From contig NZ_JALUXE010000028.1 of NCBI RefSeq assembly GCF_027019125.1, positions 1-64,000 on the forward strand: DNA of 64,000 bases. The letters are read 5' to 3'. Each line of letters opens with the position of its first letter. Within the stretch, counting starts at the first letter, position 1. The translations under genes were made by a program, and so were the position numbers. The notes beneath the pieces are model-generated. The model did no database searches. It was not told the origin of the DNA and worked only from the letters and a program-made list of their open reading frames with translations. Below are positions 1 through 64,000 of the stretch, one piece after another. The DNA is from Roseovarius sp. GTDB taxonomy: Bacteria > Pseudomonadota > Alphaproteobacteria > Rhodobacterales > Rhodobacteraceae.

Positions 1-1108
1 TCTCCTTGCCCTTCTCGACATTGGTGCCTTCGAGACGGACCACGAGCGGCACCTTGAGGCCGACCTCCTTGACCGCCGCCACCACGCCCTCGGCGATCAC
101 ATCGCAGCGCATGATGCCGCCGAAGATGTTGACGAGGATGCCCTTCACTTGCGGATCGGAGGTGATGATCTTGAAGGCCTCGGTGACCTTTTCCTTTGTC
201 GCCCCACCGCCCACGTCGAGGAAGTTGGCAGGCTCCGCCCCGTAGAGCTTGATGATGTCCATCGTCGCCATCGCCAGGCCCGCGCCATTGACCATGCAGC
301 CGATCTCGCCATCCAGCGCGATATAGTTGAGGTCGTATTTCGAGGCCTCGAGTTCCTTGGGGTCTTCTTCGGTCGTGTCCCGCAATTCGGCGATGTCCGC
401 GTGCCGGTAAATGGCGTTGGAATCAAACCCCATCTTGGCGTCGAGGCATTTCAGATCGCCCTTGTCCGACACGATCAACGGGTTGATCTCGAGCATCTCC
501 ATGTCCTTGTCGAGGAAGAGCTTGTAGAGAATACCCATCAGGTTGACGCATTGCTTGACCTGACCGCCGGTGAGGCCAAGGTTGAACGCGATGCGGCGAC
601 CATGGAACGGCTGATAGCCGGTCGCAGGATCGACGCTGAACGACAGGATCTTTTCAGGCGTCTTTTCGGCGACCTCTTCGATGTCCATCCCGCCCTCGGT
701 CGAGCAGACAAAGGACACGCGGCTGGTCTGACGATCCACCAGAAGCGCCAGGTACATCTCGGTCTGGATGCCCGACCCATCCTCGATATAGATGCGGTTG
801 ACCTGCTTGCCCGCCGGTCCGGTCTGTTTGGTCACAAGAGTGCGGCCCAGCATGCGCTTGGCCTCTTCGGCGGCCTCTTCCACGGAACGGGCCAGACGCA
901 CGCCACCGGCTTCACCGGCGCCTGCCTCCTTGAACTTGCCCTTGCCACGGCCACCGGCGTGGATCTGCGCCTTGACCACCCAGACGGGGCCGTCGAGCGC
1001 GCCCGCGGCGGTCTTGGCCTCTTCGCCGCGCAGAACGACGCGGCCATCCGACACCGGGGCGCCGTAAGAGCGAAGCAGGGCTTTCGCCTGATACTCATGG
1101 ATATTCAT
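1..1108 (-). CDS. sucC: Succinyl-CoA synthetase (ADP-forming) beta subunit, 3' end outside window
   Basis: SucC binds nucleotide and, with SucD, converts succinyl-CoA to succinate with substrate-level ATP formation in the TCA cycle. The protein begins [19 protein letters not shown], the usual SucC N-terminus that opens the ATP-grasp fold. 369 codons are visible of the roughly 397 usual for the family, so only the last 25-30 residues are lost beyond base 1. The start is the ATG at 1106-1108. mdh lies upstream on the same strand, but a terminator and an operator-like inverted repeat separate the two, so sucC probably has its own promoter. sucD is expected just outside the window. Confidence 0.95.
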
Positions 1109-1212
1109 CAAACTGTCCCGTTTTGCTGCGATTGGGACAGGGTGTGGCATATATCATGCGTGTTTATAAATCGTTTTTTGCGGAATGGCAGGTTTTGGCG
1201 TGAAAATCGTCA

Positions 1213-1249
1213 TTTTGTGATCACACGGATAAATCGTGTGATCACAAAA
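1213..1249. promoter_or_regulatory. Twin palindromic operator upstream of sucC
   Basis: A perfect inverted repeat with 15-bp arms (1213-1227 and 1235-1249) and a 7-base spacer. Each arm contains the 10-bp palindrome TGTGATCACA (1216-1225 and 1237-1246), and their centres are 21 bp apart, two helical turns. No T-tract follows and the repeat sits about 105-140 bases before the sucC start, so a paired protein-binding site is more likely than a terminator. The cognate regulator is not known from the sequence. Confidence 0.6.
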
Positions 1250-1274
1250 CGGAAATTGGTCCGCGGCCCTGGCC

Positions 1275-1310
1275 AAAAAGAATCAGGGCCGAACGCGTGT
1301 CGGCCCTGAT
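1275..1310 (-). terminator. Intrinsic terminator of mdh
   Basis: An 11-bp perfect stem (1282-1292 with 1300-1310, loop ACGCGTG) lies 24 bases past the mdh stop. On the minus strand it is followed by a T-run (the A-run at 1275-1279). It separates mdh from sucC. Confidence 0.8.
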
Positions 1311-1333
1311 CCAGAAGTGTTGAGAGTGGGAAA

Positions 1334-3206
<1,873 letters not shown>

Positions 3207-3210
<4 letters not shown>

Positions 3211-3512
3211 GCCCCCTTGCCGGGCTTCGGCCCGGTTTCGGCGGTGGGCTCATAGGCCTGACCGCTGGCGACAAGGCAGGTGACACCATCGCTGCCCGTC
3301 ACCGTGATGGTCCAACTGCCCGACGTGCCGCTGGCAAAGACCTCGACCACCATGTTGTTGGCCCCGAGCCCCACGGATTGCCGCGTTTCGCCGTAGGCAT
3401 CGGCCAAGCGCTGCACCACCATGTCGCGCGGCGCGCAGGCCCCGGTTTGCGCCTGCGCCGGGGCATGGGCCAGCACCACCGCGCTCAGACCGGCCATCAC
3501 TCTCTTGATCAT
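3207..3512 (-). CDS. Small exported protein of unknown function
   Basis: A 101-residue protein. The N-terminus MIKRVMAGLSAVVLAHAPAQA is a classical Sec signal peptide with an AQA cleavage site. The mature part is about 80 residues with Cys 26 and Cys 78 (approximate) that could form a disulfide, and a beta-rich stretch around SGSWTITVTGSDGVTCLV. I do not recognise the family beyond a conserved Rhodobacteraceae-type periplasmic protein. It is convergent with the TSUP gene (4-base overlap) and divergent from the mcl2-mch operon. Confidence 0.75.
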
Positions 3513-3722
3513 CAGTCACCCTTTCTCTTGGGTTGGCCCCCCGGCCGTCGCGCGCCCATCATGGCGAAAGGCTGATGAACAAAGGGTTAATGCGCCCGGA
3601 CGCAGGAGCGAAACCACCGCATCGCTGCATCGCGGCGAGAAATCGCTTGAACATTTCCACCGAAAAATGCCATTCCTGCGCAAGATTATTACCACAGACA
3701 GAATCCATCAAAGGGCAGACCC

Positions 3723-4583
3723 ATGGACAGCAGCATGCATCCCTACCGTTCGGTGCTATACATCCCCGGCTCAAAGGAGCGCGGGCTGGAAAAGGCGCGC
3801 GAGCTGCCCACCGACGCGATCATCTTCGATCTCGAAGACGCGGTGGCGCCCGATGCCAAGGCCGCCGCGCGCGCGACGCTGGTCGAGGCGCTGCGCCAGG
3901 GTGGCTATGGCTATCGCTACAAAATCGTGCGGATCAACGCGCTTACGACCGAATGGGGTCTGGAGGATGCGCGCGCGCTGCGCGACGCGGGCGCCGACGC
4001 CATTCTTCTGCCCAAGGTCAACACGCCCTCGGATGTTGACAACCTTTCGGATGTGATCGGCTCTGATCTGCCCATCTGGACCATGATGGAAACGCCCGTC
4101 AGCGTATTCAACGCCCGCGAAATCGCGGCGCATCGCCAGGTGACGGGCCTTGTAGCGGGCACCAACGACCTGATCAAGGATCTCGGTTGCCGCGTGCGCG
4201 CCGACCGCATGCCGCTCTGGGCGTCGCTGCAGATGATCGTGATGGCCGCCCGCGCGGCGCGCATCGTCGCGGTGGACGGGGTCTACAACCGCTTTCGCGA
4301 TGGGGACGGGCTCAAGTTCGAATGTGAGCAGGGCCGCGACCTCGGGTTTGACGGCAAAACGCTGATCCATCCGGCGCAGCTGGAAATCGCCAATACCGCC
4401 TTTGCCCCCACCAATTCCGAAATTGAACTGGCGGGACGCCAGATCGCGGCCTATGAAGAAAGCCGCGCCTCGGGTCAGGGGATTGCAGTGGTGGACGGGC
4501 AGATCGTCGAGAACCTGCACGTCGTGTCCGCACAGCGCATTCTGGCCAAAGCCCAGGCGATACGGGAAATGGCAGCGGAGTAG
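3723..4583 (+). CDS. mcl2: HpcH/HpaI-CitE family protein, probable (3S)-malyl-CoA thioesterase
   Basis: In the ethylmalonyl-CoA pathway Mcl2 hydrolyses (3S)-malyl-CoA to malate and CoA after Mcl1 has condensed glyoxylate and acetyl-CoA. This 286-residue TIM-barrel protein starts HPYRSVLYIPGSKERGLEKA and carries the family IIFDLEDAV metal-binding strand and GFDGKTLIHPAQ near the C-terminus. Its pattern resembles the Mcl2 thioesterase of Rhodobacter more than the longer Mcl1 lyase (about 318 residues). A GGG-rich ribosome site precedes ATG 3723; ATG 3735 is an alternative. It heads an operon with mch. A CitE-like lyase of another substrate is not excluded. Confidence 0.8.
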   Translation: MDSSMHPYRSVLYIPGSKERGLEKARELPTDAIIFDLEDAVAPDAKAAARATLVEALRQGGYGYRYKIVRINALTTEWGLEDARALRDAGADAILLPKVNTPSDVDNLSDVIGSDLPIWTMMETPVSVFNAREIAAHRQVTGLVAGTNDLIKDLGCRVRADRMPLWASLQMIVMAARAARIVAVDGVYNRFRDGDGLKFECEQGRDLGFDGKTLIHPAQLEIANTAFAPTNSEIELAGRQIAAYEESRASGQGIAVVDGQIVENLHVVSAQRILAKAQAIREMAAE

Positions 4584-4588
4584 CACCC

Positions 4589-5134
4589 ATGTTTTACCTC
4601 ATCCTCGGGCTGATCCTCTGGATCGCGGCGCATCTCTTCAAACGGGTGGCTCCGGATCTGCGCGCAAGTCTGGGGAGGGCGGGCAAGGGGATTGCCGCCT
4701 TGGGGATTCTGGCCGGTCTGGTGCTGATGGTAATCGGCTATCGGCAGGCGGACGTCATCAATGTCTGGTATCCGCCCAGCTGGATGGTGCATGTCAACAA
4801 TCTGATGATGCTGGGGGCGGTATTTCTCTATGGCATGAGCGCCACCAAGGGGCGGCTGCGCGGGGCCATGCGCCATCCGCAATTGACAGCGGTCAAGGTA
4901 TGGGCGGTGGCGCATCTCCTGGTCAATGGCGATCTGGCCTCGCTCATCCTCTTCGGCGGGCTGCTCGTCTGGGCGGTGCTGGAAGTGGTGATGATCACCC
5001 GTTCCGAGGCCTGGGTGCGCCCGGCACCGGGAGAGGCGAAAAAGGATATCCTTCTGGTGGTCATTACCATCGTGATGTTCCTCGCCATAACCTTTGTTCA
5101 CAACTGGCTGGGCGTCTGGCCGTTTCCGGGGTAA
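4589..5134 (+). CDS. NnrU family membrane protein
   Basis: A 181-residue inner-membrane protein with about five hydrophobic segments, matching the NnrU/MAPEG-like pattern (WMVHVNNLMMLGAVFLYG, HLLVNGDLASLILFG). NnrU was first linked to nitrite/nitric oxide respiration, but no denitrification gene is present here, so that role should not be assumed. The start lies five bases after the mcl2 stop and the stop four bases before the DUF1737 gene, so it is part of the mcl2-mch operon. Confidence 0.85.
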   Translation: MFYLILGLILWIAAHLFKRVAPDLRASLGRAGKGIAALGILAGLVLMVIGYRQADVINVWYPPSWMVHVNNLMMLGAVFLYGMSATKGRLRGAMRHPQLTAVKVWAVAHLLVNGDLASLILFGGLLVWAVLEVVMITRSEAWVRPAPGEAKKDILLVVITIVMFLAITFVHNWLGVWPFPG

Positions 5135-5137
5135 ACC

Positions 5138-5341
5138 ATGAAACTCTACCGTTTTCTCAGCGCCGACGACACGTCGGAATTTTGTCACAAGGTCACGGCC
5201 GCGCTCAACAAGGGCTGGTCGCTCTATGGCGATCCCACCTATGCCTATGACGCGGCCAATGGCGTGATGCGCTGCGGTCAGGCCGTGACCAAGGACAAGG
5301 ACGGCACCTACACCCCCGATATGAAGCTGGGAGAACAATAA
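5138..5341 (+). CDS. DUF1737 domain protein
   Basis: A 67-residue soluble protein that is essentially one DUF1737 domain: KLYRFLSADDTSEFCHKV followed by LNKGWSLYGDPTYAYD. The family has no established function. It is placed between nnrU and mch with gaps of three and two bases, so it is co-translated with the ethylmalonyl-CoA pathway gene downstream. Confidence 0.88.
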   Translation: MKLYRFLSADDTSEFCHKVTAALNKGWSLYGDPTYAYDAANGVMRCGQAVTKDKDGTYTPDMKLGEQ

Positions 5342-5343
5342 GC

Positions 5344-6375
5344 ATGGCCAAGACCAATCCGGGCCGTTTTTTCGAGGATTACGAACTTGGGCAGGTGATC
5401 CCCCACGCGGTGCCGCGCACCGTGTCAGGGGGCGAGCGCGCGCTCTATCACGCCCTCTATCCGGCACGCCATGCGATCTATTCCTCGGACGAATTTGCCC
5501 ATGTCTGCGGCCTGCCCGCCAGCCCGATCGACGATCTGGCGGCCTTTCATATCGTGTTTGGCAAATCCGTGCCCGACATCTCGCTCAATGCCGTGGCCAA
5601 TCTGGGCTATGCCGAGGCACGGTGGCTGCGTCCCGTCTATGCGGGCGACACGCTGCGGGCACAGTCCGAGGTGATCGGGCTCAAGCAGAATTCCTCGGGC
5701 AAGACGGGCGTGGTCTATGTGCGCACCACCGGCTTCAACCAGCACGACCTGCCGGTGATGGAATTCGTCCGTTGGGTCATGGTGCGCAAGCGCGACGAGG
5801 CGGCCCCGCCCCCCGCCGATCACGTGCCGCAGACCGCGCCCTGCGTGACGGCGAGCGATCTGATCATCCCGGCGGGGCTGGATTTCACGCATTACGATTT
5901 CACCCTTGCCGGAGAACCGCATCGCTGGGGCGATTACGAAATTGGCGAGCAGATCGACCATGTCGACGGCGTGACCATCGAAGAGGCCGAGCACATGATG
6001 GCCACGCGCCTCTGGCAGAATACCTCCAAGACGCATTTCGACGCGACCCCGCGCGCGGATGGCAAGCGGCTGATCTATGGCGGGCATGTCATCTCGATGG
6101 CGCGGGCGCTGTCGTTCAACGGCCTTGCCAATGCCCAGATGATGGTGGCGATCAACGCGGGCAGCCATGCCAACCCGTGTTTTGCAGGCGATACCGTGCG
6201 CGCCTGGTCCGAGGTGCTGGACCGCGCCGATACATCGGCGCCGGGTGTGGGCGCGCTGCGCCTTCGCCTGGTTGCAACCAAGGGCGGCGCGCCCTTCAGC
6301 TTGCGTGGCGAAGACGGCAAGCACCTGCCGCATGTCTTGCTGGATCTGGATTACTGGGTCTTGATGCCGAAATGA
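5344..6375 (+). CDS. mch: Mesaconyl-CoA hydratase (MaoC-type, double hot-dog)
   Basis: Hydrates mesaconyl-CoA to beta-methylmalyl-CoA in the ethylmalonyl-CoA pathway for acetyl-CoA assimilation. At 343 residues it matches the size of the characterised Rhodobacter Mch, a tandem of two hot-dog folds. The N-terminus GRFFEDYELGQVIPHAVPRT is the standard MaoC opening, and a second hot-dog starts around residue 190 (HRWGDYEIGEQIDHVDG). The C-terminal half keeps YGGHVISMARALSFNG and the catalytic-region NAGSHANPCFAGDTV. It is the last gene of the mcl2 operon, which supports the assignment. Confidence 0.88.
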   Translation: MAKTNPGRFFEDYELGQVIPHAVPRTVSGGERALYHALYPARHAIYSSDEFAHVCGLPASPIDDLAAFHIVFGKSVPDISLNAVANLGYAEARWLRPVYAGDTLRAQSEVIGLKQNSSGKTGVVYVRTTGFNQHDLPVMEFVRWVMVRKRDEAAPPPADHVPQTAPCVTASDLIIPAGLDFTHYDFTLAGEPHRWGDYEIGEQIDHVDGVTIEEAEHMMATRLWQNTSKTHFDATPRADGKRLIYGGHVISMARALSFNGLANAQMMVAINAGSHANPCFAGDTVRAWSEVLDRADTSAPGVGALRLRLVATKGGAPFSLRGEDGKHLPHVLLDLDYWVLMPK

Positions 6376-6381
6376 GAGGGA

Positions 6382-6843
6382 TCAGAACCGGCGCAGGATT
6401 TCCTGCAAGTCCGGCTCATTGACCAGTTTCGCCGCCTTGCGCGGCGAAACCCAGAGCCGCCGACGCTCGCGCGCCTCGGGATAACGGTTCTGGACATCAT
6501 CGTCGCGCAACCGGACCTTGAAGAGATCCGCCTCGACCGGCAGGGTGCGCCCATCCCGCAGACCCTTGTCATAGGCAAAGCGCCCGATGAAACGTGCCTT
6601 GTCGGCATCGGCGCGCACGCCGGCCTCTTCCCATGCCTCTTGCAGCGCGGATTCCGCGTCGGTCAGCCCCTCGATGGGCCAGCCCTTGGGCACGATCCAA
6701 CGGCCCGTGTCTCGGCTGGTGATGAGCAAAACCTCTTTACGCCCCTTGTGCTTGCGCCAGCACAGCGCCGCCACCTGCCGACGAGGCAGGACAGACTCTG
6801 CATGCACCGCGCCGGGCGCGGTCTGGGGAAAAACCTGGTTCAC
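6382..6843 (-). CDS. Nudix hydrolase
   Basis: A protein of about 153 residues with one Nudix domain. The box begins KGWPIEGL and ends QEAWEEAGV. Compared with the consensus GX5EX7REUXEEXGU, the first Glu (position 7) is Leu and the Arg (position 15) is Gln, while the metal-binding EE pair is kept. This variant box is seen in short alphaproteobacterial Nudix proteins often likened to diphosphoinositol polyphosphate or diadenosine polyphosphate hydrolases; the substrate is unknown. The start is uncertain: GTG at 6841-6843 gives a compact protein. An upstream ATG would run into hrpB, 70 bases away. It is convergent with mch. Confidence 0.82.
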   Translation of the reverse strand: MNQVFPQTAPGAVHAESVLPRRQVAALCWRKHKGRKEVLLITSRDTGRWIVPKGWPIEGLTDAESALQEAWEEAGVRADADKARFIGRFAYDKGLRDGRTLPVEADLFKVRLRDDDVQNRYPEARERRRLWVSPRKAAKLVNEPDLQEILRRF

Positions 6844-6913
6844 TCTGGTTTTGCTCTGCTCGGGCAACGTTGTGTAACGATAACATATAGGACACTTCGT
6901 CACAGAATTCAAA

Positions 6914-9370
6914 TCACGGGATGTTGCGAGGTTTGGCACGCAGCGTGGGGTCGGCCTCGGTCGGGTCTTCGGGCCAGGGATGCCGTGGATAGCGCCCGCG
7001 CATGTCCTTGCGCACATCCGCATAGGAACTGGCCCAGAACCCCGGCAAATCGAGCGTGGTCTGCACCGGGCGGTTTCCCGGTGACAAGAGCGTCACGCGC
7101 AGGGGCGTGCGCCCGACCGTCGGATGGGTGGTCTGGCCGAACATTTCCTGCAACCGCAAGGTAATCTCGGGATATTCGCCGCTATAGTCGATGGGGATTT
7201 TCCGACCCAATGGCGTGGTGAACTGCGCGGGTGCCGCCCGGTCCAGCATCTGCATCTGGTCCCAATCCAGCCGCGCGCGCAGCGCATCGAGCATGTCGAA
7301 CTTCTTCCACTCCGGCGCGCTGCGCACGCCGCGCAAATAGGGCAAGAGCCAGTCGTCCAATGTCTCGATCAGCGCCGCCTCGGACATATCCGGCAGCTCC
7401 GCCCCCCCGTCGCGCAGCAACTGCACCCGCGCGACAAAGCGCCGGGCCGGATCGCCCCAATTGAGACCCAGATCGCGCACCCCGTCCAGCATGGCGCGCG
7501 CGATACGCTCCTCGGGCGCGTCCCGCCAATGCCGGTCATCCAGCACCAGCGCGCCAAAGCGCTCTTGCTTGCGCGCCACCACCCGCCGTTCGCGCCGATC
7601 CCAGAGGCAGACATCCTGCCACACGATCCGCTCGGCAAAGAGCCCGCGAATTTCCGCCTCGGAAATGGCGATGGCTTGCCGGATACGCGCCTCGCGCGGG
7701 TCGCCATCCAGATCGGTGGCCACGATCAGCCGGGTCTGGCCCATCGGATCGCCCTCTGGCATCACCGCGCCCTTTCCCCCCGAGAGCACATAGCGCGGAG
7801 CATCCCCTTTGCGGCGCAGCCCGATCCGGTCCGGATAGGCAAGGGCGGCACATTCGGCATCGCTGCGCGTGGCTTGCCCCTGGCCCCTGGCCTGCGTCGC
7901 CAGACGCCGCGCCTCGGTCTTGATCCGCTCCAACGGGCCACGATTGACCGTATGGACATGGCGTGCCTCAAAGGCGCGCAGATCGCGCGCCGCACTCAGC
8001 CGCAGCGCCAGATCGACAGGTGCGCCGCGCCCCAGCGGATCGCGCTCGGCCAAGAGCGCCGCCAGCGTCGCCGCCTCCGGCCCCGCAGAGGCCAGCATAT
8101 GCGCCAGACGCGGGTGCAGCGGCAGCGCCGCCAGTGCCTTGCCATGCGGCGTGATCCGCCCCGTGGCATCCAGCGCGCCCAACATTTCCAAGAGCGCGCG
8201 TGCCTCGGCATAGGCGCCGGGATTGGGCGGGGTCAGCAGCGGCAAATCCTGAGGGGCCGCGCCCCAGAGCGCCAGCTCCAGCGCCAGCCCCGCCAGATCC
8301 GCCGCCTCGATTTCCGCCGGGGGATAGGCCTGCAACGCGCCCTCTTCGCCGCGTGTCCAGAGCCGATAGCATCGCCCCTCGGCCACACGCCCCGCGCGCC
8401 CCGCCCGCTGCGTGGCCTCGGCGCGCGTCACAGCCTCTGTCACCAGCCGCGACATGCCGGAACCGGGGTCGAACCGCGCGCGCCGCGCCAACCCGCCATC
8501 GACCACCACGCGAATATCCTCGATGGTCAGAGAGGTCTCGGCGATGGATGTTGCCAGCACGATCTTGCGCCCCTCCGTGACGGGCGCGATCGCGGCACGC
8601 TGCGCGGCGAACTCCATCGCGCCAAAGAGCGGGCGCAACTGGCAGTCACCGGGCAGACGCGGGCGCAAGAGCGCCTCGGCACGGCGAATTTCCCCCTCAC
8701 CGGGCAGGAACACCAGAACGCCGCCCGTTGTCTCGGCCACGGCCTCGCACACCAGATCGGCCAATGCCTCTTCAAACCGCCGCGTCTTGGGCCGGGGGCG
8801 GTCGCGCCAGCGGATGTCGACCGGATAGCTGCGCCCCTCCGAGGTGATCATCGGCACATCGCCCATCAACCGCGCCACGGGCGCGGCATCAAGCGTGGCC
8901 GACATGACCAGCAGGATCAGATCCTCGCGCAGCGCCCCCGCCACCTCTAGGCAGAGCGCCAATCCCAGATCGGCATTGAGCGAGCGTTCGTGAAATTCGT
9001 CGAAGATCACCGCACCGACGCCGCGCAACTCGGGATCGGTTTGGATCATGCGGGTCAATATCCCCTCCGTCACCACCTCGATCCGGGTCTTGGGACCAAC
9101 GCGCGCCTCGCCGCGCACCCTGTAACCCACGGTTTCCCCCGGCTTTTCCCCAAGGTTCTGCGCCATCCGTTCAGCGGCGGCACGGGCCGCAAGGCGGCGC
9201 GGTTCCAGCATCAGGATACGGCCCTCCGTCAGACCGGCGCGCAACATCTCGAGTGGCACGACCGTGGTCTTGCCCGCACCGGGCGGAGCCTGAAGCACGG
9301 CACGCCCGCGCGCGCGCAGCGCGTCGATGAGGGCTGGAATGGCCTCTTGGATGGGAAGATCGGGCGTCAT
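6914..9370 (-). CDS. hrpB: ATP-dependent helicase HrpB
   Basis: A DExH-box RNA helicase homologue of 818 residues, the normal HrpB length. Visible motifs are Walker A GAGKT at residues 31-35, DEFH in AVIFDEFHERS, motif III SATLDAAPV and motif VI QRAGRAGR. The C-terminal HrpB-specific region follows (LPYLRGVRSAPEWKKFD and DYSGEYPEITLRLQEMFG). The biological role of HrpB is poorly defined. The start is ATG 9370 because the open frame upstream has no helicase similarity. It is divergent from meaB, 117 bases away. Confidence 0.94.
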   Translation of the reverse strand: MTPDLPIQEAIPALIDALRARGRAVLQAPPGAGKTTVVPLEMLRAGLTEGRILMLEPRRLAARAAAERMAQNLGEKPGETVGYRVRGEARVGPKTRIEVVTEGILTRMIQTDPELRGVGAVIFDEFHERSLNADLGLALCLEVAGALREDLILLVMSATLDAAPVARLMGDVPMITSEGRSYPVDIRWRDRPRPKTRRFEEALADLVCEAVAETTGGVLVFLPGEGEIRRAEALLRPRLPGDCQLRPLFGAMEFAAQRAAIAPVTEGRKIVLATSIAETSLTIEDIRVVVDGGLARRARFDPGSGMSRLVTEAVTRAEATQRAGRAGRVAEGRCYRLWTRGEEGALQAYPPAEIEAADLAGLALELALWGAAPQDLPLLTPPNPGAYAEARALLEMLGALDATGRITPHGKALAALPLHPRLAHMLASAGPEAATLAALLAERDPLGRGAPVDLALRLSAARDLRAFEARHVHTVNRGPLERIKTEARRLATQARGQGQATRSDAECAALAYPDRIGLRRKGDAPRYVLSGGKGAVMPEGDPMGQTRLIVATDLDGDPREARIRQAIAISEAEIRGLFAERIVWQDVCLWDRRERRVVARKQERFGALVLDDRHWRDAPEERIARAMLDGVRDLGLNWGDPARRFVARVQLLRDGGAELPDMSEAALIETLDDWLLPYLRGVRSAPEWKKFDMLDALRARLDWDQMQMLDRAAPAQFTTPLGRKIPIDYSGEYPEITLRLQEMFGQTTHPTVGRTPLRVTLLSPGNRPVQTTLDLPGFWASSYADVRKDMRGRYPRHPWPEDPTEADPTLRAKPRNIP

Positions 9371-9487
9371 GCCCCGCGTTATCGGGCATCGGCGCGCCCT
9401 TGGCCAGAGGCTTGCCGGGCCTCTCGCCTCTGGACAAGGCCCACAGGGCCAAGGCATGAAGGCGGGCGACAGCAAAAAGGGCAGCGC

Positions 9488-10462
9488 ATGGATATTGCGG
9501 ATACCGCACAGAGGATCATCGCAGGCGACCGCCGGGCCTTGGCCCGCGCGATCACCCTGATCGAAAGCGCGCGCGCGGACCACCGCGCCGATGCCGCGGC
9601 GCTGATGGAGGCATTGAAAACCGCAGGCAAACAGGCGGTGCGCATTGGCCTGTCGGGCACGCCCGGTGTGGGCAAATCCACCTTCATCGAGAGTTTCGGC
9701 ATGATGTTGACCGCGCAGGGCCTGCGCGTGGCGGTTCTGGCGGTCGATCCTTCCTCGGCACGCTCGGGCGGCTCGATCCTCGGCGACAAGACGCGGATGG
9801 AACGGCTGAGCCGTGATCCAGCGGCCTTTATCCGCCCCTCCCCCAGCCAGAGCCATCTGGGCGGCGTGGCGCGCCGCACCCGCGAGGCGGTGACACTCTG
9901 CGCGGCGGCCGGATTCGACGTGGTGCTGATCGAAACCGTGGGCGTCGGGCAATCCGAAACGGTGGTTGCGGAAATGTCTGATATATTTGTTCTTTTGCTC
10001 GCTCCTGCGGGCGGCGACGAATTGCAGGGCGTCAAGCGCGGCATCATGGAAATGGCCGATCTCATCCTCGTCAACAAGGCCGATGGCGATCTCAAACCGG
10101 CGGCGATGCGCACCTGTTCGGATTACGCGGGCGCGCTGCGTCTCCTGCGCAAACGGCCCCAGGACCCAGAGGGCTATCCCAAGGCAATGACCGTATCCGC
10201 CTTGCAGGACGAGGGGTTGCAAAGGGCGTGGGACGAAATGACCGCGCTGGTGAACTGGCGGCGCGAGACCGGGCATTTCGACGGGCGGCGGGCGGAACAG
10301 GCGCGCTACTGGTTCGGGCAAGAGGTGCGTCAGGGCCTTCTGGCGCGGCTGGAAACCCCCACGGCACGCGCCGCCATGCAGGATTATGCTGCCCGCGTGG
10401 CGGCTGGCGACATGACGCCCACCGTGGCCGCCGCCGAGGTCCTGCGCCAGATTGGCGACTAA
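9488..10462 (+). CDS. meaB: Methylmalonyl-CoA mutase-associated GTPase MeaB
   Basis: A G3E-family GTPase of 324 residues that loads and protects adenosylcobalamin-dependent methylmalonyl-CoA mutase, needed to send propionyl-CoA and the ethylmalonyl-CoA pathway product into succinyl-CoA. P-loop GTPGVGKS is at residues 57-64, switch regions include AVDPSSARSGGSILGDK, and the specificity motif is NKAD. The start at 9488 follows the family's usual N-terminus (MDIADTAQRIIAGDRRAL). The mutase subunits are not in the window. Confidence 0.93.
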   Translation: MDIADTAQRIIAGDRRALARAITLIESARADHRADAAALMEALKTAGKQAVRIGLSGTPGVGKSTFIESFGMMLTAQGLRVAVLAVDPSSARSGGSILGDKTRMERLSRDPAAFIRPSPSQSHLGGVARRTREAVTLCAAAGFDVVLIETVGVGQSETVVAEMSDIFVLLLAPAGGDELQGVKRGIMEMADLILVNKADGDLKPAAMRTCSDYAGALRLLRKRPQDPEGYPKAMTVSALQDEGLQRAWDEMTALVNWRRETGHFDGRRAEQARYWFGQEVRQGLLARLETPTARAAMQDYAARVAAGDMTPTVAAAEVLRQIGD

Positions 10463-10466
10463 ATTT

Positions 10467-10706
10467 CTATTTGGCGTCCGGCGCTTGGATATAGACCCCC
10501 TCGGGCAGGTCGAGTGCCGCGCGCAGGTCGCGCAATTGCCCCATCGACAAGGTGATCTTGTGCAACCGATCGGTGCGGGGATCGTATTGTTCGATCGTCA
10601 CGCATTCCTCGAAGGCATTGATGATCACGTCCTCGCCCAAGGGCGCCGCCCCCTCGTCGACAAGGGTGATCACGGTGGCGTCGAATTCGTGCTCTATGGA
10701 AAACAT
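10467..10706 (-). CDS. Conserved small protein of unknown function
   Basis: A 79-residue acidic soluble protein (MFSIEHEFDATVITLVDEG...) with no signal peptide or membrane segment. The composition and an EQYDPRTDRLHKITLSMGQL core suggest a small beta-rich fold. I do not recognise a named family. It is convergent with meaB (four-base gap, no terminator visible) and divergent from the M48 protease gene. Confidence 0.7.
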   Translation of the reverse strand: MFSIEHEFDATVITLVDEGAAPLGEDVIINAFEECVTIEQYDPRTDRLHKITLSMGQLRDLRAALDLPEGVYIQAPDAK

Positions 10707-10829
10707 GGCTTCAGCCTACCGCGTTGGCGGCTCTTTGCAAGCAGAGACTGGCACGGCGCAAAAGACCTGTCAGAGGCGTGAAACCCTGCTAAAACAAATG
10801 AATAAATGGGTCAGAACCGGGGATGTGGA

Positions 10830-11540
10830 ATGCGGTGGTTATCTCTCGTGGGGCTGGTGGCACTTGTGGGCTGTGTCGATGTGGTAGAGCAGGGGCCGGT
10901 AAGCCAACCCGCGCCGCAAGCAACCTCACGCCCCAAGGCCACAACGCCAACGCGCGCGCAGGTCAATCAATTTATTTCGGTGGTTCAACGGGTTGAACCC
11001 GTAGCCGAGCGCGAGTGCCGGGCGCGTTCGCCGCGCGCCAACTGCGATTTCCGGATTGTCGTGGACGACCGGCCCGGTCAGCCGCCCAATGCCTATCAGA
11101 CCCTTGACCGCAACGGTCAGCCCATCCTCGCCTTCACGCTGCCCCTGATCGCGCAGGTGCGCAATCAGGATGAGCTGGCCTTTGTCATGGGGCATGAGGC
11201 GGCCCACCACATCTCGGGCCATATCCCGCGCCAACAACAGAATGCAGCGGCGGGGGCGATTCTTCTGGGCGGTCTGGCGGCGATCACCGGCGCAAGCCAG
11301 TCAGTGGTGGATCAGGCGGTCGACATCGGGGCCGGGGTTGGCGCGCGCAGCTATTCCAAGAATTTCGAGCTTGAGGCGGATGCCCTTGGCACCGTGATCA
11401 CCCATAACGCGGGCTATAACCCGGTGCGGGGCGCGGAATTCTTTAGCCAGCTTCCCGATCCCGGAAATCGCTTCCTTGGAACGCATCCGCCCAATGCCCA
11501 GCGGGTCGAAACCGTGCGGCGGGTGGCTGCCGGGCTGTGA
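10830..11540 (+). CDS. M48 family zinc metalloprotease, lipoprotein
   Basis: A 236-residue secreted peptidase. It has a lipoprotein signal with lipobox LVGC (acylated Cys 15), a Pro/Thr-rich linker and an M48 domain. The zinc motif HEAAHH is at residues 122-127 (HExxH), and the third ligand Glu lies in FELEADALG. It resembles the minimal YcaL/BepA-like periplasmic M48 proteases that act in outer-membrane quality control, but lacks TPR repeats. The start is ATG 10830, directly before MRWLSLVGLVALVGC. Its stop lies two bases before the next gene, suggesting co-translation. Confidence 0.88.
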   Translation: MRWLSLVGLVALVGCVDVVEQGPVSQPAPQATSRPKATTPTRAQVNQFISVVQRVEPVAERECRARSPRANCDFRIVVDDRPGQPPNAYQTLDRNGQPILAFTLPLIAQVRNQDELAFVMGHEAAHHISGHIPRQQQNAAAGAILLGGLAAITGASQSVVDQAVDIGAGVGARSYSKNFELEADALGTVITHNAGYNPVRGAEFFSQLPDPGNRFLGTHPPNAQRVETVRRVAAGL

Positions 11541-11541
11541 C

Positions 11542-11898
11542 ATGCGACAGCTAAAAGGCGTGGTGAGCGAACGGGGATCGAGCTATGCGGTCTCCGGCGG
11601 CGTTGCCCCTGACCGCGAGGCGGTGGATGAGTTCCTCAAGGCATTGAAAAAAGACAAGAAGTTCGCCCGCGCCACGCATAACACCTGGGCGGTCCTGCTC
11701 CGCGACGGCACCCCGCTCAAGGGCGACGACGGCGAGGCTGGGGCAGGCCAGGTGATTCTGCGCATGCTGGAACGCGCCGATGTGCGCGATCATGTCGTGG
11801 TCGTAACCCGTTGGTATGGCGGCAAAAAACTGGGTGGGGACCGGTTTCGCCACGTGCAGGACTGTGTGCGCGCCTATCTCGACGAAATGGCGATTTGA
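11542..11898 (+). CDS. YigZ/IMPACT family protein
   Basis: A 118-residue protein equal to a single UPF0029/IMPACT domain (core TRWYGGKKLGGDRF, and GDDGEAGAG before it). Bacterial YigZ is usually about 200 residues, so this is the short single-domain form. The family resembles translation-factor domain IV and is linked to translation control in eukaryotes; the bacterial function is unclear. The start is two bases after the protease stop. Confidence 0.82.
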   Translation: MRQLKGVVSERGSSYAVSGGVAPDREAVDEFLKALKKDKKFARATHNTWAVLLRDGTPLKGDDGEAGAGQVILRMLERADVRDHVVVVTRWYGGKKLGGDRFRHVQDCVRAYLDEMAI

Positions 11899-11961
11899 TC
11901 GAAGTCAAAGTGCGCGGCTGCGACCTGAGGCACAGTGCCGGCGTAGCAAGGGGACAACAGT

Positions 11962-12225
11962 ATGCAAAGCACTTCGACCTTGAAACGTCACGCACAGTTG
12001 GTGGACCGGATGGCCAACACCTTGGGCGTTGATCTTGAACAGAAAATCATGGAAGGGCAAATGACCTTCGAGGCTTTGGGCGATGTGGTTCTGGCCTGCA
12101 CGGGCTGCGCCAATCCCGACGCCTGCGAGCAATGGCTGGCACGGACCACGTCCGCGGAAACAACGCCGGACTATTGCCGCAACAGCGATGTCTTCAGCCT
12201 CTTGATGGCGGGCAAGCACGCCTGA
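11962..12225 (+). CDS. DUF6455 family protein
   Basis: An 87-residue protein with four Cys residues in the arrangement CTGCANPDACEQWL ... DYCRNSDVF. This fits the small Cys-containing DUF6455 family found in Rhodobacteraceae. The Cys pattern could bind a metal or FeS cluster, but no function is established. ATG 11962 lies 63 bases after the previous gene. It is convergent with the hemolysin III gene. Confidence 0.8.
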   Translation: MQSTSTLKRHAQLVDRMANTLGVDLEQKIMEGQMTFEALGDVVLACTGCANPDACEQWLARTTSAETTPDYCRNSDVFSLLMAGKHA

Positions 12226-12280
12226 GCGGCCTTACAGATCGTAAGGTTTGCCCGGTGATTTTGTAACCTCTCGCGCCCCG

Positions 12281-12931
12281 TCAGAGGCGGGTCGCGAGGG
12301 CCGAAGCGATTCCGATGAAAAAGCACCCGCTGGCAAAGGCCACGAAGAGGTGCCAGATGGCATTGGCAAAGCGCAAACTCTCCCACGCATAGAACACCAC
12401 GCCCAGCGTATAGAGCAGGCCACCTGTCAGCAGCAGCACGAGGCTATGCCCCGGCAGAATCGGCGTGAGCGGGATAAAGAGCGCCACCCCGACCCAGCCC
12501 AGCGCCACATAGGGCAACCAGCCGGTCGGCATCTGGCCGGGTTTGGCCCGGATCTTGGTCACGGCGCCAAAGATGGCCAGAACCCAGACGACCGCCAGCA
12601 CGACATAGCCAAAGGCGGTGCCCAAAAGCACGCTGAGCGGCGTGAAGGTGCCCGCGATCTTTACATAGATGGCCGCATGATCCAGACGGCGCAGGAGGGG
12701 CCGCGCGGCGGTATGGGCATAGAGGTGATAGGCCGCCGAGGCCCCCAGCATCAACAAGAGCGCGCCGGAATAGACGATGGTCGAGGCCAGCGTCACCCCA
12801 TCCATGTGCAACGCCCACATGGCAAAGAGCACCCCCACACCGGTGAGCGCCGCCAAGAGACCGGCAATATGCACCGCCCCGTCAGCAAGACGTTCGGCGC
12901 GGGAATAGGCGGGATAGGACATATCGATCAT
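12281..12931 (-). CDS. Hemolysin III (PAQR) family membrane protein
   Basis: A 216-residue protein with seven predicted membrane segments and the PAQR signatures: SAAYHLYAH after segment two, RRLDHAAIYVKIAGTFTPL, and HLFVAFASGCFF near the end (His and Asp residues that form the putative zinc site). The family resembles eukaryotic adiponectin receptors; the bacterial physiological role is unclear and hemolysis is not established. Start 12931 has an AGAGAG ribosome site 6-9 bases upstream; 12922 is a possible alternative. Confidence 0.88.
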   Translation of the reverse strand: MIDMSYPAYSRAERLADGAVHIAGLLAALTGVGVLFAMWALHMDGVTLASTIVYSGALLLMLGASAAYHLYAHTAARPLLRRLDHAAIYVKIAGTFTPLSVLLGTAFGYVVLAVVWVLAIFGAVTKIRAKPGQMPTGWLPYVALGWVGVALFIPLTPILPGHSLVLLLTGGLLYTLGVVFYAWESLRFANAIWHLFVAFASGCFFIGIASALATRL

Positions 12932-13118
12932 CCGCTCTCTGTGCCGCAAATGTATTAATTTTTCTATGCGCTGTCTCACAATATGGATCAACTATTTCAG
13001 GATTTCGCGGCATTTTGAGGGTGACGTTGCGGCAAGTCCGGTGCGGTGCCCAAAAGAATCGAGTCGCGCCTCGGCGCGGGATTTGCGATAGTGTGTTCCG
13101 CAACAAAGGAGTGTGATC

Positions 13119-13499
13119 ATGCATCGCCGTCTTGTTCTGGGTTTCCTCAGCGCCGGGCTTCTGGCCCTTGGCTGGCCCGTCACAGCGCAACCCGCGCAGA
13201 TGACCGCCGCCGAGATCAGCGCGCTCTTGTCTGGCAATACCATCGTCGGAAGCTGGTCCGGCACCGAGTATCAGCAGTTCTTTCAGCCCGACGGCAACAC
13301 GGTCTACATGCTGGGCGATGGCCGCCGCGACGATGGCCAATGGCGCGTGAACGCCGAGACCAACGAGTATGAAAGCTGGTGGCGCAGCACCGGCTGGACT
13401 CCTTACGCGATGGTGCGCACCGAGACGGGCGGATATGCCTGGATCAATGGCGACCGGCTCGAACCCTTCGAAGTTTTGAGCGGGCGGCAGATCGAGTAG
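13119..13499 (+). CDS. Exported protein of unknown function (DUF995-like pattern)
   Basis: A 126-residue protein with a Sec signal peptide (RRLVLGFLSAGLLALGW, AQP cleavage region). The mature domain begins AEISALLSGNTIVGSW, and the pattern GTEYQQFFQPDGNTVYM resembles DUF995-like small periplasmic proteins, which is my tentative assignment. ATG 13119 is chosen because AAGGAG lies seven bases upstream; a GTG six bases earlier is less well placed. It is convergent with the hydroxyacid reductase, with a hairpin between. Confidence 0.75.
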   Translation: MHRRLVLGFLSAGLLALGWPVTAQPAQMTAAEISALLSGNTIVGSWSGTEYQQFFQPDGNTVYMLGDGRRDDGQWRVNAETNEYESWWRSTGWTPYAMVRTETGGYAWINGDRLEPFEVLSGRQIE

Positions 13500-13501
13500 G
13501 C

Positions 13502-13527
13502 GCCCGCGCTCAAAGAGGGGCGCGGGC
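13502..13527. terminator. Convergent stem-loop terminator
   Basis: GCCCGCGC (13502-13509) pairs perfectly with GCGCGGGC (13520-13527), loop of 10 bases. It lies between two convergent stops (13499 plus, 13542 minus). The T-run is weak on either side. Confidence 0.55.
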
Positions 13528-13541
13528 TACCCTTTCATAAA

Positions 13542-14498
13542 TCAGTTCACCAGATTGGGCGGGGTTTCCCCGGCAAAGAAGGCGCGCAGGTTCTCGACCG
13601 CCATCAGCCCCATGGCCTCGCGCACCTCGAGTGCTGCGGTGCCCAGATGCGGCAAGAGCGCCACGTTTTCCATCGCCTTGAGCGCATCGGGCACGATCGG
13701 CTCGCGCTCATAGACGTCAAGGCCCGCCCCGGCGATGCGCCCCTCTTGCAGCGCGGCGATCAGCGCCGCCTCGTCCACCACGTCGCCGCGCGCGATGTTG
13801 ATGAAATGCGCGGTCGGTCGCATGGCGGCAAAGACGGCGGCATTGATGAGATGCCGGGTTTCCGCGCCGCCGGGCACCGCCACGACGAGAATATCGGCAT
13901 TGGCCGCAACCTCTTCGATCGAGCCAAGCTGGCGCGCGTCGAAATCGAGCGTCTTGGCCGAACGGTTGTGATAGACGACCGACATGCCGAAACCAAAGTG
14001 GCAGCGCCGCGCAATCGCCTGTCCGATACGGCCCATGCCGATGATGCCAACTGTCTTGCCCGTGACATGCAGGCCCAGCATCTGCGTCGGGTTCCAGCCC
14101 GGCCATTTGCCAGAGCGCACCAGCCGCTCGCCCTCGCCCGCGCGGCGCGCGGTCATCAGCATCAGCGTCATGGCGATATCGGCCGTGGCGTCCGTCACCG
14201 CACCGGGCGTGTTGCTGACGGCAATGCCCACGGCGCGAGCGGCCGCCACGTCGATATGGTTATAGCCCACGCCGAAATTGGCGAGGATGCGACAGCGCGA
14301 ATTCTCGGCCTCGGTAAAGACATCGGCCTGAAACATATCGCCCAGTGTCGGGAGGATACCGTCATAAAGCGCCAGCGCGCCGCGCATCTGCCCCGGCTTG
14401 AGGGGGGTGTTGTCGTCGCGGGTCTCAACCTCGAAATGGCGGCGGGCCTCGTCCAACACGCGTTCAGGCATGGGGCGGGTGATAAGAATCCGTTTCAA
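13542..14498 (-). CDS. D-2-hydroxyacid dehydrogenase (glyoxylate/hydroxypyruvate reductase type)
   Basis: An NAD(P)-dependent reductase of 318 residues. The Rossmann motif is GMGRIGQAIARR, the substrate-binding loop NFGVGYNHIDV, the catalytic Arg is in NIARGDVVDE, and the Glu/His pair lies in DVYEREP and LLPHLGTA. It is most like GhrB/GyaR enzymes that reduce glyoxylate or hydroxypyruvate to glycolate or D-glycerate, which fits the glycerate kinase at 21 kb. It is the last gene of a minus-strand operon and overlaps csaA by four bases (ATGA). Confidence 0.88.
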   Translation of the reverse strand: MKRILITRPMPERVLDEARRHFEVETRDDNTPLKPGQMRGALALYDGILPTLGDMFQADVFTEAENSRCRILANFGVGYNHIDVAAARAVGIAVSNTPGAVTDATADIAMTLMLMTARRAGEGERLVRSGKWPGWNPTQMLGLHVTGKTVGIIGMGRIGQAIARRCHFGFGMSVVYHNRSAKTLDFDARQLGSIEEVAANADILVVAVPGGAETRHLINAAVFAAMRPTAHFINIARGDVVDEAALIAALQEGRIAGAGLDVYEREPIVPDALKAMENVALLPHLGTAALEVREAMGLMAVENLRAFFAGETPPNLVN

Positions 14499-14833
14499 TG
14501 CAGTCTCTCTCCGATGGGAACGTCTTGGTCCGGGCGTATCAGAACGATATCGCCATTGCTATCGCTCAGCCCCAGCACGAGGATTTCCGACCGGAACTTG
14601 CCGATCTGGCGGGGCGGGAAATTGACCACCGCCAGCACCTGACGTCCGATCAGGCTCTCGGGCGTGTAATGCGCGGTGATCTGGGCGCTGGATTTCTTCT
14701 CGCCGATCTCGGGGCCGAAATCGACCCAGAGCTTGATCGCGGGCTTGCGTGCCTCGGGGTAGGGTTCGGCGCGGGTCACGCGGCCCACACGAATATCCAC
14801 CGCGAGGAAGTCGTCGAATGTGATCTCAGCCAT
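14495..14833 (-). CDS. csaA: tRNA-binding protein CsaA
   Basis: A 112-residue EMAP/tRNA-binding (OB-fold) protein. The core is DFLAVDIRVGRVTRAEPYPE and LAVVNFPPRQIGKFRSEILVLG. CsaA was described in Bacillus as a chaperone-like, export-related protein; the dimeric fold binds tRNA. It overlaps proC by eight bases upstream and the reductase by four bases downstream, so it is translationally coupled to both. Confidence 0.92.
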   Translation of the reverse strand: MAEITFDDFLAVDIRVGRVTRAEPYPEARKPAIKLWVDFGPEIGEKKSSAQITAHYTPESLIGRQVLAVVNFPPRQIGKFRSEILVLGLSDSNGDIVLIRPDQDVPIGERLH

Positions 14834-15641
14834 TGCGCAGCGCCTTGGAGCGGTCCGTGGCGGCGGCAACGGTTTTCAGCATCAGGGGCGGCAGGCCGGT
14901 GTCGGGGTGCATCAGCACCTCCAGCCCCGCCTGCGTCGTGCCATTGGGGCTGGTGACGTTCTGGCGCAATTGCGCGGGCGTTTCCTCGGCCGCCTCGGCC
15001 AGGGCACCGGCCCCCGCGACGGTCGCCTGCGCCAATTGCATGGCAAGCGCCGGCGAGAGCCCCTGCGCCGCGCCCGCCTGCGCCATGCATTCGATCATGT
15101 GAAACACATAGGCCGGGCCAGAGCCCGAGAGGCCGGTCACGGCATCCATCTGATCCTCATGGTCGAGCCGCACCACCTGCCCCACGGCGCGCAAGAGGGT
15201 TTCCGCCAGATCAAGATGCGCCGCAGTCGCATGGGCATTGCCGATGATGGCGGAAATCCCGCGCGCCACGGCGGCGGGGGTGTTGGGCATGGCGCGGACG
15301 ATCGGGGTCTGGTCGCCCAGCGTCGCCTCGAAGGCCGCGATGGGCGTGCCGGCGGCGACCGAGATGAAGAGCGTCGCGCCATTGCCCATGGCGGCCAGCG
15401 TGGGCAGGGCCGCGCCCATCATCTGCGGCTTGACCGCGACCAGCACGATAGCGGGCGCATCGGGCAGATCGGTGTTGAGATGCACGCCGGTGCCGCGCAG
15501 CCACTCGGACGGGTTCGGGTCCAGCACCCAGACCGACGCGGGCGGCAACCCGCCCTTGAGCCAGCCTTGCAACATGGCGCTACCCATCTTGCCACAGCCA
15601 AGTAAAACAAGGCCTTTTTCGGCCAGATCCTGCATCGTCAT
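14826..15641 (-). CDS. proC: Pyrroline-5-carboxylate reductase
   Basis: Last step of proline synthesis: NAD(P)H-dependent reduction of pyrroline-5-carboxylate. It has 271 residues, with an N-terminal Rossmann LLGCGKMGSAML and the C-terminal ProC signature around LSGSGPAYVFHMIE and NVTSPNGTTQAGLE. The start is taken at 15641 (MTMQDLAEKG); 15635 is equally possible. It follows the YbjN gene by 39 bases and overlaps csaA. Confidence 0.93.
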   Translation of the reverse strand: MTMQDLAEKGLVLLGCGKMGSAMLQGWLKGGLPPASVWVLDPNPSEWLRGTGVHLNTDLPDAPAIVLVAVKPQMMGAALPTLAAMGNGATLFISVAAGTPIAAFEATLGDQTPIVRAMPNTPAAVARGISAIIGNAHATAAHLDLAETLLRAVGQVVRLDHEDQMDAVTGLSGSGPAYVFHMIECMAQAGAAQGLSPALAMQLAQATVAGAGALAEAAEETPAQLRQNVTSPNGTTQAGLEVLMHPDTGLPPLMLKTVAAATDRSKALRNG

Positions 15642-15680
15642 ATGTCCCCCGCTCTTGTCATCCATTCGCGGGGGATAGTG

Positions 15681-16181
15681 TTACGCGCGGCCGTAAGCCT
15701 CTGCAATGGCCACCTGCATCGCATCGCGCGGCGATTGCTCGCCCCAGATCGCGAGTTGCAGCGCGGGGTAGTAACGCTCGGCGCTCGACACGGCGGCATG
15801 CAGCATGGTGTCGATCTGCTCGGGGCTGGCCACTTGCCCCCCCGCCAGCACAAGACCGTAGCGATAGACCATGAGTTTCTGCTCGGCCCACCAGGTAAAG
15901 GCGCCCGCCCAACATTCATCGTTGATTTCGTTGAGAATTTCAAAAAGCACGGGCAGCTTTTCGGCAGGCGGCTCCATGTCGAAGGTGCAGACAAGGCGCA
16001 GCGTTTCGTCATAGCCGGACCAGGCGAGCGTCAGCGAATAGGTGCGCCACTGGCCCTCGACGGCCATGGCGATCTGATCGTCGCCGATGCGGTCGAACTC
16101 CCACTCGTGGTGTTCGGCGATGTGTTCAACAATATCAATGGGGTGGATGTCGTCCTGCAAGAACTGCTCGGAAAGTGCCAT
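15681..16181 (-). CDS. YbjN domain-containing protein
   Basis: A 166-residue acidic protein with a YbjN (type III secretion chaperone-like) fold: HHEWEFDRIGDDQIAMAVEG, EILNEINDECWAGAFTWW, then a hydrophobic-acidic C-terminal helix. YbjN is linked to stress and motility control in enterobacteria; its role in alphaproteobacteria is unknown. It is the first gene of the YbjN-proC-csaA-reductase operon. Confidence 0.88.
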   Translation of the reverse strand: MALSEQFLQDDIHPIDIVEHIAEHHEWEFDRIGDDQIAMAVEGQWRTYSLTLAWSGYDETLRLVCTFDMEPPAEKLPVLFEILNEINDECWAGAFTWWAEQKLMVYRYGLVLAGGQVASPEQIDTMLHAAVSSAERYYPALQLAIWGEQSPRDAMQVAIAEAYGRA

Positions 16182-16384
16182 GGCGCCGCCTCATTTGCTA
16201 TAGCGCGGGGGTGGCGTTGCACCCCAAGCGCTAGGTGCCTGCTCTACGGACGGGGGCCATTCCCCTCGTCCATACCAGATATGGTGCGGGGTTTGACGCG
16301 CCCTGTAAAGCTATTTGTTGAGGGAGATAGCAATATATTGTGGATGGAATGGGAGAGTGCCGCAAGAGGGGGCGGGCACAGCCC

Positions 16385-17170
16385 TCACCCCCCCACGAAA
16401 TCCTCGACCAGCGCGTGAAAGAGCGCGGGCTTTTCCAGATGCACGGCATGGGCGGTGCCAGGCACCACGGCCAGAGCCGCGTCGGGCAGGCCTTGCCAGA
16501 GGGTTTCGACCTGTGGCCAGCGGTAAGAGCGGTCGCCGTCGCCCCAGAGCACCAGCGTCGGCATGGTCAGGCGGCCAAGCGCGCCGCGCCCGTCCCAATG
16601 GCTCATGGCGTCAAGCCCCGCCAAGGCTGCGGCCTCGGTCGCCTGTGCGCCCAGCGCGGCCACGATCTCGAACCCTTCCGCCGCCGCGCCTTGGCGAAAC
16701 CATGTGGCCCCGATGCGCCGGATGGTCTGCGCCACGCCATCGCTGCGCAGGCGCGCGCGCGAGGTCTCGAGCGGCTCGAACCGGTTGGGCATGGCACCAA
16801 GCGGCCCGGTGCCATAGAGGATCAGCCGGGCGATACGGTCTGGGTGGGTCGCGGCCAGTTCCTGCACGATCATGCCGCCCATGGAATGCCCCATGAGGGT
16901 AAAGCGACCAATGCCCAGCTCGTCGAGCAGGGCCACCACCGCCGCCGCGAATTCCGCGATCCGCTCAGGTGGCGGCAGGCCCGCCGACCCGGCATAGCCC
17001 GGCAAATCGGGAGCGATCACGTCGAATCGGTCGGAAAAGCGCGCAAGCTCGGCCTGCCATTGCGCCGACCCGCCCAGATAGCCATGCACGAGAACCAGCG
17101 GCGCGCCCGCCCCTGCCCGGCGATAGCTGAGACCGCTCCGCGCGATCAGCGCATCTGTTCGGGCAACCAC
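16385..17170 (-). CDS. Alpha/beta hydrolase, coupled to the TRAP operon
   Basis: A 261-residue hydrolase of the fold typical of 3-oxoadipate enol-lactonase and C-C hydrolases. The oxyanion region is VHGYLGG, the nucleophile Ser 96 is in GHSMGG, an Asp lies in LWGDGDRSY, and the His is in GTAHAVHLEKP. The start is a GTG at 17168-17170 with GGAG about eight bases upstream; this sits inside the 3' end of dctM (25-base overlap), so the two are translationally coupled. Such coupling suggests that it processes the imported compound, for example a lactone or ester. The substrate is unknown. Confidence 0.85.
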   Translation of the reverse strand: MVARTDALIARSGLSYRRAGAGAPLVLVHGYLGGSAQWQAELARFSDRFDVIAPDLPGYAGSAGLPPPERIAEFAAAVVALLDELGIGRFTLMGHSMGGMIVQELAATHPDRIARLILYGTGPLGAMPNRFEPLETSRARLRSDGVAQTIRRIGATWFRQGAAAEGFEIVAALGAQATEAAALAGLDAMSHWDGRGALGRLTMPTLVLWGDGDRSYRWPQVETLWQGLPDAALAVVPGTAHAVHLEKPALFHALVEDFVGG

Positions 17171-18447
17171 AATGCAAGCTCCGGCATGAGGATAAGAAGA
17201 ACGATCAAGAGAACAAGCGCCCCGATGAAGGGCAGGCAGCCCATGATCACATCACCGATGCTGACCTGCCCGCGCCCAATGCCCTGAATGACATAGAGGT
17301 TAAGCCCTACAGGGGGTGTCAGCACCGCAATCTCCATGGTGATCGTATAGACCACCCCGAACCAGATCAGGTCGAAGCCGGCGGCCGACATCAGCGGAAA
17401 GATCGTGGGCAGGGTGATGAAGGTCATCGACACGGGTTCAAGGAACATCCCCAGCACGATGTAGAAGATCAGCACGATGGTCAGCACCACATAGGGCGAG
17501 AGATCGAAGCTGAGAAACAGCTCGGTGAACTGTTGCGGCACGCGGTAATAGGTGAGCACGAAACCAAACAGCACCCCCGCCGACAGGAGCAGGCCAAGAT
17601 AGCCCATGGTGCGCATCGTGGCAAAGAGCGAGTCCTTGAACCCCTGCCATGTCAGGCCGCCCACGCCAAAGGCCAGGATCACGGTCAGAAGGGCCGCCAC
17701 CGCTGCCGCCTCGGTCGGAGTGGCGATACCGGCGTAAATCGCCACCGTGATCACCAGACCGATCAGGCCGATGGGCGCAATGGTGGCGGCAATCTGGACC
17801 AGCCCCATCTTCACCGCATCTTCGCTGCCCGGAATATCCTCGGGCTTGAGGATGCCCCAGACCAGCACGACGATGGCAAAGCAGGTGACAAGGATCAGCC
17901 CCGGAATGACCCCCGCGATAAAGAGATCCCCGATGCTCTGGTCGGTGACAATGCCGTAGAACAGCAGGATGAGTGAGGGCGGGATCAGAACGCTGAGCGT
18001 GCCCCCCGCCGCCAGCACACCCGATGACAGCCGCTTGCCATAGCCCAGCCGCAGCATCTCGGGCAGGGCCACGCCGCCGATGGTCAGCGCCCCCACCATG
18101 GACGAGCCGCAGACCGCGCCGAAACCTGCGCAAGCCCCGATAGAGCCATAGGCCGCCGAGCCGCGCACGCGCACGCCCTGATGCAGGAACTGATAGAGAT
18201 TGGGACCGATATTGGATTTGCCGATGAGTTCGCCCAGGAACACAAAGAGCGGCACCGCCAGCAGGATATAGTCGATCCACACCCCCCAGAGCTTCAACTC
18301 CGCCGAGGCGATCGAGGTCTCGAATGTCTGGATTTGCCACAGAAAGGGCAGCGAGGCCGCCGCCAGCGCAAAGGGGATCGGCACGCCCACCGCAATCAGG
18401 AACATCAAGAGGCCAAGCAGGCCAAGACCGACTTCATACCATTCCAT
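17146..18447 (-). CDS. dctM: TRAP transporter large permease (DctM family)
   Basis: The 12-helix permease subunit (433 residues) that couples uptake of an organic acid to the sodium gradient. Family signatures are PLFVFLGELIGKSNIG, GAVCGSSMVGALTIGG, GGTLSVLIPPSLILL and LTPPVGLNLYVIQG. It lies three bases after dctQ (start 18447) and overlaps the hydrolase downstream. Together with dctP and dctQ this is a complete three-component TRAP system. The symbol is generic; no C4-dicarboxylate specificity is implied. Confidence 0.93.
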   Translation of the reverse strand: MEWYEVGLGLLGLLMFLIAVGVPIPFALAAASLPFLWQIQTFETSIASAELKLWGVWIDYILLAVPLFVFLGELIGKSNIGPNLYQFLHQGVRVRGSAAYGSIGACAGFGAVCGSSMVGALTIGGVALPEMLRLGYGKRLSSGVLAAGGTLSVLIPPSLILLFYGIVTDQSIGDLFIAGVIPGLILVTCFAIVVLVWGILKPEDIPGSEDAVKMGLVQIAATIAPIGLIGLVITVAIYAGIATPTEAAAVAALLTVILAFGVGGLTWQGFKDSLFATMRTMGYLGLLLSAGVLFGFVLTYYRVPQQFTELFLSFDLSPYVVLTIVLIFYIVLGMFLEPVSMTFITLPTIFPLMSAAGFDLIWFGVVYTITMEIAVLTPPVGLNLYVIQGIGRGQVSIGDVIMGCLPFIGALVLLIVLLILMPELALWLPEQMR

Positions 18448-18450
18448 CGC

Positions 18451-18954
18451 TCAAACCTCCGCTGCCGGGGTGCGCAAGAGCCGCACCAGCCGCAGCACCG
18501 CGTAAAGGGAAAAAAGCAACAGCGCCAAGGCCCCGGGTGCCCAGAACGCATAGCGCGGCCAGAGCAGGATTTCCGAGGACGCGCCGGAATTGAACGACCG
18601 GATCGTGGCACTGACCCCGGCCAGCGAGAAAAAGAACCCGACCCCCAGCATCACGCAGAGATTGAACACCGCCACCGCCTTGCGCAGACCGGCGGGCAGG
18701 GTATCGGTCAGCATCGTGACCTTGGGATAGGCATCCTCGCGCATGGCATAGGCGAGGCCCGCAAAAGCCACAGGAAAGAGCAAGAGCGCGGTCGCCTCTG
18801 TCACCATCCGGTCGGGCGCGTTGAGCGCGTAGCGCGTGAAAACGCCGTAGCTGATCCACACCATCTGCACCAGCACCACCACGGCCCCCGCCCCCGCGAG
18901 CCAGACAACCGCGCGTTCCACATGGCCAATCCATCGGTCAAGACCGCTTTGCAT
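18451..18954 (-). CDS. dctQ: TRAP transporter small permease (DctQ family)
   Basis: A 167-residue, four-helix membrane subunit that stabilises DctM. The first helix is VVWLAGAGAVVVLVQMVWI, followed by the DctQ pattern YGVFTRYAL. The start at 18954 (MQSGLDRWIGHVERAV) is chosen because a longer reading frame upstream covers the dctP-dctQ intergenic hairpin. Three bases separate it from dctM. Confidence 0.88.
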   Translation of the reverse strand: MQSGLDRWIGHVERAVVWLAGAGAVVVLVQMVWISYGVFTRYALNAPDRMVTEATALLLFPVAFAGLAYAMREDAYPKVTMLTDTLPAGLRKAVAVFNLCVMLGVGFFFSLAGVSATIRSFNSGASSEILLWPRYAFWAPGALALLLFSLYAVLRLVRLLRTPAAEV

Positions 18955-18982
18955 GGCGTGTCTCCCTGTTGATGCAACGGGC

Positions 18983-19011
18983 GGCCCCCTGCGCGCATGG
19001 CGCAAGGGGCC
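18983..19011 (-). other. Intercistronic stem-loop between dctP and dctQ
   Basis: GGCCCC (18983-18988) and TGCGC (18990-18994) pair with GCGCA (19000-19004) and GGGGCC (19006-19011), with one mismatch and a five-base loop. It sits directly after the dctP stop with no T-run. Such hairpins commonly protect upstream mRNA, allowing the binding protein to be made in excess of the permeases. Confidence 0.6.
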
Positions 19012-19018
19012 TGTCAGA

Positions 19019-20008
19019 TCACGGCGCGTGCTGCGCAAAGAGATCGCGGATCTTGCCAGCCAGTTCCGGCCCGCAGGCCGCATCGACGGTCTCGTTCCAC
19101 TTGCCCTGCACGCTGGCAATCAGCTCCATCCGCTTGTCCTTGGGGATCGACACGGCCGCGCCGCCGCCCTTCATCACCGCATTGCCGACGCGCTGATCCA
19201 CCCAATCCTCATAGCGCGGCTTCAGCCATTCTTCGGTTTCGCGGGCGGCGGCCATCACGGCGGCCTGTTCATCCGCGGTCATGCCGTCGAACTTTTCCTT
19301 GTTCATCATGTATTGGATGTTGCCGTAAAAGAGGCTCGCGTTGACCATATAGGGCATCACATCCCAGAGCTTCCAACTCGAATAGGTGGCAACCCCCATG
19401 TTGATCCCGTCGACCACGCCGCGTTCGGCGGATTGGAACACCTCCTTGGGTGCCACAAAGACCGGCGCGCCGCCCCATGTCTCGATCATCAGGCTGACCA
19501 GCGGCCCGATGGAACGCACCTGCTTGCCCGCCAGATTGCCCAGATCGTCAATCGCCTCTTCGAACCACCATTCCTGATCGTAGGAATAGTTCGAGTTGAA
19601 CACCGGCACGAGGTTGATCGCCGCCGCCTCATCGCGCACCAGATCGGCATAGGCGGCGTCCAGGTCGATCTGCCCGTCCAGATCCACCGCCACCGGGTAG
19701 AGCGAGGTGACGCGGTAGCAGGGCAGGCGCTCGTCGGCGGGCATCCAGCTCATGTCCGACACGCCGCCCTGAACCGCATCCACACCTTCGGACCAGCCAT
19801 GCAGCGTGGAGGACGGGAAGATCTCGACCTTGACGCTGCCGCCGGTTTTCTCCGCCACCAACTCTGCGAAATGCACGAACCCGTCATAGCGGATATCGGC
19901 CTCGTTCACATAGGTGGACAGGCGGATCGTGGTTTCGGCCATGGCGGGCAGCGCAACAGTCATCCCGAGCGCTGTGGTGGCAATCAGTCCTTTCAACGAC
20001 GTTTTCAT
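19019..20008 (-). CDS. dctP: TRAP transporter substrate-binding protein (DctP family)
   Basis: A periplasmic solute receptor of 329 residues. The signal peptide ends ALPAMAE (cleavage after about residue 24). The family Arg that pairs with the ligand carboxylate lies in GKQVRSIGP, and the ESR-like signature appears as QSAERGVVDGINMG. It is the first gene of the TRAP operon, transcribed divergently from the LysR regulator. The ligand is probably an organic acid; neighbours (hydrolase, glycerate kinase) hint at a hydroxy acid but do not prove it. Confidence 0.92.
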   Translation of the reverse strand: MKTSLKGLIATTALGMTVALPAMAETTIRLSTYVNEADIRYDGFVHFAELVAEKTGGSVKVEIFPSSTLHGWSEGVDAVQGGVSDMSWMPADERLPCYRVTSLYPVAVDLDGQIDLDAAYADLVRDEAAAINLVPVFNSNYSYDQEWWFEEAIDDLGNLAGKQVRSIGPLVSLMIETWGGAPVFVAPKEVFQSAERGVVDGINMGVATYSSWKLWDVMPYMVNASLFYGNIQYMMNKEKFDGMTADEQAAVMAAARETEEWLKPRYEDWVDQRVGNAVMKGGGAAVSIPKDKRMELIASVQGKWNETVDAACGPELAGKIRDLFAQHAP

Positions 20009-20184
20009 CTCTCTCTCCTTGTTGGGGGCGTGGCGTGACCGTTCATGCGGCCGCGTCCATTGATATTGGAGAAAATGCTAGGACAGACCCGGACGAGTCG
20101 GCCAATTCAAACATATCATGAAACTATTCCGATCTTGCATGACCCTGCGGGCTGGCGCAATCTGAGCGCAAAGAGGGGGCGGCG

Positions 20185-21069
20185 ATGGACATCAACTGGC
20201 TGCGCGATTTCGTCTGCCTTGGACGGACGCTGAATTTCACCCGCGCGGCGGAAGAGCGCAACATCACGCAATCCGCCTTCAGCCGCCGCATCAAATCGCT
20301 CGAGGCGTGGATCGGCGTGCCGCTGATCGACCGCGCCAGCTATCCGGTGCAACTCTCCGAGGCGGGGCGGCAATTCCTGCCGGTGGCGCAACAGACGGTG
20401 GCGGATCTCACCGACACCCGTCAGGCGATCCGCGAACGCGCGCGCGGCCATGCCAGCTTTCAACGCTTTGCCGCCCTGCACGCCATTTCGGTGAATTTCC
20501 TGCAACCGCGCATGGCGGCGTTGGAGCGCGACTATCCCGACCTGCGCACGCGCGTCATCTCGGACAGCCTGACCGCCTGTTGCCAGTTGCTCAGCGAAGG
20601 CGGCTGCGAATTCCTGCTCTATTACCGGCATCAGGACGTGGCCCCGATCCTCGACGAGACCCGGTTCAAGCGCAAGGACATCTGCGAAGAGCGCCTGATC
20701 CCCGTGGCCCAGCACGAGGCCGCGTCACGCCATGGCTGGACATTGCCGGGGCGGGCGGGGCGCGAGGTGCCCTATCTCAGCTATGACCCCAACACCTTTC
20801 TCGGCACCGTGGTGGATCAGACCATCGGCAACCGCCGCCCCGCACTCGACCTGCGCTATATGGATGCGCTGGCAGAGGCGCTCAAGCGGCGCACGCTCGC
20901 GGGGGCGGGGCTTGCGTGGCTGCCGGAATTTTCCATCCGTCAGGAGCTGGCCGACGGCACGCTGGTCCGGCTTGGCGGGCGCGACTGGACGGCGACGATG
21001 ACGATCTCGCTGTTTTGCTCACCCGAACGGCTGGATGATCTGGGGCGCACGATCTGGGATCAGTTCTGA
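20185..21069 (+). CDS. LysR family transcriptional regulator
   Basis: A 294-residue regulator. The N-terminal winged helix-turn-helix is MDINWLRDFVCLGRTLNFTRAA with AFSRRIKSLEAWIGVPL, followed by an effector-binding domain. It is divergent from dctP with a 176-base shared region, the usual arrangement for a LysR protein controlling its neighbour operon; I infer that it controls the TRAP genes. A purine-rich AGAGGGGG site precedes ATG 20185. Confidence 0.9.
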   Translation: MDINWLRDFVCLGRTLNFTRAAEERNITQSAFSRRIKSLEAWIGVPLIDRASYPVQLSEAGRQFLPVAQQTVADLTDTRQAIRERARGHASFQRFAALHAISVNFLQPRMAALERDYPDLRTRVISDSLTACCQLLSEGGCEFLLYYRHQDVAPILDETRFKRKDICEERLIPVAQHEAASRHGWTLPGRAGREVPYLSYDPNTFLGTVVDQTIGNRRPALDLRYMDALAEALKRRTLAGAGLAWLPEFSIRQELADGTLVRLGGRDWTATMTISLFCSPERLDDLGRTIWDQF

Positions 21070-21076
21070 GCGTCGC

Positions 21077-22336
21077 TTACGCTGGCGCAATCAATATCGC
21101 CCGGAAATCGTTGACATTGGTCAGCGTCGGCCCGGTCACCACCTGCCCGCCAATCGACCCAAAGAACCCATGCGCGTCATTGATCGCCAGGGCCTGCTCG
21201 GGATCAACCCCGGCTGAGGCGGCCTGCGCCAATGTCTCAGGCCCGATCACCGCCCCCGCCACCTCTGCCGCGCCATCGACGCCGTCGGTGTCACAGGCGA
21301 GCGCGTGAATCCCCGCCGCCCCCTCCAAGGCCAGCGCCAGCGCCAGCGCATATTCCGCATTGGGCCCGCCCACGCCATTGCCGCGCCGCGTCACCGTCAA
21401 TTCACCGCCCGAAAGCAGCAGCACGGGGGCATCCCCCGGTGCCAGCCCCGCCTGCACCTCGCGCGCCAGCGCGGCGTGATCGCGCGCCACATCCCGCGCC
21501 TCGCCCTCCAGCGCATCGCCCAGAATACGCACGCTGATCCCTTCGGCGCGCGCCACCTCTGCCGCCGCCTCCAGCGATTGCACCGGGGCGGCATAGATCA
21601 CGTTCTCGACCCGGCTCAACCGCGCATCCCCCGGCGGCACCACACCGCTCTGCCCCGCCAACACGTCGCGCGCCGACGCCGGCAGATCAATCCCGTAGCG
21701 CGCCACGATGTCCAGCGCCTCGGCGCTTGTGCTGGCCTCGCCCACCGTCGGCCCCGATCCGATCATGCCCGGATCATCCCCCGGCACATCGGAAATCAGC
21801 AGCGCATGCAGCCGCGCCGGATGGGCCGCCGCCGCCAATTGCCCGCCCTTGACCCGGCTCAGATGTTTGCGCAGCACGTTCATCTGGCCAATCGGCGCGC
21901 CCGACGCCAAGAGCGCGGCATTGACCGCCTGCTTGTCCGCCAGCGTCATCTCGCCCGCAGGCTGGACAAGCAGCGACGACGCCCCGCCCGACATCAGCGC
22001 CAGCACCATGTCGCCCTCGCCCAATCCCTCGACCAGTTGCAGCATCCGCGCGGTGGCCGCCAGACCGGCGGCGTCCGGCACCGGATGCGCCGCCTCGACA
22101 ATCTCGATTCCCGCGCAGGGGCGTGCATAGCCATAGCGCGTGATCACCAGCCCCTCGCAGGGGCCCCATTCCGCCTCGACCGCCTCGGCCATGCGCGCGC
22201 TGGCCTTGCCCGCGCCGATCACCACGACACGGCCCTCTGGCCGCGCGGGCAGATAGGGGGCAAGGCTCTGCATCGGGTCGGCCACGGCCACCGCCCGGTC
22301 AAAGAGGCGGCGCAACAGGGTCTGGGGATCGGTCAT
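21077..22336 (-). CDS. Glycerate 2-kinase (MOFRL/DUF4147 family)
   Basis: A type II glycerate kinase of 419 residues, often annotated as hydroxypyruvate reductase TtuD. The N-terminal DUF4147 domain has VVVIGAGKASARMAEAVE and LALMSGGASSLL. The C-terminal MOFRL domain has LLLSGGELTVTRRGNGVGG and ALACDTDGVDG. It phosphorylates D-glycerate to 2-phosphoglycerate in glyoxylate/serine or hydroxypyruvate metabolism. It is convergent with the LysR gene (seven-base gap) and could act after the hydroxyacid reductase at 13.5 kb. Confidence 0.88.
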   Translation of the reverse strand: MTDPQTLLRRLFDRAVAVADPMQSLAPYLPARPEGRVVVIGAGKASARMAEAVEAEWGPCEGLVITRYGYARPCAGIEIVEAAHPVPDAAGLAATARMLQLVEGLGEGDMVLALMSGGASSLLVQPAGEMTLADKQAVNAALLASGAPIGQMNVLRKHLSRVKGGQLAAAAHPARLHALLISDVPGDDPGMIGSGPTVGEASTSAEALDIVARYGIDLPASARDVLAGQSGVVPPGDARLSRVENVIYAAPVQSLEAAAEVARAEGISVRILGDALEGEARDVARDHAALAREVQAGLAPGDAPVLLLSGGELTVTRRGNGVGGPNAEYALALALALEGAAGIHALACDTDGVDGAAEVAGAVIGPETLAQAASAGVDPEQALAINDAHGFFGSIGGQVVTGPTLTNVNDFRAILIAPA

Positions 22337-22400
22337 GTTTCTGGGGTCTCCGCGTCAGTCGCGCGCACCCTATCGCGGGGCGCGACCCTGCGAAAGCCCC

Positions 22401-22778
22401 TCAGGATGCGGCGCGCTTGGCTTCTCGCGCCAGATGCCTTGCGTAAAGACGCGGGGCCAGCACCCGCTCGTACATCAGCGACGCCGCCTGCCGCAGCCCC
22501 GGCAAGGCCACAAGCCGCGCCGCCCAACGATAGCGCGGCAACGCGGCCCAGAGTGCCGCAAAGGCATCGACACCAGAGAGCACGCGGCCATTCTGGCGCA
22601 CATGCAACCGCCGCGCCGCCTGATCGGCGCTGATCCCCCAGTGTTCGAGACCACCGGCGTTGAGATCCTGAAAGATGACCGGCAGGCCGTTCGCGTCCAC
22701 ATAGCCCGCATAATGCGCGATCTCCGCCCGGCAGACCGGACAGCGGGCATTGTAGAGCACTTGGATTTCGTGGGTCAT
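22401..22778 (-). CDS. DCC family thiol-disulfide oxidoreductase (DUF393)
   Basis: A 125-residue protein with the DUF393 opening VLYNARCPVCRAEIAHY (CPVC redox motif near residue 12) and LFPS-less core ISADQAARRLHV. The family has a thioredoxin-like fold with unknown partners. The start at 22778 is fixed by a perfect AGGAGG site 7-12 bases upstream; the longer frame upstream reads into a dispersed repeat and is not coding. Confidence 0.87.
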   Translation of the reverse strand: MTHEIQVLYNARCPVCRAEIAHYAGYVDANGLPVIFQDLNAGGLEHWGISADQAARRLHVRQNGRVLSGVDAFAALWAALPRYRWAARLVALPGLRQAASLMYERVLAPRLYARHLAREAKRAAS

Positions 22779-22845
22779 CTCGGGCCTCCTGTGTGGGGGA
22801 GGTAGGATGAGAGGGACAGAGGGGAAGAGGCGCAGAATGTCGCGG

Positions 22846-23032
22846 GAGGGGGGGGGATAGGGGCGCGCGCTCGGCGGGCCGCGGTCTGGCGAAGCAACGC
22901 CCGTGGCTGCCCCTTTATGCCAGCCAAATCCGTGCAAGCCCTCGACCGCGCATTACGCCTCCAAATCGCCAGGCCGGGGGGCGGCCCGGCGATCGCGCGG
23001 CGGCGCGTACCGCGCCTTGTTCCGCGCGGGAG
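22846..23032 (+). repeat. Dispersed intergenic repeat, copy A
   Basis: About 170-190 bp, inverted relative to copy B at 39170-39360. The longest exact block is 40 bp (22993-23032 against the reverse complement of 39170-39209). Other shared blocks are GCGAAGCAAC and CTTTATGCC, and both copies end in a long G-run. It is non-coding and lies between the DCC and DUF6789-like genes. Confidence 0.8.
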
Positions 23033-23044
23033 GCGGGCTGCGCG

Positions 23045-23485
23045 TCAGGCCCGCGCCACGACTTCGCGCTTCACCAACGCCCCATAAACGCCACCAAGCA
23101 CAGCCCCGAACACGACATGCATCACCAGCGTCATGACCGGCGCCATCATGCCAAGGCTCATGCCGAAGACTCCGACCCCCGCCATGGGCATCATAACCAC
23201 CATCATGATGAGCCAGGCTCCGATGGCGAAAAGCACACCTCTCACCCAGAATTGTTTGCCCGGCAGACTGGTCTGCACCACAGCAAAGCCACCCCCCCAG
23301 AGAACAACGCCGATCATGAAATGAACAGCCCAGGCCAGCGCCGCAGATACGCCCATCATCGCGGCGATCATGGCAATCGGATCGAGACCCGGCATCAGCC
23401 CCATGGCCCCTTTCATCAACATCATCAGCGACAGCACAAGCGTTGCCGCAAGACCAGCAACTATTCCTTTTCCCACGTTGGACAT
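23045..23485 (-). CDS. DUF6789-like membrane protein
   Basis: A 146-residue, very Met-rich hydrophobic protein with four membrane segments (GIVAGLAATLVLSLMMLM, AALAWAVHFMIGVVLWGG, GVLFAIGAWLIMMVVMMP and a Gly-rich last helix). This pattern resembles DUF6789-type small membrane proteins. The start at 23485 is supported by a GAAAGGAA site six bases upstream. No function is known. Confidence 0.8.
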   Translation of the reverse strand: MSNVGKGIVAGLAATLVLSLMMLMKGAMGLMPGLDPIAMIAAMMGVSAALAWAVHFMIGVVLWGGGFAVVQTSLPGKQFWVRGVLFAIGAWLIMMVVMMPMAGVGVFGMSLGMMAPVMTLVMHVVFGAVLGGVYGALVKREVVARA

Positions 23486-23638
23486 GACAATTCCTTTCAA
23501 AGCCGTTCTCTAGGCGAACGTGCGATGAACACCCCAACCGCCCTCTAGTTCCGTCCGTTCGCGGCCAAGAGCAACACGATTACGTGATCATTGGTCTGGT
23601 CAGACCGCGATCAAGGCGTCAGGGGAAAGGTTTTTATC

Positions 23639-23658
23639 AACTAAATCAGTTGATTAAT
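23639..23658. promoter_or_regulatory. Palindrome upstream of the DUF6789-like gene
   Basis: TCAACT and AGTTGA pair around a central AAATC within TCAACTAAATCAGTTGATT. The region is AT-rich compared with its surroundings and lies about 155 bases upstream of the 23485 start. It may be an operator; no regulator can be named. Confidence 0.35.
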
Positions 23659-23775
23659 ATGACCCGTCTGGCTCGGAAACGGATGCCTATAGTTGGGTTT
23701 GGCATCCGTTGGGGCCAATGTAACACAAGCCCTACTTGCGGCCCGCCCGATGGGTGAAACCGACCTTCCTATCCC

Positions 23776-23843
23776 CGTCATTCCCGCGAAAGCAGGACTC
23801 TCCAACGTTACAAGAGACCCTCGGGTCAAGCCCGAGGATGACG
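23776..23843. repeat. Palindromic intergenic repeat (CGTCATTCCCGCGAAAGC type)
   Basis: It begins CGTCATTCCCGCGAAAGC and ends CCTCGGGTCAAGCCCGAGGATGACG, the latter a strong hairpin (CCTCGGG/CCCGAGG). The CGTCAT and ATGACG ends pair over the whole element. Elements with these ends are widespread in alphaproteobacterial genomes. Confidence 0.75.
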
Positions 23844-23882
23844 AGACGGGGGCGCAATTGGAGCATCTCAAGGGGGTCGAAA

Positions 23883-25259
23883 CTACTCCCCCAACCTCCC
23901 CCACAAATCATACTCCCCCGCCTCATCGACCACGACCGACACGATATCGCCCACGGCGATGCCTTCGGTCCCCTCGTCGATAAAGAGGTTCCCGTCGATC
24001 TCGGGCGCGTCGGCCTTGGTGCGGCAGGTGGCGATGGCACCCTCGTCGATCTCATCCACGATCACCTCCAGGCGCTGACCGACCTTGGCCGCCAGCTTGG
24101 CCTCGGAGATTGCCTGCGCCTTTTCCATGAAGCGATCCCAGCGCTCTTGCTTGACCTCTGGGGCCACATGATCCGGCAGCGCGTTCGACCGGGCACCGGC
24201 GACATTCTCGTATTGAAAACAGCCCACCCGGTCCAATTGCGCCTCGTCCAGCCAATCGAGCAAAGTCTGAAACTCGGCCTCGGTCTCGCCCGGATAGCCC
24301 ACGATAAAGGTCGAGCGCAGGGCGATCTCAGGGCAGTCGCGCCGCCAGGCCGCGATCTCGTCCAATGTCTTGGCCGCCGCCGCAGGCCGCGCCATGCGCC
24401 GCAGCACCTCGGGATGCGCATGCTGGAACGGAATGTCGAGATAGGGCAGCACCAGCCCCTCCGCCATCAGCGGAATGAGGTCGCGCACATGGGGATAGGG
24501 ATAGACATAATGCAGCCGCACCCAGGCCCCCAGAGACCCCAGATCGCGCGCCAGATCGGTGATATGGGCGCGGTGCCCGCGCTCTTCGGCATGGCGGATA
24601 TCGACGCCATAGGCCGAGGTATCCTGAGAGATCACAAGGAGTTCCCTGACGCCACTCTCCACCAGCTTTTCCGCCTCGCGGATCACAGCATGGGCCGGAC
24701 GGCTCTGCAACTTGCCGCGCATATCGGGGATGATGCAGAATTTGCACTTGTGATTGCAGCCTTCGGAAATCTTGAGATAGCTGTAATGGCGCGGCGTCAG
24801 GCGCACCCCCGAAGCAGGCAAGAGATCAATGAAGGGATCGGGGCTGGGCGGCACCGCCAGATGCACGGCATCCAGAACCTGCTCGTATTGATGCGGCCCG
24901 GTCACGGCCAGAACGCGCGGATGCACCCCGGTGATATACTCGGGCTCTGCCCCCAGACAGCCCGTGACGATCACCCGGCCATTCTCGGCCAAAGCCTCGC
25001 CAATCGCCTCGAGGCTCTCGGCCTTGGCGCTGTCGAGAAACCCGCAAGTGTTGACGATCACCGCATCCGCGCCGGTGTAGTCGGGCGAAATGCCATAGCC
25101 CTCGGCCCGGAGCCGCGTCAAAATCCGCTCGCTGTCCACCAGCGCCTTGGGACAGCCAAGGCTGACCATGCCGATGGTCGGCTGGCCCGCACGGGGCGTA
25201 TCAGTCAGACGCGCACGCGGCGCGAGATCGGGGCGGAGGTTGGGCGGGTTCTGGGACAT
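23883..25259 (-). CDS. rimO: Ribosomal protein S12 methylthiotransferase RimO
   Basis: A radical-SAM enzyme that adds a methylthio group to Asp of ribosomal protein S12. The 458 residues show the three expected parts. The N-terminal MTTase domain has cluster Cys residues in [19 protein letters not shown] and TGCLGAE. The radical-SAM domain has CNHKCKFC (CxxxCxxC, about residues 166-173). The C-terminal TRAM domain ends in [12 protein letters not shown]. The start at 25259 gives a normal N-terminus. It is divergent from the asmA-like gene. Confidence 0.95.
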
Positions 25260-25370
25260 GGGCGCGATATACTCTGCCACCGTCCGCCCGCCTAGCCCAA
25301 AAGCGGTTGCCCCGCCCCATGCCACACGCCTAGACTGTGGCCAGATCAGGCAGGCAAAGGGGGCGATGCC

Positions 25371-27308
25371 ATGCGGTGGATATTCCGGGCCTTGGGGCTG
25401 GTCGTGGTCATGGCGGCCATCGTGCTTGGCGCGCTCTTCTTTCTGCCGGGCGAGCGGATCGCGCGCATCGCCGCCGATCAGATCACCAAGGCAACCGGGC
25501 GTCAGGTCATCATGTCCGGCGACACCAAGATCAGCCTCTATCCCATCCTCGGCGTGTCCACCGGCGCGGTCGAGATTGCCAATGCCGATTGGTCCGACGC
25601 AGGCCCGATGCTGCGCGCCGACAGTCTCAAGATCGGGGTGGAACCGCAGGCGCTCTTTGGTGGCGACATCCGCATCACGGGGCTGGAGGCGGTCAATCCC
25701 GCGATCCGGCTGGAACGCGCCCGCGACGGCCGGGTCAATTGGGAATTGGGGGTCGAGGGCGTGGCCCCCTCCGGGCAATCGGATGGTACCCTTGCCACCT
25801 CGAACCGCCTCGCGCTGACCCTTGACCGCGCGCTTATCACCGGGGCAAGCCTCAGCTATACCGATCACGCCACCGGCACGGTTCAGACATTCTCCAACAT
25901 GGATTTCGATCTGCGCTGGCCCGATTACGACGGCACCGCCACCTTTGAGGCGGTGCTGCGCCAGGGCAGCGCGCCCGTGACCCTCTCGGGCCATCTCGAT
26001 CAGGTGGGCCAGTTCATCGACGGGGCGGTTACCGGCCTCTCGGCGCGGCTCGCCGGTCCGGGGGGCAGCGTGGGTTTTGCCGGGCGCGGCGGGGCGCAAC
26101 CGCAACTCCAGGGGCGGCTCGACATCGACCTTGGCGATACCGATGCCTTTCTGGCGGCACTTGGCCTTGACCGGCTGGAATTGCCCCGTGGTTTTGGGGC
26201 CAGCGTCAAAGGCGGCACCGACCTCACGCTCACCGAGGCACTTGACCTCTCGCTGCGCAATCTGACGCTCAATCTGGGCGGCAATGCCCTTGCCGGGGCC
26301 GCCGATATTGCGCTTGGTGGTGACGTGCCGCGCATCAACGCCCAGCTCAACGCCGGCGCGCTCGATCTTTCGCATTTCGCCGGGGCCGACAGCACCGGCT
26401 CAGGCAGCGCCGACAGCGGCTGGTCCAAGAGCGCGATCGACGCCAGCGCCCTTGCCCTTGCCAATGGCGAAGTCGCGCTCATCGCCGACAGCATCAATCT
26501 GGGCGATCTGAAACTGGGCAAGACCCGCAGCCTGATGACGCTCGACCGCGCCCGCGCCGTGTTCGAGCTGCGCGAATTGCGCGCCTATGCGGGCCTTGTC
26601 ACCGGGCAGTTCATCGCCAACAACCGTTCCGGCCTCTCGGTCGGGGGCACTCTCAAGGTGAGCGACATCAACCTCGAACGGTTCCTGACCGATGCCGCCG
26701 GCACCACCCGCTTTGCCGCGCTCGGCAGCGGCGAGGTAGAGTTTCTGGGCGTGGGCAATTCGGTGGATGCGATCATGCGCTCGCTCTCGGGCAAAGGGGC
26801 GCTGCGCACCGGGCGCGGGGTGATTTCCGGCATCGACCTCGACCGGCTGATGCGCGCGGGCGATGTGACGGGCGGCACCACGATCTTTGACGCGATGACC
26901 GCCAGCTTTACGATGAATGGCGGCAATCTCATCAACCAGGACCTCGCCATGACCCTGCCGCTCGCCCGCGCCTCGGGCCAGGGGCGTATCGGGCTTGGCG
27001 CGCGCGACATCGACTATCTCTTTACCCCCGTGCTGCTCGAGGGCGAGAACACCCGCGGCCTCGCCATCCCGGTGCGCATCGAGGGACCATGGGCCAACCC
27101 AAGGATCAAACCCGATCTGGAAAAGGCCGTGCGCATGAACCTCAAGGCCGAGCGCGACAAGCTGGAGCAAGAGGCCAAGGACAGGCTGGAACGCGAACTG
27201 CAACAGCGCCTCAACGTCGCCCCGCAAGAGGGCCAGAAGCTTGAGGATGCCCTGCGCGAAAAGATCGAGGACAAGGCCGCGCGCAAATTGCGCAAGCTCT
27301 TCGAATGA
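25371..27308 (+). CDS. AsmA family protein
   Basis: A 645-residue envelope protein anchored by an N-terminal helix ([20 protein letters not shown]) with a long beta-rich periplasmic body and the AsmA C-terminal block ([20 protein letters not shown], then [21 protein letters not shown]). It ends in a charged coiled-coil-like tail rich in Lys/Glu. AsmA-like proteins belong to the bridge-like lipid transfer superfamily and affect outer-membrane lipid homeostasis. It is divergent from rimO. Confidence 0.9.
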
Positions 27309-27320
27309 GGCACGCGCGCA

Positions 27321-27347
27321 ATTGAGTATTTTTGCCAAGAAGAACGA
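27321..27347 (+). repeat. Short intergenic motif GAGTATTT...AAGAAC, copy 1
   Basis: ATTGAGTATTT followed by AAGAAGAACGA lies between the asmA-like and methyltransferase genes. A second copy in inverted orientation is at 32253-32280 (TTTGAGTATTTGAAGAACGA on the minus strand). Confidence 0.45.
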
Positions 27348-27358
27348 GGGGCGCGCCC

Positions 27359-28555
27359 ATGAGTGAGGTCAAGGCGCAATACGAGGCCTTTCCCTATCCC
27401 GCGCGCGATCCGGCGGACGAGGCCAAGCGCCTGATCACCGGCTCGCCCTCGCATGTGCTGGAAATTGACCATTTCCTCTTTCAGGGGCGGCGCGACTGGA
27501 CCAAACCGCTGCGCGCGCTCATCGCGGGCGGCGGCACCGGCGACGGGTTGATCCAACTGGCGCAACAGATGAAGGATACGGGCCGCGCCGCCGAGATCAC
27601 CTATATCGACCTCTCGACCGCATCCCGCGCCATCGCCGAAGAGCGCGCCCGCCTGCGCGGTCTGCGCAATATCCGCTTTGTCACCGGCAGCCTGCTAGAC
27701 GCGGCCAGCCATGGGCAATTCGACTATATCGACTGCTGCGGCGTGCTGCATCACCTGCCCGACCCGGCGGCGGGATTTGCCGCGCTTTTGGCAGCGCTCG
27801 CACCCGGTGGCGGCATGGGCTTCATGGTCTATGCCCCCTATGGGCGCGCGGGCGTCTATCCGCTGCAAGAGGCGTTCGGCGCGCTCTACGCGGGCCTGCC
27901 CCCCGAGACGCGTCTCAAGGCCGCCAAAGAAGTGGTGGCCAACCTGCCCGAGGGGCATCCCTTCAAATCCAACCCCAATCTCGGCGATCACAAGGACAGC
28001 GATGCAGGCTTTTACGATCTGCTCCTGCATTCCCAAGACCGCGCCTTTGACGTGACGGCCCTTGTCGGGATGCTGGAGGATACCGGCTGGGCGCTCTCGG
28101 GCTTTGCCCTGCCCGTGCTCTATGACCTGAGCCGCATCACCGCCGTGCCGGACCACCTGAGCGCCTCCGCGCGCATGGCCCTGGCCGAGAAACTGCGCGG
28201 CACGATCAAGACGCATGTGGGCTATGCCACCCGCGCCACCGAGGCCCGCCCGCCCGCCACCGGGCGCGACCGCGCGCTGATCCCCCATCTCAAGGGCCTG
28301 CGCGCGCCCGACCTTGCCCGCGCGATTGCCCAGGGCCAGACGCCCAAACTGCGTTTCAACGGAATCGAGGCGCGGCTCGCCCTGCCCAAAGAGGCGGCGC
28401 CCCTCTTGGCGGCCATCGACGGGCGGCGCAGCCTGAGCCAGATCGCGCAGGCCAGCGGCACCGATCCCATCGCCTTTGGCAGCCTCTGGGCGCGGATCGA
28501 GCGCGACCTGGGCGATCACGGCCTCCTGCTCTTTTCCAGCATCCTGCGGCCATGA
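27359..28555 (+). CDS. Class I SAM-dependent methyltransferase
   Basis: A 398-residue protein. It opens QYEAFPYPARDP, has SAM motif I in LIAGGGTGDGLIQLA (about residue 55) and motif IV in YIDCCGVLHHLPDP, then a long C-terminal region (about residues 230-398) without a methyltransferase motif. The C-terminal part resembles the regulatory or substrate domain of bacterial methyltransferases of unknown substrate. GAGG precedes ATG 27359. It is convergent with rplT. Confidence 0.85.
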   Translation: MSEVKAQYEAFPYPARDPADEAKRLITGSPSHVLEIDHFLFQGRRDWTKPLRALIAGGGTGDGLIQLAQQMKDTGRAAEITYIDLSTASRAIAEERARLRGLRNIRFVTGSLLDAASHGQFDYIDCCGVLHHLPDPAAGFAALLAALAPGGGMGFMVYAPYGRAGVYPLQEAFGALYAGLPPETRLKAAKEVVANLPEGHPFKSNPNLGDHKDSDAGFYDLLLHSQDRAFDVTALVGMLEDTGWALSGFALPVLYDLSRITAVPDHLSASARMALAEKLRGTIKTHVGYATRATEARPPATGRDRALIPHLKGLRAPDLARAIAQGQTPKLRFNGIEARLALPKEAAPLLAAIDGRRSLSQIAQASGTDPIAFGSLWARIERDLGDHGLLLFSSILRP

Positions 28556-28592
28556 AAAAAACCGCCGCCCGGACCCAACCGGACGGCGGTTT
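28553..28592. terminator. Bidirectional terminator between methyltransferase and rplT
   Basis: A 14-bp stem (28559-28572 with 28579-28592, one mismatch) and a loop of six bases. On the minus strand it is followed by seven Ts, so it is a strong terminator for rpmI-rplT. On the plus strand the tail is TTTC. Confidence 0.85.
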
Positions 28593-28612
28593 CAATCACG
28601 ATGCGACCCGGC

Positions 28613-28978
28613 TCAGGCGGCCAGCGCACCCTTGGCCTGGTCCACGATGGCAGCAAAGGCTGCGGGCTCGTGCACGGCCAGATCGGCCAGAACCTTGCGG
28701 TCCACTTCGACCCCGGCCAGCGCCAGACCGTTGATGAAGCGCGAGTAGGTCAGCGATTCGTCATGGGCGCGCACAGCCGCGTTGATCCGCTGGATCCACA
28801 GAGCGCGGAAATTGCGCTTGCGGTTCTTGCGGTCGCGGGTCGCGTATTGGTTGGCCTTGTCGACGGCCTGCGCGGCCACCTTGAAGGTGTTCTTGCGGCG
28901 GCCATAATAACCTTTGGCGGCCTTGATGACTTTCTTGTGACGGGCGTGGGTGACAACCCCACCTTTGACGCGTGACAT
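28613..28978 (-). CDS. rplT: 50S ribosomal protein L20
   Basis: A 121-residue Lys/Arg-rich ribosomal protein: [19 protein letters not shown], then [13 protein letters not shown] and [19 protein letters not shown], the conserved L20 core. It binds 23S rRNA early in 50S assembly and in many bacteria represses its own operon. It follows rpmI by 14 bases and ends at a strong terminator. Confidence 0.97.
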
Positions 28979-28992
28979 ATCCTAAATCCTCC

Positions 28993-29193
28993 TTAGCGCG
29001 CGTAGGGCATCATCGGCTTGATGATCCCTTCATCAGGCTTCGACAGCGTGGTCGTGCCACGGGCGTTGCGGATGAATTTGTTGGTACGCTTGATCATGCC
29101 ATGGCGCTTGCCGGCCTGTGCGGCCACCACGCGGCCAGAGGCCGTCACTTTGAACCGCTTCTTGCAGCTCGACTTGGTCTTCATCTTGGGCAT
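28993..29193 (-). CDS. rpmI: 50S ribosomal protein L35
   Basis: 66 residues, [20 protein letters not shown] and [15 protein letters not shown], typical of L35. Start 29193 has a GAGGAGCC site upstream. infC, which precedes rpmI in many bacteria, is not adjacent; the two-gene operon has its own promoter at 29272-29300. Confidence 0.97.
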
Positions 29194-29271
29194 TTCCGGC
29201 TCCTCTATTCGGTCGGTAGAACCGCACGACTCGGCATGCCACATCTGGCCGGTCCTGCGGGGTGAGCGCGC

Positions 29272-29300
29272 CGTATACGCGGCGCGCGGCCATTGTTCAA
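29272..29300 (-). promoter_or_regulatory. Sigma-70 promoter of rpmI-rplT
   Basis: On the minus strand TTGAAC (29295-29300) and TATACG (29272-29277) are spaced by exactly 17 bases. This leaves a leader of about 70 bases before the rpmI start. The same -10 hexamer and spacing occur before rpsA. Confidence 0.75.
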
Positions 29301-29328
29301 GAGGGTTTGACCAGGGATTATGCGCGGC

Positions 29329-29553
29329 TCAACCCACGTAGCGCGCGATGACCCGCACCAGCACGTCGGGCAAATCACCGAAACTGTAGCCACCCGGCTT
29401 GTTGCTGATCGCCCAGACGACCAACCCGCCCGAGGCCATCAAGACAAAGGTCGCCACGCGCGGCGGGTGCCCCTCGGACAGGGCCGATATGATCGAAGGT
29501 ATGGAGAAGACCCCCAGCACCATGCCGATGGCCATCGCCAGATCAGGGTCCAT
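29329..29553 (-). CDS. Small membrane protein of unknown function
   Basis: 74 residues with two membrane segments (AMAIGMVLGVFSIPSIISALSE region and ATFVLMASGGLVVWAI) followed by a Gly-rich linker and a short amphipathic end. A GGAGG site lies about seven bases before ATG 29553. It is downstream of pyk on the same strand (41-base gap). I do not recognise the family. Confidence 0.78.
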   Translation of the reverse strand: MDPDLAMAIGMVLGVFSIPSIISALSEGHPPRVATFVLMASGGLVVWAISNKPGGYSFGDLPDVLVRVIARYVG

Positions 29554-29594
29554 CACATACCTCCGGAAAATACCTTGAACGAAACAGTGACAGT

Positions 29595-31040
29595 TTAACC
29601 CGGATCGGTGGCGTAAATCAAACTTTCCTGACAGGGGGCCACACGCAGGATATTGGTCGTGCCGGGCACGTTGAAGGGCACGCCCGCCGTCACCACGATC
29701 TGATCGTTCTCGGTGGCATAGCCATGCGCGCGCGCCGCCCGCGCGGCATTGATCACCGCCATCTTGAAGCGCGTCAGCTCGCCCGTCATGACGCAGGTCA
29801 CGCCCCATGTCAGCGCCAGCCGCCGCGCCGTGTCCAAGAGGCTGGTCAGCGCAAGGATCGGCACACGCGGCCGCTCGCGCGCGGTCAAGAGCGCGGTCGT
29901 GCCCGATTCCGTGTAGCAGCAGATCACCTTGATATCAGCGGTTTCTGCAATCTCGCGCGCGGCGGCGACGATGCCATCGGCCACGCTCTGCCGGTTGACG
30001 CGGCGGCTGGCCTCGATCACCTCGCGATAGGTCGGATCGCTCTCGACCTCGATCGCCACATTGTCCATCGTGCGCACCGCCTCAACGGGGTATTGCCCCG
30101 CCGCGGATTCCGCCGAGAGCATGATCGCATCCGATCCCTCATAGATCGCGGTGGCCACGTCCGACACTTCGGCGCGGGTGGGCATCGGGCTTTCGATCAT
30201 GGATTCGAGCATCTGCGTCGCCACGATCACCGGCTTGGCCGCCGCGCGACACCGCCGGATCAGGCGCTTCTGAATGGGCGGCACATTCTGCACCGGCAAT
30301 TCCACCCCCAGATCGCCGCGCGCCACCATGATCCCGTCGCTGACCGCGAGAATCTCGTCGAACCGCTTCACGCCGGCGGGCTTTTCGATCTTGGACATGA
30401 TCGCGGCCCGGCCGCGCACCAGTTCCCGCGCCTCGGTCACATCCTCGGGGCGCTGCACGAAACTCAGCGCCAGCCAATCCACCCCAAGCTCGCAAATGAA
30501 TTCCAGATCCGACAGATCCTTTTCCGACAGCGCCGCCAGCGGCAGCACCACATCGGGCACGTTCACCCCCTTGCGATTCGAAATGGTGCCGCCCGCGATC
30601 ACCTCGCAATCGGCGAACTCCGGCCCACAGGCGGTCACACGCAGGCGGATCTTGCCATCGTTCACCAGCAGGTTGGCCCCCGGCTCCAACGCCGCGAAAA
30701 TCTCGGGATGCGGCAGGCAGACGCGGCTGGCGTCCCCCTCGGCCTCGTCGAGGTCAAGCCGGAACGCCGCCCCGGCGACCAGCTCCTCCTCGCCCTTGGC
30801 GAACACGCCTACGCGCAGTTTCGGCCCCTGCAAATCGCCCAGGATCGCAATCGGGCTGTCCAGATCGGCCTCGACCTGCCGGATGATGCGATGCCGCTCT
30901 GCAATATCGGCCTGCGTGCCATGGCTCATGTTGAGACGAAACACATCCGCCCCCGCCTCGTGCAGCGCCCGGATCGTATCATAATCAGACGAGGCCGGGC
31001 CCAAAGTGGCCACGATCTTGACATTGCGGTTGCGTCTCAT
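29595..31040 (-). CDS. pyk: Pyruvate kinase
   Basis: Converts phosphoenolpyruvate and ADP to pyruvate and ATP, the last step of glycolysis. 481 residues with substrate loop NMSHGTQADI, NRKGVNVPDV, the catalytic region MSKIEKPAGV, metal-binding MVARGDLGVE, and the signature QMLESMIESPMPTRAEVSD. An operator-like palindrome lies 35-48 bases upstream of the start. Confidence 0.96.
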   Translation of the reverse strand: MRRNRNVKIVATLGPASSDYDTIRALHEAGADVFRLNMSHGTQADIAERHRIIRQVEADLDSPIAILGDLQGPKLRVGVFAKGEEELVAGAAFRLDLDEAEGDASRVCLPHPEIFAALEPGANLLVNDGKIRLRVTACGPEFADCEVIAGGTISNRKGVNVPDVVLPLAALSEKDLSDLEFICELGVDWLALSFVQRPEDVTEARELVRGRAAIMSKIEKPAGVKRFDEILAVSDGIMVARGDLGVELPVQNVPPIQKRLIRRCRAAAKPVIVATQMLESMIESPMPTRAEVSDVATAIYEGSDAIMLSAESAAGQYPVEAVRTMDNVAIEVESDPTYREVIEASRRVNRQSVADGIVAAAREIAETADIKVICCYTESGTTALLTARERPRVPILALTSLLDTARRLALTWGVTCVMTGELTRFKMAVINAARAARAHGYATENDQIVVTAGVPFNVPGTTNILRVAPCQESLIYATDPG

Positions 31041-31073
31041 CTCATGCGTCCTTCATCCTTGACATCACAGGTT

Positions 31074-31089
31074 ATGTTAACGCTAACAT
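31074..31089. promoter_or_regulatory. Palindromic operator upstream of pyk (LacI-family type, CceR-like)
   Basis: The sequence ATGTTAACGCTAACAT is a near-perfect palindrome of the form TGTTA-N-CG-N-TAACA, typical of LacI-family sites. The LacI-type regulator CceR of Rhodobacter, which controls glycolytic and gluconeogenic genes, is reported to use a motif of this form; I make the link from memory of that work. It lies between pyk and the divergent hydrolase and could affect both. Confidence 0.6.
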
Positions 31090-31146
31090 CACCCTTTCGC
31101 GCCTTATCGCGCAATTCACATTGTCCCGCAACTGTTCTAAAGGACG

Positions 31147-31908
31147 ATGACAGGAAAAACCAAGCCAATGATGTATCACCCATTTCAGATCGACGGGCAG
31201 GATCGCCCCGAACGCTGGCTCGTGACCTGCGATCACGCCAGCAACCGCGTGCCGGATTTCGTCAACGGCGGCTGCCTTGGCGTGGCGCCAGAGGATATGG
31301 CGCGCCACATCGCCTATGACGTGGGCGCCGCCGGTGTCACCCGCGCGCTGGCCGAAGCCTTGAACGGCCCGGCCATCCTCAGCAACTTCTCGCGCCTCGT
31401 GATCGACCCGAACCGGGGCGAGGATGACCCGACCCTGGTGATGCGCCTCTATGACGGCACGATCATTCCCGGCAATCGCCACGCCACCCCAGACGACATC
31501 GAGCGCCGCCTCAACCGGCTCTACCGCCCCTATCACACCGCCTTGGCGGACTTGGCCGCGCGCCGCGCCGATACGGTCATTGTCTCGATCCACAGCTTCA
31601 CCCCGCAATTGCGTGGCCGCCCGCCCCGCCCCTGGCATATCGGGCTGCTCTACGCCGCCGATGAACGGCTGGCCAAGCCGCTTCTGGCCCGCCTCACCCA
31701 AGAGCCCGACCTCTGCGTCGGCTATAACGAGCCTTACAGCGGCCACCTGCCCGGCGATGCCATCGCGCGCCATGCCATCGCCTACGAGCGGCCCAATGTG
31801 CTGATCGAATTGCGCAACGACCTGATCGAAACCCCCGCGCAACAGACCGCCTGGGCGCTTCGCCTCGCCCCCATCCTGCAAGAGGTCGCGGCCCAGACCG
31901 GCCTCTGA
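31147..31908 (+). CDS. N-formylglutamate amidohydrolase family protein
   Basis: 253 residues of the FGase family. Zinc-ligand-containing CDHASNRVP lies near the N-terminus, and DPNRGEDDPTLVMRLYDG, SIHSFTP and PNVLIELRNDLIE are the family blocks. Family members deformylate N-formylglutamate in histidine breakdown, but no hut genes are present, so the substrate is open. The start at 31147 has AAGGAC only three bases upstream; 31168 or 31171 (MMYHPFQID) are plausible alternatives. Confidence 0.85.
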   Translation: MTGKTKPMMYHPFQIDGQDRPERWLVTCDHASNRVPDFVNGGCLGVAPEDMARHIAYDVGAAGVTRALAEALNGPAILSNFSRLVIDPNRGEDDPTLVMRLYDGTIIPGNRHATPDDIERRLNRLYRPYHTALADLAARRADTVIVSIHSFTPQLRGRPPRPWHIGLLYAADERLAKPLLARLTQEPDLCVGYNEPYSGHLPGDAIARHAIAYERPNVLIELRNDLIETPAQQTAWALRLAPILQEVAAQTGL

Positions 31909-31931
31909 TCCCGCCAACACGGAGAATGACC

Positions 31932-32246
31932 ATGGACGACCAGACCCGCATCGAACTTGAGGCCGCCGCCTTTCGCGCCCTGCGCGCGCATCTGATGGAC
32001 AAGCGCGCCGATGTGCAGAACATCGACATGATGAACCTCGCCGGCTTCTGCCGCAACTGCCTCAGCCGCTGGTATCAAGAAGCCGCCAACGCCCGTGGCA
32101 TCGAGATGTCCAAGGACGACGCGCGCGAGATTTTCTATGGCATGCCCTATGACGACTGGAAATCGCAGAACCAGACCGAGGCCAGCGCCGAGCAACAGGC
32201 GGCGTTCACCAAATCCTTCGCCGAGAATGTCGGCCCCAAGGACTGA
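31932..32246 (+). CDS. DUF1244 family protein
   Basis: A 104-residue protein with the DUF1244 core: MDKRADVQNIDMMNLAGFCR, NCLSRWYQEAA and YGMPYDDWK. Two close Cys residues (CRNC) suggest metal or redox function, but none is proven. ATG 31932 is chosen over 31926 because GGAGA lies at 31921-31925, well spaced for the later codon. It follows the amidohydrolase by 23 bases. Confidence 0.88.
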   Translation: MDDQTRIELEAAAFRALRAHLMDKRADVQNIDMMNLAGFCRNCLSRWYQEAANARGIEMSKDDAREIFYGMPYDDWKSQNQTEASAEQQAAFTKSFAENVGPKD

Positions 32247-32252
32247 CCGCAG

Positions 32253-32301
32253 CTTTCATCGTTCTTCAAATACTCAAATTCCCCCGGCCTGCCCGCCGGG
32301 G
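32253..32301. repeat. Short intergenic motif copy 2 plus GC stem-loop
   Basis: The inverted copy of the GAGTATTT...AAGAAC motif (32253-32280) is followed at once by a perfect CCCCGGC/GCCGGGG hairpin (32282-32288 with 32295-32301). It lies between DUF1244 and the GST gene and may act as a 3'-end element. Confidence 0.45.
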
Positions 32302-32320
32302 CCAGACTCGAGGCTGTCCG

Positions 32321-33016
32321 ATGACCGCGCCCTACCGCCTGCACTACGCCCCTGACAACGCCTCGGTGATCGTCCGCCTCACGCTCGAGGAACTGGGCCT
32401 GCCCTATGAAACGGCGCTGCTGGAGCGCTCGAAACAGGCGCATGCCGCGCCCGCCTATCTCGCGCTCAACCCCGGCGGGCTGATCCCCACGCTGGAAACG
32501 CCCGAGGGGGCCATTTTCGAAACCGGCGCGATCCTCCTTTGGCTGGCCGACCGGCACGGGCGGCTGGCCCCTGCCCCGGATGCGCCCACGCGCGGCGATT
32601 TCCTCAAATGGCTGTTCTATCTCGCGAATACCGCCCATACTGCCCTGCGCATGAGCTTTTACGCCGAGAAATACGTGGGGCCCGACCGCGACGCGCAGCA
32701 CCTCTTGCGCAGCACGATGCAGGCGCGTTTTGGCGACTGTCTGGACATACTCGAAACCCGCGCCGCGCCGTGGTTCTCGGCCGAGACGCCCTCGGTGCTG
32801 GATTACTACCTTGCCTGCCTCATGCGGTGGCGCGCGCTCTATCCCGAGGGCCTGCGCGGCAGCTATGACGTAAGCGCCTGGCCGCGCCTGCACGCGTTGC
32901 TGACGCATCTCGAATCCCGCCCCGCCACTGGCCGCGTGGCCGCCGCCGAAGGCCTCGGCGCGCACCCCTTCACCGCCCCCGACTATTGCGATCCCCCCGA
33001 GGGCACCGCCACCTGA
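32321..33016 (+). CDS. Glutathione S-transferase family protein
   Basis: 231 residues with an N-terminal thioredoxin-like domain (RLHYAPDNASVIVRLTLEEL, then NPGGLIPTLETPEG and FETGAILLWLADRHG, the glutathione-binding cis-Pro and Glu-Thr) and an all-helical C-terminal domain. The Ser in APDNAS is the likely catalytic residue of a beta/zeta-like class. The substrate is unknown. It is monocistronic or loosely linked to DUF1244. Confidence 0.88.
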   Translation: MTAPYRLHYAPDNASVIVRLTLEELGLPYETALLERSKQAHAAPAYLALNPGGLIPTLETPEGAIFETGAILLWLADRHGRLAPAPDAPTRGDFLKWLFYLANTAHTALRMSFYAEKYVGPDRDAQHLLRSTMQARFGDCLDILETRAAPWFSAETPSVLDYYLACLMRWRALYPEGLRGSYDVSAWPRLHALLTHLESRPATGRVAAAEGLGAHPFTAPDYCDPPEGTAT

Positions 33017-33115
33017 TACGACCACATGGCAAGGAGCCACCCTTGAAGCGTCGCTTTCGGACAAGTAGATCAAGGGGCGAGCGGCGATAAGACCCGCGAT
33101 CAGGGAGCGCGCCTT

Positions 33116-34489
33116 ATGTTTCTATCCGTCTTCGATATGTTCAAGGTGGGCATCGGCCCCTCTTCTTCGCATACCATGGGGCCGATGGTCGCCGCCGCGC
33201 GCTTCCTCGACAAGATGCGCGCCGCCCCGTTTCACTATGCCGGATTGCGCGGCTCGCTGCATGGCAGCCTTGCCTTTACCGGCGTGGGCCATGCCACTGA
33301 CCGCGCCACCATCCTTGGCCTCGCCGGGTTCCTCCCCGACACCTATGACCACGCCCGCGCCGAGGCGGTGCTGGAAGAGATTCGCGACAGCCACACCGTC
33401 ACACCCCCCGGCCTGCCCACGCTCAAGTTCCACCCCAAGGAAGACCTGATCTTCGATTTCGGCCCCAACCTGCCCGGCCATGCCAATGGCATGATCCTGA
33501 TGGCCACTGATGCCCAGGGCGATGTGATCCTGCAGGAAACCTACTATTCCATCGGCGGCGGCTTTGTGCTGACCGACGGGGAATTGGCCGCAGGCAAGGC
33601 CACGGACGAGGGCGCACCGATCCCCTACCCGTTCAAATCCGCCGCCGAGATGCTGGAAATGGCCGAACGCTCGGGCAAGAGCATCGCCCAGATGAAACGC
33701 GCCAATGAAATCGCGCGCGGCGGCCCCGAAAATCTGCGCTCCGGCGTGGCGCGGATCTGGCAGGTCATGAACGACTGCATCGAACGCGGCCTTTCGACCG
33801 AAGGCATCCTGCCCGGCGGTCTGCAGGTCAAGCGCCGCGCCAAGGGCATCCGCGACGCGCTGATGGCCGAGCGTGGCACGAACCTCACCGCCCCGCACAA
33901 GATCAACGACTGGATGAGCGCCTATGCCATGGCGGTGAACGAGGAGAACGCCGCCGGCGGTCAGGTCGTGACCGCCCCCACCAATGGCGCGGCGGGCGTG
34001 GTGCCGGCGGTGATCAAATACTGGCTCGAGCATGTGCCGGGCGCCCATGAGAACCAGATCGAGGAATTCCTGCTCACCGCCGCCGCCATCGGCGGTCTGG
34101 TGAAATACAACGCCTCCATCTCGGGGGCCGAGGCAGGCTGTCAGGCCGAGGTGGGCAGCGCCGCCGCCATGGGCGCGGCGGGCCTCGCCGCCGTCTTGGG
34201 CGGCACCCCCGCCCAGATCGAAAACGCCGCCGAAATCGCGCTGGAACACCACCTTGGCATGACCTGCGACCCGGTGCGCGGTCTGGTGCAGGTGCCCTGC
34301 ATCGAACGCAATGGCCTGGGCGCGATCAAGGCGGTCTCTGCCGCCTCTCTGGCGCTGCGCGGCGATGGCACGCATCTCGTGCCGCTCGACGCCTGTATCG
34401 AGACCATGCGCCAGACCGGCCATGACATGATGGAGAAATACAAGGAAACCTCCCTCGGCGGTCTCGCGGTCAATATTCCGAACTGTTGA
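33116..34489 (+). CDS. sdaA: L-serine ammonia-lyase (iron-sulfur type)
   Basis: Deaminates L-serine to pyruvate. 457 residues in a single chain: beta domain at the N-terminus ([14 protein letters not shown]) and alpha domain with cluster Cys residues in [34 protein letters not shown] and the C-terminal region. The order matches the one-polypeptide SdaA of proteobacteria. A terminator follows at 34550-34582. Confidence 0.95.
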
Positions 34490-34549
34490 GGGAGCAAGTC
34501 GCCCCAATCTCCAAAGCGCGGAATCAAGGTGCCGCAGGCACCGCCGCGC

Positions 34550-34582
34550 AGCGCCCGTCCGCCCCCTCGGGCGGGCGCTTTT
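34550..34582 (+). terminator. Intrinsic terminator of sdaA
   Basis: A 12-bp stem, AGCGCCCGTCCG (34550-34561) with CGGGCGGGCGCT (34568-34579), one mismatch, loop CCCCCT, followed by TTTT. Confidence 0.8.
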
Positions 34583-34701
34583 GCAACGTTTCATCTCAGC
34601 AAGAACGCGGAAGACTTGGCAGGCATAAATTGCCTATCATATCTGTTGATGCGCCCACCCGGCGGACAGGCACCGCGCGGCTCTCCGCTTGGGTCCAAAG
34701 G

Positions 34702-35049
34702 TCACAATATCCCCAGCACCGCCTCGGGCGGCCGCCCGATCACTGCCCGCCCCGCGCCAATCGCAATCGGCCGCTCGATCAGGATCGGATGCGCCGCCAT
34801 CGCCGCCAGCAGATCCTCTGCCGCGCTCTCGCGCCCCAACCCCAGCGCCTTGAACTGCGGCTCGCCGGGGCGCATCATCTCGATCGGCGCACAGCCCAAC
34901 AGCGCCAGAACACGCCGCACCTCGGCCAGATCCGGCGCATCCTCCAGATAGCGCCGCACCGTCACCGCGACGCCGCGCTCCTCCAACAGCGCCAGACCCG
35001 CGCGCGACTTGGAACAACGTGGATTATGCCAATAGGTGATCACAGCCAT
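34702..35049 (-). CDS. ArsC/Spx-family thioredoxin-fold protein (arsenate reductase-like)
   Basis: 115 residues with the glutaredoxin-linked ArsC motif [10 protein letters not shown] (Cys 12) and the C-terminal IERPIAI. The downstream Arg residues that bind arsenate in true ArsC (after Cys) are partly present (ERPI, VIGRP). No arsenite pump is nearby, so a YffB- or Spx-like role is equally possible. It overlaps the pyrD 3' end by 10 bases, so translation is coupled to pyrimidine synthesis genes. Confidence 0.85.
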
Positions 35050-36098
35050 GCCTCCCGCCCGGTGCCCACCGCCTCGGCCACATTGGCGAAACCGTCCCGC
35101 TCCAAGAGCCGCTCCAGCCCGCGCGCGATCTCGCCGACCAAGGACATCCCCTGATACACCAGCGCCGAATAGAGCTGCACGGCGCTCGCCCCGGCGCGGA
35201 TCTTGGCATAGGCCTGCTCTGCGCTGGCAATGCCGCCCACGCCGATCAGCGGCATTTCCCCGCCCGTCAGATGCGACAGCCGCGCCAGAACCCGCGTCGA
35301 TTTCTCGAACAAGGGCTGCCCAGACAGCCCGCCCGCCTCGCCCTTGGCGGCACTCACCAGCCCCTCACGGCCCAGCGTGGTATTGGTGGCGATGATCCCG
35401 TTGAGCCCCGAGGCCCGCGCCACATCGGCGATCTCGCTCAACTCGCCATCACTCAGATCCGGCGCAATCTTGAGAAAGACGGGGATCGGCTGTGGCAACC
35501 AATCGCGCGCCTCCATGACCCCTTTCAAGAGACCCATCAGCGCCTCCGCCCCCTGCAACTCGCGCAGCTTCTCGGTATTGGGGCTGCTGACATTGACCGT
35601 GGCGAAATCCAGATGCGCGCCGCAATGCGCCAGAACGCGGGCGAAATCCTCGGCTCGGTCGGCGCTGTCCTTGTTGGCCCCGAGGTTGAGGCCGATCACG
35701 GCATCCTTTGGCCGCGCCGCCAACCGCGCCGCCGCCGCCTCCATGCCAAGGTTGTTGAACCCAAAGCGGTTGATCACCGCCCGATCCTCGCTCAGCCGGA
35801 ACAGACGTGGGCGCGGATTGCCGGGCTGCGGGCGCGGCGTGACCGCCCCCACCTCGACAAACCCAAACCCGGCGCGGGCAAGCGGCGCCAGCGCTTCGGC
35901 ATTCTTGTCGAACCCCGCCGCCAACCCCACCGGGTTGGGCAGGCGCAGCCCCGCCAGATTGGTCCTGAGCCGCGCGCTTGTATGCGGCCCCGGCGTGGGC
36001 ACCAGACCCAGTTGCAAGGCCCGCAGCGCCAGACCATGTGCTCGCTCCGGATCGACCCGATGCAACAGGCTGAGCCCCAAACGCTCCATCCCGCTCAT
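35040..36098 (-). CDS. pyrD: Dihydroorotate dehydrogenase (quinone), class 2
   Basis: Oxidises dihydroorotate to orotate with the quinone pool in pyrimidine synthesis. 352 residues with an N-terminal membrane-associating helix ([20 protein letters not shown]), FMN-binding [20 protein letters not shown], the class-2 [32 protein letters not shown] and [15 protein letters not shown]. It overlaps the DUF952 gene by four bases upstream. Confidence 0.95.
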
Positions 36099-36433
36099 TC
36101 CAGACCTGCCGGAAACTGATGCACACCGTCCACCAGCGGCAGGGGCTGCGCCCAGACCACATCCGACAGGCGCATTTCGCGGAAGAGATGCGGAAAGAGC
36201 GCGCCACCGCGCGACACCTCCCATTTCAGCGCATCGCCCAGGCGCTCCGCCTCGACCGCCACCAACATCAGACCCTCGGCACCGGCGAAATGCTTGGCCG
36301 CTGTCTCGGCGGCCTGCTCGGCCGTCGAGAAATGCACATAGCCATCGGCCACATCCACCGGCGCGCCGACGCTCTCGCCCGCGGCCCGCAATTGGGCCCA
36401 TTCCGGCCCGCGCAAGATCTTGTATATCATCAT
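36095..36433 (-). CDS. DUF952 family protein
   Basis: A 112-residue protein with the DUF952 blocks [38 protein letters not shown] and [18 protein letters not shown]. The family is related to glutathione S-transferase-like or ADP-ribosyl folds by some accounts and has no proven role. It is first in the DUF952-pyrD-arsC-like operon. Start 36433 or 36430. Confidence 0.88.
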
Positions 36434-36531
36434 GCAAGCGTGATGCCTTGGCCCCGCGCGCAGGTCAAGCGATGCTTGAGCCTCGCGCCCTGATCGGCTA
36501 GGCAGAGGGTCCGGTCACGAAAGGGCAGCCC

Positions 36532-37140
36532 ATGGCATTCACCATTGCAATCGACGGCCCCGCAGCAGCGGGCAAAGGCACCATCGGCCGGGCCCTGGCT
36601 GCGCATTTCGGCTTTGCCCATCTCGACACCGGCCTGCTCTACCGCGCCACCGGGCGGCGCATGCTGGGCGGGCTTGACCCGATCGAGGCCGCGCATTCCC
36701 TGCGCCCCGAAGACCTTGAGGCCGACGACCTGCGCACCCCCGATGTGAGCCAGGCCGCGAGCCGTGTTGCGGCGATTCCCGAGGTGCGCCAGGCGCTTCT
36801 CGATTTCCAACGCGCCTTTGCCCGGCGCGCGGGCGGGGCCGTGCTGGACGGGCGCGACATCGGCACCGTCATCTGCCCCGAGGCCGAGGTCAAACTCTTC
36901 GTCACCGCCTCCGACGCCGAACGCGCCCGCCGCCGCCATATTGAGCTGACCGGCAAGGGCCATGAGGTAACGCTCGACGAGGTGGCCCAGGACCTGCGCG
37001 ACCGCGACGCCCGCGACAGCGCCCGCGCCACCGCCCCCCTCAAACCCGCCGAGGATGCGGTGCAACTGGACACCTCGTCGATGACCATCGAAGAGGCCAC
37101 CGAACGGGCCATTGCCATCGTCACAGCGGCCCAGGGCTGA
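36532..37140 (+). CDS. cmk: Cytidylate kinase
   Basis: Phosphorylates CMP/dCMP to the diphosphates. 202 residues, P-loop region GPAAAGKGT at residues 9-17, [12 protein letters not shown], and the CMK-specific [19 protein letters not shown] ribosome site AAGGGCAG precedes ATG 36532. cmk-rpsA order is widely conserved, but rpsA has a separate promoter within the 225-base gap. Confidence 0.95.
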
Positions 37141-37170
37141 GGTCCGGCACCACGCGTGCCGCAGACAGGC

Positions 37171-37199
37171 TTGATTATCCCGCCAAGCCCCTGTATACG
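37171..37199 (+). promoter_or_regulatory. Sigma-70 promoter of rpsA
   Basis: TTGATT (37171-37176) and TATACG (37194-37199) are separated by 17 bases. This places transcription start near 37206 and gives a leader of about 160 bases before rpsA. Confidence 0.75.
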
Positions 37200-37249
37200 C
37201 GCGCCTGTCACCAAAGGCGAATAAGGCCACAGGACAAAAGAGATCGAGC

Positions 37250-37279
37250 AGGGTCGGAACCACCGGCCCTCTTTGTTTT
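37250..37279 (+). promoter_or_regulatory. Terminator-like hairpin in the rpsA leader
   Basis: AGGGTCGG (37250-37257) pairs with CCGGCCCT (37263-37270, one non-canonical pair), loop AACCA, followed by TCTTTGTTTT. It lies within the transcribed leader, about 85 bases before the start codon. It could be an attenuator or an S1 autoregulatory element; no alternative antiterminator fold was resolved. Confidence 0.5.
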
Positions 37280-37365
37280 GTGACCCGCCCGACCAACGAA
37301 ACCCTGAAAGACCGGCGGAGACAACCGCACGGCCAGAAAACCGTCAAAAGGAAACCAGAGACCAC

Positions 37366-39045
37366 ATGGCTCAACATACATCTATGGAGGAATTCGAAGC
37401 CCTCTTGAACGAAAGCTTCGAAATGGACACACCCGAGGAAGGGTCTGTTGTCAAAGGCAAGGTCATCGCAATCGAAGCAGGCCAGGCCATCATCGACGTC
37501 GGCTACAAGATGGAAGGCCGCGTTGATCTGAAAGAATTCGCAAATCCCGGTGAGACCCCCTCCATCGCCGTCGGCGATGAGGTCGAGGTGTTCCTGCGTT
37601 CCGCCGAGAACGCCAAGGGCGAAGCCGTGATCAGCCGCGAGATGGCCCGCCGCGAAGAGGCATGGGACCGTCTTGAAAAGGCCTATGCCGACGAAGAGCG
37701 CGTCGATGGCGCCATCTTTGGCCGCGTCAAAGGTGGCTTTACCGTCGATCTCGGCGGTGCCGTGGCCTTCCTGCCCGGCTCTCAGGTCGATGTCCGCCCC
37801 GTGCGCGACGCGGGCCCGCTGATGGGTCTCAAGCAGCCGTTCCAGATCCTCAAGATGGACCGCCGCCGTGGCAATATCGTCGTGTCGCGCCGCGCCATCC
37901 TCGAAGAAAGCCGCGCCGAACAGCGCGCCGAGGTGATCGGCAACCTGACCGAAGGCCAGACCGTTGACGGTGTGGTCAAGAACATCACCGAATACGGCGC
38001 CTTCGTCGATCTGGGCGGTGTGGACGGCCTCCTGCATGTCACCGACATGGCATGGCGTCGCGTCAACCACCCCTCCGAGATCCTGACGATCGGCGAAACC
38101 GTCAAGGTGCAGGTCATCAAGATCAACAAGGACACCCACCGCATTTCGCTGGGCATGAAGCAGCTTCAAGAAGATCCGTGGGATCTCGTGGCCGCCAAAT
38201 ACCCGCTCGAATCGGTGCACACCGGTCGCGTGACCAACATCACCGATTACGGCGCATTTGTTGAGCTGGAGCCGGGCGTCGAAGGCCTCGTCCACGTCTC
38301 GGAAATGTCCTGGACCAAGAAAAACGTCCACCCCGGCAAGATCGTTTCGACCTCTCAGGAAGTCGAAGTCATGGTGCTGGAAATCGACGGTGCCAAGCGC
38401 CGCGTGTCGCTCGGTCTCAAGCAGACCATGCGCAACCCGTGGGAAGTCTTTGCAGAGACCCATCCCGAGGGCACCGAGGTCGAGGGCGAAGTCAAGAACA
38501 TCACCGAATTCGGTCTCTTCATCGGTCTCGAAGGCGAGATCGACGGCATGGTCCACCTCTCGGACCTCAGCTGGGACGAGCGCGGCGAAGACGCCATCCA
38601 GAACTACAAGAAGGGCGACATGGTTCATGCCGTCGTTTCCGAAGTCGACATCGAGAAAGAGCGTATCTCGCTCTCGATCAAGGCTCTGGGCGGCGACAAG
38701 TTCTCCGAAGCCGTTGGCGGCGTGAAGCGTGGCTCGGTGATCACCGTGACCGTGACCGCCATCGAAGACGGCGGCATCGAAGTGGAATACGAGGGCATGA
38801 AGTCCTTTATCCGCCGCTCCGATCTGTCGCGTGACCGCGCCGATCAGCGCCCCGAGCGCTTCTCGGTCGGCGACAAGCTCGACGTGCGCGTGACCAATGT
38901 CGACGCCAAGACCCGCCGTCTGGGCCTGTCGATCAAGGCCCGCGAGATCGCCGAAGAGAAAGAAGCCGTCGAACAGTATGGCTCGTCCGACTCGGGCGCA
39001 TCGCTCGGCGACATCCTCGGCGCAGCCCTCAAGGGCGACCGCTAA
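37366..39045 (+). CDS. rpsA: 30S ribosomal protein S1
   Basis: 559 residues, the usual length, built of six S1 (OB-fold) repeats. Repeat cores are readable as GSVVKGKVIAIEAGQAIIDV, DGAIFGRVKGGFTVDL, VDGVVKNITEYGAFVDLGG, HTGRVTNITDYGAFVELEP, VEGEVKNITEFGLFIGLEG and a sixth in the C-terminal third. It recruits mRNA to the 30S subunit. Start ATG 37366 is chosen for the standard MAQHTSMEEFEALL N-terminus. Two hairpins follow. Confidence 0.97.
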   Translation: MAQHTSMEEFEALLNESFEMDTPEEGSVVKGKVIAIEAGQAIIDVGYKMEGRVDLKEFANPGETPSIAVGDEVEVFLRSAENAKGEAVISREMARREEAWDRLEKAYADEERVDGAIFGRVKGGFTVDLGGAVAFLPGSQVDVRPVRDAGPLMGLKQPFQILKMDRRRGNIVVSRRAILEESRAEQRAEVIGNLTEGQTVDGVVKNITEYGAFVDLGGVDGLLHVTDMAWRRVNHPSEILTIGETVKVQVIKINKDTHRISLGMKQLQEDPWDLVAAKYPLESVHTGRVTNITDYGAFVELEPGVEGLVHVSEMSWTKKNVHPGKIVSTSQEVEVMVLEIDGAKRRVSLGLKQTMRNPWEVFAETHPEGTEVEGEVKNITEFGLFIGLEGEIDGMVHLSDLSWDERGEDAIQNYKKGDMVHAVVSEVDIEKERISLSIKALGGDKFSEAVGGVKRGSVITVTVTAIEDGGIEVEYEGMKSFIRRSDLSRDRADQRPERFSVGDKLDVRVTNVDAKTRRLGLSIKAREIAEEKEAVEQYGSSDSGASLGDILGAALKGDR

Positions 39046-39052
39046 ACAGACC

Positions 39053-39075
39053 GCAACCGGCATCTTGCCGGTTGC
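39053..39075 (+). terminator. First stem-loop after rpsA
   Basis: A perfect 9-bp stem GCAACCGGC/GCCGGTTGC with loop ATCTT, eight bases past the stop. No T-run follows, so it is probably a protective 3' hairpin ahead of the main terminator. Confidence 0.55.
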
Positions 39076-39090
39076 AATTCGCCAGACACG

Positions 39091-39122
39091 AAACGGCCCC
39101 ACCGATCCGGCGGGGCCGTTTT
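39091..39122 (+). terminator. Main intrinsic terminator of rpsA
   Basis: AAACGGCCCC (39091-39100) pairs with GGGGCCGTTT (39112-39121), with three further pairs inside after one mismatch. Four Ts end the stem. Confidence 0.85.
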
Positions 39123-39169
39123 GCATTTGGGGGGAGAGAGATTTTGAATTCTATCCACCGCTTGGAATG

Positions 39170-39360
39170 CCTCCCGCGCGGAACAAGGCGCGGTACGCGC
39201 CGCCGCGCGGATCGCTGGGCCGTCCCGCGGCCTAGCGATTTTGAGAGGGCACGCAATTCTGATGGTTCATACGGACTTGGCCGGCATAAAGTGGCAGCTA
39301 CGAGTGTTGCTTCGCTAGTCCCCGGCCAGCAATCCGCGCGCTTCATCGCTTCCCCCCCCC
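39170..39360 (-). repeat. Dispersed intergenic repeat, copy B
   Basis: Inverted relative to copy A at 22846-23032. It shares a 40-bp exact block (39170-39209) and further blocks up to GCGAAGCAAC (minus strand) near 39305-39315 and a terminal C-run. Confidence 0.8.
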
Positions 39361-40701
39361 TCAACTCTCTTGCCGCACCGCGCCCACAACCGTGTCCATC
39401 ACCTGATCCAGCACCGCCGGGTTGAGCGCCTCGGCCATGACCCGGATCATCGGCTCCGTCCCCGAGGGGCGCACCAGCAACCGCCCGTCACCGCCCAAGA
39501 GCTTCTCCGCCGCCGCCATCGCGGATTGCACCGCATCCGATCCCATCGGATCCTTGCCCTTGGCAAAGCGCACATTGATCAGCTTCTGCGGCACCGGCTC
39601 GAACACCTGCGCCAGACGGCTGGCACGCTCGCCGGTCTCGACCATCGCCGCCAGAAACTGCAACGCCCCGATCAGCCCATCGCCGGTGGTGGCATAATCG
39701 GTCATCACGATATGGCCCGATTGCTCGCCGCCCAGATTGTGACCGCCCGCACGCATCGCCTCGACCACATAACGATCCCCGACCGCCGTCCGCTTGAGCG
39801 CGATCCCCTGTCCCTCCAGATGCCGCTCCAGCCCCAGGTTGGACATGACGGTTGCCACCAGCGTATTGCCCGCCAGACGTCCCTCGCGCGCCCAGCGCGT
39901 TGCAATCAGCCCCATGAACTGATCCCCGTCGGCGATCCGCCCCTTTTCGTCGATCAACACCACCCGGTCGGCATCGCCATCGAGGCAAATGCCCAGATCG
40001 GCGCGTGTCTCCAACACCCGGCGCGCGGCGGCCTGCGGCTTGGTCGATCCGCAATCGAGGTTGATGTTGAAGCCGTCCGGCTCCACTCCCATCGCGATCA
40101 CCTCGGCCCCAAGTTCCCACAGAACCTCCGGTGCCGTGCGATAGGCCGCGCCATTGGCGCAATCGAGCACGATCCGCAGCCCCTCCAACCGCCGCCGATG
40201 CGGAAAGGTGGTCTTGGCGTATTCCACATAGCGCCCGCGCGCATCCTCGATCCGCTTCGCGCGACCGATATTCTCGGGCGCCGCCAGCCGCGTGCCCTCG
40301 TCCAGCAGCCGCGCAATCCCCGCCTCCGCCTCATCGCTCAGCTTGTAGCCATCCGGCCCGAATAGCTTGATCCCGTTGTCCGAGGCCGGGTTGTGACTGG
40401 CCGAAATCATCACCCCCACATCGGCCCGCAAACTATGCGTGAGATAGCCGATCGCCGGCGTCGGCACCGGACCCAGCAGAAACACGTTCATGCCGGTCGA
40501 AGTGAATCCGGCCGTCAGCGCATATTCGATCATGTAGCCCGACAGCCGCGTGTCCTTGCCGATCACCACGCGGTGCTCCTGCTTGTCGCGGCGGAAATAC
40601 CGCCCCGCCGCCGCCCCCAGCCGCAGCGCCACATCCGCCGTCATCGGCCAACTGTTGGCCTGCCCCCGGACCCCGTCCGTCCCAAACAGCTTTGCACCCA
40701 T
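39361..40701 (-). CDS. glmM: Phosphoglucosamine mutase
   Basis: Interconverts glucosamine-6-phosphate and glucosamine-1-phosphate for UDP-GlcNAc and cell wall synthesis. 446 residues: FGTDGVRG at the N-terminus, active-site phosphoserine Ser 102 in MISASHNP, metal-binding DGDADR, sugar-binding GEQSGHIV, and the phosphate loop [13 protein letters not shown]. Start 40701 ([10 protein letters not shown]) is standard. It is divergent from ugd. Confidence 0.96.
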
Positions 40702-40834
40702 CGTGTCTCTCCTTATCCAGTCAACGCCACAGCCGGGCCTGTTTTCCCCTACAGGACCCCGCAACGCGTTGACACACCCGATTCGACCACCAATACAGTC
40801 AAACCCAGAGGTTTTGCGTCAAAGGGCATGTAAC

Positions 40835-42175
40835 ATGAAAATTGCGATGATCGGAACGGGCTACGTGGGCCTTGTCTCCGGGGTATGTTTTTCCGATTTC
40901 GGCCATGACGTGACCTGCGTCGACAAGAACCCCGACAAGATCGCGATGCTCCTGCGCGGCGAGGTGCCGATCTTCGAACCGGGTCTCGATACCCTCATGG
41001 CCAAGAATGTCGAGGCCGGTCGCCTCCGCTTCACCACCGATCTGGCCCAGGCCATCGACGGGGCCGAGGCGGTGTTCATCGCCGTGGGCACCCCGACCCG
41101 GCGCGGCGACGGTCACGCCGACCTCACCTATGTCATGGCCGCCGCCGAAGAGATCGCCCGCGCCGCCAAGGATTATGTCGTGATCGTCACCAAATCCACC
41201 GTCCCCGTCGGCACCAACCGCGCCGTCAGGAAGGTGATCAAAAAGGCCAATCCGACCCTCGATTTCGATGTCGCCTCCAACCCCGAATTCCTGCGCGAAG
41301 GCGCGGCCATCGACGATTTCATGAAACCCGACCGCGTTGTCGTCGGCGTCCAGACCGACCGCGCCGCCGATGTGATGGCCGAAATCTACCGCCCGCTCTA
41401 CCTGCGCGACTTTCCCATCGTCACCACCGATCTCGAATCCGCCGAGATGATCAAATACGCCGCCAACGCCTTTCTCGCGACCAAAATCACCTTCATCAAC
41501 GAAATCGCGGCCCTCTGCGAACGCACCGGCGCGGATGTGAAACAGGTCAGCCATGGCATCGGCCTTGATGGCCGCATCGGCAACAAGTTCCTGCATGCGG
41601 GCCCCGGCTATGGCGGATCCTGCTTTCCCAAGGACACCCGCGCCCTGGCCCGCATCGGTCAGGATCACGGTCTGCCCATGCAGATCACCGAAAAGGTCAT
41701 CACCGTGAACGAGGAAATGAAACGCCGCATGATCGACAAGCTGCTCGATCTTTGTGACGGCTCCTTCAACGGCAAGACCATCGCGGTTCTGGGCGTCACC
41801 TTCAAACCCAATACCGACGACATGCGCGATGCACCCGCGCTCACCATCATCCCGGCCCTCGTCGGCGGCGGGGCGCGCGTGCGCGTGACCGACCCCCAGG
41901 GCCAGCGCGAGGGCGAGGGGCTCTTGCCCGGTGTCACCTGGCACGATGACCCCTACAAATGCGCCAACAAGGCCGATCTTCTGGTTCTGCTCACCGAATG
42001 GAACGAGTTTCGCGCCCTCGACCTCAAACGGCTGGCGCGCAAGATGGCCACCCCCCGCATGGCCGACCTGCGCAACATCTACTCGGTCAAGGATGCCAAA
42101 CGCGCGGGCTTTACCGCCTATGACAGCATCGGCCGCCCCGCCTATCGCCACGACGCCGCCCCGCAACAGGACTGA
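40835..42175 (+). CDS. ugd: UDP-glucose 6-dehydrogenase
   Basis: Oxidises UDP-glucose twice to UDP-glucuronate, precursor of surface polysaccharides. 446 residues. The NAD motif is GTGYVGLVSG, the catalytic Cys 263 lies in GPGYGGSCFPKD, and GVTFKPNTDDMRDAPAL follows in the C-terminal Rossmann domain. It is followed after five bases by an SDR gene on the same strand and is probably co-transcribed. Confidence 0.95.
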   Translation: MKIAMIGTGYVGLVSGVCFSDFGHDVTCVDKNPDKIAMLLRGEVPIFEPGLDTLMAKNVEAGRLRFTTDLAQAIDGAEAVFIAVGTPTRRGDGHADLTYVMAAAEEIARAAKDYVVIVTKSTVPVGTNRAVRKVIKKANPTLDFDVASNPEFLREGAAIDDFMKPDRVVVGVQTDRAADVMAEIYRPLYLRDFPIVTTDLESAEMIKYAANAFLATKITFINEIAALCERTGADVKQVSHGIGLDGRIGNKFLHAGPGYGGSCFPKDTRALARIGQDHGLPMQITEKVITVNEEMKRRMIDKLLDLCDGSFNGKTIAVLGVTFKPNTDDMRDAPALTIIPALVGGGARVRVTDPQGQREGEGLLPGVTWHDDPYKCANKADLLVLLTEWNEFRALDLKRLARKMATPRMADLRNIYSVKDAKRAGFTAYDSIGRPAYRHDAAPQQD

Positions 42176-42180
42176 TACCC

Positions 42181-42939
42181 ATGACCGACGCTCCGAAAAC
42201 CGCCGTTGTCACTGGCGCCGCCCGTGGCATCGGCCTTGCCACCACCCGGCAATTTCTGGCCCAGGGCTGGCGCGTGGTGATGATCGACCGCGACGCCGCC
42301 GCTCTGCAAGAGGCGGCAAACCCGCTCTCGGGCGTTGATCCGGTGCTCTGCGATGTCTCGCAGCCCGATCAGGTGGCGAAAATGGCCGCCCATGTGACCG
42401 CCACCGCGCCCTCTGTCGATGCGCTCGTCAACAATGCCGGCGTGGCCGATTTCGGCCCCCTCGCCGACACCGACTTCGCCCGCTGGCGCACCGTGATGGA
42501 GACGAACCTCGACGGCGTGTTCCTGATGTCTCAGGCGCTGCGCGACGCGCTCTGCGCGGCGCGGGGGGCCATCGTCAATATCGCTTCCATTTCGGGCCTG
42601 CGCGCCTCGACCCTGCGCGTGGCCTATGGCACCTCCAAGGCCGCCGTCAAACATCTCACGCTGCAACAGGCGGCAGAGCTTGGCGAATTCGGCGTGCGCG
42701 CCAATTGCGTCTGTCCCGGCCCTGTGGCGACCAAACTCGCCATGGCCGTGCACACCCCCGACATCGTCGCCGCCTACCACGATGCGATCCCCCTCAACCG
42801 CTACGGCAGCGAGGATGAAATCGCCGCGGTCATCACCTTCCTCTGCTCACCCGCCGCCAGCTACGTGACCGGCCAGATCATCGCCGTCGATGGCGGGTTC
42901 GAGGCCACCGGCATCGGCCTGCCCGCCCTGCGCGGCTAA
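42181..42939 (+). CDS. SDR family oxidoreductase
   Basis: A 252-residue classical short-chain dehydrogenase: TGAARGIG cofactor motif, NNAG, Ser in NIASISGL, and YGTSKAAVKH (Tyr-x3-Lys). The C-terminus YVTGQIIAVDGGFEATGIG is the usual family end. The substrate is not evident; position directly after ugd leaves a sugar or polyol substrate possible. Terminator at 42953-42982. Confidence 0.9.
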   Translation: MTDAPKTAVVTGAARGIGLATTRQFLAQGWRVVMIDRDAAALQEAANPLSGVDPVLCDVSQPDQVAKMAAHVTATAPSVDALVNNAGVADFGPLADTDFARWRTVMETNLDGVFLMSQALRDALCAARGAIVNIASISGLRASTLRVAYGTSKAAVKHLTLQQAAELGEFGVRANCVCPGPVATKLAMAVHTPDIVAAYHDAIPLNRYGSEDEIAAVITFLCSPAASYVTGQIIAVDGGFEATGIGLPALRG

Positions 42940-42947
42940 GGCGCGCA

Positions 42948-42982
42948 AGAAAAACCCGCCCCGGATCGCTCCGAGGCGGGTT
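42948..42982. terminator. Bidirectional terminator between SDR and RidA genes
   Basis: AACCCGCC (42953-42960) pairs with GGCGGGTT (42975-42982), extended by CGGA/TCCG around a TCGC loop. The A-run at 42950-42954 gives a T-run for the minus-strand RidA gene. Confidence 0.75.
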
Positions 42983-43040
42983 CATGCTGTCCGTCACGCC
43001 CCGGGACGCGCATCGCAGGACGCAAAGATCGGGCAAATCC

Positions 43041-43391
43041 TTACTTCTGCGCCGCCGTCACGATGAACTCGACCAGATACTCCGGCGTCGCGAGCTTTGC
43101 CTCACCCGCCGCGCGCGCCGGTGTGTGGCCCTGCGGCACCCAGGCATCCCAGACCGCGTTCATCTCGGCAAAATCCTTCATATCCGCCAGCCAGACGATG
43201 GTCTGCAGGATGCGCGTCTTGTCGCTCCCGGTCTCGGCCAACAGCGCATCGACCTGCGCCAGACAGGTCTTGGTCTGCTCGGTCACGTTGTCACCGGGCT
43301 TGCCGACCTGGCCTGCCAGATAGACGATGCCGTTATGCACGACCGCTTGGCTCATGCGGGGGCCGGTATGAAGACGGGTAATCTCACTCAT
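43041..43391 (-). CDS. RidA family protein
   Basis: A 116-residue Rid/YjgF domain protein (MSEITRLHTGPRMSQAVVH, VYLAGQVGKPGDNV, QTIVWLADMKDFAEMNAVWDAW). RidA deaminates reactive enamines and imines. The conserved substrate-binding Arg is in TPARAAGEAKLA. An AAAGGAC site precedes start 43391. Confidence 0.88.
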   Translation of the reverse strand: MSEITRLHTGPRMSQAVVHNGIVYLAGQVGKPGDNVTEQTKTCLAQVDALLAETGSDKTRILQTIVWLADMKDFAEMNAVWDAWVPQGHTPARAAGEAKLATPEYLVEFIVTAAQK

Positions 43392-43459
43392 GGGATGTCC
43401 TTTCAGATGTGGTCCCGCCCCTTTTAGGCAGCCCGATCCACCCGCGCCAGTGCCAATCG

Positions 43460-43939
43460 CTACATCCACCACCGCGCCCGGTCATGACGCGCCAGCCAGC
43501 CGCCCACGCTGAAATGATCCCGACGAATGAGCAGCACCAGCGCGATGAAGGCCGCCAGCACCGCCAGGTCAATCACCTGATTGCGGTTCACCGGAAAGCC
43601 CCGATCGTTCACGGCGAAGGGATCAAAGAACCCCTCCCAACGCCGCGTCACGGTAAAGAAATGCATGACCAGCAAGGCACCGTAGGAAAAATACCGCACC
43701 ACCCCCAGCACCACCAGAATACAGAGGAAAATCTGCGCGCCACCCGCCAGATAGACCTGGCCGAGGCTCACCTCGACCCCGTCGAAATTGCGCGCCAGGC
43801 TCTGATATTGCCCCGGCGTGATGATCTTGTGCGCCGCCCACAGGAAAATGAACCACGCCAGCCCCAGCCGCAGCACCAGAACCGCCAGCGCATCCAGCTT
43901 GTCCTGCGGTGACAGAATGATTTTCTCGTGTAATGCCAT
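43460..43939 (-). CDS. DoxX-like membrane protein
   Basis: A 159-residue protein with four membrane segments (AVLVLRLGLAWFIFLWAAH, QVYLAGGAQIFLCILVVLG, FSYGALLVMHFFTV, VIDLAVLAAFIALVLLI). The helix pattern and length match DoxX/SURF4-type proteins, whose functions vary. The ATG at 43939 is chosen over an upstream TTG. It lies 68 bases upstream of RidA on the same strand. Confidence 0.78.
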   Translation of the reverse strand: MALHEKIILSPQDKLDALAVLVLRLGLAWFIFLWAAHKIITPGQYQSLARNFDGVEVSLGQVYLAGGAQIFLCILVVLGVVRYFSYGALLVMHFFTVTRRWEGFFDPFAVNDRGFPVNRNQVIDLAVLAAFIALVLLIRRDHFSVGGWLARHDRARWWM

Positions 43940-44120
43940 TTGCGCCAATCCTCGTTTTCCAACGCCCTCTGGCTAACGGCATGAAACCCCACATTCAAAT
44001 CACAGCTTGGCGAAGAGTGTGTCAGGCGCGTGTCGCCACCGCCAGTCCCGCGCCCCGTACGCCCGCCGCCCTTTGTCGCCGATGGTCCTCCTTTGCCCTT
44101 TGACTGCGGCGCGACCGGCC

Positions 44121-44468
44121 TCACGCCCCATGCGCCGCGCGGCTGTCCTCGGGCGCCTCGTCGCGCTCAGTCATGCCATAGTCGCGGATCACGCTGACCA
44201 CGCGTAGCCGGTAATCGTCAAACATCACCTCGCGCCCCGCTTTCTGCGCGCCGCGATGTGCCGCCAATTGCCGCCACCGGATCACCGCCGCCTCATCTTC
44301 CCAGAACGACAGGGACAAGAGCTTGCCGGGGTTGGTCAGGCTCTGGAACCGCTCGACGCTGATAAAGCCGGGGATCGCCTCGGCCAGGGGCCGCATCTTG
44401 GCCGCCATCTCCAGATATGGCTCCTTTTGTCCCTCACCGGGGATCACCTCGAATATGACCGCAATCAT
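44121..44468 (-). CDS. Antibiotic biosynthesis monooxygenase (ABM) domain protein
   Basis: A 115-residue dimeric alpha+beta-barrel protein (IAVIFEVIPGEGQKEPYLE, MRPLAEAIPGFISVERFQS, LLSLSFWEDEAAVIRWR). The family includes heme-degrading and quinol monooxygenases and many of unknown role. The start at 44468 has GGGAGGG upstream. It is on the same strand as the NIPSNAP gene 277 bases upstream. Confidence 0.85.
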   Translation of the reverse strand: MIAVIFEVIPGEGQKEPYLEMAAKMRPLAEAIPGFISVERFQSLTNPGKLLSLSFWEDEAAVIRWRQLAAHRGAQKAGREVMFDDYRLRVVSVIRDYGMTERDEAPEDSRAAHGA

Positions 44469-44500
44469 CTCATTCCCTCCCGCATGGTTGCGCCGCTTCC

Positions 44501-44584
44501 CTTGGCCGCCTGCCCCGGCTCGATGCCTCCACGGCCCTTCTTGGCCGCCTGCCCCGGATCGACGCCTCGGCCGCCTGCCCTGAC
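44501..44584. repeat. Degenerate tandem repeat between ABM and NIPSNAP genes
   Basis: CTTGGCCGCCTGCCCCGG followed by (C/A)TCGA(T/C)GCCTC occurs at 44501-44530 and 44540-44569, with a partial third unit CGGCCGCCTGCCC at 44568-44580. The 39-base and 28-base offsets show the copies are not in a regular array. No gene is supported in 44469-44745. Confidence 0.6.
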
Positions 44585-44745
44585 TGTCAGCCCTAGCATA
44601 TTCCTGCGCCACTCCGCCACGTCGGCCACGGCGGTTACGGCATGTTGCCCCGGCAATCCGCATGGGCGGCAATTCTCGGCCACCGCGTCTTGCCTCGGGC
44701 TGCCGCCTGGGCGGCCCCTCTGCGCCGCGACAGATCCCACCGGGT

Positions 44746-45051
44746 TCATCCGCTCACCAGCTTCAGGAAAACGCGGTCCTCGCGCAACAAGAACCGCTCG
44801 CGCTGCGCGAAGGCATAATTCTCGCGCCCCAGCGGATCATCGGCCAGCCGCGCGCGATAGGCCTCATAGGCCGCGAGGGAGGGGATATTGTAAATGCCAT
44901 AGGCCAGCGTGCTGCTGCCTTCATGCGGGGCATAATAGCCGATCAGATCCGCCCCACAGCGCGGGATCGCCTTGCCCCAGTTGCGGGCATATTGTGCAAA
45001 CTCCTCTCTCTTGGTCGGGTCGATATGATAGCGAATCACACAGGTCAGCAT
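44746..45051 (-). CDS. NIPSNAP family protein
   Basis: A 101-residue alpha+beta-barrel protein (MLTCVIRYHIDPTKREEFAQYARNW is its first strand-helix unit; FLLREDRVFLKLVSG its end). It belongs to the same dimeric alpha+beta-barrel superfamily as the ABM protein downstream. It is divergent from the ArsR regulator with an 81-base shared promoter region, so it is probably that regulator's target. Confidence 0.85.
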   Translation of the reverse strand: MLTCVIRYHIDPTKREEFAQYARNWGKAIPRCGADLIGYYAPHEGSSTLAYGIYNIPSLAAYEAYRARLADDPLGRENYAFAQRERFLLREDRVFLKLVSG

Positions 45052-45132
45052 GGCACGGCAGTCCTTTCAAAATGGTTGCAGCCTCCGATCTATCCGATTG
45101 CGCAGCATTCATGCTTCGTCTACCATCGAACT

Positions 45133-45816
45133 ATGAAAACAGGTCCCGACATCGCCCGCATCGCCGCCCTGATCGGCGACCCGGCCCGCGCCAACATCCT
45201 CACCGCCCTGATGAGCGGCAAGGCCCTGACCGCCACCGAACTCGCGGCAGAGGCGGGCGTGACCGCGCAAACCGCCTCCGCCCATCTCGCCCGGCTGGAA
45301 GCCGGCGGTCTTGTCACCCAGGCGCGGCAAGGGCGGCACAAATACACCCGCCTTGCCTCGGAGGACGTGGCGCATCTTCTGGAAACCCTTATGGGCTTTG
45401 CGGCGGGGGCAGGCCATCTGCGCACCCGCCCCGGCCCCCGCGACCCCGAGTTGCGCCGCGCCCGCGTCTGCTACAACCACCTCGCGGGCGATATGGGCAC
45501 CCGGATGTATGACAGCCTCTTGTCGCGCGGCTATCTCCACCGCGATGACGCGGTCCTCACGCTCACCGACAGCGGCCACCGCTTTATCGTCGCCCTTGGG
45601 CTCGACGTGACACGCCTGCCCTCTCCCCGCACGCCCCTCTGCCGCGACTGTCTCGACTGGTCCGAACGCCGCGCGCATCTGGCCGGGCGTCTCGGGCGCG
45701 GCCTGCTCGCGCATCTCGAGTCTCAGGGCTGGGCCAAGCGCGTTCCCGGTACACGGATCGTCCGCTTTTCCCCGGCGGGCACGGCCGCGTTTGACAGCCT
45801 CTTTCCCGCACCCTGA
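45133..45816 (+). CDS. ArsR family transcriptional regulator
   Basis: 227 residues. An N-terminal winged helix-turn-helix (ARANILTALMSGKALTATEL, AEAGVTAQTASAHLARLEAG) precedes a longer C-terminal domain ending with a CRDCLDWSERRAHLAG motif, where the Cys pair could sense redox state or metal. It is divergent from the NIPSNAP-ABM genes. The start is ATG 45133, the first codon consistent with the domain. Confidence 0.85.
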   Translation: MKTGPDIARIAALIGDPARANILTALMSGKALTATELAAEAGVTAQTASAHLARLEAGGLVTQARQGRHKYTRLASEDVAHLLETLMGFAAGAGHLRTRPGPRDPELRRARVCYNHLAGDMGTRMYDSLLSRGYLHRDDAVLTLTDSGHRFIVALGLDVTRLPSPRTPLCRDCLDWSERRAHLAGRLGRGLLAHLESQGWAKRVPGTRIVRFSPAGTAAFDSLFPAP

Positions 45817-45821
45817 GCGAG

Positions 45822-45858
45822 CTTACAAAATCCCCTGACAGACCTTACAGAGCTTACA
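45822..45858. promoter_or_regulatory. CTTACA direct repeats upstream of tauR
   Basis: CTTACA occurs at 45822-45827, 45844-45849 and 45853-45858. The spacings are 22 and 9 bases. This lies 65-100 bases upstream of the tauR start and could be part of its control region or of the ArsR gene's 3' end. Confidence 0.4.
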
Positions 45859-45877
45859 ATTCCACGCCACGCCTCAA

Positions 45878-45909
45878 ACCAGACCAGATTGCAAGGGCGA
45901 TAAGTCCAG
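45878..45909 (-). promoter_or_regulatory. TauR-type direct repeat operator before tauR
   Basis: On the minus strand CTGGACTTAT (45900-45909) and the weaker CTGGTCTGGT (45878-45887) are 22 bases apart. The first matches nine of ten positions of CTGGACYTAA, the direct repeat I recall as the TauR site of Rhodobacter capsulatus. It ends 14 bases before the tauR start, consistent with autoregulation. Confidence 0.55.
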
Positions 45910-45923
45910 TCTAATCTGCCCCC

Positions 45924-47399
45924 ATGGCGATTCCAGTCGAGACCTTCTTTCTTGCCCCCGAGGCCGAGGGCACGCTGCAGGCGCAGATCCAGCAGATGAT
46001 CGCGCAGGGCATCCTGTCGGGCCGCTTTCGCAAGGGCGAGAAGCTGCCCTCCTCGCGCAAACTCGCCGCGCATCTGGGCGTCAGCCGCATCACCGTGACC
46101 CTCGCCCTGACCGAGTTGCAGGCCAATGACTATCTCGCCTCGCGCGACCGCTCTGGCTACTATGTCTCTGAAAATGCACCAGAACCTCCGGCGTTTACCG
46201 CGCCCGCGCCGCGCGGCGACACCATTGACTGGTCCCGCGCGCTTGGCCGCCGCTTCACCGGTGGCGACACGCCCGAAAAGCCGCAGGATTGGGCGCGCTA
46301 CCCCTATCCTTTCATCTACGGCCAGACCGATCCGGCGCTCTTTGATCATGCCAACTGGCGTCACTGCGCGCTTCAGGCGCTTGGGGCCAAGGATTTTCAG
46401 GCGCTCACCGCCGATTACTACGATCAGGACGATCCCAAACTGATCGAGTTCATCGCCCGCCACACTCTGCCGCGTCGCGGCATCATCGCCCAACCCGATG
46501 AAATCCTTGTCACAATGGGCGCTCAGAACGCTTTGTGGCTCACCGCTCAGGTGCTCTTGACCCAACGCCGCACCGCCGCCATTGAAAACCCCTGCTACCA
46601 CGCCTTGCGCGACATTCTCATGCAGTCGCGCTGCCATCTGATGCCGGTGGACGTGGACCGCGACGGCCTGCCGCCGGAAAACCTGCCCGATGAGGCCGAC
46701 GTGATCTTTACCACGCCCAGCCATCAGGCCCCCACCAATGCCACCATGCCCCTGGCACGGCGCAAGGCGCTGCTCGCCCGCGCCGCCGAGATGGAGGCGC
46801 TGATTGTCGAGGATGACTACGAGTTCGAAGTCTCCTTTCTCCGCGCGCCCCTCCCGGCGCTGAAATCTCTCGATACCGAGGGGCGAGTGATTTACGTAGG
46901 CTCTTTCTCCAAGTCGATCTTTCCTGGGCTGCGCCTTGGCTATCTTGTTGGTTCCAAGTCATTTATCCGCGAATGCCGCGCGCTGCGCGCCTCGGTCCTG
47001 CGCCATCCGCCGGGCCATGTTCAGCGCACGGCGGCGTATTTCCTATCCTTGGGACATTACGACAGCCTGGTGCGCCGGATGGGTCAGGTCTTTGCCCGGC
47101 GCCGCAACGTGATGGAGAGCGCACTTGCCGAACACGGCCTCGACATCGCCGGGCGCGGTGTTTTTGGCGGCTCCTCGATCTGGATGCAGGCCCCGGACCA
47201 TATCGACATGGGCCAGATCGACACCACCCTCAGGCGGTCGGGCGTGTTGATAGAACCGGGCCATCCGTTCTTTCACGGCACCGACCGACCCCGCAATTTT
47301 TACCGCCTCGCCTATTCCTCAATTCCCTCGGATCGCATCCCGCAAGGAATTGCCCATATCGCCCGGGAATTGGCCTTGATCCCCGGGCAAACCCGCTGA
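45924..47399 (+). CDS. tauR: MocR/GntR-type regulator, probable TauR
   Basis: 491 residues: an N-terminal GntR winged helix (SGRFRKGEKLPSSRKLAAHL, GVSRITVTLALTELQ) fused to an aminotransferase class I fold with the PLP Lys in YVGSFSKSIFPGLRLGYL. MocR-type regulators of this kind bind PLP-linked amines; TauR activates taurine use in Rhodobacteria. The neighbour xsc and TauR-like operators support the name, though direct evidence of taurine response is absent. Confidence 0.85.
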   Translation: MAIPVETFFLAPEAEGTLQAQIQQMIAQGILSGRFRKGEKLPSSRKLAAHLGVSRITVTLALTELQANDYLASRDRSGYYVSENAPEPPAFTAPAPRGDTIDWSRALGRRFTGGDTPEKPQDWARYPYPFIYGQTDPALFDHANWRHCALQALGAKDFQALTADYYDQDDPKLIEFIARHTLPRRGIIAQPDEILVTMGAQNALWLTAQVLLTQRRTAAIENPCYHALRDILMQSRCHLMPVDVDRDGLPPENLPDEADVIFTTPSHQAPTNATMPLARRKALLARAAEMEALIVEDDYEFEVSFLRAPLPALKSLDTEGRVIYVGSFSKSIFPGLRLGYLVGSKSFIRECRALRASVLRHPPGHVQRTAAYFLSLGHYDSLVRRMGQVFARRRNVMESALAEHGLDIAGRGVFGGSSIWMQAPDHIDMGQIDTTLRRSGVLIEPGHPFFHGTDRPRNFYRLAYSSIPSDRIPQGIAHIARELALIPGQTR

Positions 47400-47524
47400 A
47401 CGGTAATTCAGTGCATTATTATTCAAAATTAATAACTTGCCGCCTCCCCCCGGCACGCGCCCCAAAAGCGCACAGAGCGATACGTCACGCTTATTGATAC
47501 CCAAATTCTCATTTTCAAAACACA

Positions 47525-47557
47525 CTGGCCTTATCCTACAGCGCCTTCTGGCCCTAG
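47525..47557 (+). promoter_or_regulatory. TauR-type direct repeat operator before xsc
   Basis: CTGGCCTTAT (47525-47534) and CTGGCCCTAG (47548-47557) are 23 bases apart, similar in spacing to the pair before tauR. Each keeps most of CTGGACYTAA. It lies 83-115 bases upstream of xsc. Confidence 0.6.
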
Positions 47558-47639
47558 AAGTAACCCCCACAGACCGCTAGTTTCGCATAGGATATTCCCA
47601 TTAACCGCCACCGCGCGCCCGACCCAGAGGACCCAGCCG

Positions 47640-49415
47640 ATGAAGATGACCACCGAAGAGGCCTTTGTCAAAACCCTGCAACTGCATGGAATTCAACACG
47701 CTTTCGGGATTATCGGCTCTGCCATGATGCCCATCTCCGATATTTTCCCCAAGGCCGGGATCACTTTCTGGGACTGCGCGCATGAGGGGTCTGCCGGCAT
47801 GATGGCCGATGGCTACACCCGCGCCACCGGCAAGATGTCGATGATGATCGCCCAGAACGGCCCCGGCATCACCAATTTCGTGACCGCCGTCAAAACCGCC
47901 TATTGGAACCATACCCCCCTCCTGCTCGTGACCCCGCAGGCCGCCAACAAGACCATCGGTCAGGGTGGCTTTCAGGAGGTCGAACAGATGAAACTGTTCG
48001 AGGATATGGTCGCCTATCAGGAAGAGGTGCGCGATCCCTCGCGCATCGCAGAAACTCTCAACCGTGTGATTCTCAAGGCAAAACGTGCCTCTGCCCCCGC
48101 CCAGATCAACGTGCCCCGCGATTTCTGGACCCAAGTCATCGACATCGAATTGCCCGCAATCGTCGAGTTTGAGCGCCCCTCGGGTGGCGAGTCCGCGATT
48201 GCCGAGGCGGCCAAACTGCTGACCGAGGCCAAGTTTCCCGTCATCCTCAACGGGGCCGGTGTGGTGCTGGCCGATGGGATCGACGCCTCACGCCAACTGG
48301 CCGAGCGTCTCGATGCCCCGGTCTGCGTCGGCTATCAGCACAATGACGCCTTCCCCGGCTCGCACCCGCTCTTCGCGGGGCCCCTGGGCTACAACGGCTC
48401 CAAGGCGGGGATGGAACTCATCTCGCGCGCGGATGTCGTGCTCTGCCTTGGCACGCGCCTCAACCCCTTCTCGACCCTGCCGGGCTATGGCATCGACTAT
48501 TGGCCCAAAGAGGCCAAGATCATTCAGGTCGACATCAACCCCGACCGCATCGGCCTGACCAAGAGAGTGACCGTGGGCATCGTCGGCGACGCCAAAAAGG
48601 TCGCCACCTCGATCCTCGCCCACCTGGGCGAGAGCGCAGGCGACACCGACCGCGCAGACCGCAAGGCCCTGATCGCAAAAACAAAATCGACATGGGCACA
48701 GCAACTCAGCTCGATGGACCACGAAGACGACGATCCCGGCACCACCTGGAACCAGCGTGCCCGCGCCGATAAACCCGACTGGATGAGCCCCCGCATGGCA
48801 TGGCGCGCGATCCAGTCCGCCCTGCCGCGCGAGGCGATCATTTCCTCGGACATCGGCAACAATTGCGCCATCGGCAATGCCTACCCGTCGTTCGAAGAGG
48901 GCCGCAAATACCTCGCCCCCGGCCTCTTTGGCCCCTGCGGCTATGGCCTGCCCTCGATCGTCGGCGCCAAGATCGGTTGCCCGAATGTGCCGGTGGTGGG
49001 CTTTGCCGGCGACGGTGCCTTTGGCATCGCGGTCAATGAACTGACCGCCATTGGCCGCTCGGAATGGCCCGCCGTGACACAGATCGTGTTCCGCAATTAC
49101 CAGTGGGGTGCCGAAAAGCGCAACTCAACCCTTTGGTTTGACGACAATTTCGTCGGCACGGAGCTGGATCAGCAGGTCAGCTATGCCGGGATTGCGCAGG
49201 CTTGCGGCCTCAAGGGCGTGATTGCCCGCACGATGGAGGAACTGACCGAGGCGCTCAACACCGCGATCAAGGACCAGATGGAACATGGCAAAACCACCCT
49301 CATCGAGGCCATGATCAATCAGGAACTGGGCGAGCCCTTCCGCCGCGACGCGATGAAAAAGCCCGTAGCCGTCGCCGGAATTGATCCCGCCGACATGCGC
49401 GAGCAGCAGGTCTGA
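47640..49415 (+). CDS. xsc: Sulfoacetaldehyde acetyltransferase
   Basis: A thiamine-diphosphate enzyme of 591 residues that converts sulfoacetaldehyde and phosphate to acetyl phosphate and sulfite. The N-terminus MKMTTEEAFVKTLQLHGIQH, AFGIIGSAMMPISDIFPKAG and the catalytic Glu in CAHEGSAGMMADGYTRA are typical of Xsc, as are WAQ-type middle blocks and the ThDP motif GFAGDGAFGIAVNELTA with EKRN later. It is the last carbon-sulfur cleavage in taurine, isethionate or sulfoacetate breakdown. The tpa/tauXY upstream enzymes are not in the window. Confidence 0.95.
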   Translation: MKMTTEEAFVKTLQLHGIQHAFGIIGSAMMPISDIFPKAGITFWDCAHEGSAGMMADGYTRATGKMSMMIAQNGPGITNFVTAVKTAYWNHTPLLLVTPQAANKTIGQGGFQEVEQMKLFEDMVAYQEEVRDPSRIAETLNRVILKAKRASAPAQINVPRDFWTQVIDIELPAIVEFERPSGGESAIAEAAKLLTEAKFPVILNGAGVVLADGIDASRQLAERLDAPVCVGYQHNDAFPGSHPLFAGPLGYNGSKAGMELISRADVVLCLGTRLNPFSTLPGYGIDYWPKEAKIIQVDINPDRIGLTKRVTVGIVGDAKKVATSILAHLGESAGDTDRADRKALIAKTKSTWAQQLSSMDHEDDDPGTTWNQRARADKPDWMSPRMAWRAIQSALPREAIISSDIGNNCAIGNAYPSFEEGRKYLAPGLFGPCGYGLPSIVGAKIGCPNVPVVGFAGDGAFGIAVNELTAIGRSEWPAVTQIVFRNYQWGAEKRNSTLWFDDNFVGTELDQQVSYAGIAQACGLKGVIARTMEELTEALNTAIKDQMEHGKTTLIEAMINQELGEPFRRDAMKKPVAVAGIDPADMREQQV

Positions 49416-49418
49416 CCC

Positions 49419-50579
49419 ATGTCGAGCCCCGGCAACAGCGATCTCGTTCTGGTCCTGAATGCCGGGTCATCCTCGATCAAGCTGGCCGTATTTGATGGCC
49501 AGCTCACCCAAATCCTGACCGGGATCGCCGATGGTATCGGCGGCCCCGGCACGCTGAAACTGGGCGATGTAAAGGCCGCCCGGAGCCTGCCCGATCACGC
49601 GACAGCCCTGCAAGAAATCCTGCAAGAACTTGAAAATCAAGGATTTCCCATCACCCGCTTTGCCGCCGCCGCGCATCGCGTGGTGCATGGTGGCACGGCG
49701 CTGACCCAGCCCATGCGCATCACGCCTGCGGTGCTGACCGCGATCAAGGCCTGCACGCCGCTTGCCCCGCTGCACAACCCGCACAACATCGCCGCGATCG
49801 AAACACTGGCCAGGCTCGCCCCCGATCTGCCGCAGGTGGCCGCGTTCGATACAGCCTTTCACGCCAGCAACCCCGAGGTCGCCACCCGCTACGCGCTGCC
49901 TGCCGCAATCGAGGCGCGCGGCATCCGGCGCTATGGCTTTCACGGCATCTCCTATGCCACTTTGGTCGACAGCCTCCCTTCCCTGACCGCTACCGCACTA
50001 CCCCCGCGCCTTTTGGCCTTTCACCTTGGCAACGGCGCGTCGGTCTGCGCCATCCGTGACGGAAAGTCAGTCGCAACATCAATGGGTTACTCGCCCCTTG
50101 AAGGGCTGACCATGGGCACCCGCACGGGCATGATCGACGGCAACGCCGTGCTGCGCTTGGCCGAAGAGGACGGCATCGCCGCGACGCATACCCTTCTGAA
50201 CAAGGAAAGCGGGTTGCGCGGCCTCTCGGGCGGCCTGTCGGACATGCGCGCACTGCTCGCCGACCCCTCCCCGGCAAGCGCCTTCGCGGTCGAGCATTTC
50301 TGCTATTGGGCCATCCGCCACGCAGGATCGCTCATCGCCGCGATGCAGGGGCTTGATGCCGTGGCCTTTACCGGCGGCATCGGCGAAAACGCGGCCCCCG
50401 TGCGCGCCCGGATCATGGAAGGCCTCGCTTGGCTCGGGGCAGAGATCGACCTCCGCGCCAACGAAACAGGCGCAACCCGCCTGCACACCCCGACCTCGAA
50501 AATCGCTTGCTGGATTGTTCCGGCCCAAGAGGAACGCATGATCGCCGCCGACGCACGACGCCTCTTGTCCAGCGATTGA
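49419..50579 (+). CDS. ackA: Acetate kinase
   Basis: 386 residues with NAGSSSIK, HRVVHGG, RYGFHGIS, HLGNGASVCA, MGTRTGMIDG and the GGIGENA end. Converts acetyl phosphate and ADP to acetate and ATP. It begins four bases after xsc, so it is probably coupled to the acetyl phosphate that Xsc makes. No phosphotransacetylase gene (pta) is seen here, although a pta is the more usual xsc partner. Confidence 0.95.
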   Translation: MSSPGNSDLVLVLNAGSSSIKLAVFDGQLTQILTGIADGIGGPGTLKLGDVKAARSLPDHATALQEILQELENQGFPITRFAAAAHRVVHGGTALTQPMRITPAVLTAIKACTPLAPLHNPHNIAAIETLARLAPDLPQVAAFDTAFHASNPEVATRYALPAAIEARGIRRYGFHGISYATLVDSLPSLTATALPPRLLAFHLGNGASVCAIRDGKSVATSMGYSPLEGLTMGTRTGMIDGNAVLRLAEEDGIAATHTLLNKESGLRGLSGGLSDMRALLADPSPASAFAVEHFCYWAIRHAGSLIAAMQGLDAVAFTGGIGENAAPVRARIMEGLAWLGAEIDLRANETGATRLHTPTSKIACWIVPAQEERMIAADARRLLSSD

Positions 50580-50610
50580 AGCCAAGAACAGGAACAACAG
50601 ACCGGTAATT

Positions 50611-50623
50611 TCGGAATTTCCGA
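50611..50623. promoter_or_regulatory. Palindrome upstream of soeA
   Basis: TCGGAATTTCCGA, 13 bases, with a symmetric TCGGAA/TTCCGA pairing, lies in the 137-base gap between ackA and soeA, 94 bases before the soeA start. The role is unknown. Confidence 0.35.
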
Positions 50624-50716
50624 GACATGTTTTCAGGAAATGAAAAGAATCAAGAAGATGGTCGCGATCAGGTTTCTTCTGCCATAACGTGACGCCGACG
50701 GAGGAAAAGACCAGCC

Positions 50717-53536
50717 ATGACACATCAGCCCCGCATCGACACCTCGCCGCATGTCTCGGATGAGGTGCGCAAAACCACCTGTTACATGTGCGCCTGCCGC
50801 TGCGGCATCAACGTGCACCTCAAGGGGGGCAAGGTTGCCTATATCGAAGGCAATCGCGACCACCCGGTGAACAAGGGGGTGCTCTGCGCCAAGGGCTCGG
50901 CCGGCATCATGCAGGTCAACGCCCCCTCGCGCCTGCGCGCGCCACTCAAGCGGGTCGGCCCCCGTGGCTCGGGCGAGTTTCAGGAAATCTCTTGGGACGA
51001 GGCGCTGCAAATCGCCACTGACTGGCTCGAACCGATCCGCCATAACGATCCGTCCAAGCTCGCGTTCTTCACAGGGCGCGATCAATCGCAGTCTTTCACA
51101 AGCTTCTGGGCGCAGAATTTCGGCACCCCCAACTATGCCGCACATGGCGGATTCTGCTCGGTCAACATGGCGGCGGCCGGTATCTACACGATGGGCGGCG
51201 CATTCTGGGAATTTGGCCAGCCGGACTGGGAGCATACCAAGCTTTTCATCCTCTTCGGCGTTGCCGAAGACCATGACAGCAACCCGATCAAGATGGGCAT
51301 TGGCCGGATCAAGGCACGGGGCGCGCGCGTCATTGGCGTGAACCCGATCCGCTCTGGCTACAACGCCGTGGCAGATGACTGGGTGGGCATAACCCCCGGA
51401 ACGGATGGGCTTTTCATCCTGTCGCTCATCCACGAACTGATGCGGTCGGGCAAGATCGACCTCGACTACCTCGCGCGCTACACCAATGCGCCGGTGCTGG
51501 TGAACAGCGATCCCGCCTCGCCCGAGCACGGGCTTTTCCTGCGCGATGATGATGGCAAGCCTCTGGTGATCGACCGCAAGACCGGCCAGCTCACCGCCTT
51601 TGACACACCCGGCGTGCGCCCTGATCTCTCGGCCACATACGAGGCAGACGGCATCACGCATCGCCCGGTGATGCACCTGATGGCCGAACGCTATCTCGAT
51701 CCGCAATACGCTCCAGAGGCAGTCTCTGGGCGCTGCGGCGTGACCCCCGACAAGATCCGCCGAATCGCCGCCGAAATCGCGCGCGTGGCTTTTGACGAGG
51801 CAATCACGCTCGATCACGAATGGACCGACTTCCGCGGCGAGACGCATCAGACCATGACCGGCCGCCCCGTCAGCTTTCACGCCATGCGCGGAATTTCGGC
51901 GCATTCCAACGGGTTCCAGACGGCCCGCGCCCTGCATGTGATGCAAATCCTGCTCGGCACGGTCGAGGTGCCCGGCGGTTTCCGCTTCAAACCGCCCTAT
52001 CCCAAACCCGTAAGCGCCCACCCCAAACCGCATTGCGGCGTGCAGCCCGATTGCCCGCTCGACGGCCCGCATCTGGGCTTTGTGCGCGGCCCAGAGGATC
52101 TGGCGCTCAAACCCGACGGCACGCCCGCCCGCATCGACAAGGCATTTACCTGGGAAAACCCGATGTCGGCGCATGGGCTGATGCATATGGTCATCTCCAA
52201 CGCCCATGCCGGTGATCCCTACAAGATCGACACGCTCTTCATGTACATGGCCAACATGTCGTGGAATTCCTCGATGAACACGCGCGGCGTGATCGAGATG
52301 CTGACCGACAAGGACGAGAGCGGTGCCTATGTCATTCCCCGCATCATCTATTCGGATGCCTATAGCTCTGAGATGGTCGCCTATGCCGATCTGATTCTGC
52401 CCGACACAACCTATCTGGAACGCCACGATTGCATCTCGCTGCTGGATCGCCCGATCTGCGAGGCGGATGCCGCCGCCGATGCGATCCGCTGGCCGGTGAT
52501 CGAACCTGACCGGGATGTGCGCGGCTTTCAAACCGTGCTGGTGCAATTGGCCAACAAGCTGAAATTGCCCGGTTTCACCGCCGAGGATGGCACGGCGAAA
52601 TACGCCGATTACGCCGATTACATCGTCAATCACGAGCGAAAACCGGGCATCGGCCCACTCTCGGGCTTTCGCGGCGATGGCACAGAGACTGGACGCGGTG
52701 CGCCCAACCCAGACCAGCTTGACCAATACATCGAGAACGGCGGCTTTTTCGTCAACCACATCCCCGACGGCGCGCAGTATTACAAACCGTGGAACATGGC
52801 CTATCAGAATTGGGCCGTCGGTATGGGCCTCTTTGACACGCCACAGCCCTATGTGTTTGATCTCTATGTCGAAACCATGCGCAGGTTCCAACTGGCCGCC
52901 GAGGGGCATGGCACGCGCCAGCCCCCCGACCACCTGCGTGACCGGATCAAGGCCACGATGGACCCGCTGCCAATCTGGTATCCTCCCTTCGAGGAGGCGC
53001 ATGTCGATCCCGACGAATTCCCCGTCCATGCGCTGACACAGCGCCCAATGGCGATGTATCACTCCTGGGGTACGCAAAACGCATGGCTGCGCCAGATTCA
53101 CGGTCAAAATCCGCTCTACCTGCCCACCAAAATCTGGGAAAAGCACGGTTTCAGAGATGGGGATTGGGCGCGCGTCACCTCTGCCCATGGCGAGATCACC
53201 GTGCCCGTGGCGCATATGGCCGCGCTCAACGAAAACACCGTCTGGACATGGAACGCCATCGGCAAGCGCAAGGGGGCCTGGGCGCTCTCCGAGGATGCCC
53301 CCGAGGCAACGCGCGGCTTTCTGCTCAACCATCTGATCCACGAGCTTTTGCCGCCCAAGGGTGACGGCCTCAGATGGTCCAATTCCGATCCCATCACCGG
53401 ACAGGCGGCGTGGTTCGACCTGCGCGTCAAGATCGACAAAGCCACGGCACCGCAAGAAGCGCAGCCCGCCTTCGCCCCGATCAAATCGCCGGTTGGGCAG
53501 GGCCCCGAGCATCTTGAATGGAAGGTCGGAAAATGA
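50717..53536 (+). CDS. soeA: Sulfite dehydrogenase (quinone) SoeA-type molybdopterin subunit
   Basis: A DMSO-reductase superfamily protein of 939 residues. An N-terminal [4Fe-4S] site is formed by Cys 22, 25, 29 and 57; the bis-MGD-binding core follows. There is no Tat signal, so it faces the cytoplasm as in the SoeABC sulfite-oxidising complex of Allochromatium and Roseobacter relatives. It lies in the same direction as xsc-ackA, which releases sulfite. The specificity assignment rests on context and overall resemblance, since other complex iron-sulfur molybdoenzymes share the fold. Confidence 0.88.
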   Translation: MTHQPRIDTSPHVSDEVRKTTCYMCACRCGINVHLKGGKVAYIEGNRDHPVNKGVLCAKGSAGIMQVNAPSRLRAPLKRVGPRGSGEFQEISWDEALQIATDWLEPIRHNDPSKLAFFTGRDQSQSFTSFWAQNFGTPNYAAHGGFCSVNMAAAGIYTMGGAFWEFGQPDWEHTKLFILFGVAEDHDSNPIKMGIGRIKARGARVIGVNPIRSGYNAVADDWVGITPGTDGLFILSLIHELMRSGKIDLDYLARYTNAPVLVNSDPASPEHGLFLRDDDGKPLVIDRKTGQLTAFDTPGVRPDLSATYEADGITHRPVMHLMAERYLDPQYAPEAVSGRCGVTPDKIRRIAAEIARVAFDEAITLDHEWTDFRGETHQTMTGRPVSFHAMRGISAHSNGFQTARALHVMQILLGTVEVPGGFRFKPPYPKPVSAHPKPHCGVQPDCPLDGPHLGFVRGPEDLALKPDGTPARIDKAFTWENPMSAHGLMHMVISNAHAGDPYKIDTLFMYMANMSWNSSMNTRGVIEMLTDKDESGAYVIPRIIYSDAYSSEMVAYADLILPDTTYLERHDCISLLDRPICEADAAADAIRWPVIEPDRDVRGFQTVLVQLANKLKLPGFTAEDGTAKYADYADYIVNHERKPGIGPLSGFRGDGTETGRGAPNPDQLDQYIENGGFFVNHIPDGAQYYKPWNMAYQNWAVGMGLFDTPQPYVFDLYVETMRRFQLAAEGHGTRQPPDHLRDRIKATMDPLPIWYPPFEEAHVDPDEFPVHALTQRPMAMYHSWGTQNAWLRQIHGQNPLYLPTKIWEKHGFRDGDWARVTSAHGEITVPVAHMAALNENTVWTWNAIGKRKGAWALSEDAPEATRGFLLNHLIHELLPPKGDGLRWSNSDPITGQAAWFDLRVKIDKATAPQEAQPAFAPIKSPVGQGPEHLEWKVGK

Positions 53537-53682
53537 GCGGCAAAGCCCTGACATTGCTGGTCATTCTGGCCTTTGTCGCGTTCAGCGTCGGCTCGTTCAT
53601 CTGGTTCATCGCCACATGGGACAAGAGCCGCGAAGAACCGGTGAGCATCCGACCCCTTATCCTAGAGGAGCGCCGCACATGA
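53533..53682 (+). CDS. 49-residue membrane protein nested between soeA and soeB
   Basis: An ORF of 49 codons plus stop. It begins MSGKALTLLVILAFVAFSVG and has one predicted membrane segment (about residues 5-27) followed by a charged tail (KSREE near residue 32-36). Its ATG (53533-53535) overlaps the soeA TGA (53534-53536) and its TGA (53680-53682) overlaps the soeB ATG (53679-53681), so ATGA junctions link all three. I recognise no family. The coupling makes a translated subunit or assembly partner of SoeABC likely. Confidence 0.75.
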   Translation: MSGKALTLLVILAFVAFSVGSFIWFIATWDKSREEPVSIRPLILEERRT

Positions 53683-54461
53683 CAACGCTTCCCGCATCCA
53701 CCACCCGAAAACTGGGCCTGGTGATCGACCTCGACACCTGCGTCGGCTGTCACGCCTGCGTGGTATCCTGCAAGGGCTGGAACACCGAGAATTACGGCGC
53801 TCCCCTGAGTGATCAGCAACCCTATGGCGCGGCCCCTTCGGGCACATTCCTCAACCGCGTTCACAGCTATGAGGTGCAGCCGCTGGCTAGCTCGGCCATG
53901 CCGCACCCCGCCGCGCAACTGGTGCATTTCCCCAAATCCTGTCTGCATTGCGAGGACGCGCCTTGCGTCACCGTCTGTCCCACGGGGGCCAGCTACAAGC
54001 GCGTCGAGGATGGGATCGTTCTGGTCAATGAGAGCAATTGCATCGGCTGCGGTCTCTGTGCCTGGGCCTGTCCCTATGGCGCGCGCGAAATGGACGCCGC
54101 AGAAGGGGTGATGAAGAAATGCACCCTCTGCGTGGACCGCATCTATAACGAGAACCTGCCCGAGGTCGACCGCGTGCCGGCCTGCGTGCGCACCTGCCCC
54201 GCCGGTGCCCGCCATTTCGGGGATTTCGCAGATCCCGAAAGCAATGTCTCGAAACTCACCGCCGAGCGCGGTGGCCTCGATCTCATGCCGGAACAGTCCA
54301 CCAAACCTGTCAACAAATACCTGCCGCCGCGCCCCAAGGATCGGCTCGACCAACCCAAGCCGGTGGGCGAGATCGACATTCTGGCGCCGTTCCTCGCCCC
54401 CGTGATCGAGGAACCCAAGGGCTTCCTTGGCTGGCTCGACAAGACCTTGGAGAAGCTCTGA
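53679..54461 (+). CDS. soeB: SoeB-type [4Fe-4S] electron-transfer subunit
   Basis: 260 residues with four four-Cys clusters: Cys 21, 24, 27 and 31 in CVGCHACVVSC; CLHCEDAPCVTVCP; CIGCGLCAWACP; and CTLCVDR with CVRTCP. This is the ferredoxin-like subunit of a DmsB/PsrB-type complex, passing electrons from SoeA to SoeC. It overlaps the 49-residue ORF upstream and soeC downstream by one base (TGATG). Confidence 0.92.
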   Translation: MTTLPASTTRKLGLVIDLDTCVGCHACVVSCKGWNTENYGAPLSDQQPYGAAPSGTFLNRVHSYEVQPLASSAMPHPAAQLVHFPKSCLHCEDAPCVTVCPTGASYKRVEDGIVLVNESNCIGCGLCAWACPYGAREMDAAEGVMKKCTLCVDRIYNENLPEVDRVPACVRTCPAGARHFGDFADPESNVSKLTAERGGLDLMPEQSTKPVNKYLPPRPKDRLDQPKPVGEIDILAPFLAPVIEEPKGFLGWLDKTLEKL

Positions 54462-55333
54462 TGCATCCAGCCCCTTCCGTCATCGTCTTTACCACGCTTT
54501 CGGGCCTGGGCTTTGGCCTGCTGTTCTGGCTGGGTCTGGGACTGCCTGCGGTCACTGGCTGGGTTGCCTTCGCCTTCTTCGCCATCGCCTATGCACTGGC
54601 CGTGGGCGGGCTCATGGCTTCAACCTTTCACCTCGGGCATCCCGAACGCGCATGGAAAGCGTTTAGCCAGTGGCGGTCAAGCTGGCTGAGCCGCGAAGGC
54701 GTCTGCGCGGTCGCGGCGCTTGTCGTCATGGGGATTTACGGCGCAGGTCTTGTATTCCTTGACGAACGTATGGCGCTTTTGGGCTGGTGTGGCGCAGCGC
54801 TCGCTCTTGGCACCGTGTTCACCACGTCGATGATCTATGCCCAACTGAAAACCGTGCCACGCTGGAGAACCCCCCTGACACCCGCGCTCTTGATTGCGAT
54901 TTCACTGGCCGGCGGCGCGCTTTTGGCGGGGCAGGTCAGCGCGGCGCTGATCCTGATCCCGATCGCAGGGGTCCTGCAAATCCTGTGGTGGGTGCGCGGC
55001 GACGGGGCCTTTGCCGCCTCGGGCACGGATATGGCAACAGCAACGGGCCTTGGGCATATCGGCACGGTGCGCGCCTTTGAGCCACCCCATACCGGGCCCA
55101 ACTACCTCTTGCGGGAATTGGTCTTTCAGGTTGGGCGCAAACACGCGCTGAAACTGCGCGGCATTGCCTTTGGTCTGGGCTATGCCGTGCCTGTCCTGCT
55201 CTTGCTTGTGCCCTTTAGCCATGCTCTGGCCTTGGTCGCTGTCCTCGCCCATGTCGCCGGGGTCGCGGCGTCACGCTGGCTGTTCTTTGCCGAGGCAGAG
55301 CATGTCGTGGGTCTCTACTACGGCAAGCGCTGA
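54461..55333 (+). CDS. soeC: SoeC-type membrane anchor (DmsC/NrfD-like)
   Basis: 290 residues with eight predicted membrane helices; helices include VFTTLSGLGFGLLFWLGLGL and AFFAIAYALAVGGLMASTFH. The STFHLGHPERAWKAF loop is typical of DmsC-like quinone-reactive anchors. It passes sulfite-derived electrons to the quinone pool. It is the last gene of the soe set, 18 bases before the end of a convergent gene. Confidence 0.88.
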   Translation: MHPAPSVIVFTTLSGLGFGLLFWLGLGLPAVTGWVAFAFFAIAYALAVGGLMASTFHLGHPERAWKAFSQWRSSWLSREGVCAVAALVVMGIYGAGLVFLDERMALLGWCGAALALGTVFTTSMIYAQLKTVPRWRTPLTPALLIAISLAGGALLAGQVSAALILIPIAGVLQILWWVRGDGAFAASGTDMATATGLGHIGTVRAFEPPHTGPNYLLRELVFQVGRKHALKLRGIAFGLGYAVPVLLLLVPFSHALALVAVLAHVAGVAASRWLFFAEAEHVVGLYYGKR

Positions 55334-55351
55334 GGTCGAATGGGCGCGGTT

Positions 55352-55933
55352 TTAACCGCGCCCGACGCCCCATTCCGTGTCACCCTGTTCCTGGCGCCCG
55401 TTCCAGAACCGCCGCCAGCGAACCCGGATGGCCCAAGCTGATGCGGCGAGCAACAGGAGGATCACGATCTTGACCCAAGGGATGATCTGCACATCCGGCC
55501 CCGCGACCGGCCAGATGCTGACGGCATTGGGATAGATGGAAAAGAACTCGTTCCGCCAGCCATAATGGCGCACGACGACCCATTGGGCATTCTCGGCTGA
55601 TTTCTTGGACATCATGTCCGAGGCTTCGGCCTGCAAATTCGAGGTGTCGAACTTGAAATAGGGCGGCCAGCCCCAGCCCGTATCCTCGTTGCGATAGATC
55701 ATCGGCTTGTCATTGGCACGGAAGGTCTGGATGAAGAACACATCCCGTTCGGTCGCTGTCGGGTCCTCTCCGGTATCCGCATTCGACCAGAAGAGCGCAT
55801 TATCCCCCGGATTGACCCGCTTTTCATAGGTATCCGTGATCCGCACCACATCATGCTGCGGCAGCGTGTAATGCAGAAATGCAATCACGCCGGTCCAGAA
55901 CAGACCCCAGAATACCCATTTGACATAGACCAT
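55352..55933 (-). CDS. DUF1523 family membrane protein
   Basis: 193 residues. An N-terminal membrane segment (VKWVFWGLFWTGVIAFLHY) and the DUF1523 pattern LPQHDVVRITDTYEKRVNPG open the protein; a large periplasmic domain follows, with a second membrane helix near the C-terminus (VKIVILLLLAASAWAI). Function unknown. Start 55933 or 55936, both ATG; the ribosome site AGGGGG favours the second codon. It lies directly downstream of the 88-residue membrane gene. Confidence 0.88.
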   Translation of the reverse strand: MVYVKWVFWGLFWTGVIAFLHYTLPQHDVVRITDTYEKRVNPGDNALFWSNADTGEDPTATERDVFFIQTFRANDKPMIYRNEDTGWGWPPYFKFDTSNLQAEASDMMSKKSAENAQWVVVRHYGWRNEFFSIYPNAVSIWPVAGPDVQIIPWVKIVILLLLAASAWAIRVRWRRFWNGRQEQGDTEWGVGRG

Positions 55934-55944
55934 CATCGGCCCCC

Positions 55945-56211
55945 TTACATGAAGTTCGTCAGATATATGATGACCACCACTGTCACCACCGGAACGATAT
56001 AGACCAGCCAGATCAGCCGCTTGCGCAGCGATTGCTCATATTGCGCCATACCGGTCTCTATATAGGTATTCCTGTCGCCGGGACGACCCGCCTCTTCCCA
56101 ATCGCGCTCCATTTTCCGTCGCCGCACGGAACGCGAATACCAGGAGATCGCCAGATAGAGCACCGTCAGAGCGATCAATCCAAAAATCAGCAAGCGCATC
56201 AGCGCCACCAT
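55945..56211 (-). CDS. Small two-helix membrane protein
   Basis: 88 residues with an N-terminal helix (LLIFGLIALTVLYLAISWY), a charged cytoplasmic loop (RRRKMERDWEEAGRPGDRN) and a C-terminal helix (LVYIVPVVTVVVIIYLTNF). Start 56211 has an AAGGAAC ribosome site. Probably co-transcribed with the DUF1523 gene (8-11 base gap). Family unknown. Confidence 0.78.
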   Translation of the reverse strand: MVALMRLLIFGLIALTVLYLAISWYSRSVRRRKMERDWEEAGRPGDRNTYIETGMAQYEQSLRKRLIWLVYIVPVVTVVVIIYLTNFM

Positions 56212-56314
56212 GGCATGTTCCTTGTTTTCAGGTTCCGACCAAAGCCGCCCCTTGCATAACGCAGAATCATGCTAGGCTGCACCCCATATGCACCGAAACC
56301 CGAAAGGACATGCC

Positions 56315-57130
56315 ATGTGTGACGCCTGTATCATCAACGCGGTCAAGGACAGGATGCTGTCGCGCCGCGGCTTTTTCACCGCCGCGGCAGGAGTCGGGGC
56401 AGCGGCCGCATTGTCCCCTCTTGGCGGCACGCCCGCCATGGCGAATGGACATGCCAAGGTCGAGGACCTGACCCATACCTATGACGCGGATTTTCCCACC
56501 TATTTCGGCGCGCCCGGCATCTCGACAGAGCAGAATTTCAACTTTGCCGAAAACGGCTTCAACCTGATGACCCTGACGGTGAACGAGCACACTGGCACCC
56601 ATGTGGATGCGCCGCTGCATTTCTCGGCGGATGGCGCATCGGTCGATGAAATCGCCGTGGGCGATCTGGTCGCGCCGCTCTGCGTGGTGGATATTGCCGC
56701 ACGCGCGGCACAGGACGCCGACACGATGCTCACCCCTGACGATCTCAAGGCGTGGATTGCCACCCACGGCCCGATCCCCGACGGCGCCTGTGTGGCGCTG
56801 CATTCCGGTTGGGGTGCCAAAACCGGCACCGACGCCTTCCGCGGCTTTGATGGCGAGAAACAGCATTATCCCGGCTTTCACATCGAGGCGGCGCAGATGT
56901 TGATCGAGGAAACCGGTGCCCGCTCGATTGCCAGCGATACACTGTCGCTCGACCACGGCCCCTCGGCCGATTTCGCGACGCATTACGCCTGGTTGCCAAC
57001 GGGCCGGTTCGGCATCGAATGTCTGGCCAATCTCGACAAGGTGCCCGCCGCCGGGGCGACCATCGTGATCGGCGCGCCCAAGCACCGCGGCGGCTCTGGC
57101 GGGCCCGCACGCATCTTTGCGTTGATCTGA
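56315..57130 (+). CDS. Exported cyclase family protein (kynurenine formamidase-like)
   Basis: 271 residues. A twin-arginine signal (SRRGFFTAAAGVGAAAALS) follows a short Cys-containing leader (CDACIINAVKDRM). The mature domain matches cyclase/KynB-type metal hydrolases: HTGTHVDAPLHF (HxGTHxD metal ligands), SLDHGPSADF. The start at 56315 is favoured by AAAGGAC upstream; 56288 would lengthen the leader. The substrate is unknown; other members open amide or lactone rings. Confidence 0.85.
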   Translation: MCDACIINAVKDRMLSRRGFFTAAAGVGAAAALSPLGGTPAMANGHAKVEDLTHTYDADFPTYFGAPGISTEQNFNFAENGFNLMTLTVNEHTGTHVDAPLHFSADGASVDEIAVGDLVAPLCVVDIAARAAQDADTMLTPDDLKAWIATHGPIPDGACVALHSGWGAKTGTDAFRGFDGEKQHYPGFHIEAAQMLIEETGARSIASDTLSLDHGPSADFATHYAWLPTGRFGIECLANLDKVPAAGATIVIGAPKHRGGSGGPARIFALI

Positions 57131-57137
57131 CCTGTGC

Positions 57138-57162
57138 GGCCCCGACATGGATCGTCGGGGCC
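57138..57162 (+). terminator. Stem-loop after the cyclase gene
   Basis: A perfect 9-bp stem GGCCCCGAC/GTCGGGGCC with loop ATGGATC, eight bases past the stop. No T-run, so termination may be partial. Confidence 0.55.
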
Positions 57163-57236
57163 AAACCTGACACCCTTGTGACATGACATTTCAGGCACGG
57201 TGCGTAGTCTGGTTTCAGTCACGTGTCGGAGATGCC

Positions 57237-58046
57237 ATGCGTTCCCTGTTCTTCCTGCTGTGTTTTCTCTGTCCGGGGCTGCTGCACGCAATCGAGACAA
57301 CCGAGGATCGCTGTCACGCCGAACTGCCCTGTCCCTTGGGGGACCGTTCCTATCACGTGCTAGAGCCTGATGGCTGGGATGGGTCGTCGCCCTTGCCGGT
57401 TCTATTGCATTTTCATGGGTGGATGCGGCAAGGCACGGTCGTGGTCAAACATCCCCGCGTCGCGGGTGCCACACGGCGACGCGGCGTGCTGTTACTGGCC
57501 CCCAATGGCGAGGGCAGAACGTGGAACTTCTGGACCTCCCAAACCGATGATGTGGCCTTTGCCGCCGCCGTGATCGAGGATGCCGCCAAACGCTATCCGA
57601 TAGACCGCGCCCGCATCTTTGTCTCGGGCTATTCCTACGGATCCGCGATGGCTTGGCGTTATGTATGTGAGAACGGCAACGGCGTTTCCGCTCTGCTGGC
57701 GGTATCGGGCACCCTGCGCCAATCAGAACGCTGCCAACAGGCCCCTCAAGAGATTCGTCACGTGCACGGCACCTCAGATACCGTCATGGACTTTCCGTTC
57801 GGTCCGGAGGGCGAGACCACATGGCCTGTCAAACTCTGGCGGGACAGGCTGGGATGTGCAGAACCCGGCGAGGGGCGTGGAGACTGGAGCGCGACTGAAC
57901 CGCTCAGCTTTCAGCGCATCACATGGGAGGACTGCACCGAAGGCCGCGTAGTGCTTGATGTGCACAGCCGTGGCCATTTCATCCCGCGCGGTTGGATCGC
58001 CAGGCAATTGGACGAGCTGCTGGCCTTGCCTCCGTCCTACCCTTGA
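57237..58046 (+). CDS. Exported alpha/beta hydrolase (polyhydroxybutyrate depolymerase/esterase-like)
   Basis: 269 residues. A Sec signal peptide (MRSLFFLLCFLCPGLLHA) is followed by a domain resembling LpqC/PhaZ-type esterases: LPVLLHFHGW as the oxyanion strand, nucleophile Ser 133 in GYSYGSAM, HGTSDTVMDF and catalytic His in SRGHFIP. Start 57237 is favoured by GGAG about 10 bases upstream; earlier ATG 57183 lacks a signal. Substrate unknown. Confidence 0.82.
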   Translation: MRSLFFLLCFLCPGLLHAIETTEDRCHAELPCPLGDRSYHVLEPDGWDGSSPLPVLLHFHGWMRQGTVVVKHPRVAGATRRRGVLLLAPNGEGRTWNFWTSQTDDVAFAAAVIEDAAKRYPIDRARIFVSGYSYGSAMAWRYVCENGNGVSALLAVSGTLRQSERCQQAPQEIRHVHGTSDTVMDFPFGPEGETTWPVKLWRDRLGCAEPGEGRGDWSATEPLSFQRITWEDCTEGRVVLDVHSRGHFIPRGWIARQLDELLALPPSYP

Positions 58047-58052
58047 AACAGC

Positions 58053-58078
58053 AAAAAACGGGCAATTCTGCCCGTTTT
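58053..58078. terminator. Bidirectional terminator after the esterase gene
   Basis: A perfect 10-bp stem AAAACGGGCA/TGCCCGTTTT (58055-58064 with 58069-58078), loop ATTC. T-runs flank both strands, serving the esterase (plus) and the gene at 58124 (minus). Confidence 0.85.
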
Positions 58079-58123
58079 CTGTATTTCGCATGTTGATTGC
58101 CGCTGAAAACGGCGCGACCAATA

Positions 58124-58366
58124 TCAGTTCGTGGTCGTCGTGGAGGACGAACCGTCGCCACCCGAAGCAGCAACTGCGCCAACAATGATTGCACCTGCAA
58201 TAACAGCCACAGTGGTGCCAGTGGTCAGGCCCAAGCCGAGACCAGCGGCCTGACCCTGCGTCGACACGAAGGGGTCAGCATTGGTTTTTGCTTCTTCTGC
58301 CAGCACAGGAGCTGCAGCAGAGACTGCCAGAGCAGCAGCGGCGGCAAGCGTCGAAATCTTCTTCAT
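58124..58366 (-). CDS. Small exported Gly/Thr-rich membrane protein (GfcA-like architecture)
   Basis: 80 residues: Sec signal (LAAAAALAVSAAAPVLA), short linker, one membrane segment (VAVIAGAIIVGAVAASGG) and a Ser/Thr tail (GSSSTTTTN). The layout of signal, TTGTT, Gly/Ala/Val-rich helix, GGDG and Thr tail resembles E. coli GfcA/YmcA of the group 4 capsule operon, though the two are short and low-complexity, so homology is uncertain. AGGAG precedes start 58366. No capsule genes adjoin. Confidence 0.75.
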   Translation of the reverse strand: MKKISTLAAAAALAVSAAAPVLAEEAKTNADPFVSTQGQAAGLGLGLTTGTTVAVIAGAIIVGAVAASGGDGSSSTTTTN

Positions 58367-58523
58367 TTTATTCTCCTATCCATTATGGACCATGACATCC
58401 CAAAAGGACTTAGGTCTGCTTATGCCATAGCTCAAGGCTCAATGGAACCCGAATTTTCGCCATGCGCCCATTCTCGCCGCCTAGAGATATAGTTGCAACG
58501 GCCTGATTAATTTTTATGCAATT

Positions 58524-59402
58524 TCAGAAGCATACGGCGCTCATTGCGGCGATTTCCGCCTCTGTTCCTTCGCCAGCAGCGCAATCACCGCGCGAATCGA
58601 GCCAGAGACAATAGGCCGCCATGCGCCAATGGTAGAATGCTGCAAGCGATTGGTAGCGCCGGGCAATCTCCGGATCGGGATAAGATGCCAGAAATCTCTG
58701 ACGCTCGTTCTCCGACAACGGCGCACCGCGATAAGCCATTTGCATCGCCGGGGACAGAAACAGGGCGATATCCTCACACGGGTCGCCAATCGCCGGACAT
58801 TGCCAGTCTATAAGCCGCCAATCCCCCGGGTTTCCAACGATATTTCCAGCAACGGGATCGCCGTGCAGCAAGCACTTTCGCCCGACAGGCGGAATCACCC
58901 CCGAGGGGCGAAAACTCAGAATGCGCTTGGCTTTGAGAGGGGGACAGTGGGACAGGATGTATTCTGTCTGGCGCACAAGCCCCTCACTCCCATCTGGCAC
59001 CGCGCGCAAATTCCCCGGGCCTGCCATGCGATGGACCCGGTACAAAAGTGCGGCAATCTCTGACACGCCCGTCTGCCAGCTTTGACCGGGGACATGCTCA
59101 TAGATCACGCAATGCCCCTCTGCGGTGGCAAAGTCATCCAACCACCTTGGGGCAAGGTTCTGATTTTCCAAATGCCGGAGACAGGTAACCTCTGCATTTG
59201 CATCATTGGGAAACAAGGGATTGTCCGAAACATTGCCAAAGAGCTTGACGACGATGGACAGGTCCTCGGCCTCGACTTTCCAGCTTTGGTTCGTGCGTCC
59301 GCCCAAGAGCCGTGTCCAGAGCGCATCGGACACGGCAAACCCGCGCCGCAATAGCGCGCCCTGCAACCCGAATTGCGTCGTCTCAGCCGAGTCTTGTCTC
59401 AA
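58524..59402 (-). CDS. Phosphotransferase (APH/choline kinase family)
   Basis: 292 residues with GGRTNQSWKVE (ATP-site loop), HGDPVAGNIVG (Brenner-type catalytic HGDxxxxN) and the metal-binding DWQCPAIGDPCEDIA. The fold is that of choline/ethanolamine kinase and aminoglycoside phosphotransferases; substrate unknown. The start is a TTG at 59400-59402 with GAGAG upstream; no ATG gives a full N-terminal lobe. It is preceded by DUF808 133 bases away. Confidence 0.82.
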   Translation of the reverse strand: MRQDSAETTQFGLQGALLRRGFAVSDALWTRLLGGRTNQSWKVEAEDLSIVVKLFGNVSDNPLFPNDANAEVTCLRHLENQNLAPRWLDDFATAEGHCVIYEHVPGQSWQTGVSEIAALLYRVHRMAGPGNLRAVPDGSEGLVRQTEYILSHCPPLKAKRILSFRPSGVIPPVGRKCLLHGDPVAGNIVGNPGDWRLIDWQCPAIGDPCEDIALFLSPAMQMAYRGAPLSENERQRFLASYPDPEIARRYQSLAAFYHWRMAAYCLWLDSRGDCAAGEGTEAEIAAMSAVCF

Positions 59403-59535
59403 AAGCTCTCACCGTAAAACCAAGGAAGGTTGAACAAGGCTAGAAGGAAGCAGGTGATCCCACAAGACACGGCGTTCTGGGCACCTCGAGGGATCGAGAC
59501 ACCAGTGACCTGCTTTTGACGGACGTGCAACAGAG

Positions 59536-60495
59536 TCACGATTTCTCGGGAAAGAGCCAGTCGGAAACCGGAACAATTGCTCGGATGACAATCGGGATCA
59601 GCGCAAAACCAGCAATCAGGCCGAGAATACCGTCGAGCCCCGCCGTCACCGCCCAAGAGACAAGGCCGGGCATCGTGCCAGCCGCCTCTGCCGCCCATGT
59701 CGCGGCAAGCTTGATCTGCTCATACGGCAGATGCCAGCCAAGTTCATGCAGACCATGCACCAGAATGCTGCCTCCGACCCACAACATCGCAACCGTTCCG
59801 ATGGCGCCGATTCCCGTCAATACACCCGGCATGGACCGGACAATACCCCGCCCGAACGCGCGCGTGGGGGAAAAACGCCCGGTCGTACTCAGATGCAGGC
59901 CGATGTCATCAGCCTTTACCAGTAGGGCAACGGCACCATAAACCAGCGCGGTGATGCCTATGGCAACCAGAGCCAGGGCCGTGGCCTGTATCCAAAAGGT
60001 GCCAATGTCGATCTGTGACAGGGCGATGGTCATGATCTCTGCGGACAAAATGAAATCGGTCTTGATTGCCCCTTTCACACGCTGCTCTTCAAGATGTGCC
60101 GCCTCAAGTGTTTCGGCCTCCTGCGGGCCGTGGTCCTTGTGTGGCACGATCAGATGCCAGACCTTCTCGGCACCCTCGAAGCACAGATAGGCCCCGCCGA
60201 TCATCAATAGAGGCGTCAACACCCAAGGCAGGAACGCATGCAGCAAAAGCGCTGCAGGCAGCAGGATCACCAGCTTGTTGAAGAACGAGGCGCGCGCGAT
60301 TTTCCAGACGATCGGCAACTCGCGCGCCGCAGGCAGGCCGGTGGCGTATTTCGGTGTGACAGCGGCATCGTCGATGATCACACCGGCGGCCTTGGTGCCG
60401 GCCTTGCTCGCCTGTGCAGCCACATCGTCGAGTTGCGACGCGGCCAGCTTGGCGATAGCGGCCACATCGTCGAATAGCGCCAGTAATCCGCTCAT
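59536..60495 (-). CDS. DUF808 family membrane protein (YedI-like)
   Basis: 319 residues with the family start SGLLALFDDVAAIAKLAAS, ATPKY-type loop (VTPKYATGLPAARELPIVW) and several membrane helices, including EIMTIALSQID. GGAGAAAG precedes 60495. E. coli YedI is of unknown function. It is divergent from the Lrp-family gene with 234 bases between. Confidence 0.9.
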   Translation of the reverse strand: MSGLLALFDDVAAIAKLAASQLDDVAAQASKAGTKAAGVIIDDAAVTPKYATGLPAARELPIVWKIARASFFNKLVILLPAALLLHAFLPWVLTPLLMIGGAYLCFEGAEKVWHLIVPHKDHGPQEAETLEAAHLEEQRVKGAIKTDFILSAEIMTIALSQIDIGTFWIQATALALVAIGITALVYGAVALLVKADDIGLHLSTTGRFSPTRAFGRGIVRSMPGVLTGIGAIGTVAMLWVGGSILVHGLHELGWHLPYEQIKLAATWAAEAAGTMPGLVSWAVTAGLDGILGLIAGFALIPIVIRAIVPVSDWLFPEKS

Positions 60496-60660
60496 GACTT
60501 TCTCCGCATGTGGTTGGGCCGCCGGTTCCTGACCTCTACCAAGGAACAGGCCCGACATTCAACGATCACGCGCCAGACCGGGACCAGGGCAAGGCAATCC
60601 TCGTCGTTTTTGGCGAGAAAGATGTTGCAATAGGGCTAGGACGTGCGGATATGCGCGATA

Positions 60661-60670
60661 CATTCGAATG
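60661..60670. promoter_or_regulatory. Perfect palindrome in the lrp-DUF808 divergent region
   Basis: CATTCGAATG is fully symmetric and lies 60-69 bases before the Lrp-family start. GTTGCA (60624-60629) and TGCAAC (60676-60681) form a wider inverted repeat around it. It may be an autoregulatory site. Confidence 0.4.
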
Positions 60671-60729
60671 GTGCGTGCAACGCGCTGCGCGATGACCCAT
60701 CGCCATCTTGTGACAAAGGGTTCCAGGGG

Positions 60730-61221
60730 ATGAAACGGCTCGGGCTTGATGCAACGGATATCCGCATTCTCAATGCGGTCCAACAGCATGGCCCCCTGAG
60801 CAAGACTCGGCTGGCTGAGATTGCCAATATCTCGCCGACCCCGTGTTGGGCACGTCTTGACCGTTTGAAAGCGGCGGGCTTTATCCGCGGGTATCACGCG
60901 GATATCGTGCTCGAGAAGATCTGCGATTTTACCGAGGTGGTCGTTACCGTCTCGCTCACACATCACCGCAAGGCGGATTTTGACCGGTTCGAGGGGTTCG
61001 TCCGCGGGCGCGACGAGATCACCGAATGTGTCGCCACCGGCGGCGGCATGGACTATGTGATGCGCGTCATCTGCCCCAGCCTTGCGCGGTTCCAGACCGT
61101 GATGGACGCCATGCTTGCCGGTGACTTGGGCATCGACCGCTACATGACCTACATCGCCACGCGGCGAGTCAAATCCGGTCAACCGAGTCTCGCGCTTCTC
61201 ACGGCAAAAGACGGCAAGTGA
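60730..61221 (+). CDS. Lrp/AsnC family transcriptional regulator
   Basis: 163 residues: helix-turn-helix (LDATDIRILNAVQQHGPLSK, LAEIANISPTPCWARLDRL) and the RAM ligand domain with TECVATGGGMDYVMRVICPS. The start at 60730 (MKRLGLDATD) is the standard one; an open frame continues upstream without a match. It precedes the DmdA-like gene by 159 bases on the same strand and probably regulates it. Confidence 0.88.
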   Translation: MKRLGLDATDIRILNAVQQHGPLSKTRLAEIANISPTPCWARLDRLKAAGFIRGYHADIVLEKICDFTEVVVTVSLTHHRKADFDRFEGFVRGRDEITECVATGGGMDYVMRVICPSLARFQTVMDAMLAGDLGIDRYMTYIATRRVKSGQPSLALLTAKDGK

Positions 61222-61236
61222 TCCAAACGACCGCGT

Positions 61237-61278
61237 AGTCTGTCCGCGATTGAAAATCAGCCTGTTCAGTCTGCGCGG
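61237..61278 (+). promoter_or_regulatory. AGTCTG direct repeats upstream of the DmdA-like gene
   Basis: AGTCTG-T-CCGCG (61237 onward) and AGTCTG-CGCGG (61268 onward) recur 31 bases apart, about three helical turns. They lie 100-145 bases before the DmdA-like start and could bind the Lrp regulator. Confidence 0.35.
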
Positions 61279-61380
61279 ATCGTTTTTTCAGACCAAATTC
61301 CGGTGCCGTTTGGCCCTAGAAGATCGCCAGTTTCAGACAGTCCGCCGCGGTGGCGTGACGGAACAGCAAGGGCGAAAACC

Positions 61381-62523
61381 ATGATGCAAGCAGACGACTT
61401 CGGCTTTGGCACCCAGATCCGTAAATCCCCCTATTTCGACGCCACCGTGCGGTGGGGAGCCAAGGGATTTTCGGTTTACAATCATATGTATATCCCGCGT
61501 GACTTTGGTGATCCGGAGCAGAACTTCTGGACCCTCGTGAACGACGCCATCCTCTGCGACGTGGCCGTAGAGCGCCAGGTCGAGATCACCGGCCCCGACG
61601 CTGCACGCTTTGTCCAGATGCTGACGCCGCGCGACCTGTCGAAAATGGCCGTTGGCCAGTGCAAGTACATCCTGATCACCAATGCAGAGGGCGGCATTCT
61701 CAATGACCCGATCCTGCTGCGTCTGGCCGAGAACCACTTCTGGATTTCGCTGGCCGATAGCGACATCCTTCTTTGGGCGCAGGGTGTGGCGGTGCATTCC
61801 GGTATGGATGTGACCATCGGCGAACCGGACGTGTCCCCCCTGCAATTGCAAGGGCCGAAATCGGGCCTGATCATGCAAGAGCTCTTTGGCGAGAGCATCC
61901 TCGATCTGAAATACTACTGGATGCGCGAAGTCGAACTGGACGGGATGCCCTTGATCGTATCGCGCACTGGCTGGTCGAGCGAATTGGGCTATGAGATTTA
62001 CCTGCGGGATAGCGCCCATGGCGATGCCCTGTGGGAACGGATCATGGCGGCAGGCCTGCCCTTTGGGCTCAAACCCGGCCATACCTCCTCGATCCGTCGC
62101 ATCGAGGGTGGCATGCTGTCCTATCATGCCGATGCCGACATCAAGACGAACCCCTACGAGTTGGGTTTGGACCGTCTGGTCAATCTCGACATCGAGGCAG
62201 AGTTCATCGGCAAGGCCGCGCTGCGCCGCATCCGCGACGAGGGCCCCAGCCGCAAGCAGGTCGGCCTGATCATCGACGGCGCACCGCTCAAGGGGCCGAA
62301 CACCACCTTCTGGGCGATCAATGTGTCGGGCGTGCAGGTCGGCAAAGTCACGTCAGCCGTCTACTCACCGCGTCTGGAGCGTAACATCGCATTGGCCATG
62401 GTCGCGGCAGAACATGCCAATATCGGTGCCAAGGTCGAGGTTGTGACCGGTAAGGGACCCGTGCGCGCCGTGATGGTGGAGCGCCCCTTCTACGACCCCA
62501 ACAAGAAAATCGCCGCCGCCTGA
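61381..62523 (+). CDS. DmdA-like (GcvT-family) tetrahydrofolate demethylase
   Basis: 380 residues of the aminomethyltransferase/GcvT fold. GAKGFSVYNHMYIPRDFGDP, AVERQVEITGPDAARFVQML, GGILNDP, LADSDILL and EPDVSPLQLQGP resemble, block by block, DMSP demethylase DmdA rather than glycine-cleavage GcvT, and no gcvH/gcvP neighbours exist. DmdA moves a methyl group from DMSP to tetrahydrofolate. Whether DMSP is the substrate is not decided by sequence. It is followed by OsmC, a crotonase and a CoA ligase. Confidence 0.82.
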   Translation: MMQADDFGFGTQIRKSPYFDATVRWGAKGFSVYNHMYIPRDFGDPEQNFWTLVNDAILCDVAVERQVEITGPDAARFVQMLTPRDLSKMAVGQCKYILITNAEGGILNDPILLRLAENHFWISLADSDILLWAQGVAVHSGMDVTIGEPDVSPLQLQGPKSGLIMQELFGESILDLKYYWMREVELDGMPLIVSRTGWSSELGYEIYLRDSAHGDALWERIMAAGLPFGLKPGHTSSIRRIEGGMLSYHADADIKTNPYELGLDRLVNLDIEAEFIGKAALRRIRDEGPSRKQVGLIIDGAPLKGPNTTFWAINVSGVQVGKVTSAVYSPRLERNIALAMVAAEHANIGAKVEVVTGKGPVRAVMVERPFYDPNKKIAAA

Positions 62524-62552
62524 GCGCGCCCAACCAAGACGAGTCCTGATCC

Positions 62553-63002
62553 ATGTCCGACCTCGCAATCGAGCTGCATTGGCAGCGCGCCGAACCTGTG
62601 CTGCACACTGGCAAATACTCCAACGCCCATACCGTGCAGTTCAACAACCACCATGATGTGCAAGTGGATGCCGCCCCGGATTGGGGCGGTGATCCCGCCC
62701 ACACCAATCCTGAGCAGGCGCTCGCCTCGGCGCTGTCCAGTTGCCACATGATGACCTTTCTTGCCCTTGCGGCCAAGGCCGGCTGGCCGGTCGCCAGCTA
62801 TCACGACTATGCCGTGGCCCATCTGGGTAAGAACCCCAAGGGGCAAATGTCCGTCACACGGATTGATCTGCATCCGGTCGTGCGGTTCGACACCGGCTTT
62901 GCGGTTGAAGACGCGCAGCTGGCAGAAATGCAGGACCGCGCGCATCGCTACTGCTTTATCGCCAACACGCTCGCCGAGAGCGTGGAGATCAACATTCTCT
63001 GA
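62553..63002 (+). CDS. OsmC family protein
   Basis: 149 residues. The two redox Cys of the OsmC/Ohr fold are in ALSSCHMMTFLALAA and AHRYCFIANTL; the N-terminal beta-sheet is visible as ELHWQRAEPVLHTGKY. OsmC reduces organic hydroperoxides through a dithiol site. It follows the DmdA-like gene by 29 bases and precedes the crotonase by 21. Confidence 0.88.
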   Translation: MSDLAIELHWQRAEPVLHTGKYSNAHTVQFNNHHDVQVDAAPDWGGDPAHTNPEQALASALSSCHMMTFLALAAKAGWPVASYHDYAVAHLGKNPKGQMSVTRIDLHPVVRFDTGFAVEDAQLAEMQDRAHRYCFIANTLAESVEINIL

Positions 63003-63023
63003 CCTCTGAAAGGACGAGACCCC

Positions 63024-63824
63024 GTGCCAAAAAGCGATATCCTTCTCTCTGAGCTCGACGGCGAAGGCATCCTGCGCCTGACGCTGAATGACGCAGGACG
63101 CCGCAACGCGCTGTCCGAGGCAATGCTGGCAGACCTGGGTCGCGCCTTTGCGGAGGCCGGGAATGATCCCGCGGTGCGGGTCATCGTTCTTGCCGCAAAC
63201 GGGCCCGCGTTCTGCGCGGGCCATGACCTCAAGGAAATGACCGCGGGGCGGGCCGGAGCGGACCGGGGTCGCGCCTATTTCACCAGGATCATGGCGCTCT
63301 GTTCCGGCGTGATGCAGGCCATCGTGAACTGCCCCAAGCCGGTGATCGCCGAGGTTACGGGCATCGCCACCGCAGCAGGCTGTCAGTTGGTGGCAAGCTG
63401 CGATCTGGCGATTGCGGCGGATACGGCGCAGTTCAGCACGCCAGGGGTGCATATCGGCCTCTTCTGCTCGACCCCGATGGTGGCCCTGTCGCGCAACGTG
63501 GCGGGCAAACATGCGATGGAGATGCTGCTGACGGGCGATATGATCCCAGCCGCGCGTGCGGCGGAAATGGGGCTTATCAATCACGCCGTAGCACCTGATG
63601 ATCTGCAGGCCGCCACGATGGCCATGGCCCGCAAGATTGCATCGAAATCAAGCATGACCCTCGCCACCGGCAAGCGCGCCTTTTACGCGCAACGCGAGAT
63701 GACCCTGTCCGATGCCTATTCCTACGCCTCCGCCGTGATGGTGGACAATATGCTGGCGCGCGATGCCCAAGAGGGCATCGGTGCCTTTATCGAGAAACGC
63801 GCGCCCCAGTGGCAGGATGCCTGA
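63024..63824 (+). CDS. Enoyl-CoA hydratase/isomerase (crotonase) family, ECHDC3-like
   Basis: 266 residues from a GTG start at 63024 (GAAAGGACG upstream). Crotonase signatures are NALSEAMLADLGRAF, FCAGHDLKEMTA (first oxyanion region), NCPKPVIAEVTGIATAAGCQL and STPGVHIGLFCSTPMVALS. The FCAGHDLKEM/GLFCSTPMV pattern is that of ECHDC3-type proteins. In the DMSP route DmdD is also a crotonase, but the two are different subfamilies, so a role as DmdD is not proven. The gene is three bases from the ligase. Confidence 0.88.
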   Translation: MPKSDILLSELDGEGILRLTLNDAGRRNALSEAMLADLGRAFAEAGNDPAVRVIVLAANGPAFCAGHDLKEMTAGRAGADRGRAYFTRIMALCSGVMQAIVNCPKPVIAEVTGIATAAGCQLVASCDLAIAADTAQFSTPGVHIGLFCSTPMVALSRNVAGKHAMEMLLTGDMIPAARAAEMGLINHAVAPDDLQAATMAMARKIASKSSMTLATGKRAFYAQREMTLSDAYSYASAVMVDNMLARDAQEGIGAFIEKRAPQWQDA

Positions 63825-63827
63825 GAC

Positions 63828-64000
63828 ATGAGCACGAACCCCTACAACACGGATCTTGATCGCAACCCCGCGAACCATCAGCCGCTGACGCCGCTGACGT
63901 TTCTCGAACGCGCGGCGACGGTTTTCCCGGATCACATCGCAATTGTGCATGGCTCCCTGCGCCGCAGCTATGCAGAGTTCTACCGGCGCTCGCGCCAGCT
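63828..64000 (+). CDS. AMP-dependent acyl-CoA synthetase, N-terminal 57 codons only
   Basis: The visible start STNPYNTDLDRNPANHQPLT, LTFLERAATVFPDHIAIVHG and RSYAEFYRRSRQ matches acyl-CoA ligases in which NxANxxPLTPLxFLERAA opens the protein. In DMSP demethylation DmdB is a ligase of this superfamily that activates methylmercaptopropionate. The remainder lies past the window. Confidence 0.82.
   Translation, partial: MSTNPYNTDLDRNPANHQPLTPLTFLERAATVFPDHIAIVHGSLRRSYAEFYRRSRQ

Follow-up and report, generated by a model that had tools for sequence, protein, structure and literature searches.

A cassette of five co-directional genes at the right end of the window (the whole 64,000-nucleotide stretch that was analysed) is a real conserved unit, and is not the known DMSP pathway but probably a route parallel to it that breaks down a related methylated compound. 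At slightly under even odds (a probability of about 0.46), we read this cassette as a small regulon through which an onium-type methylated acid loses a methyl group in a tetrahydrofolate (THF)-dependent reaction. The acid would most likely be a DMSP-related sulfonium compound, or possibly, in different conditions, DMSP. Its central gene encodes a DmdA-like protein, here called D*. The cassette covers contig positions 60730-65474 and contains the following features:

60730..61221, + strand: Lrp/AsnC-family regulator, cassette gene 1 (ORF and family search; synteny)
61222..61380, + strand: lrp-D* gap; it contains conserved repeats (CAGTCTG / CAGACC-like) that resemble operators, and probably a promoter (75-locus alignment)
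61381..62523, + strand: D*, DmdA-superclade protein, probable THF-dependent demethylase, 380 aa (family search, tree, alignment)
62553..63002, + strand: OsmC-family protein with both family cysteines present (family search, alignment)
63024..63824, + strand: ECHDC3-type crotonase (PRK08139) in which Gln and Gly stand where hydratases have their two catalytic Glu residues (family search, alignment)
63828..64000, + strand, cut by the window and ending at contig position 65474: 548-aa acyl-CoA synthetase, subfamily PRK08162 (family search)

A conserved five-gene unit

The gene order, strand and intergenic gaps of the original prediction (159, 29, 21 and 3 bases from lrp to the ligase) were reproduced by the ORF check, and family searches agreed, assigning the products to Lrp/AsnC, GCV_T plus GCV_T_C (D*), OsmC, ECH and the AMP-dependent ligases. 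The Lrp reading frame is open from a GTG at 60643; the annotated relatives in P. inhibens and L. salsilacus correspond to the same 492 bases as 60730-61221. A dmdC-like gene to the right of base 64000 had been named as something to look for. No acyl-CoA dehydrogenase was seen in the flanking contig DNA to the right of the ligase, which instead carries ABC-transporter genes in the opposite orientation, with a solute-binding protein of the DppA type. The transporter was rejected as a clue to the substrate, as the types scanned vary by locus (DppA, PotD, UgpB).

Conservation was counted over named loci, which are the best 80 of at least 587 confirmed relatives and thus a sample biased to close ones; a wider 110-locus set was not used for these counts because it holds some genomes twice. 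Lrp was sought within 400 bases upstream and OsmC, crotonase and ligase within 3.5 kb downstream, all on the same strand, and gene prediction at the loci is imperfect. Among these best 80 of at least 587 relatives, Lrp lies directly upstream of D* in 76 of the 78 loci with enough flank, while OsmC, crotonase and ligase are found downstream in 54, 53 and 46 of 69 loci, respectively, and the complete set in 40 of 68. Partial cassettes, in the same best 80, consist of lrp only (9/68) or of lrp and osmC only (6/68); one named locus has none of the four partner genes and one lacks Lrp only. The median gaps over loci are 161, 27, 20 and 3 bases. As gene order is conserved over the named loci, a chance neighbourhood is excluded, and the expectation of a conserved unit that includes the Lrp gene was borne out.

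The ligase and crotonase could instead form a fatty-acid or toxic-acid module that shares only the Lrp promoter with D* and does not belong to the same pathway. The partial cassettes are consistent with this, as are three Mameliella loci that read lrp-D*-SBP56 without the ligase and ECHDC3 pair, and a second ECHDC3 gene in the genome on a different contig from D*. We nonetheless consider it very improbable: all five genes are kept together in the 40 loci counted above, a rearranged locus (L074) has the order ECH-ligase-D*, and in Phaeobacter inhibens, where the cassette is plasmid-borne, strain P30 carries exactly these five genes between two tyrosine recombinase genes.

Of 198 genomes sampled from the host's bacterial family, 30 have D*, with at most nine candidates scored per genome. 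No description of the cassette was found in the literature searched. The plasmid records label D* only as "glycine cleavage T C-terminal barrel domain-containing protein", and it is therefore easily missed in DMSP surveys or miscounted as dmdA.

The lrp-D* gap is itself conserved. When aligned over 75 loci, 24 of its 162 columns reach at least 75% identity and 11 at least 90%, as compared to 5 and 0 of 151 columns in a control stretch upstream of lrp. GTCTG occurs in 51 of 75 gaps and in 10 of 75 upstream stretches, a count that is weak by itself for a five-base motif. These operator-like elements may be bound by the cassette's own Lrp, and the gap probably also contains a promoter. Riboswitch control in this gap was rejected, as the sole Rfam match in the four loci scanned was a tRNA.

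Placement of D* in the DmdA superclade

In the tree, the D* clade (38 rows, support 100/100) is nested in a 71-row DmdA superclade (100/100) but is separate from the canonical DmdA clade. Outside the superclade fall the genome's verified GcvT (552.7 bits, cut-off 459), TMAO demethylase (1223.9 bits, cut-off 1100) and 10 further GCV_T proteins, in a tree whose bootstrap had not settled and in which several outside rows have long branches. P. ubique 3TFH, the canonical copy from the genome itself (on C24) and 20 family sequences served as references, so that DmdA clades A-E were not all represented; one reference, L190, fell outside the canonical clade. L044 (G187), which contains two stops, was left out of both alignment A1 and the tree. 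The tree also excludes L010, a short match, and the duplicates L016/L017, and the group comparison of residues excludes can_L190 and int_L080.

On the NCBIfam DmdA model NF009133, D* scores 375 bits, below the cut-off of 410, while the genome's canonical copy, to which D* is 40% identical, scores 677. Scores also stay below cut-off on the GcvT models (PRK00389, 178/300; TIGR00528, 149/236; PRK13579, 127/459 bits) and on the TMAO demethylase model (NF053776, 227/1100 bits). The closest PDB relative is DmdA 3TFH (267 bits, as compared to 150 for TMAO demethylase and 148 for a GcvT-type protein). A glycine cleavage role is ruled out by clade and by the GcvT scores, and neither gcvH nor gcvP was seen among the scanned neighbours of D*.

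At the residue level, 23 positions are common to D* and DmdA and unlike the consensus of the outside rows, whereas 33 are fixed differences between D* and canonical DmdA; at several of the latter (E201, L202), D* has the residue of TMAO demethylase and of the majority of the other GCV_T rows. Ser, Glu and Tyr are described as conserved folate-site residues of DmdA in PMC7487153. Their putative counterparts in D*, with numbering matched by spacing, are S123 (38/38), E205 (38/38) and Y207 (34/38, Phe in 4), and Ser123 is also present in 33/33 other superclade rows and in 0/13 outside rows. The same source gives Trp W171, in its numbering, as key for DMSP. Matched by spacing to W197 of 3TFH, this position is Trp in 38/38 D* rows, yet Tyr in 18 of 21 canonical rows. 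As this makes either the match or the key-Trp claim doubtful, Trp was dropped as a substrate argument.

Relation to DMSP genes, genomic linkage and a proposed route

The window's own genome carries a canonical dmdA-acuI, which lies on a different contig. It also has a gene resembling dmdB (687 of 822 bits) and, unlinked to the cassette, two genes that encode the DmdC domain PF12806 (Pfam). Near D*, neither acuI nor a DmdC-type acyl-CoA dehydrogenase was found in any of the named loci (0/80, again the best of at least 587), and the dehydrogenase was likewise not found in 29 further loci, some from the same genomes, in searches whose control detected paralogues at 26% identity. The cassette ligase scores 900 bits on PRK08162 and only 299 of 822 on the DmdB model NF005426, and is thus not DmdB. 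The crotonase scores 402 bits on PRK08139 (cut-off 313), has 3MYB and human ECHDC3 2VX2 as its best solved relatives, and lacks both catalytic Glu residues, Gln and Gly standing in their place in 13/13 aligned members, one copy being truncated. These results speak against the variant DMSP operon that was initially offered as one option, and favour the other, a related pathway demethylating another methylated acid, the substrate of which is putative. Three findings had been named that would speak against the original prediction. The first was a place of the protein in the sarcosine/GcvT or glycine-betaine demethylase clades, and D* does not group with the genome's verified GcvT, TMAO demethylase or other GCV_T proteins. 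The second was a lack of co-transcription, and the genes behave as a unit that may be co-transcribed. The third, a normal DmdA elsewhere in the genome, was observed.

D* might still be a second DMSP demethylase, with unlinked dmdB-, dmdC- and acuH-type genes completing the pathway and the linked genes being auxiliary, but we find this unlikely. In its favour are the DmdB-like gene and the PF12806 genes of the own genome. According to PMC10746254, proven SAR92 DmdA proteins are only 35-40% identical to reference DmdAs, similar to the divergence of D* from its own genome's DmdA, and in 5 of 30 D* genomes a search at E 1e-60 gave no second member of the DmdA superclade (in one of the five, G025, only 9 of 12 candidates were scored). 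However, the other 25 already hold one, D* is under the DmdA cut-off, and acuI follows dmdA in 24 of 26 roseobacter strains that have dmdA (PMC3338564), whereas it was found near D* in 0/80 loci. PMC5395565 reports that an R. pomeroyi dmdA mutant makes no methanethiol, which counts against this reading only if that strain carries D*. According to PMC9283371, dmdA is missing from two genomes of Loktanella salsilacus, while L. salsilacus records contain the cassette, although the strains may differ.

Linkage to other genes points to methyl-THF and sulfur metabolism. MTHFR-type genes follow D* in one locus (L067) and lie after the ligase in three (L064, L068, L125), and a Lichenihabitans homologue (59% identity) is flanked by MTHFR, PurU and FolD. 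SBP56 is the methanethiol-oxidase family (PMC5739008). Of the 30 family genomes with D*, 6 have an SBP56 gene within 10 kb of it, all at less than 5 kb, with 0.16 expected (P about 2e-8). SBP56 genes also occur anywhere in the genome in 22/30 genomes with D* vs 45/168 without it (p 3e-6). For other superclade genes the signal is weaker, at 2/119 within 10 kb.

A non-sulfur substrate (an N-methyl, O-methyl or organoarsenic acid), with the SBP56 linkage reflecting general redox or sulfur housekeeping, we also regard as unlikely. The 33 fixed differences, several as in TMAO demethylase, would fit it, as would the amino-acid-type transporters and aminotransferase near the Lichenihabitans homologue, the arsenic genes near a more distant one, and the O- and N-demethylases among GCV_T-related families. 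Set against these are the position of D* inside the DmdA superclade, the superclade-wide Ser123 and an SBP56 linkage far above chance.

In the favoured sulfonium route, D* would transfer one methyl group to THF, yielding 5-methyl-THF and a demethylated (thioether) acid, which the AMP-dependent ligase would convert to a CoA thioester. The crotonase would then act on this thioester, though not by ordinary hydratase chemistry. Methanethiol or another thiol may be freed at this step or later. OsmC could remove peroxide or oxidised-sulfur by-products, and Lrp may sense a pathway metabolite and bind the repeats between lrp and D*. In a specific, dehydrogenase-free version, which we consider quite improbable, D* would demethylate a sulfonium acid, the ligase would make a beta-thioether acyl-CoA and the crotonase would directly free the thiol by demethiolation. 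Demethiolation of MMPA to acrylate and methanethiol was reportedly once proposed. The ECHDC3 family is not known to have any activity or chemistry, and among the matches listed for it there was no enzymology. This version, if true, would give a first function to a family shared with humans. Should D* use DMSP, methanethiol potential is undercounted; should its substrate be a different onium compound, experiments could address a flux of methyl groups and sulfur that has gone unrecognised.

Comparison with known systems

D* shares superclade, fold and a one-domain GCV_T architecture with DmdA of the roseobacter dmdA-acuI pair, but differs in its separate clade, fixed differences, sub-cut-off score, the Lrp gene in front and the lack of an acuI found nearby. 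The usual pairing of dmdA with a GntR regulator, stated at the outset, does not appear in PMC3338564, the single paper examined for it. In the SAR92 dmdA-acuH-dmdB-dmdC clusters (PMC10746254), the genes for the demethylase, the CoA ligase and the crotonase are likewise adjacent, whereas in the cassette no acyl-CoA dehydrogenase was found, the ligase is of another subfamily and the crotonase lacks the catalytic Glu residues. With GcvT, D* has the GCV_T fold and family domains in common, but it is separate in the tree from the GcvT of the same genome and scores below the GcvT cut-offs. The SBP56 neighbours of D* in several genomes belong to the same superfamily as the methanethiol oxidases (MtoX), although both of those scanned score under the cut-off for MtoX and the window's genome has none. 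Finally, the cassette crotonase is of the same family as human 2VX2 and 3MYB and has the same Gln and Gly in place of the two Glu residues, but differs in being operon-borne; the cassette also provides a genetic handle on the ECHDC3 crotonases.

Gene content and surroundings of the cassette

The five genes originally predicted were all confirmed on one strand at the positions listed here, and Pfam and NCBIfam agree with the gene families assigned to them.

Genes of the cassette, all on one strand
60730-61221, Lrp-type regulator (gene 1)
61381-62523, candidate THF-dependent demethylase of the DmdA superclade, 380 aa, called the demethylase below (gene 2)
62553-63002, OsmC (gene 3)
63024-63824, ECHDC3-type crotonase (gene 4)
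63828 to contig position 65474, acyl-CoA ligase (gene 5)

To the right of base 64000, where it had been proposed to look for a DmdC-like acyl-CoA dehydrogenase, the cassette is instead adjoined by ABC-transporter genes in the opposite orientation. A region that begins some 7 kb to the right of the cassette (contig C28:72892-79998; L013:12892-19998) contains a LacI-type regulator, SauS, an acylating sulfoacetaldehyde dehydrogenase (706 bits, cut-off 600), an AMP-ligase and tripartite-transporter-like genes, and looks like a sulfoacetate-use locus. Within the window, 50717-55333 holds a molybdopterin/iron-sulfur/membrane three-gene set, resembling SoeABC sulfite dehydrogenase in kind, for which NCBIfam gives sub-threshold relatives for two genes and none for the third.

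The gap between lrp and the demethylase gene shows cross-genus conservation, with 24 of its 162 columns reaching at least 75% identity, versus 5 of 151 upstream of lrp. It includes CAGTCTG / CAGACC-like repeats, to which the cassette Lrp may bind.

Conservation as a unit

Orthologues of the candidate demethylase at 65% identity or more were found in 30 of 198 genomes of the family, its own included, while the remaining matches there reach at most 53%. One of the 30 genomes, G187 (L044, L073), presents a decayed cassette, with two internal stop codons in the demethylase gene and shortened OsmC and crotonase frames.

For the named genomes, we used the best 80 of 587 confirmed relatives, which by their titles come nearly all from Rhodobacteraceae-type genera or unclassified alphaproteobacterial MAGs, the outliers being Hoeflea, Fodinicurvata and one Rhodospirillaceae MAG. 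In loci from these best 80, Lrp lies directly upstream of the demethylase in 76 of 78, and OsmC, crotonase and ligase lie downstream in 54, 53 and 46 of 69, respectively. With sufficient flank, 40 of 68 loci contain the complete set and 9 of 68 have Lrp alone. Phaeobacter inhibens P30 carries all five on a conjugative plasmid, flanked by two related tyrosine recombinase genes (proteins 68% identical to each other), and no repeats of at least 20 bases were found there; in P. inhibens P51, the cassette is on a different plasmid, with an integrase one gene away. The synteny and the plasmid placement beside recombinase and integrase genes thus point to a cassette that moves and is selected as a module.

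More distant relatives were also seen. On a Phaeobacter sp. G2 plasmid (L194:1424-11981), the arsenic genes arsB and arsJ and a member of the trimethylamine methyltransferase family lie close to a DmdA-like gene of 45% identity, and haloarchaeal plasmids (matches H10, H16-H25) encode DmdA-like proteins with 37-41% identity to the cassette demethylase. The cassette's own genome (3.8 Mb) gives eighteen GCV_T matches, many within frames of at least 800 residues.

SBP56 and methyl-THF genes near the candidate demethylase

SBP56 is described as a methanethiol oxidase family in PMC5739008. In 6 of 30 genomes it lies less than 10 kb (always less than 5 kb) from the demethylase, where 0.16 were expected. 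It is present anywhere in 22 of the 30 genomes with the demethylase versus 45 of 168 without it, both comparisons being uncorrected for kinship between genomes. Among the best 80 of 587 named loci, SBP56 is near the demethylase in 9, on the same strand and downstream in 8 of these; a search of the own genome found none. An MTHFR-type gene follows the demethylase in L067 and the ligase in L064, L068 and L125, as judged by a scan of the L064 protein, with which the other three were grouped by similarity. A homologue from Lichenihabitans (59% identity) is flanked by MTHFR at one end and by PurU and FolD at the opposite end. MTHFR, PurU and FolD serve methyl-THF oxidation to formate. Taken together, the SBP56 and MTHFR/PurU/FolD neighbours lend support to THF as the methyl acceptor and weaker support to thiol release.

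A module of SBP56, 2Fe-2S ferredoxin, CoA-binding protein and rhodanese, with a divergent IclR gene, recurs near the demethylase (L064:12055-15498, L074:12669-16095, L075). A second SBP56 type is accompanied by a 218-aa protein, hydrophobic by eye, in 9 of 9 named loci having that type near the demethylase (L090, L102, L122, L128, L142, L148, L157, L162, L163). The pair is also found at L048:1892-3907, and the L048 copy of the 218-aa protein, when scanned, had no Pfam match.

Both OsmC cysteines are conserved in the aligned members covering them. Methanethiol oxidation by SBP56 yields hydrogen peroxide, and OsmC could plausibly act on peroxide or on oxidised sulfur. The SAR11 OsmC is strongly up under sulfur limitation, according to PMC5069961.

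Comparison with the known DMSP pathway

The cassette is not the known DMSP pathway, because a canonical dmdA lies elsewhere in the genome, the ligase is another one, no acyl-CoA dehydrogenase or acuI was found in the flanks searched and the crotonase lacks the catalytic glutamates. The canonical copy of dmdA scores 677 bits and lies, with acuI after it, near the end of contig C24 (L014:8857-11043); the genome also encodes a ligase resembling DmdB (687 bits of 822), and PF12806, a domain known from DmdC, occurs in two of its genes. The cassette ligase belongs to PRK08162 and not to DmdB. Neither an acyl-CoA dehydrogenase nor acuI was found near the demethylase in the best 80 of 587 named loci and 29 further loci, over up to ~9 kb on each side (shorter in some loci), in a search whose control detected paralogues at 26% identity. 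For Roseovarius mucosus, PMC4511512 names two dmdA genes, with dmdBCD beside one, and we found no description of the five-gene set in the accessible portions of the open-licence literature.

An old proposal, as given in PMC3338564, has MMPA converted to acrylate by direct methanethiol loss. A demethylase, CoA ligase and crotonase without a dehydrogenase would fit this direct demethiolation, to which we assign a low probability, although a crotonase without the two glutamates argues against an ordinary elimination of the crotonase type in such a route. At the two catalytic Glu positions of the hydratases, all 13 aligned crotonase members have Gln and Gly, as do human ECHDC3 and the second ECHDC3 copy of the own genome, whereas DmdD retains both glutamates, according to PMC5395565.
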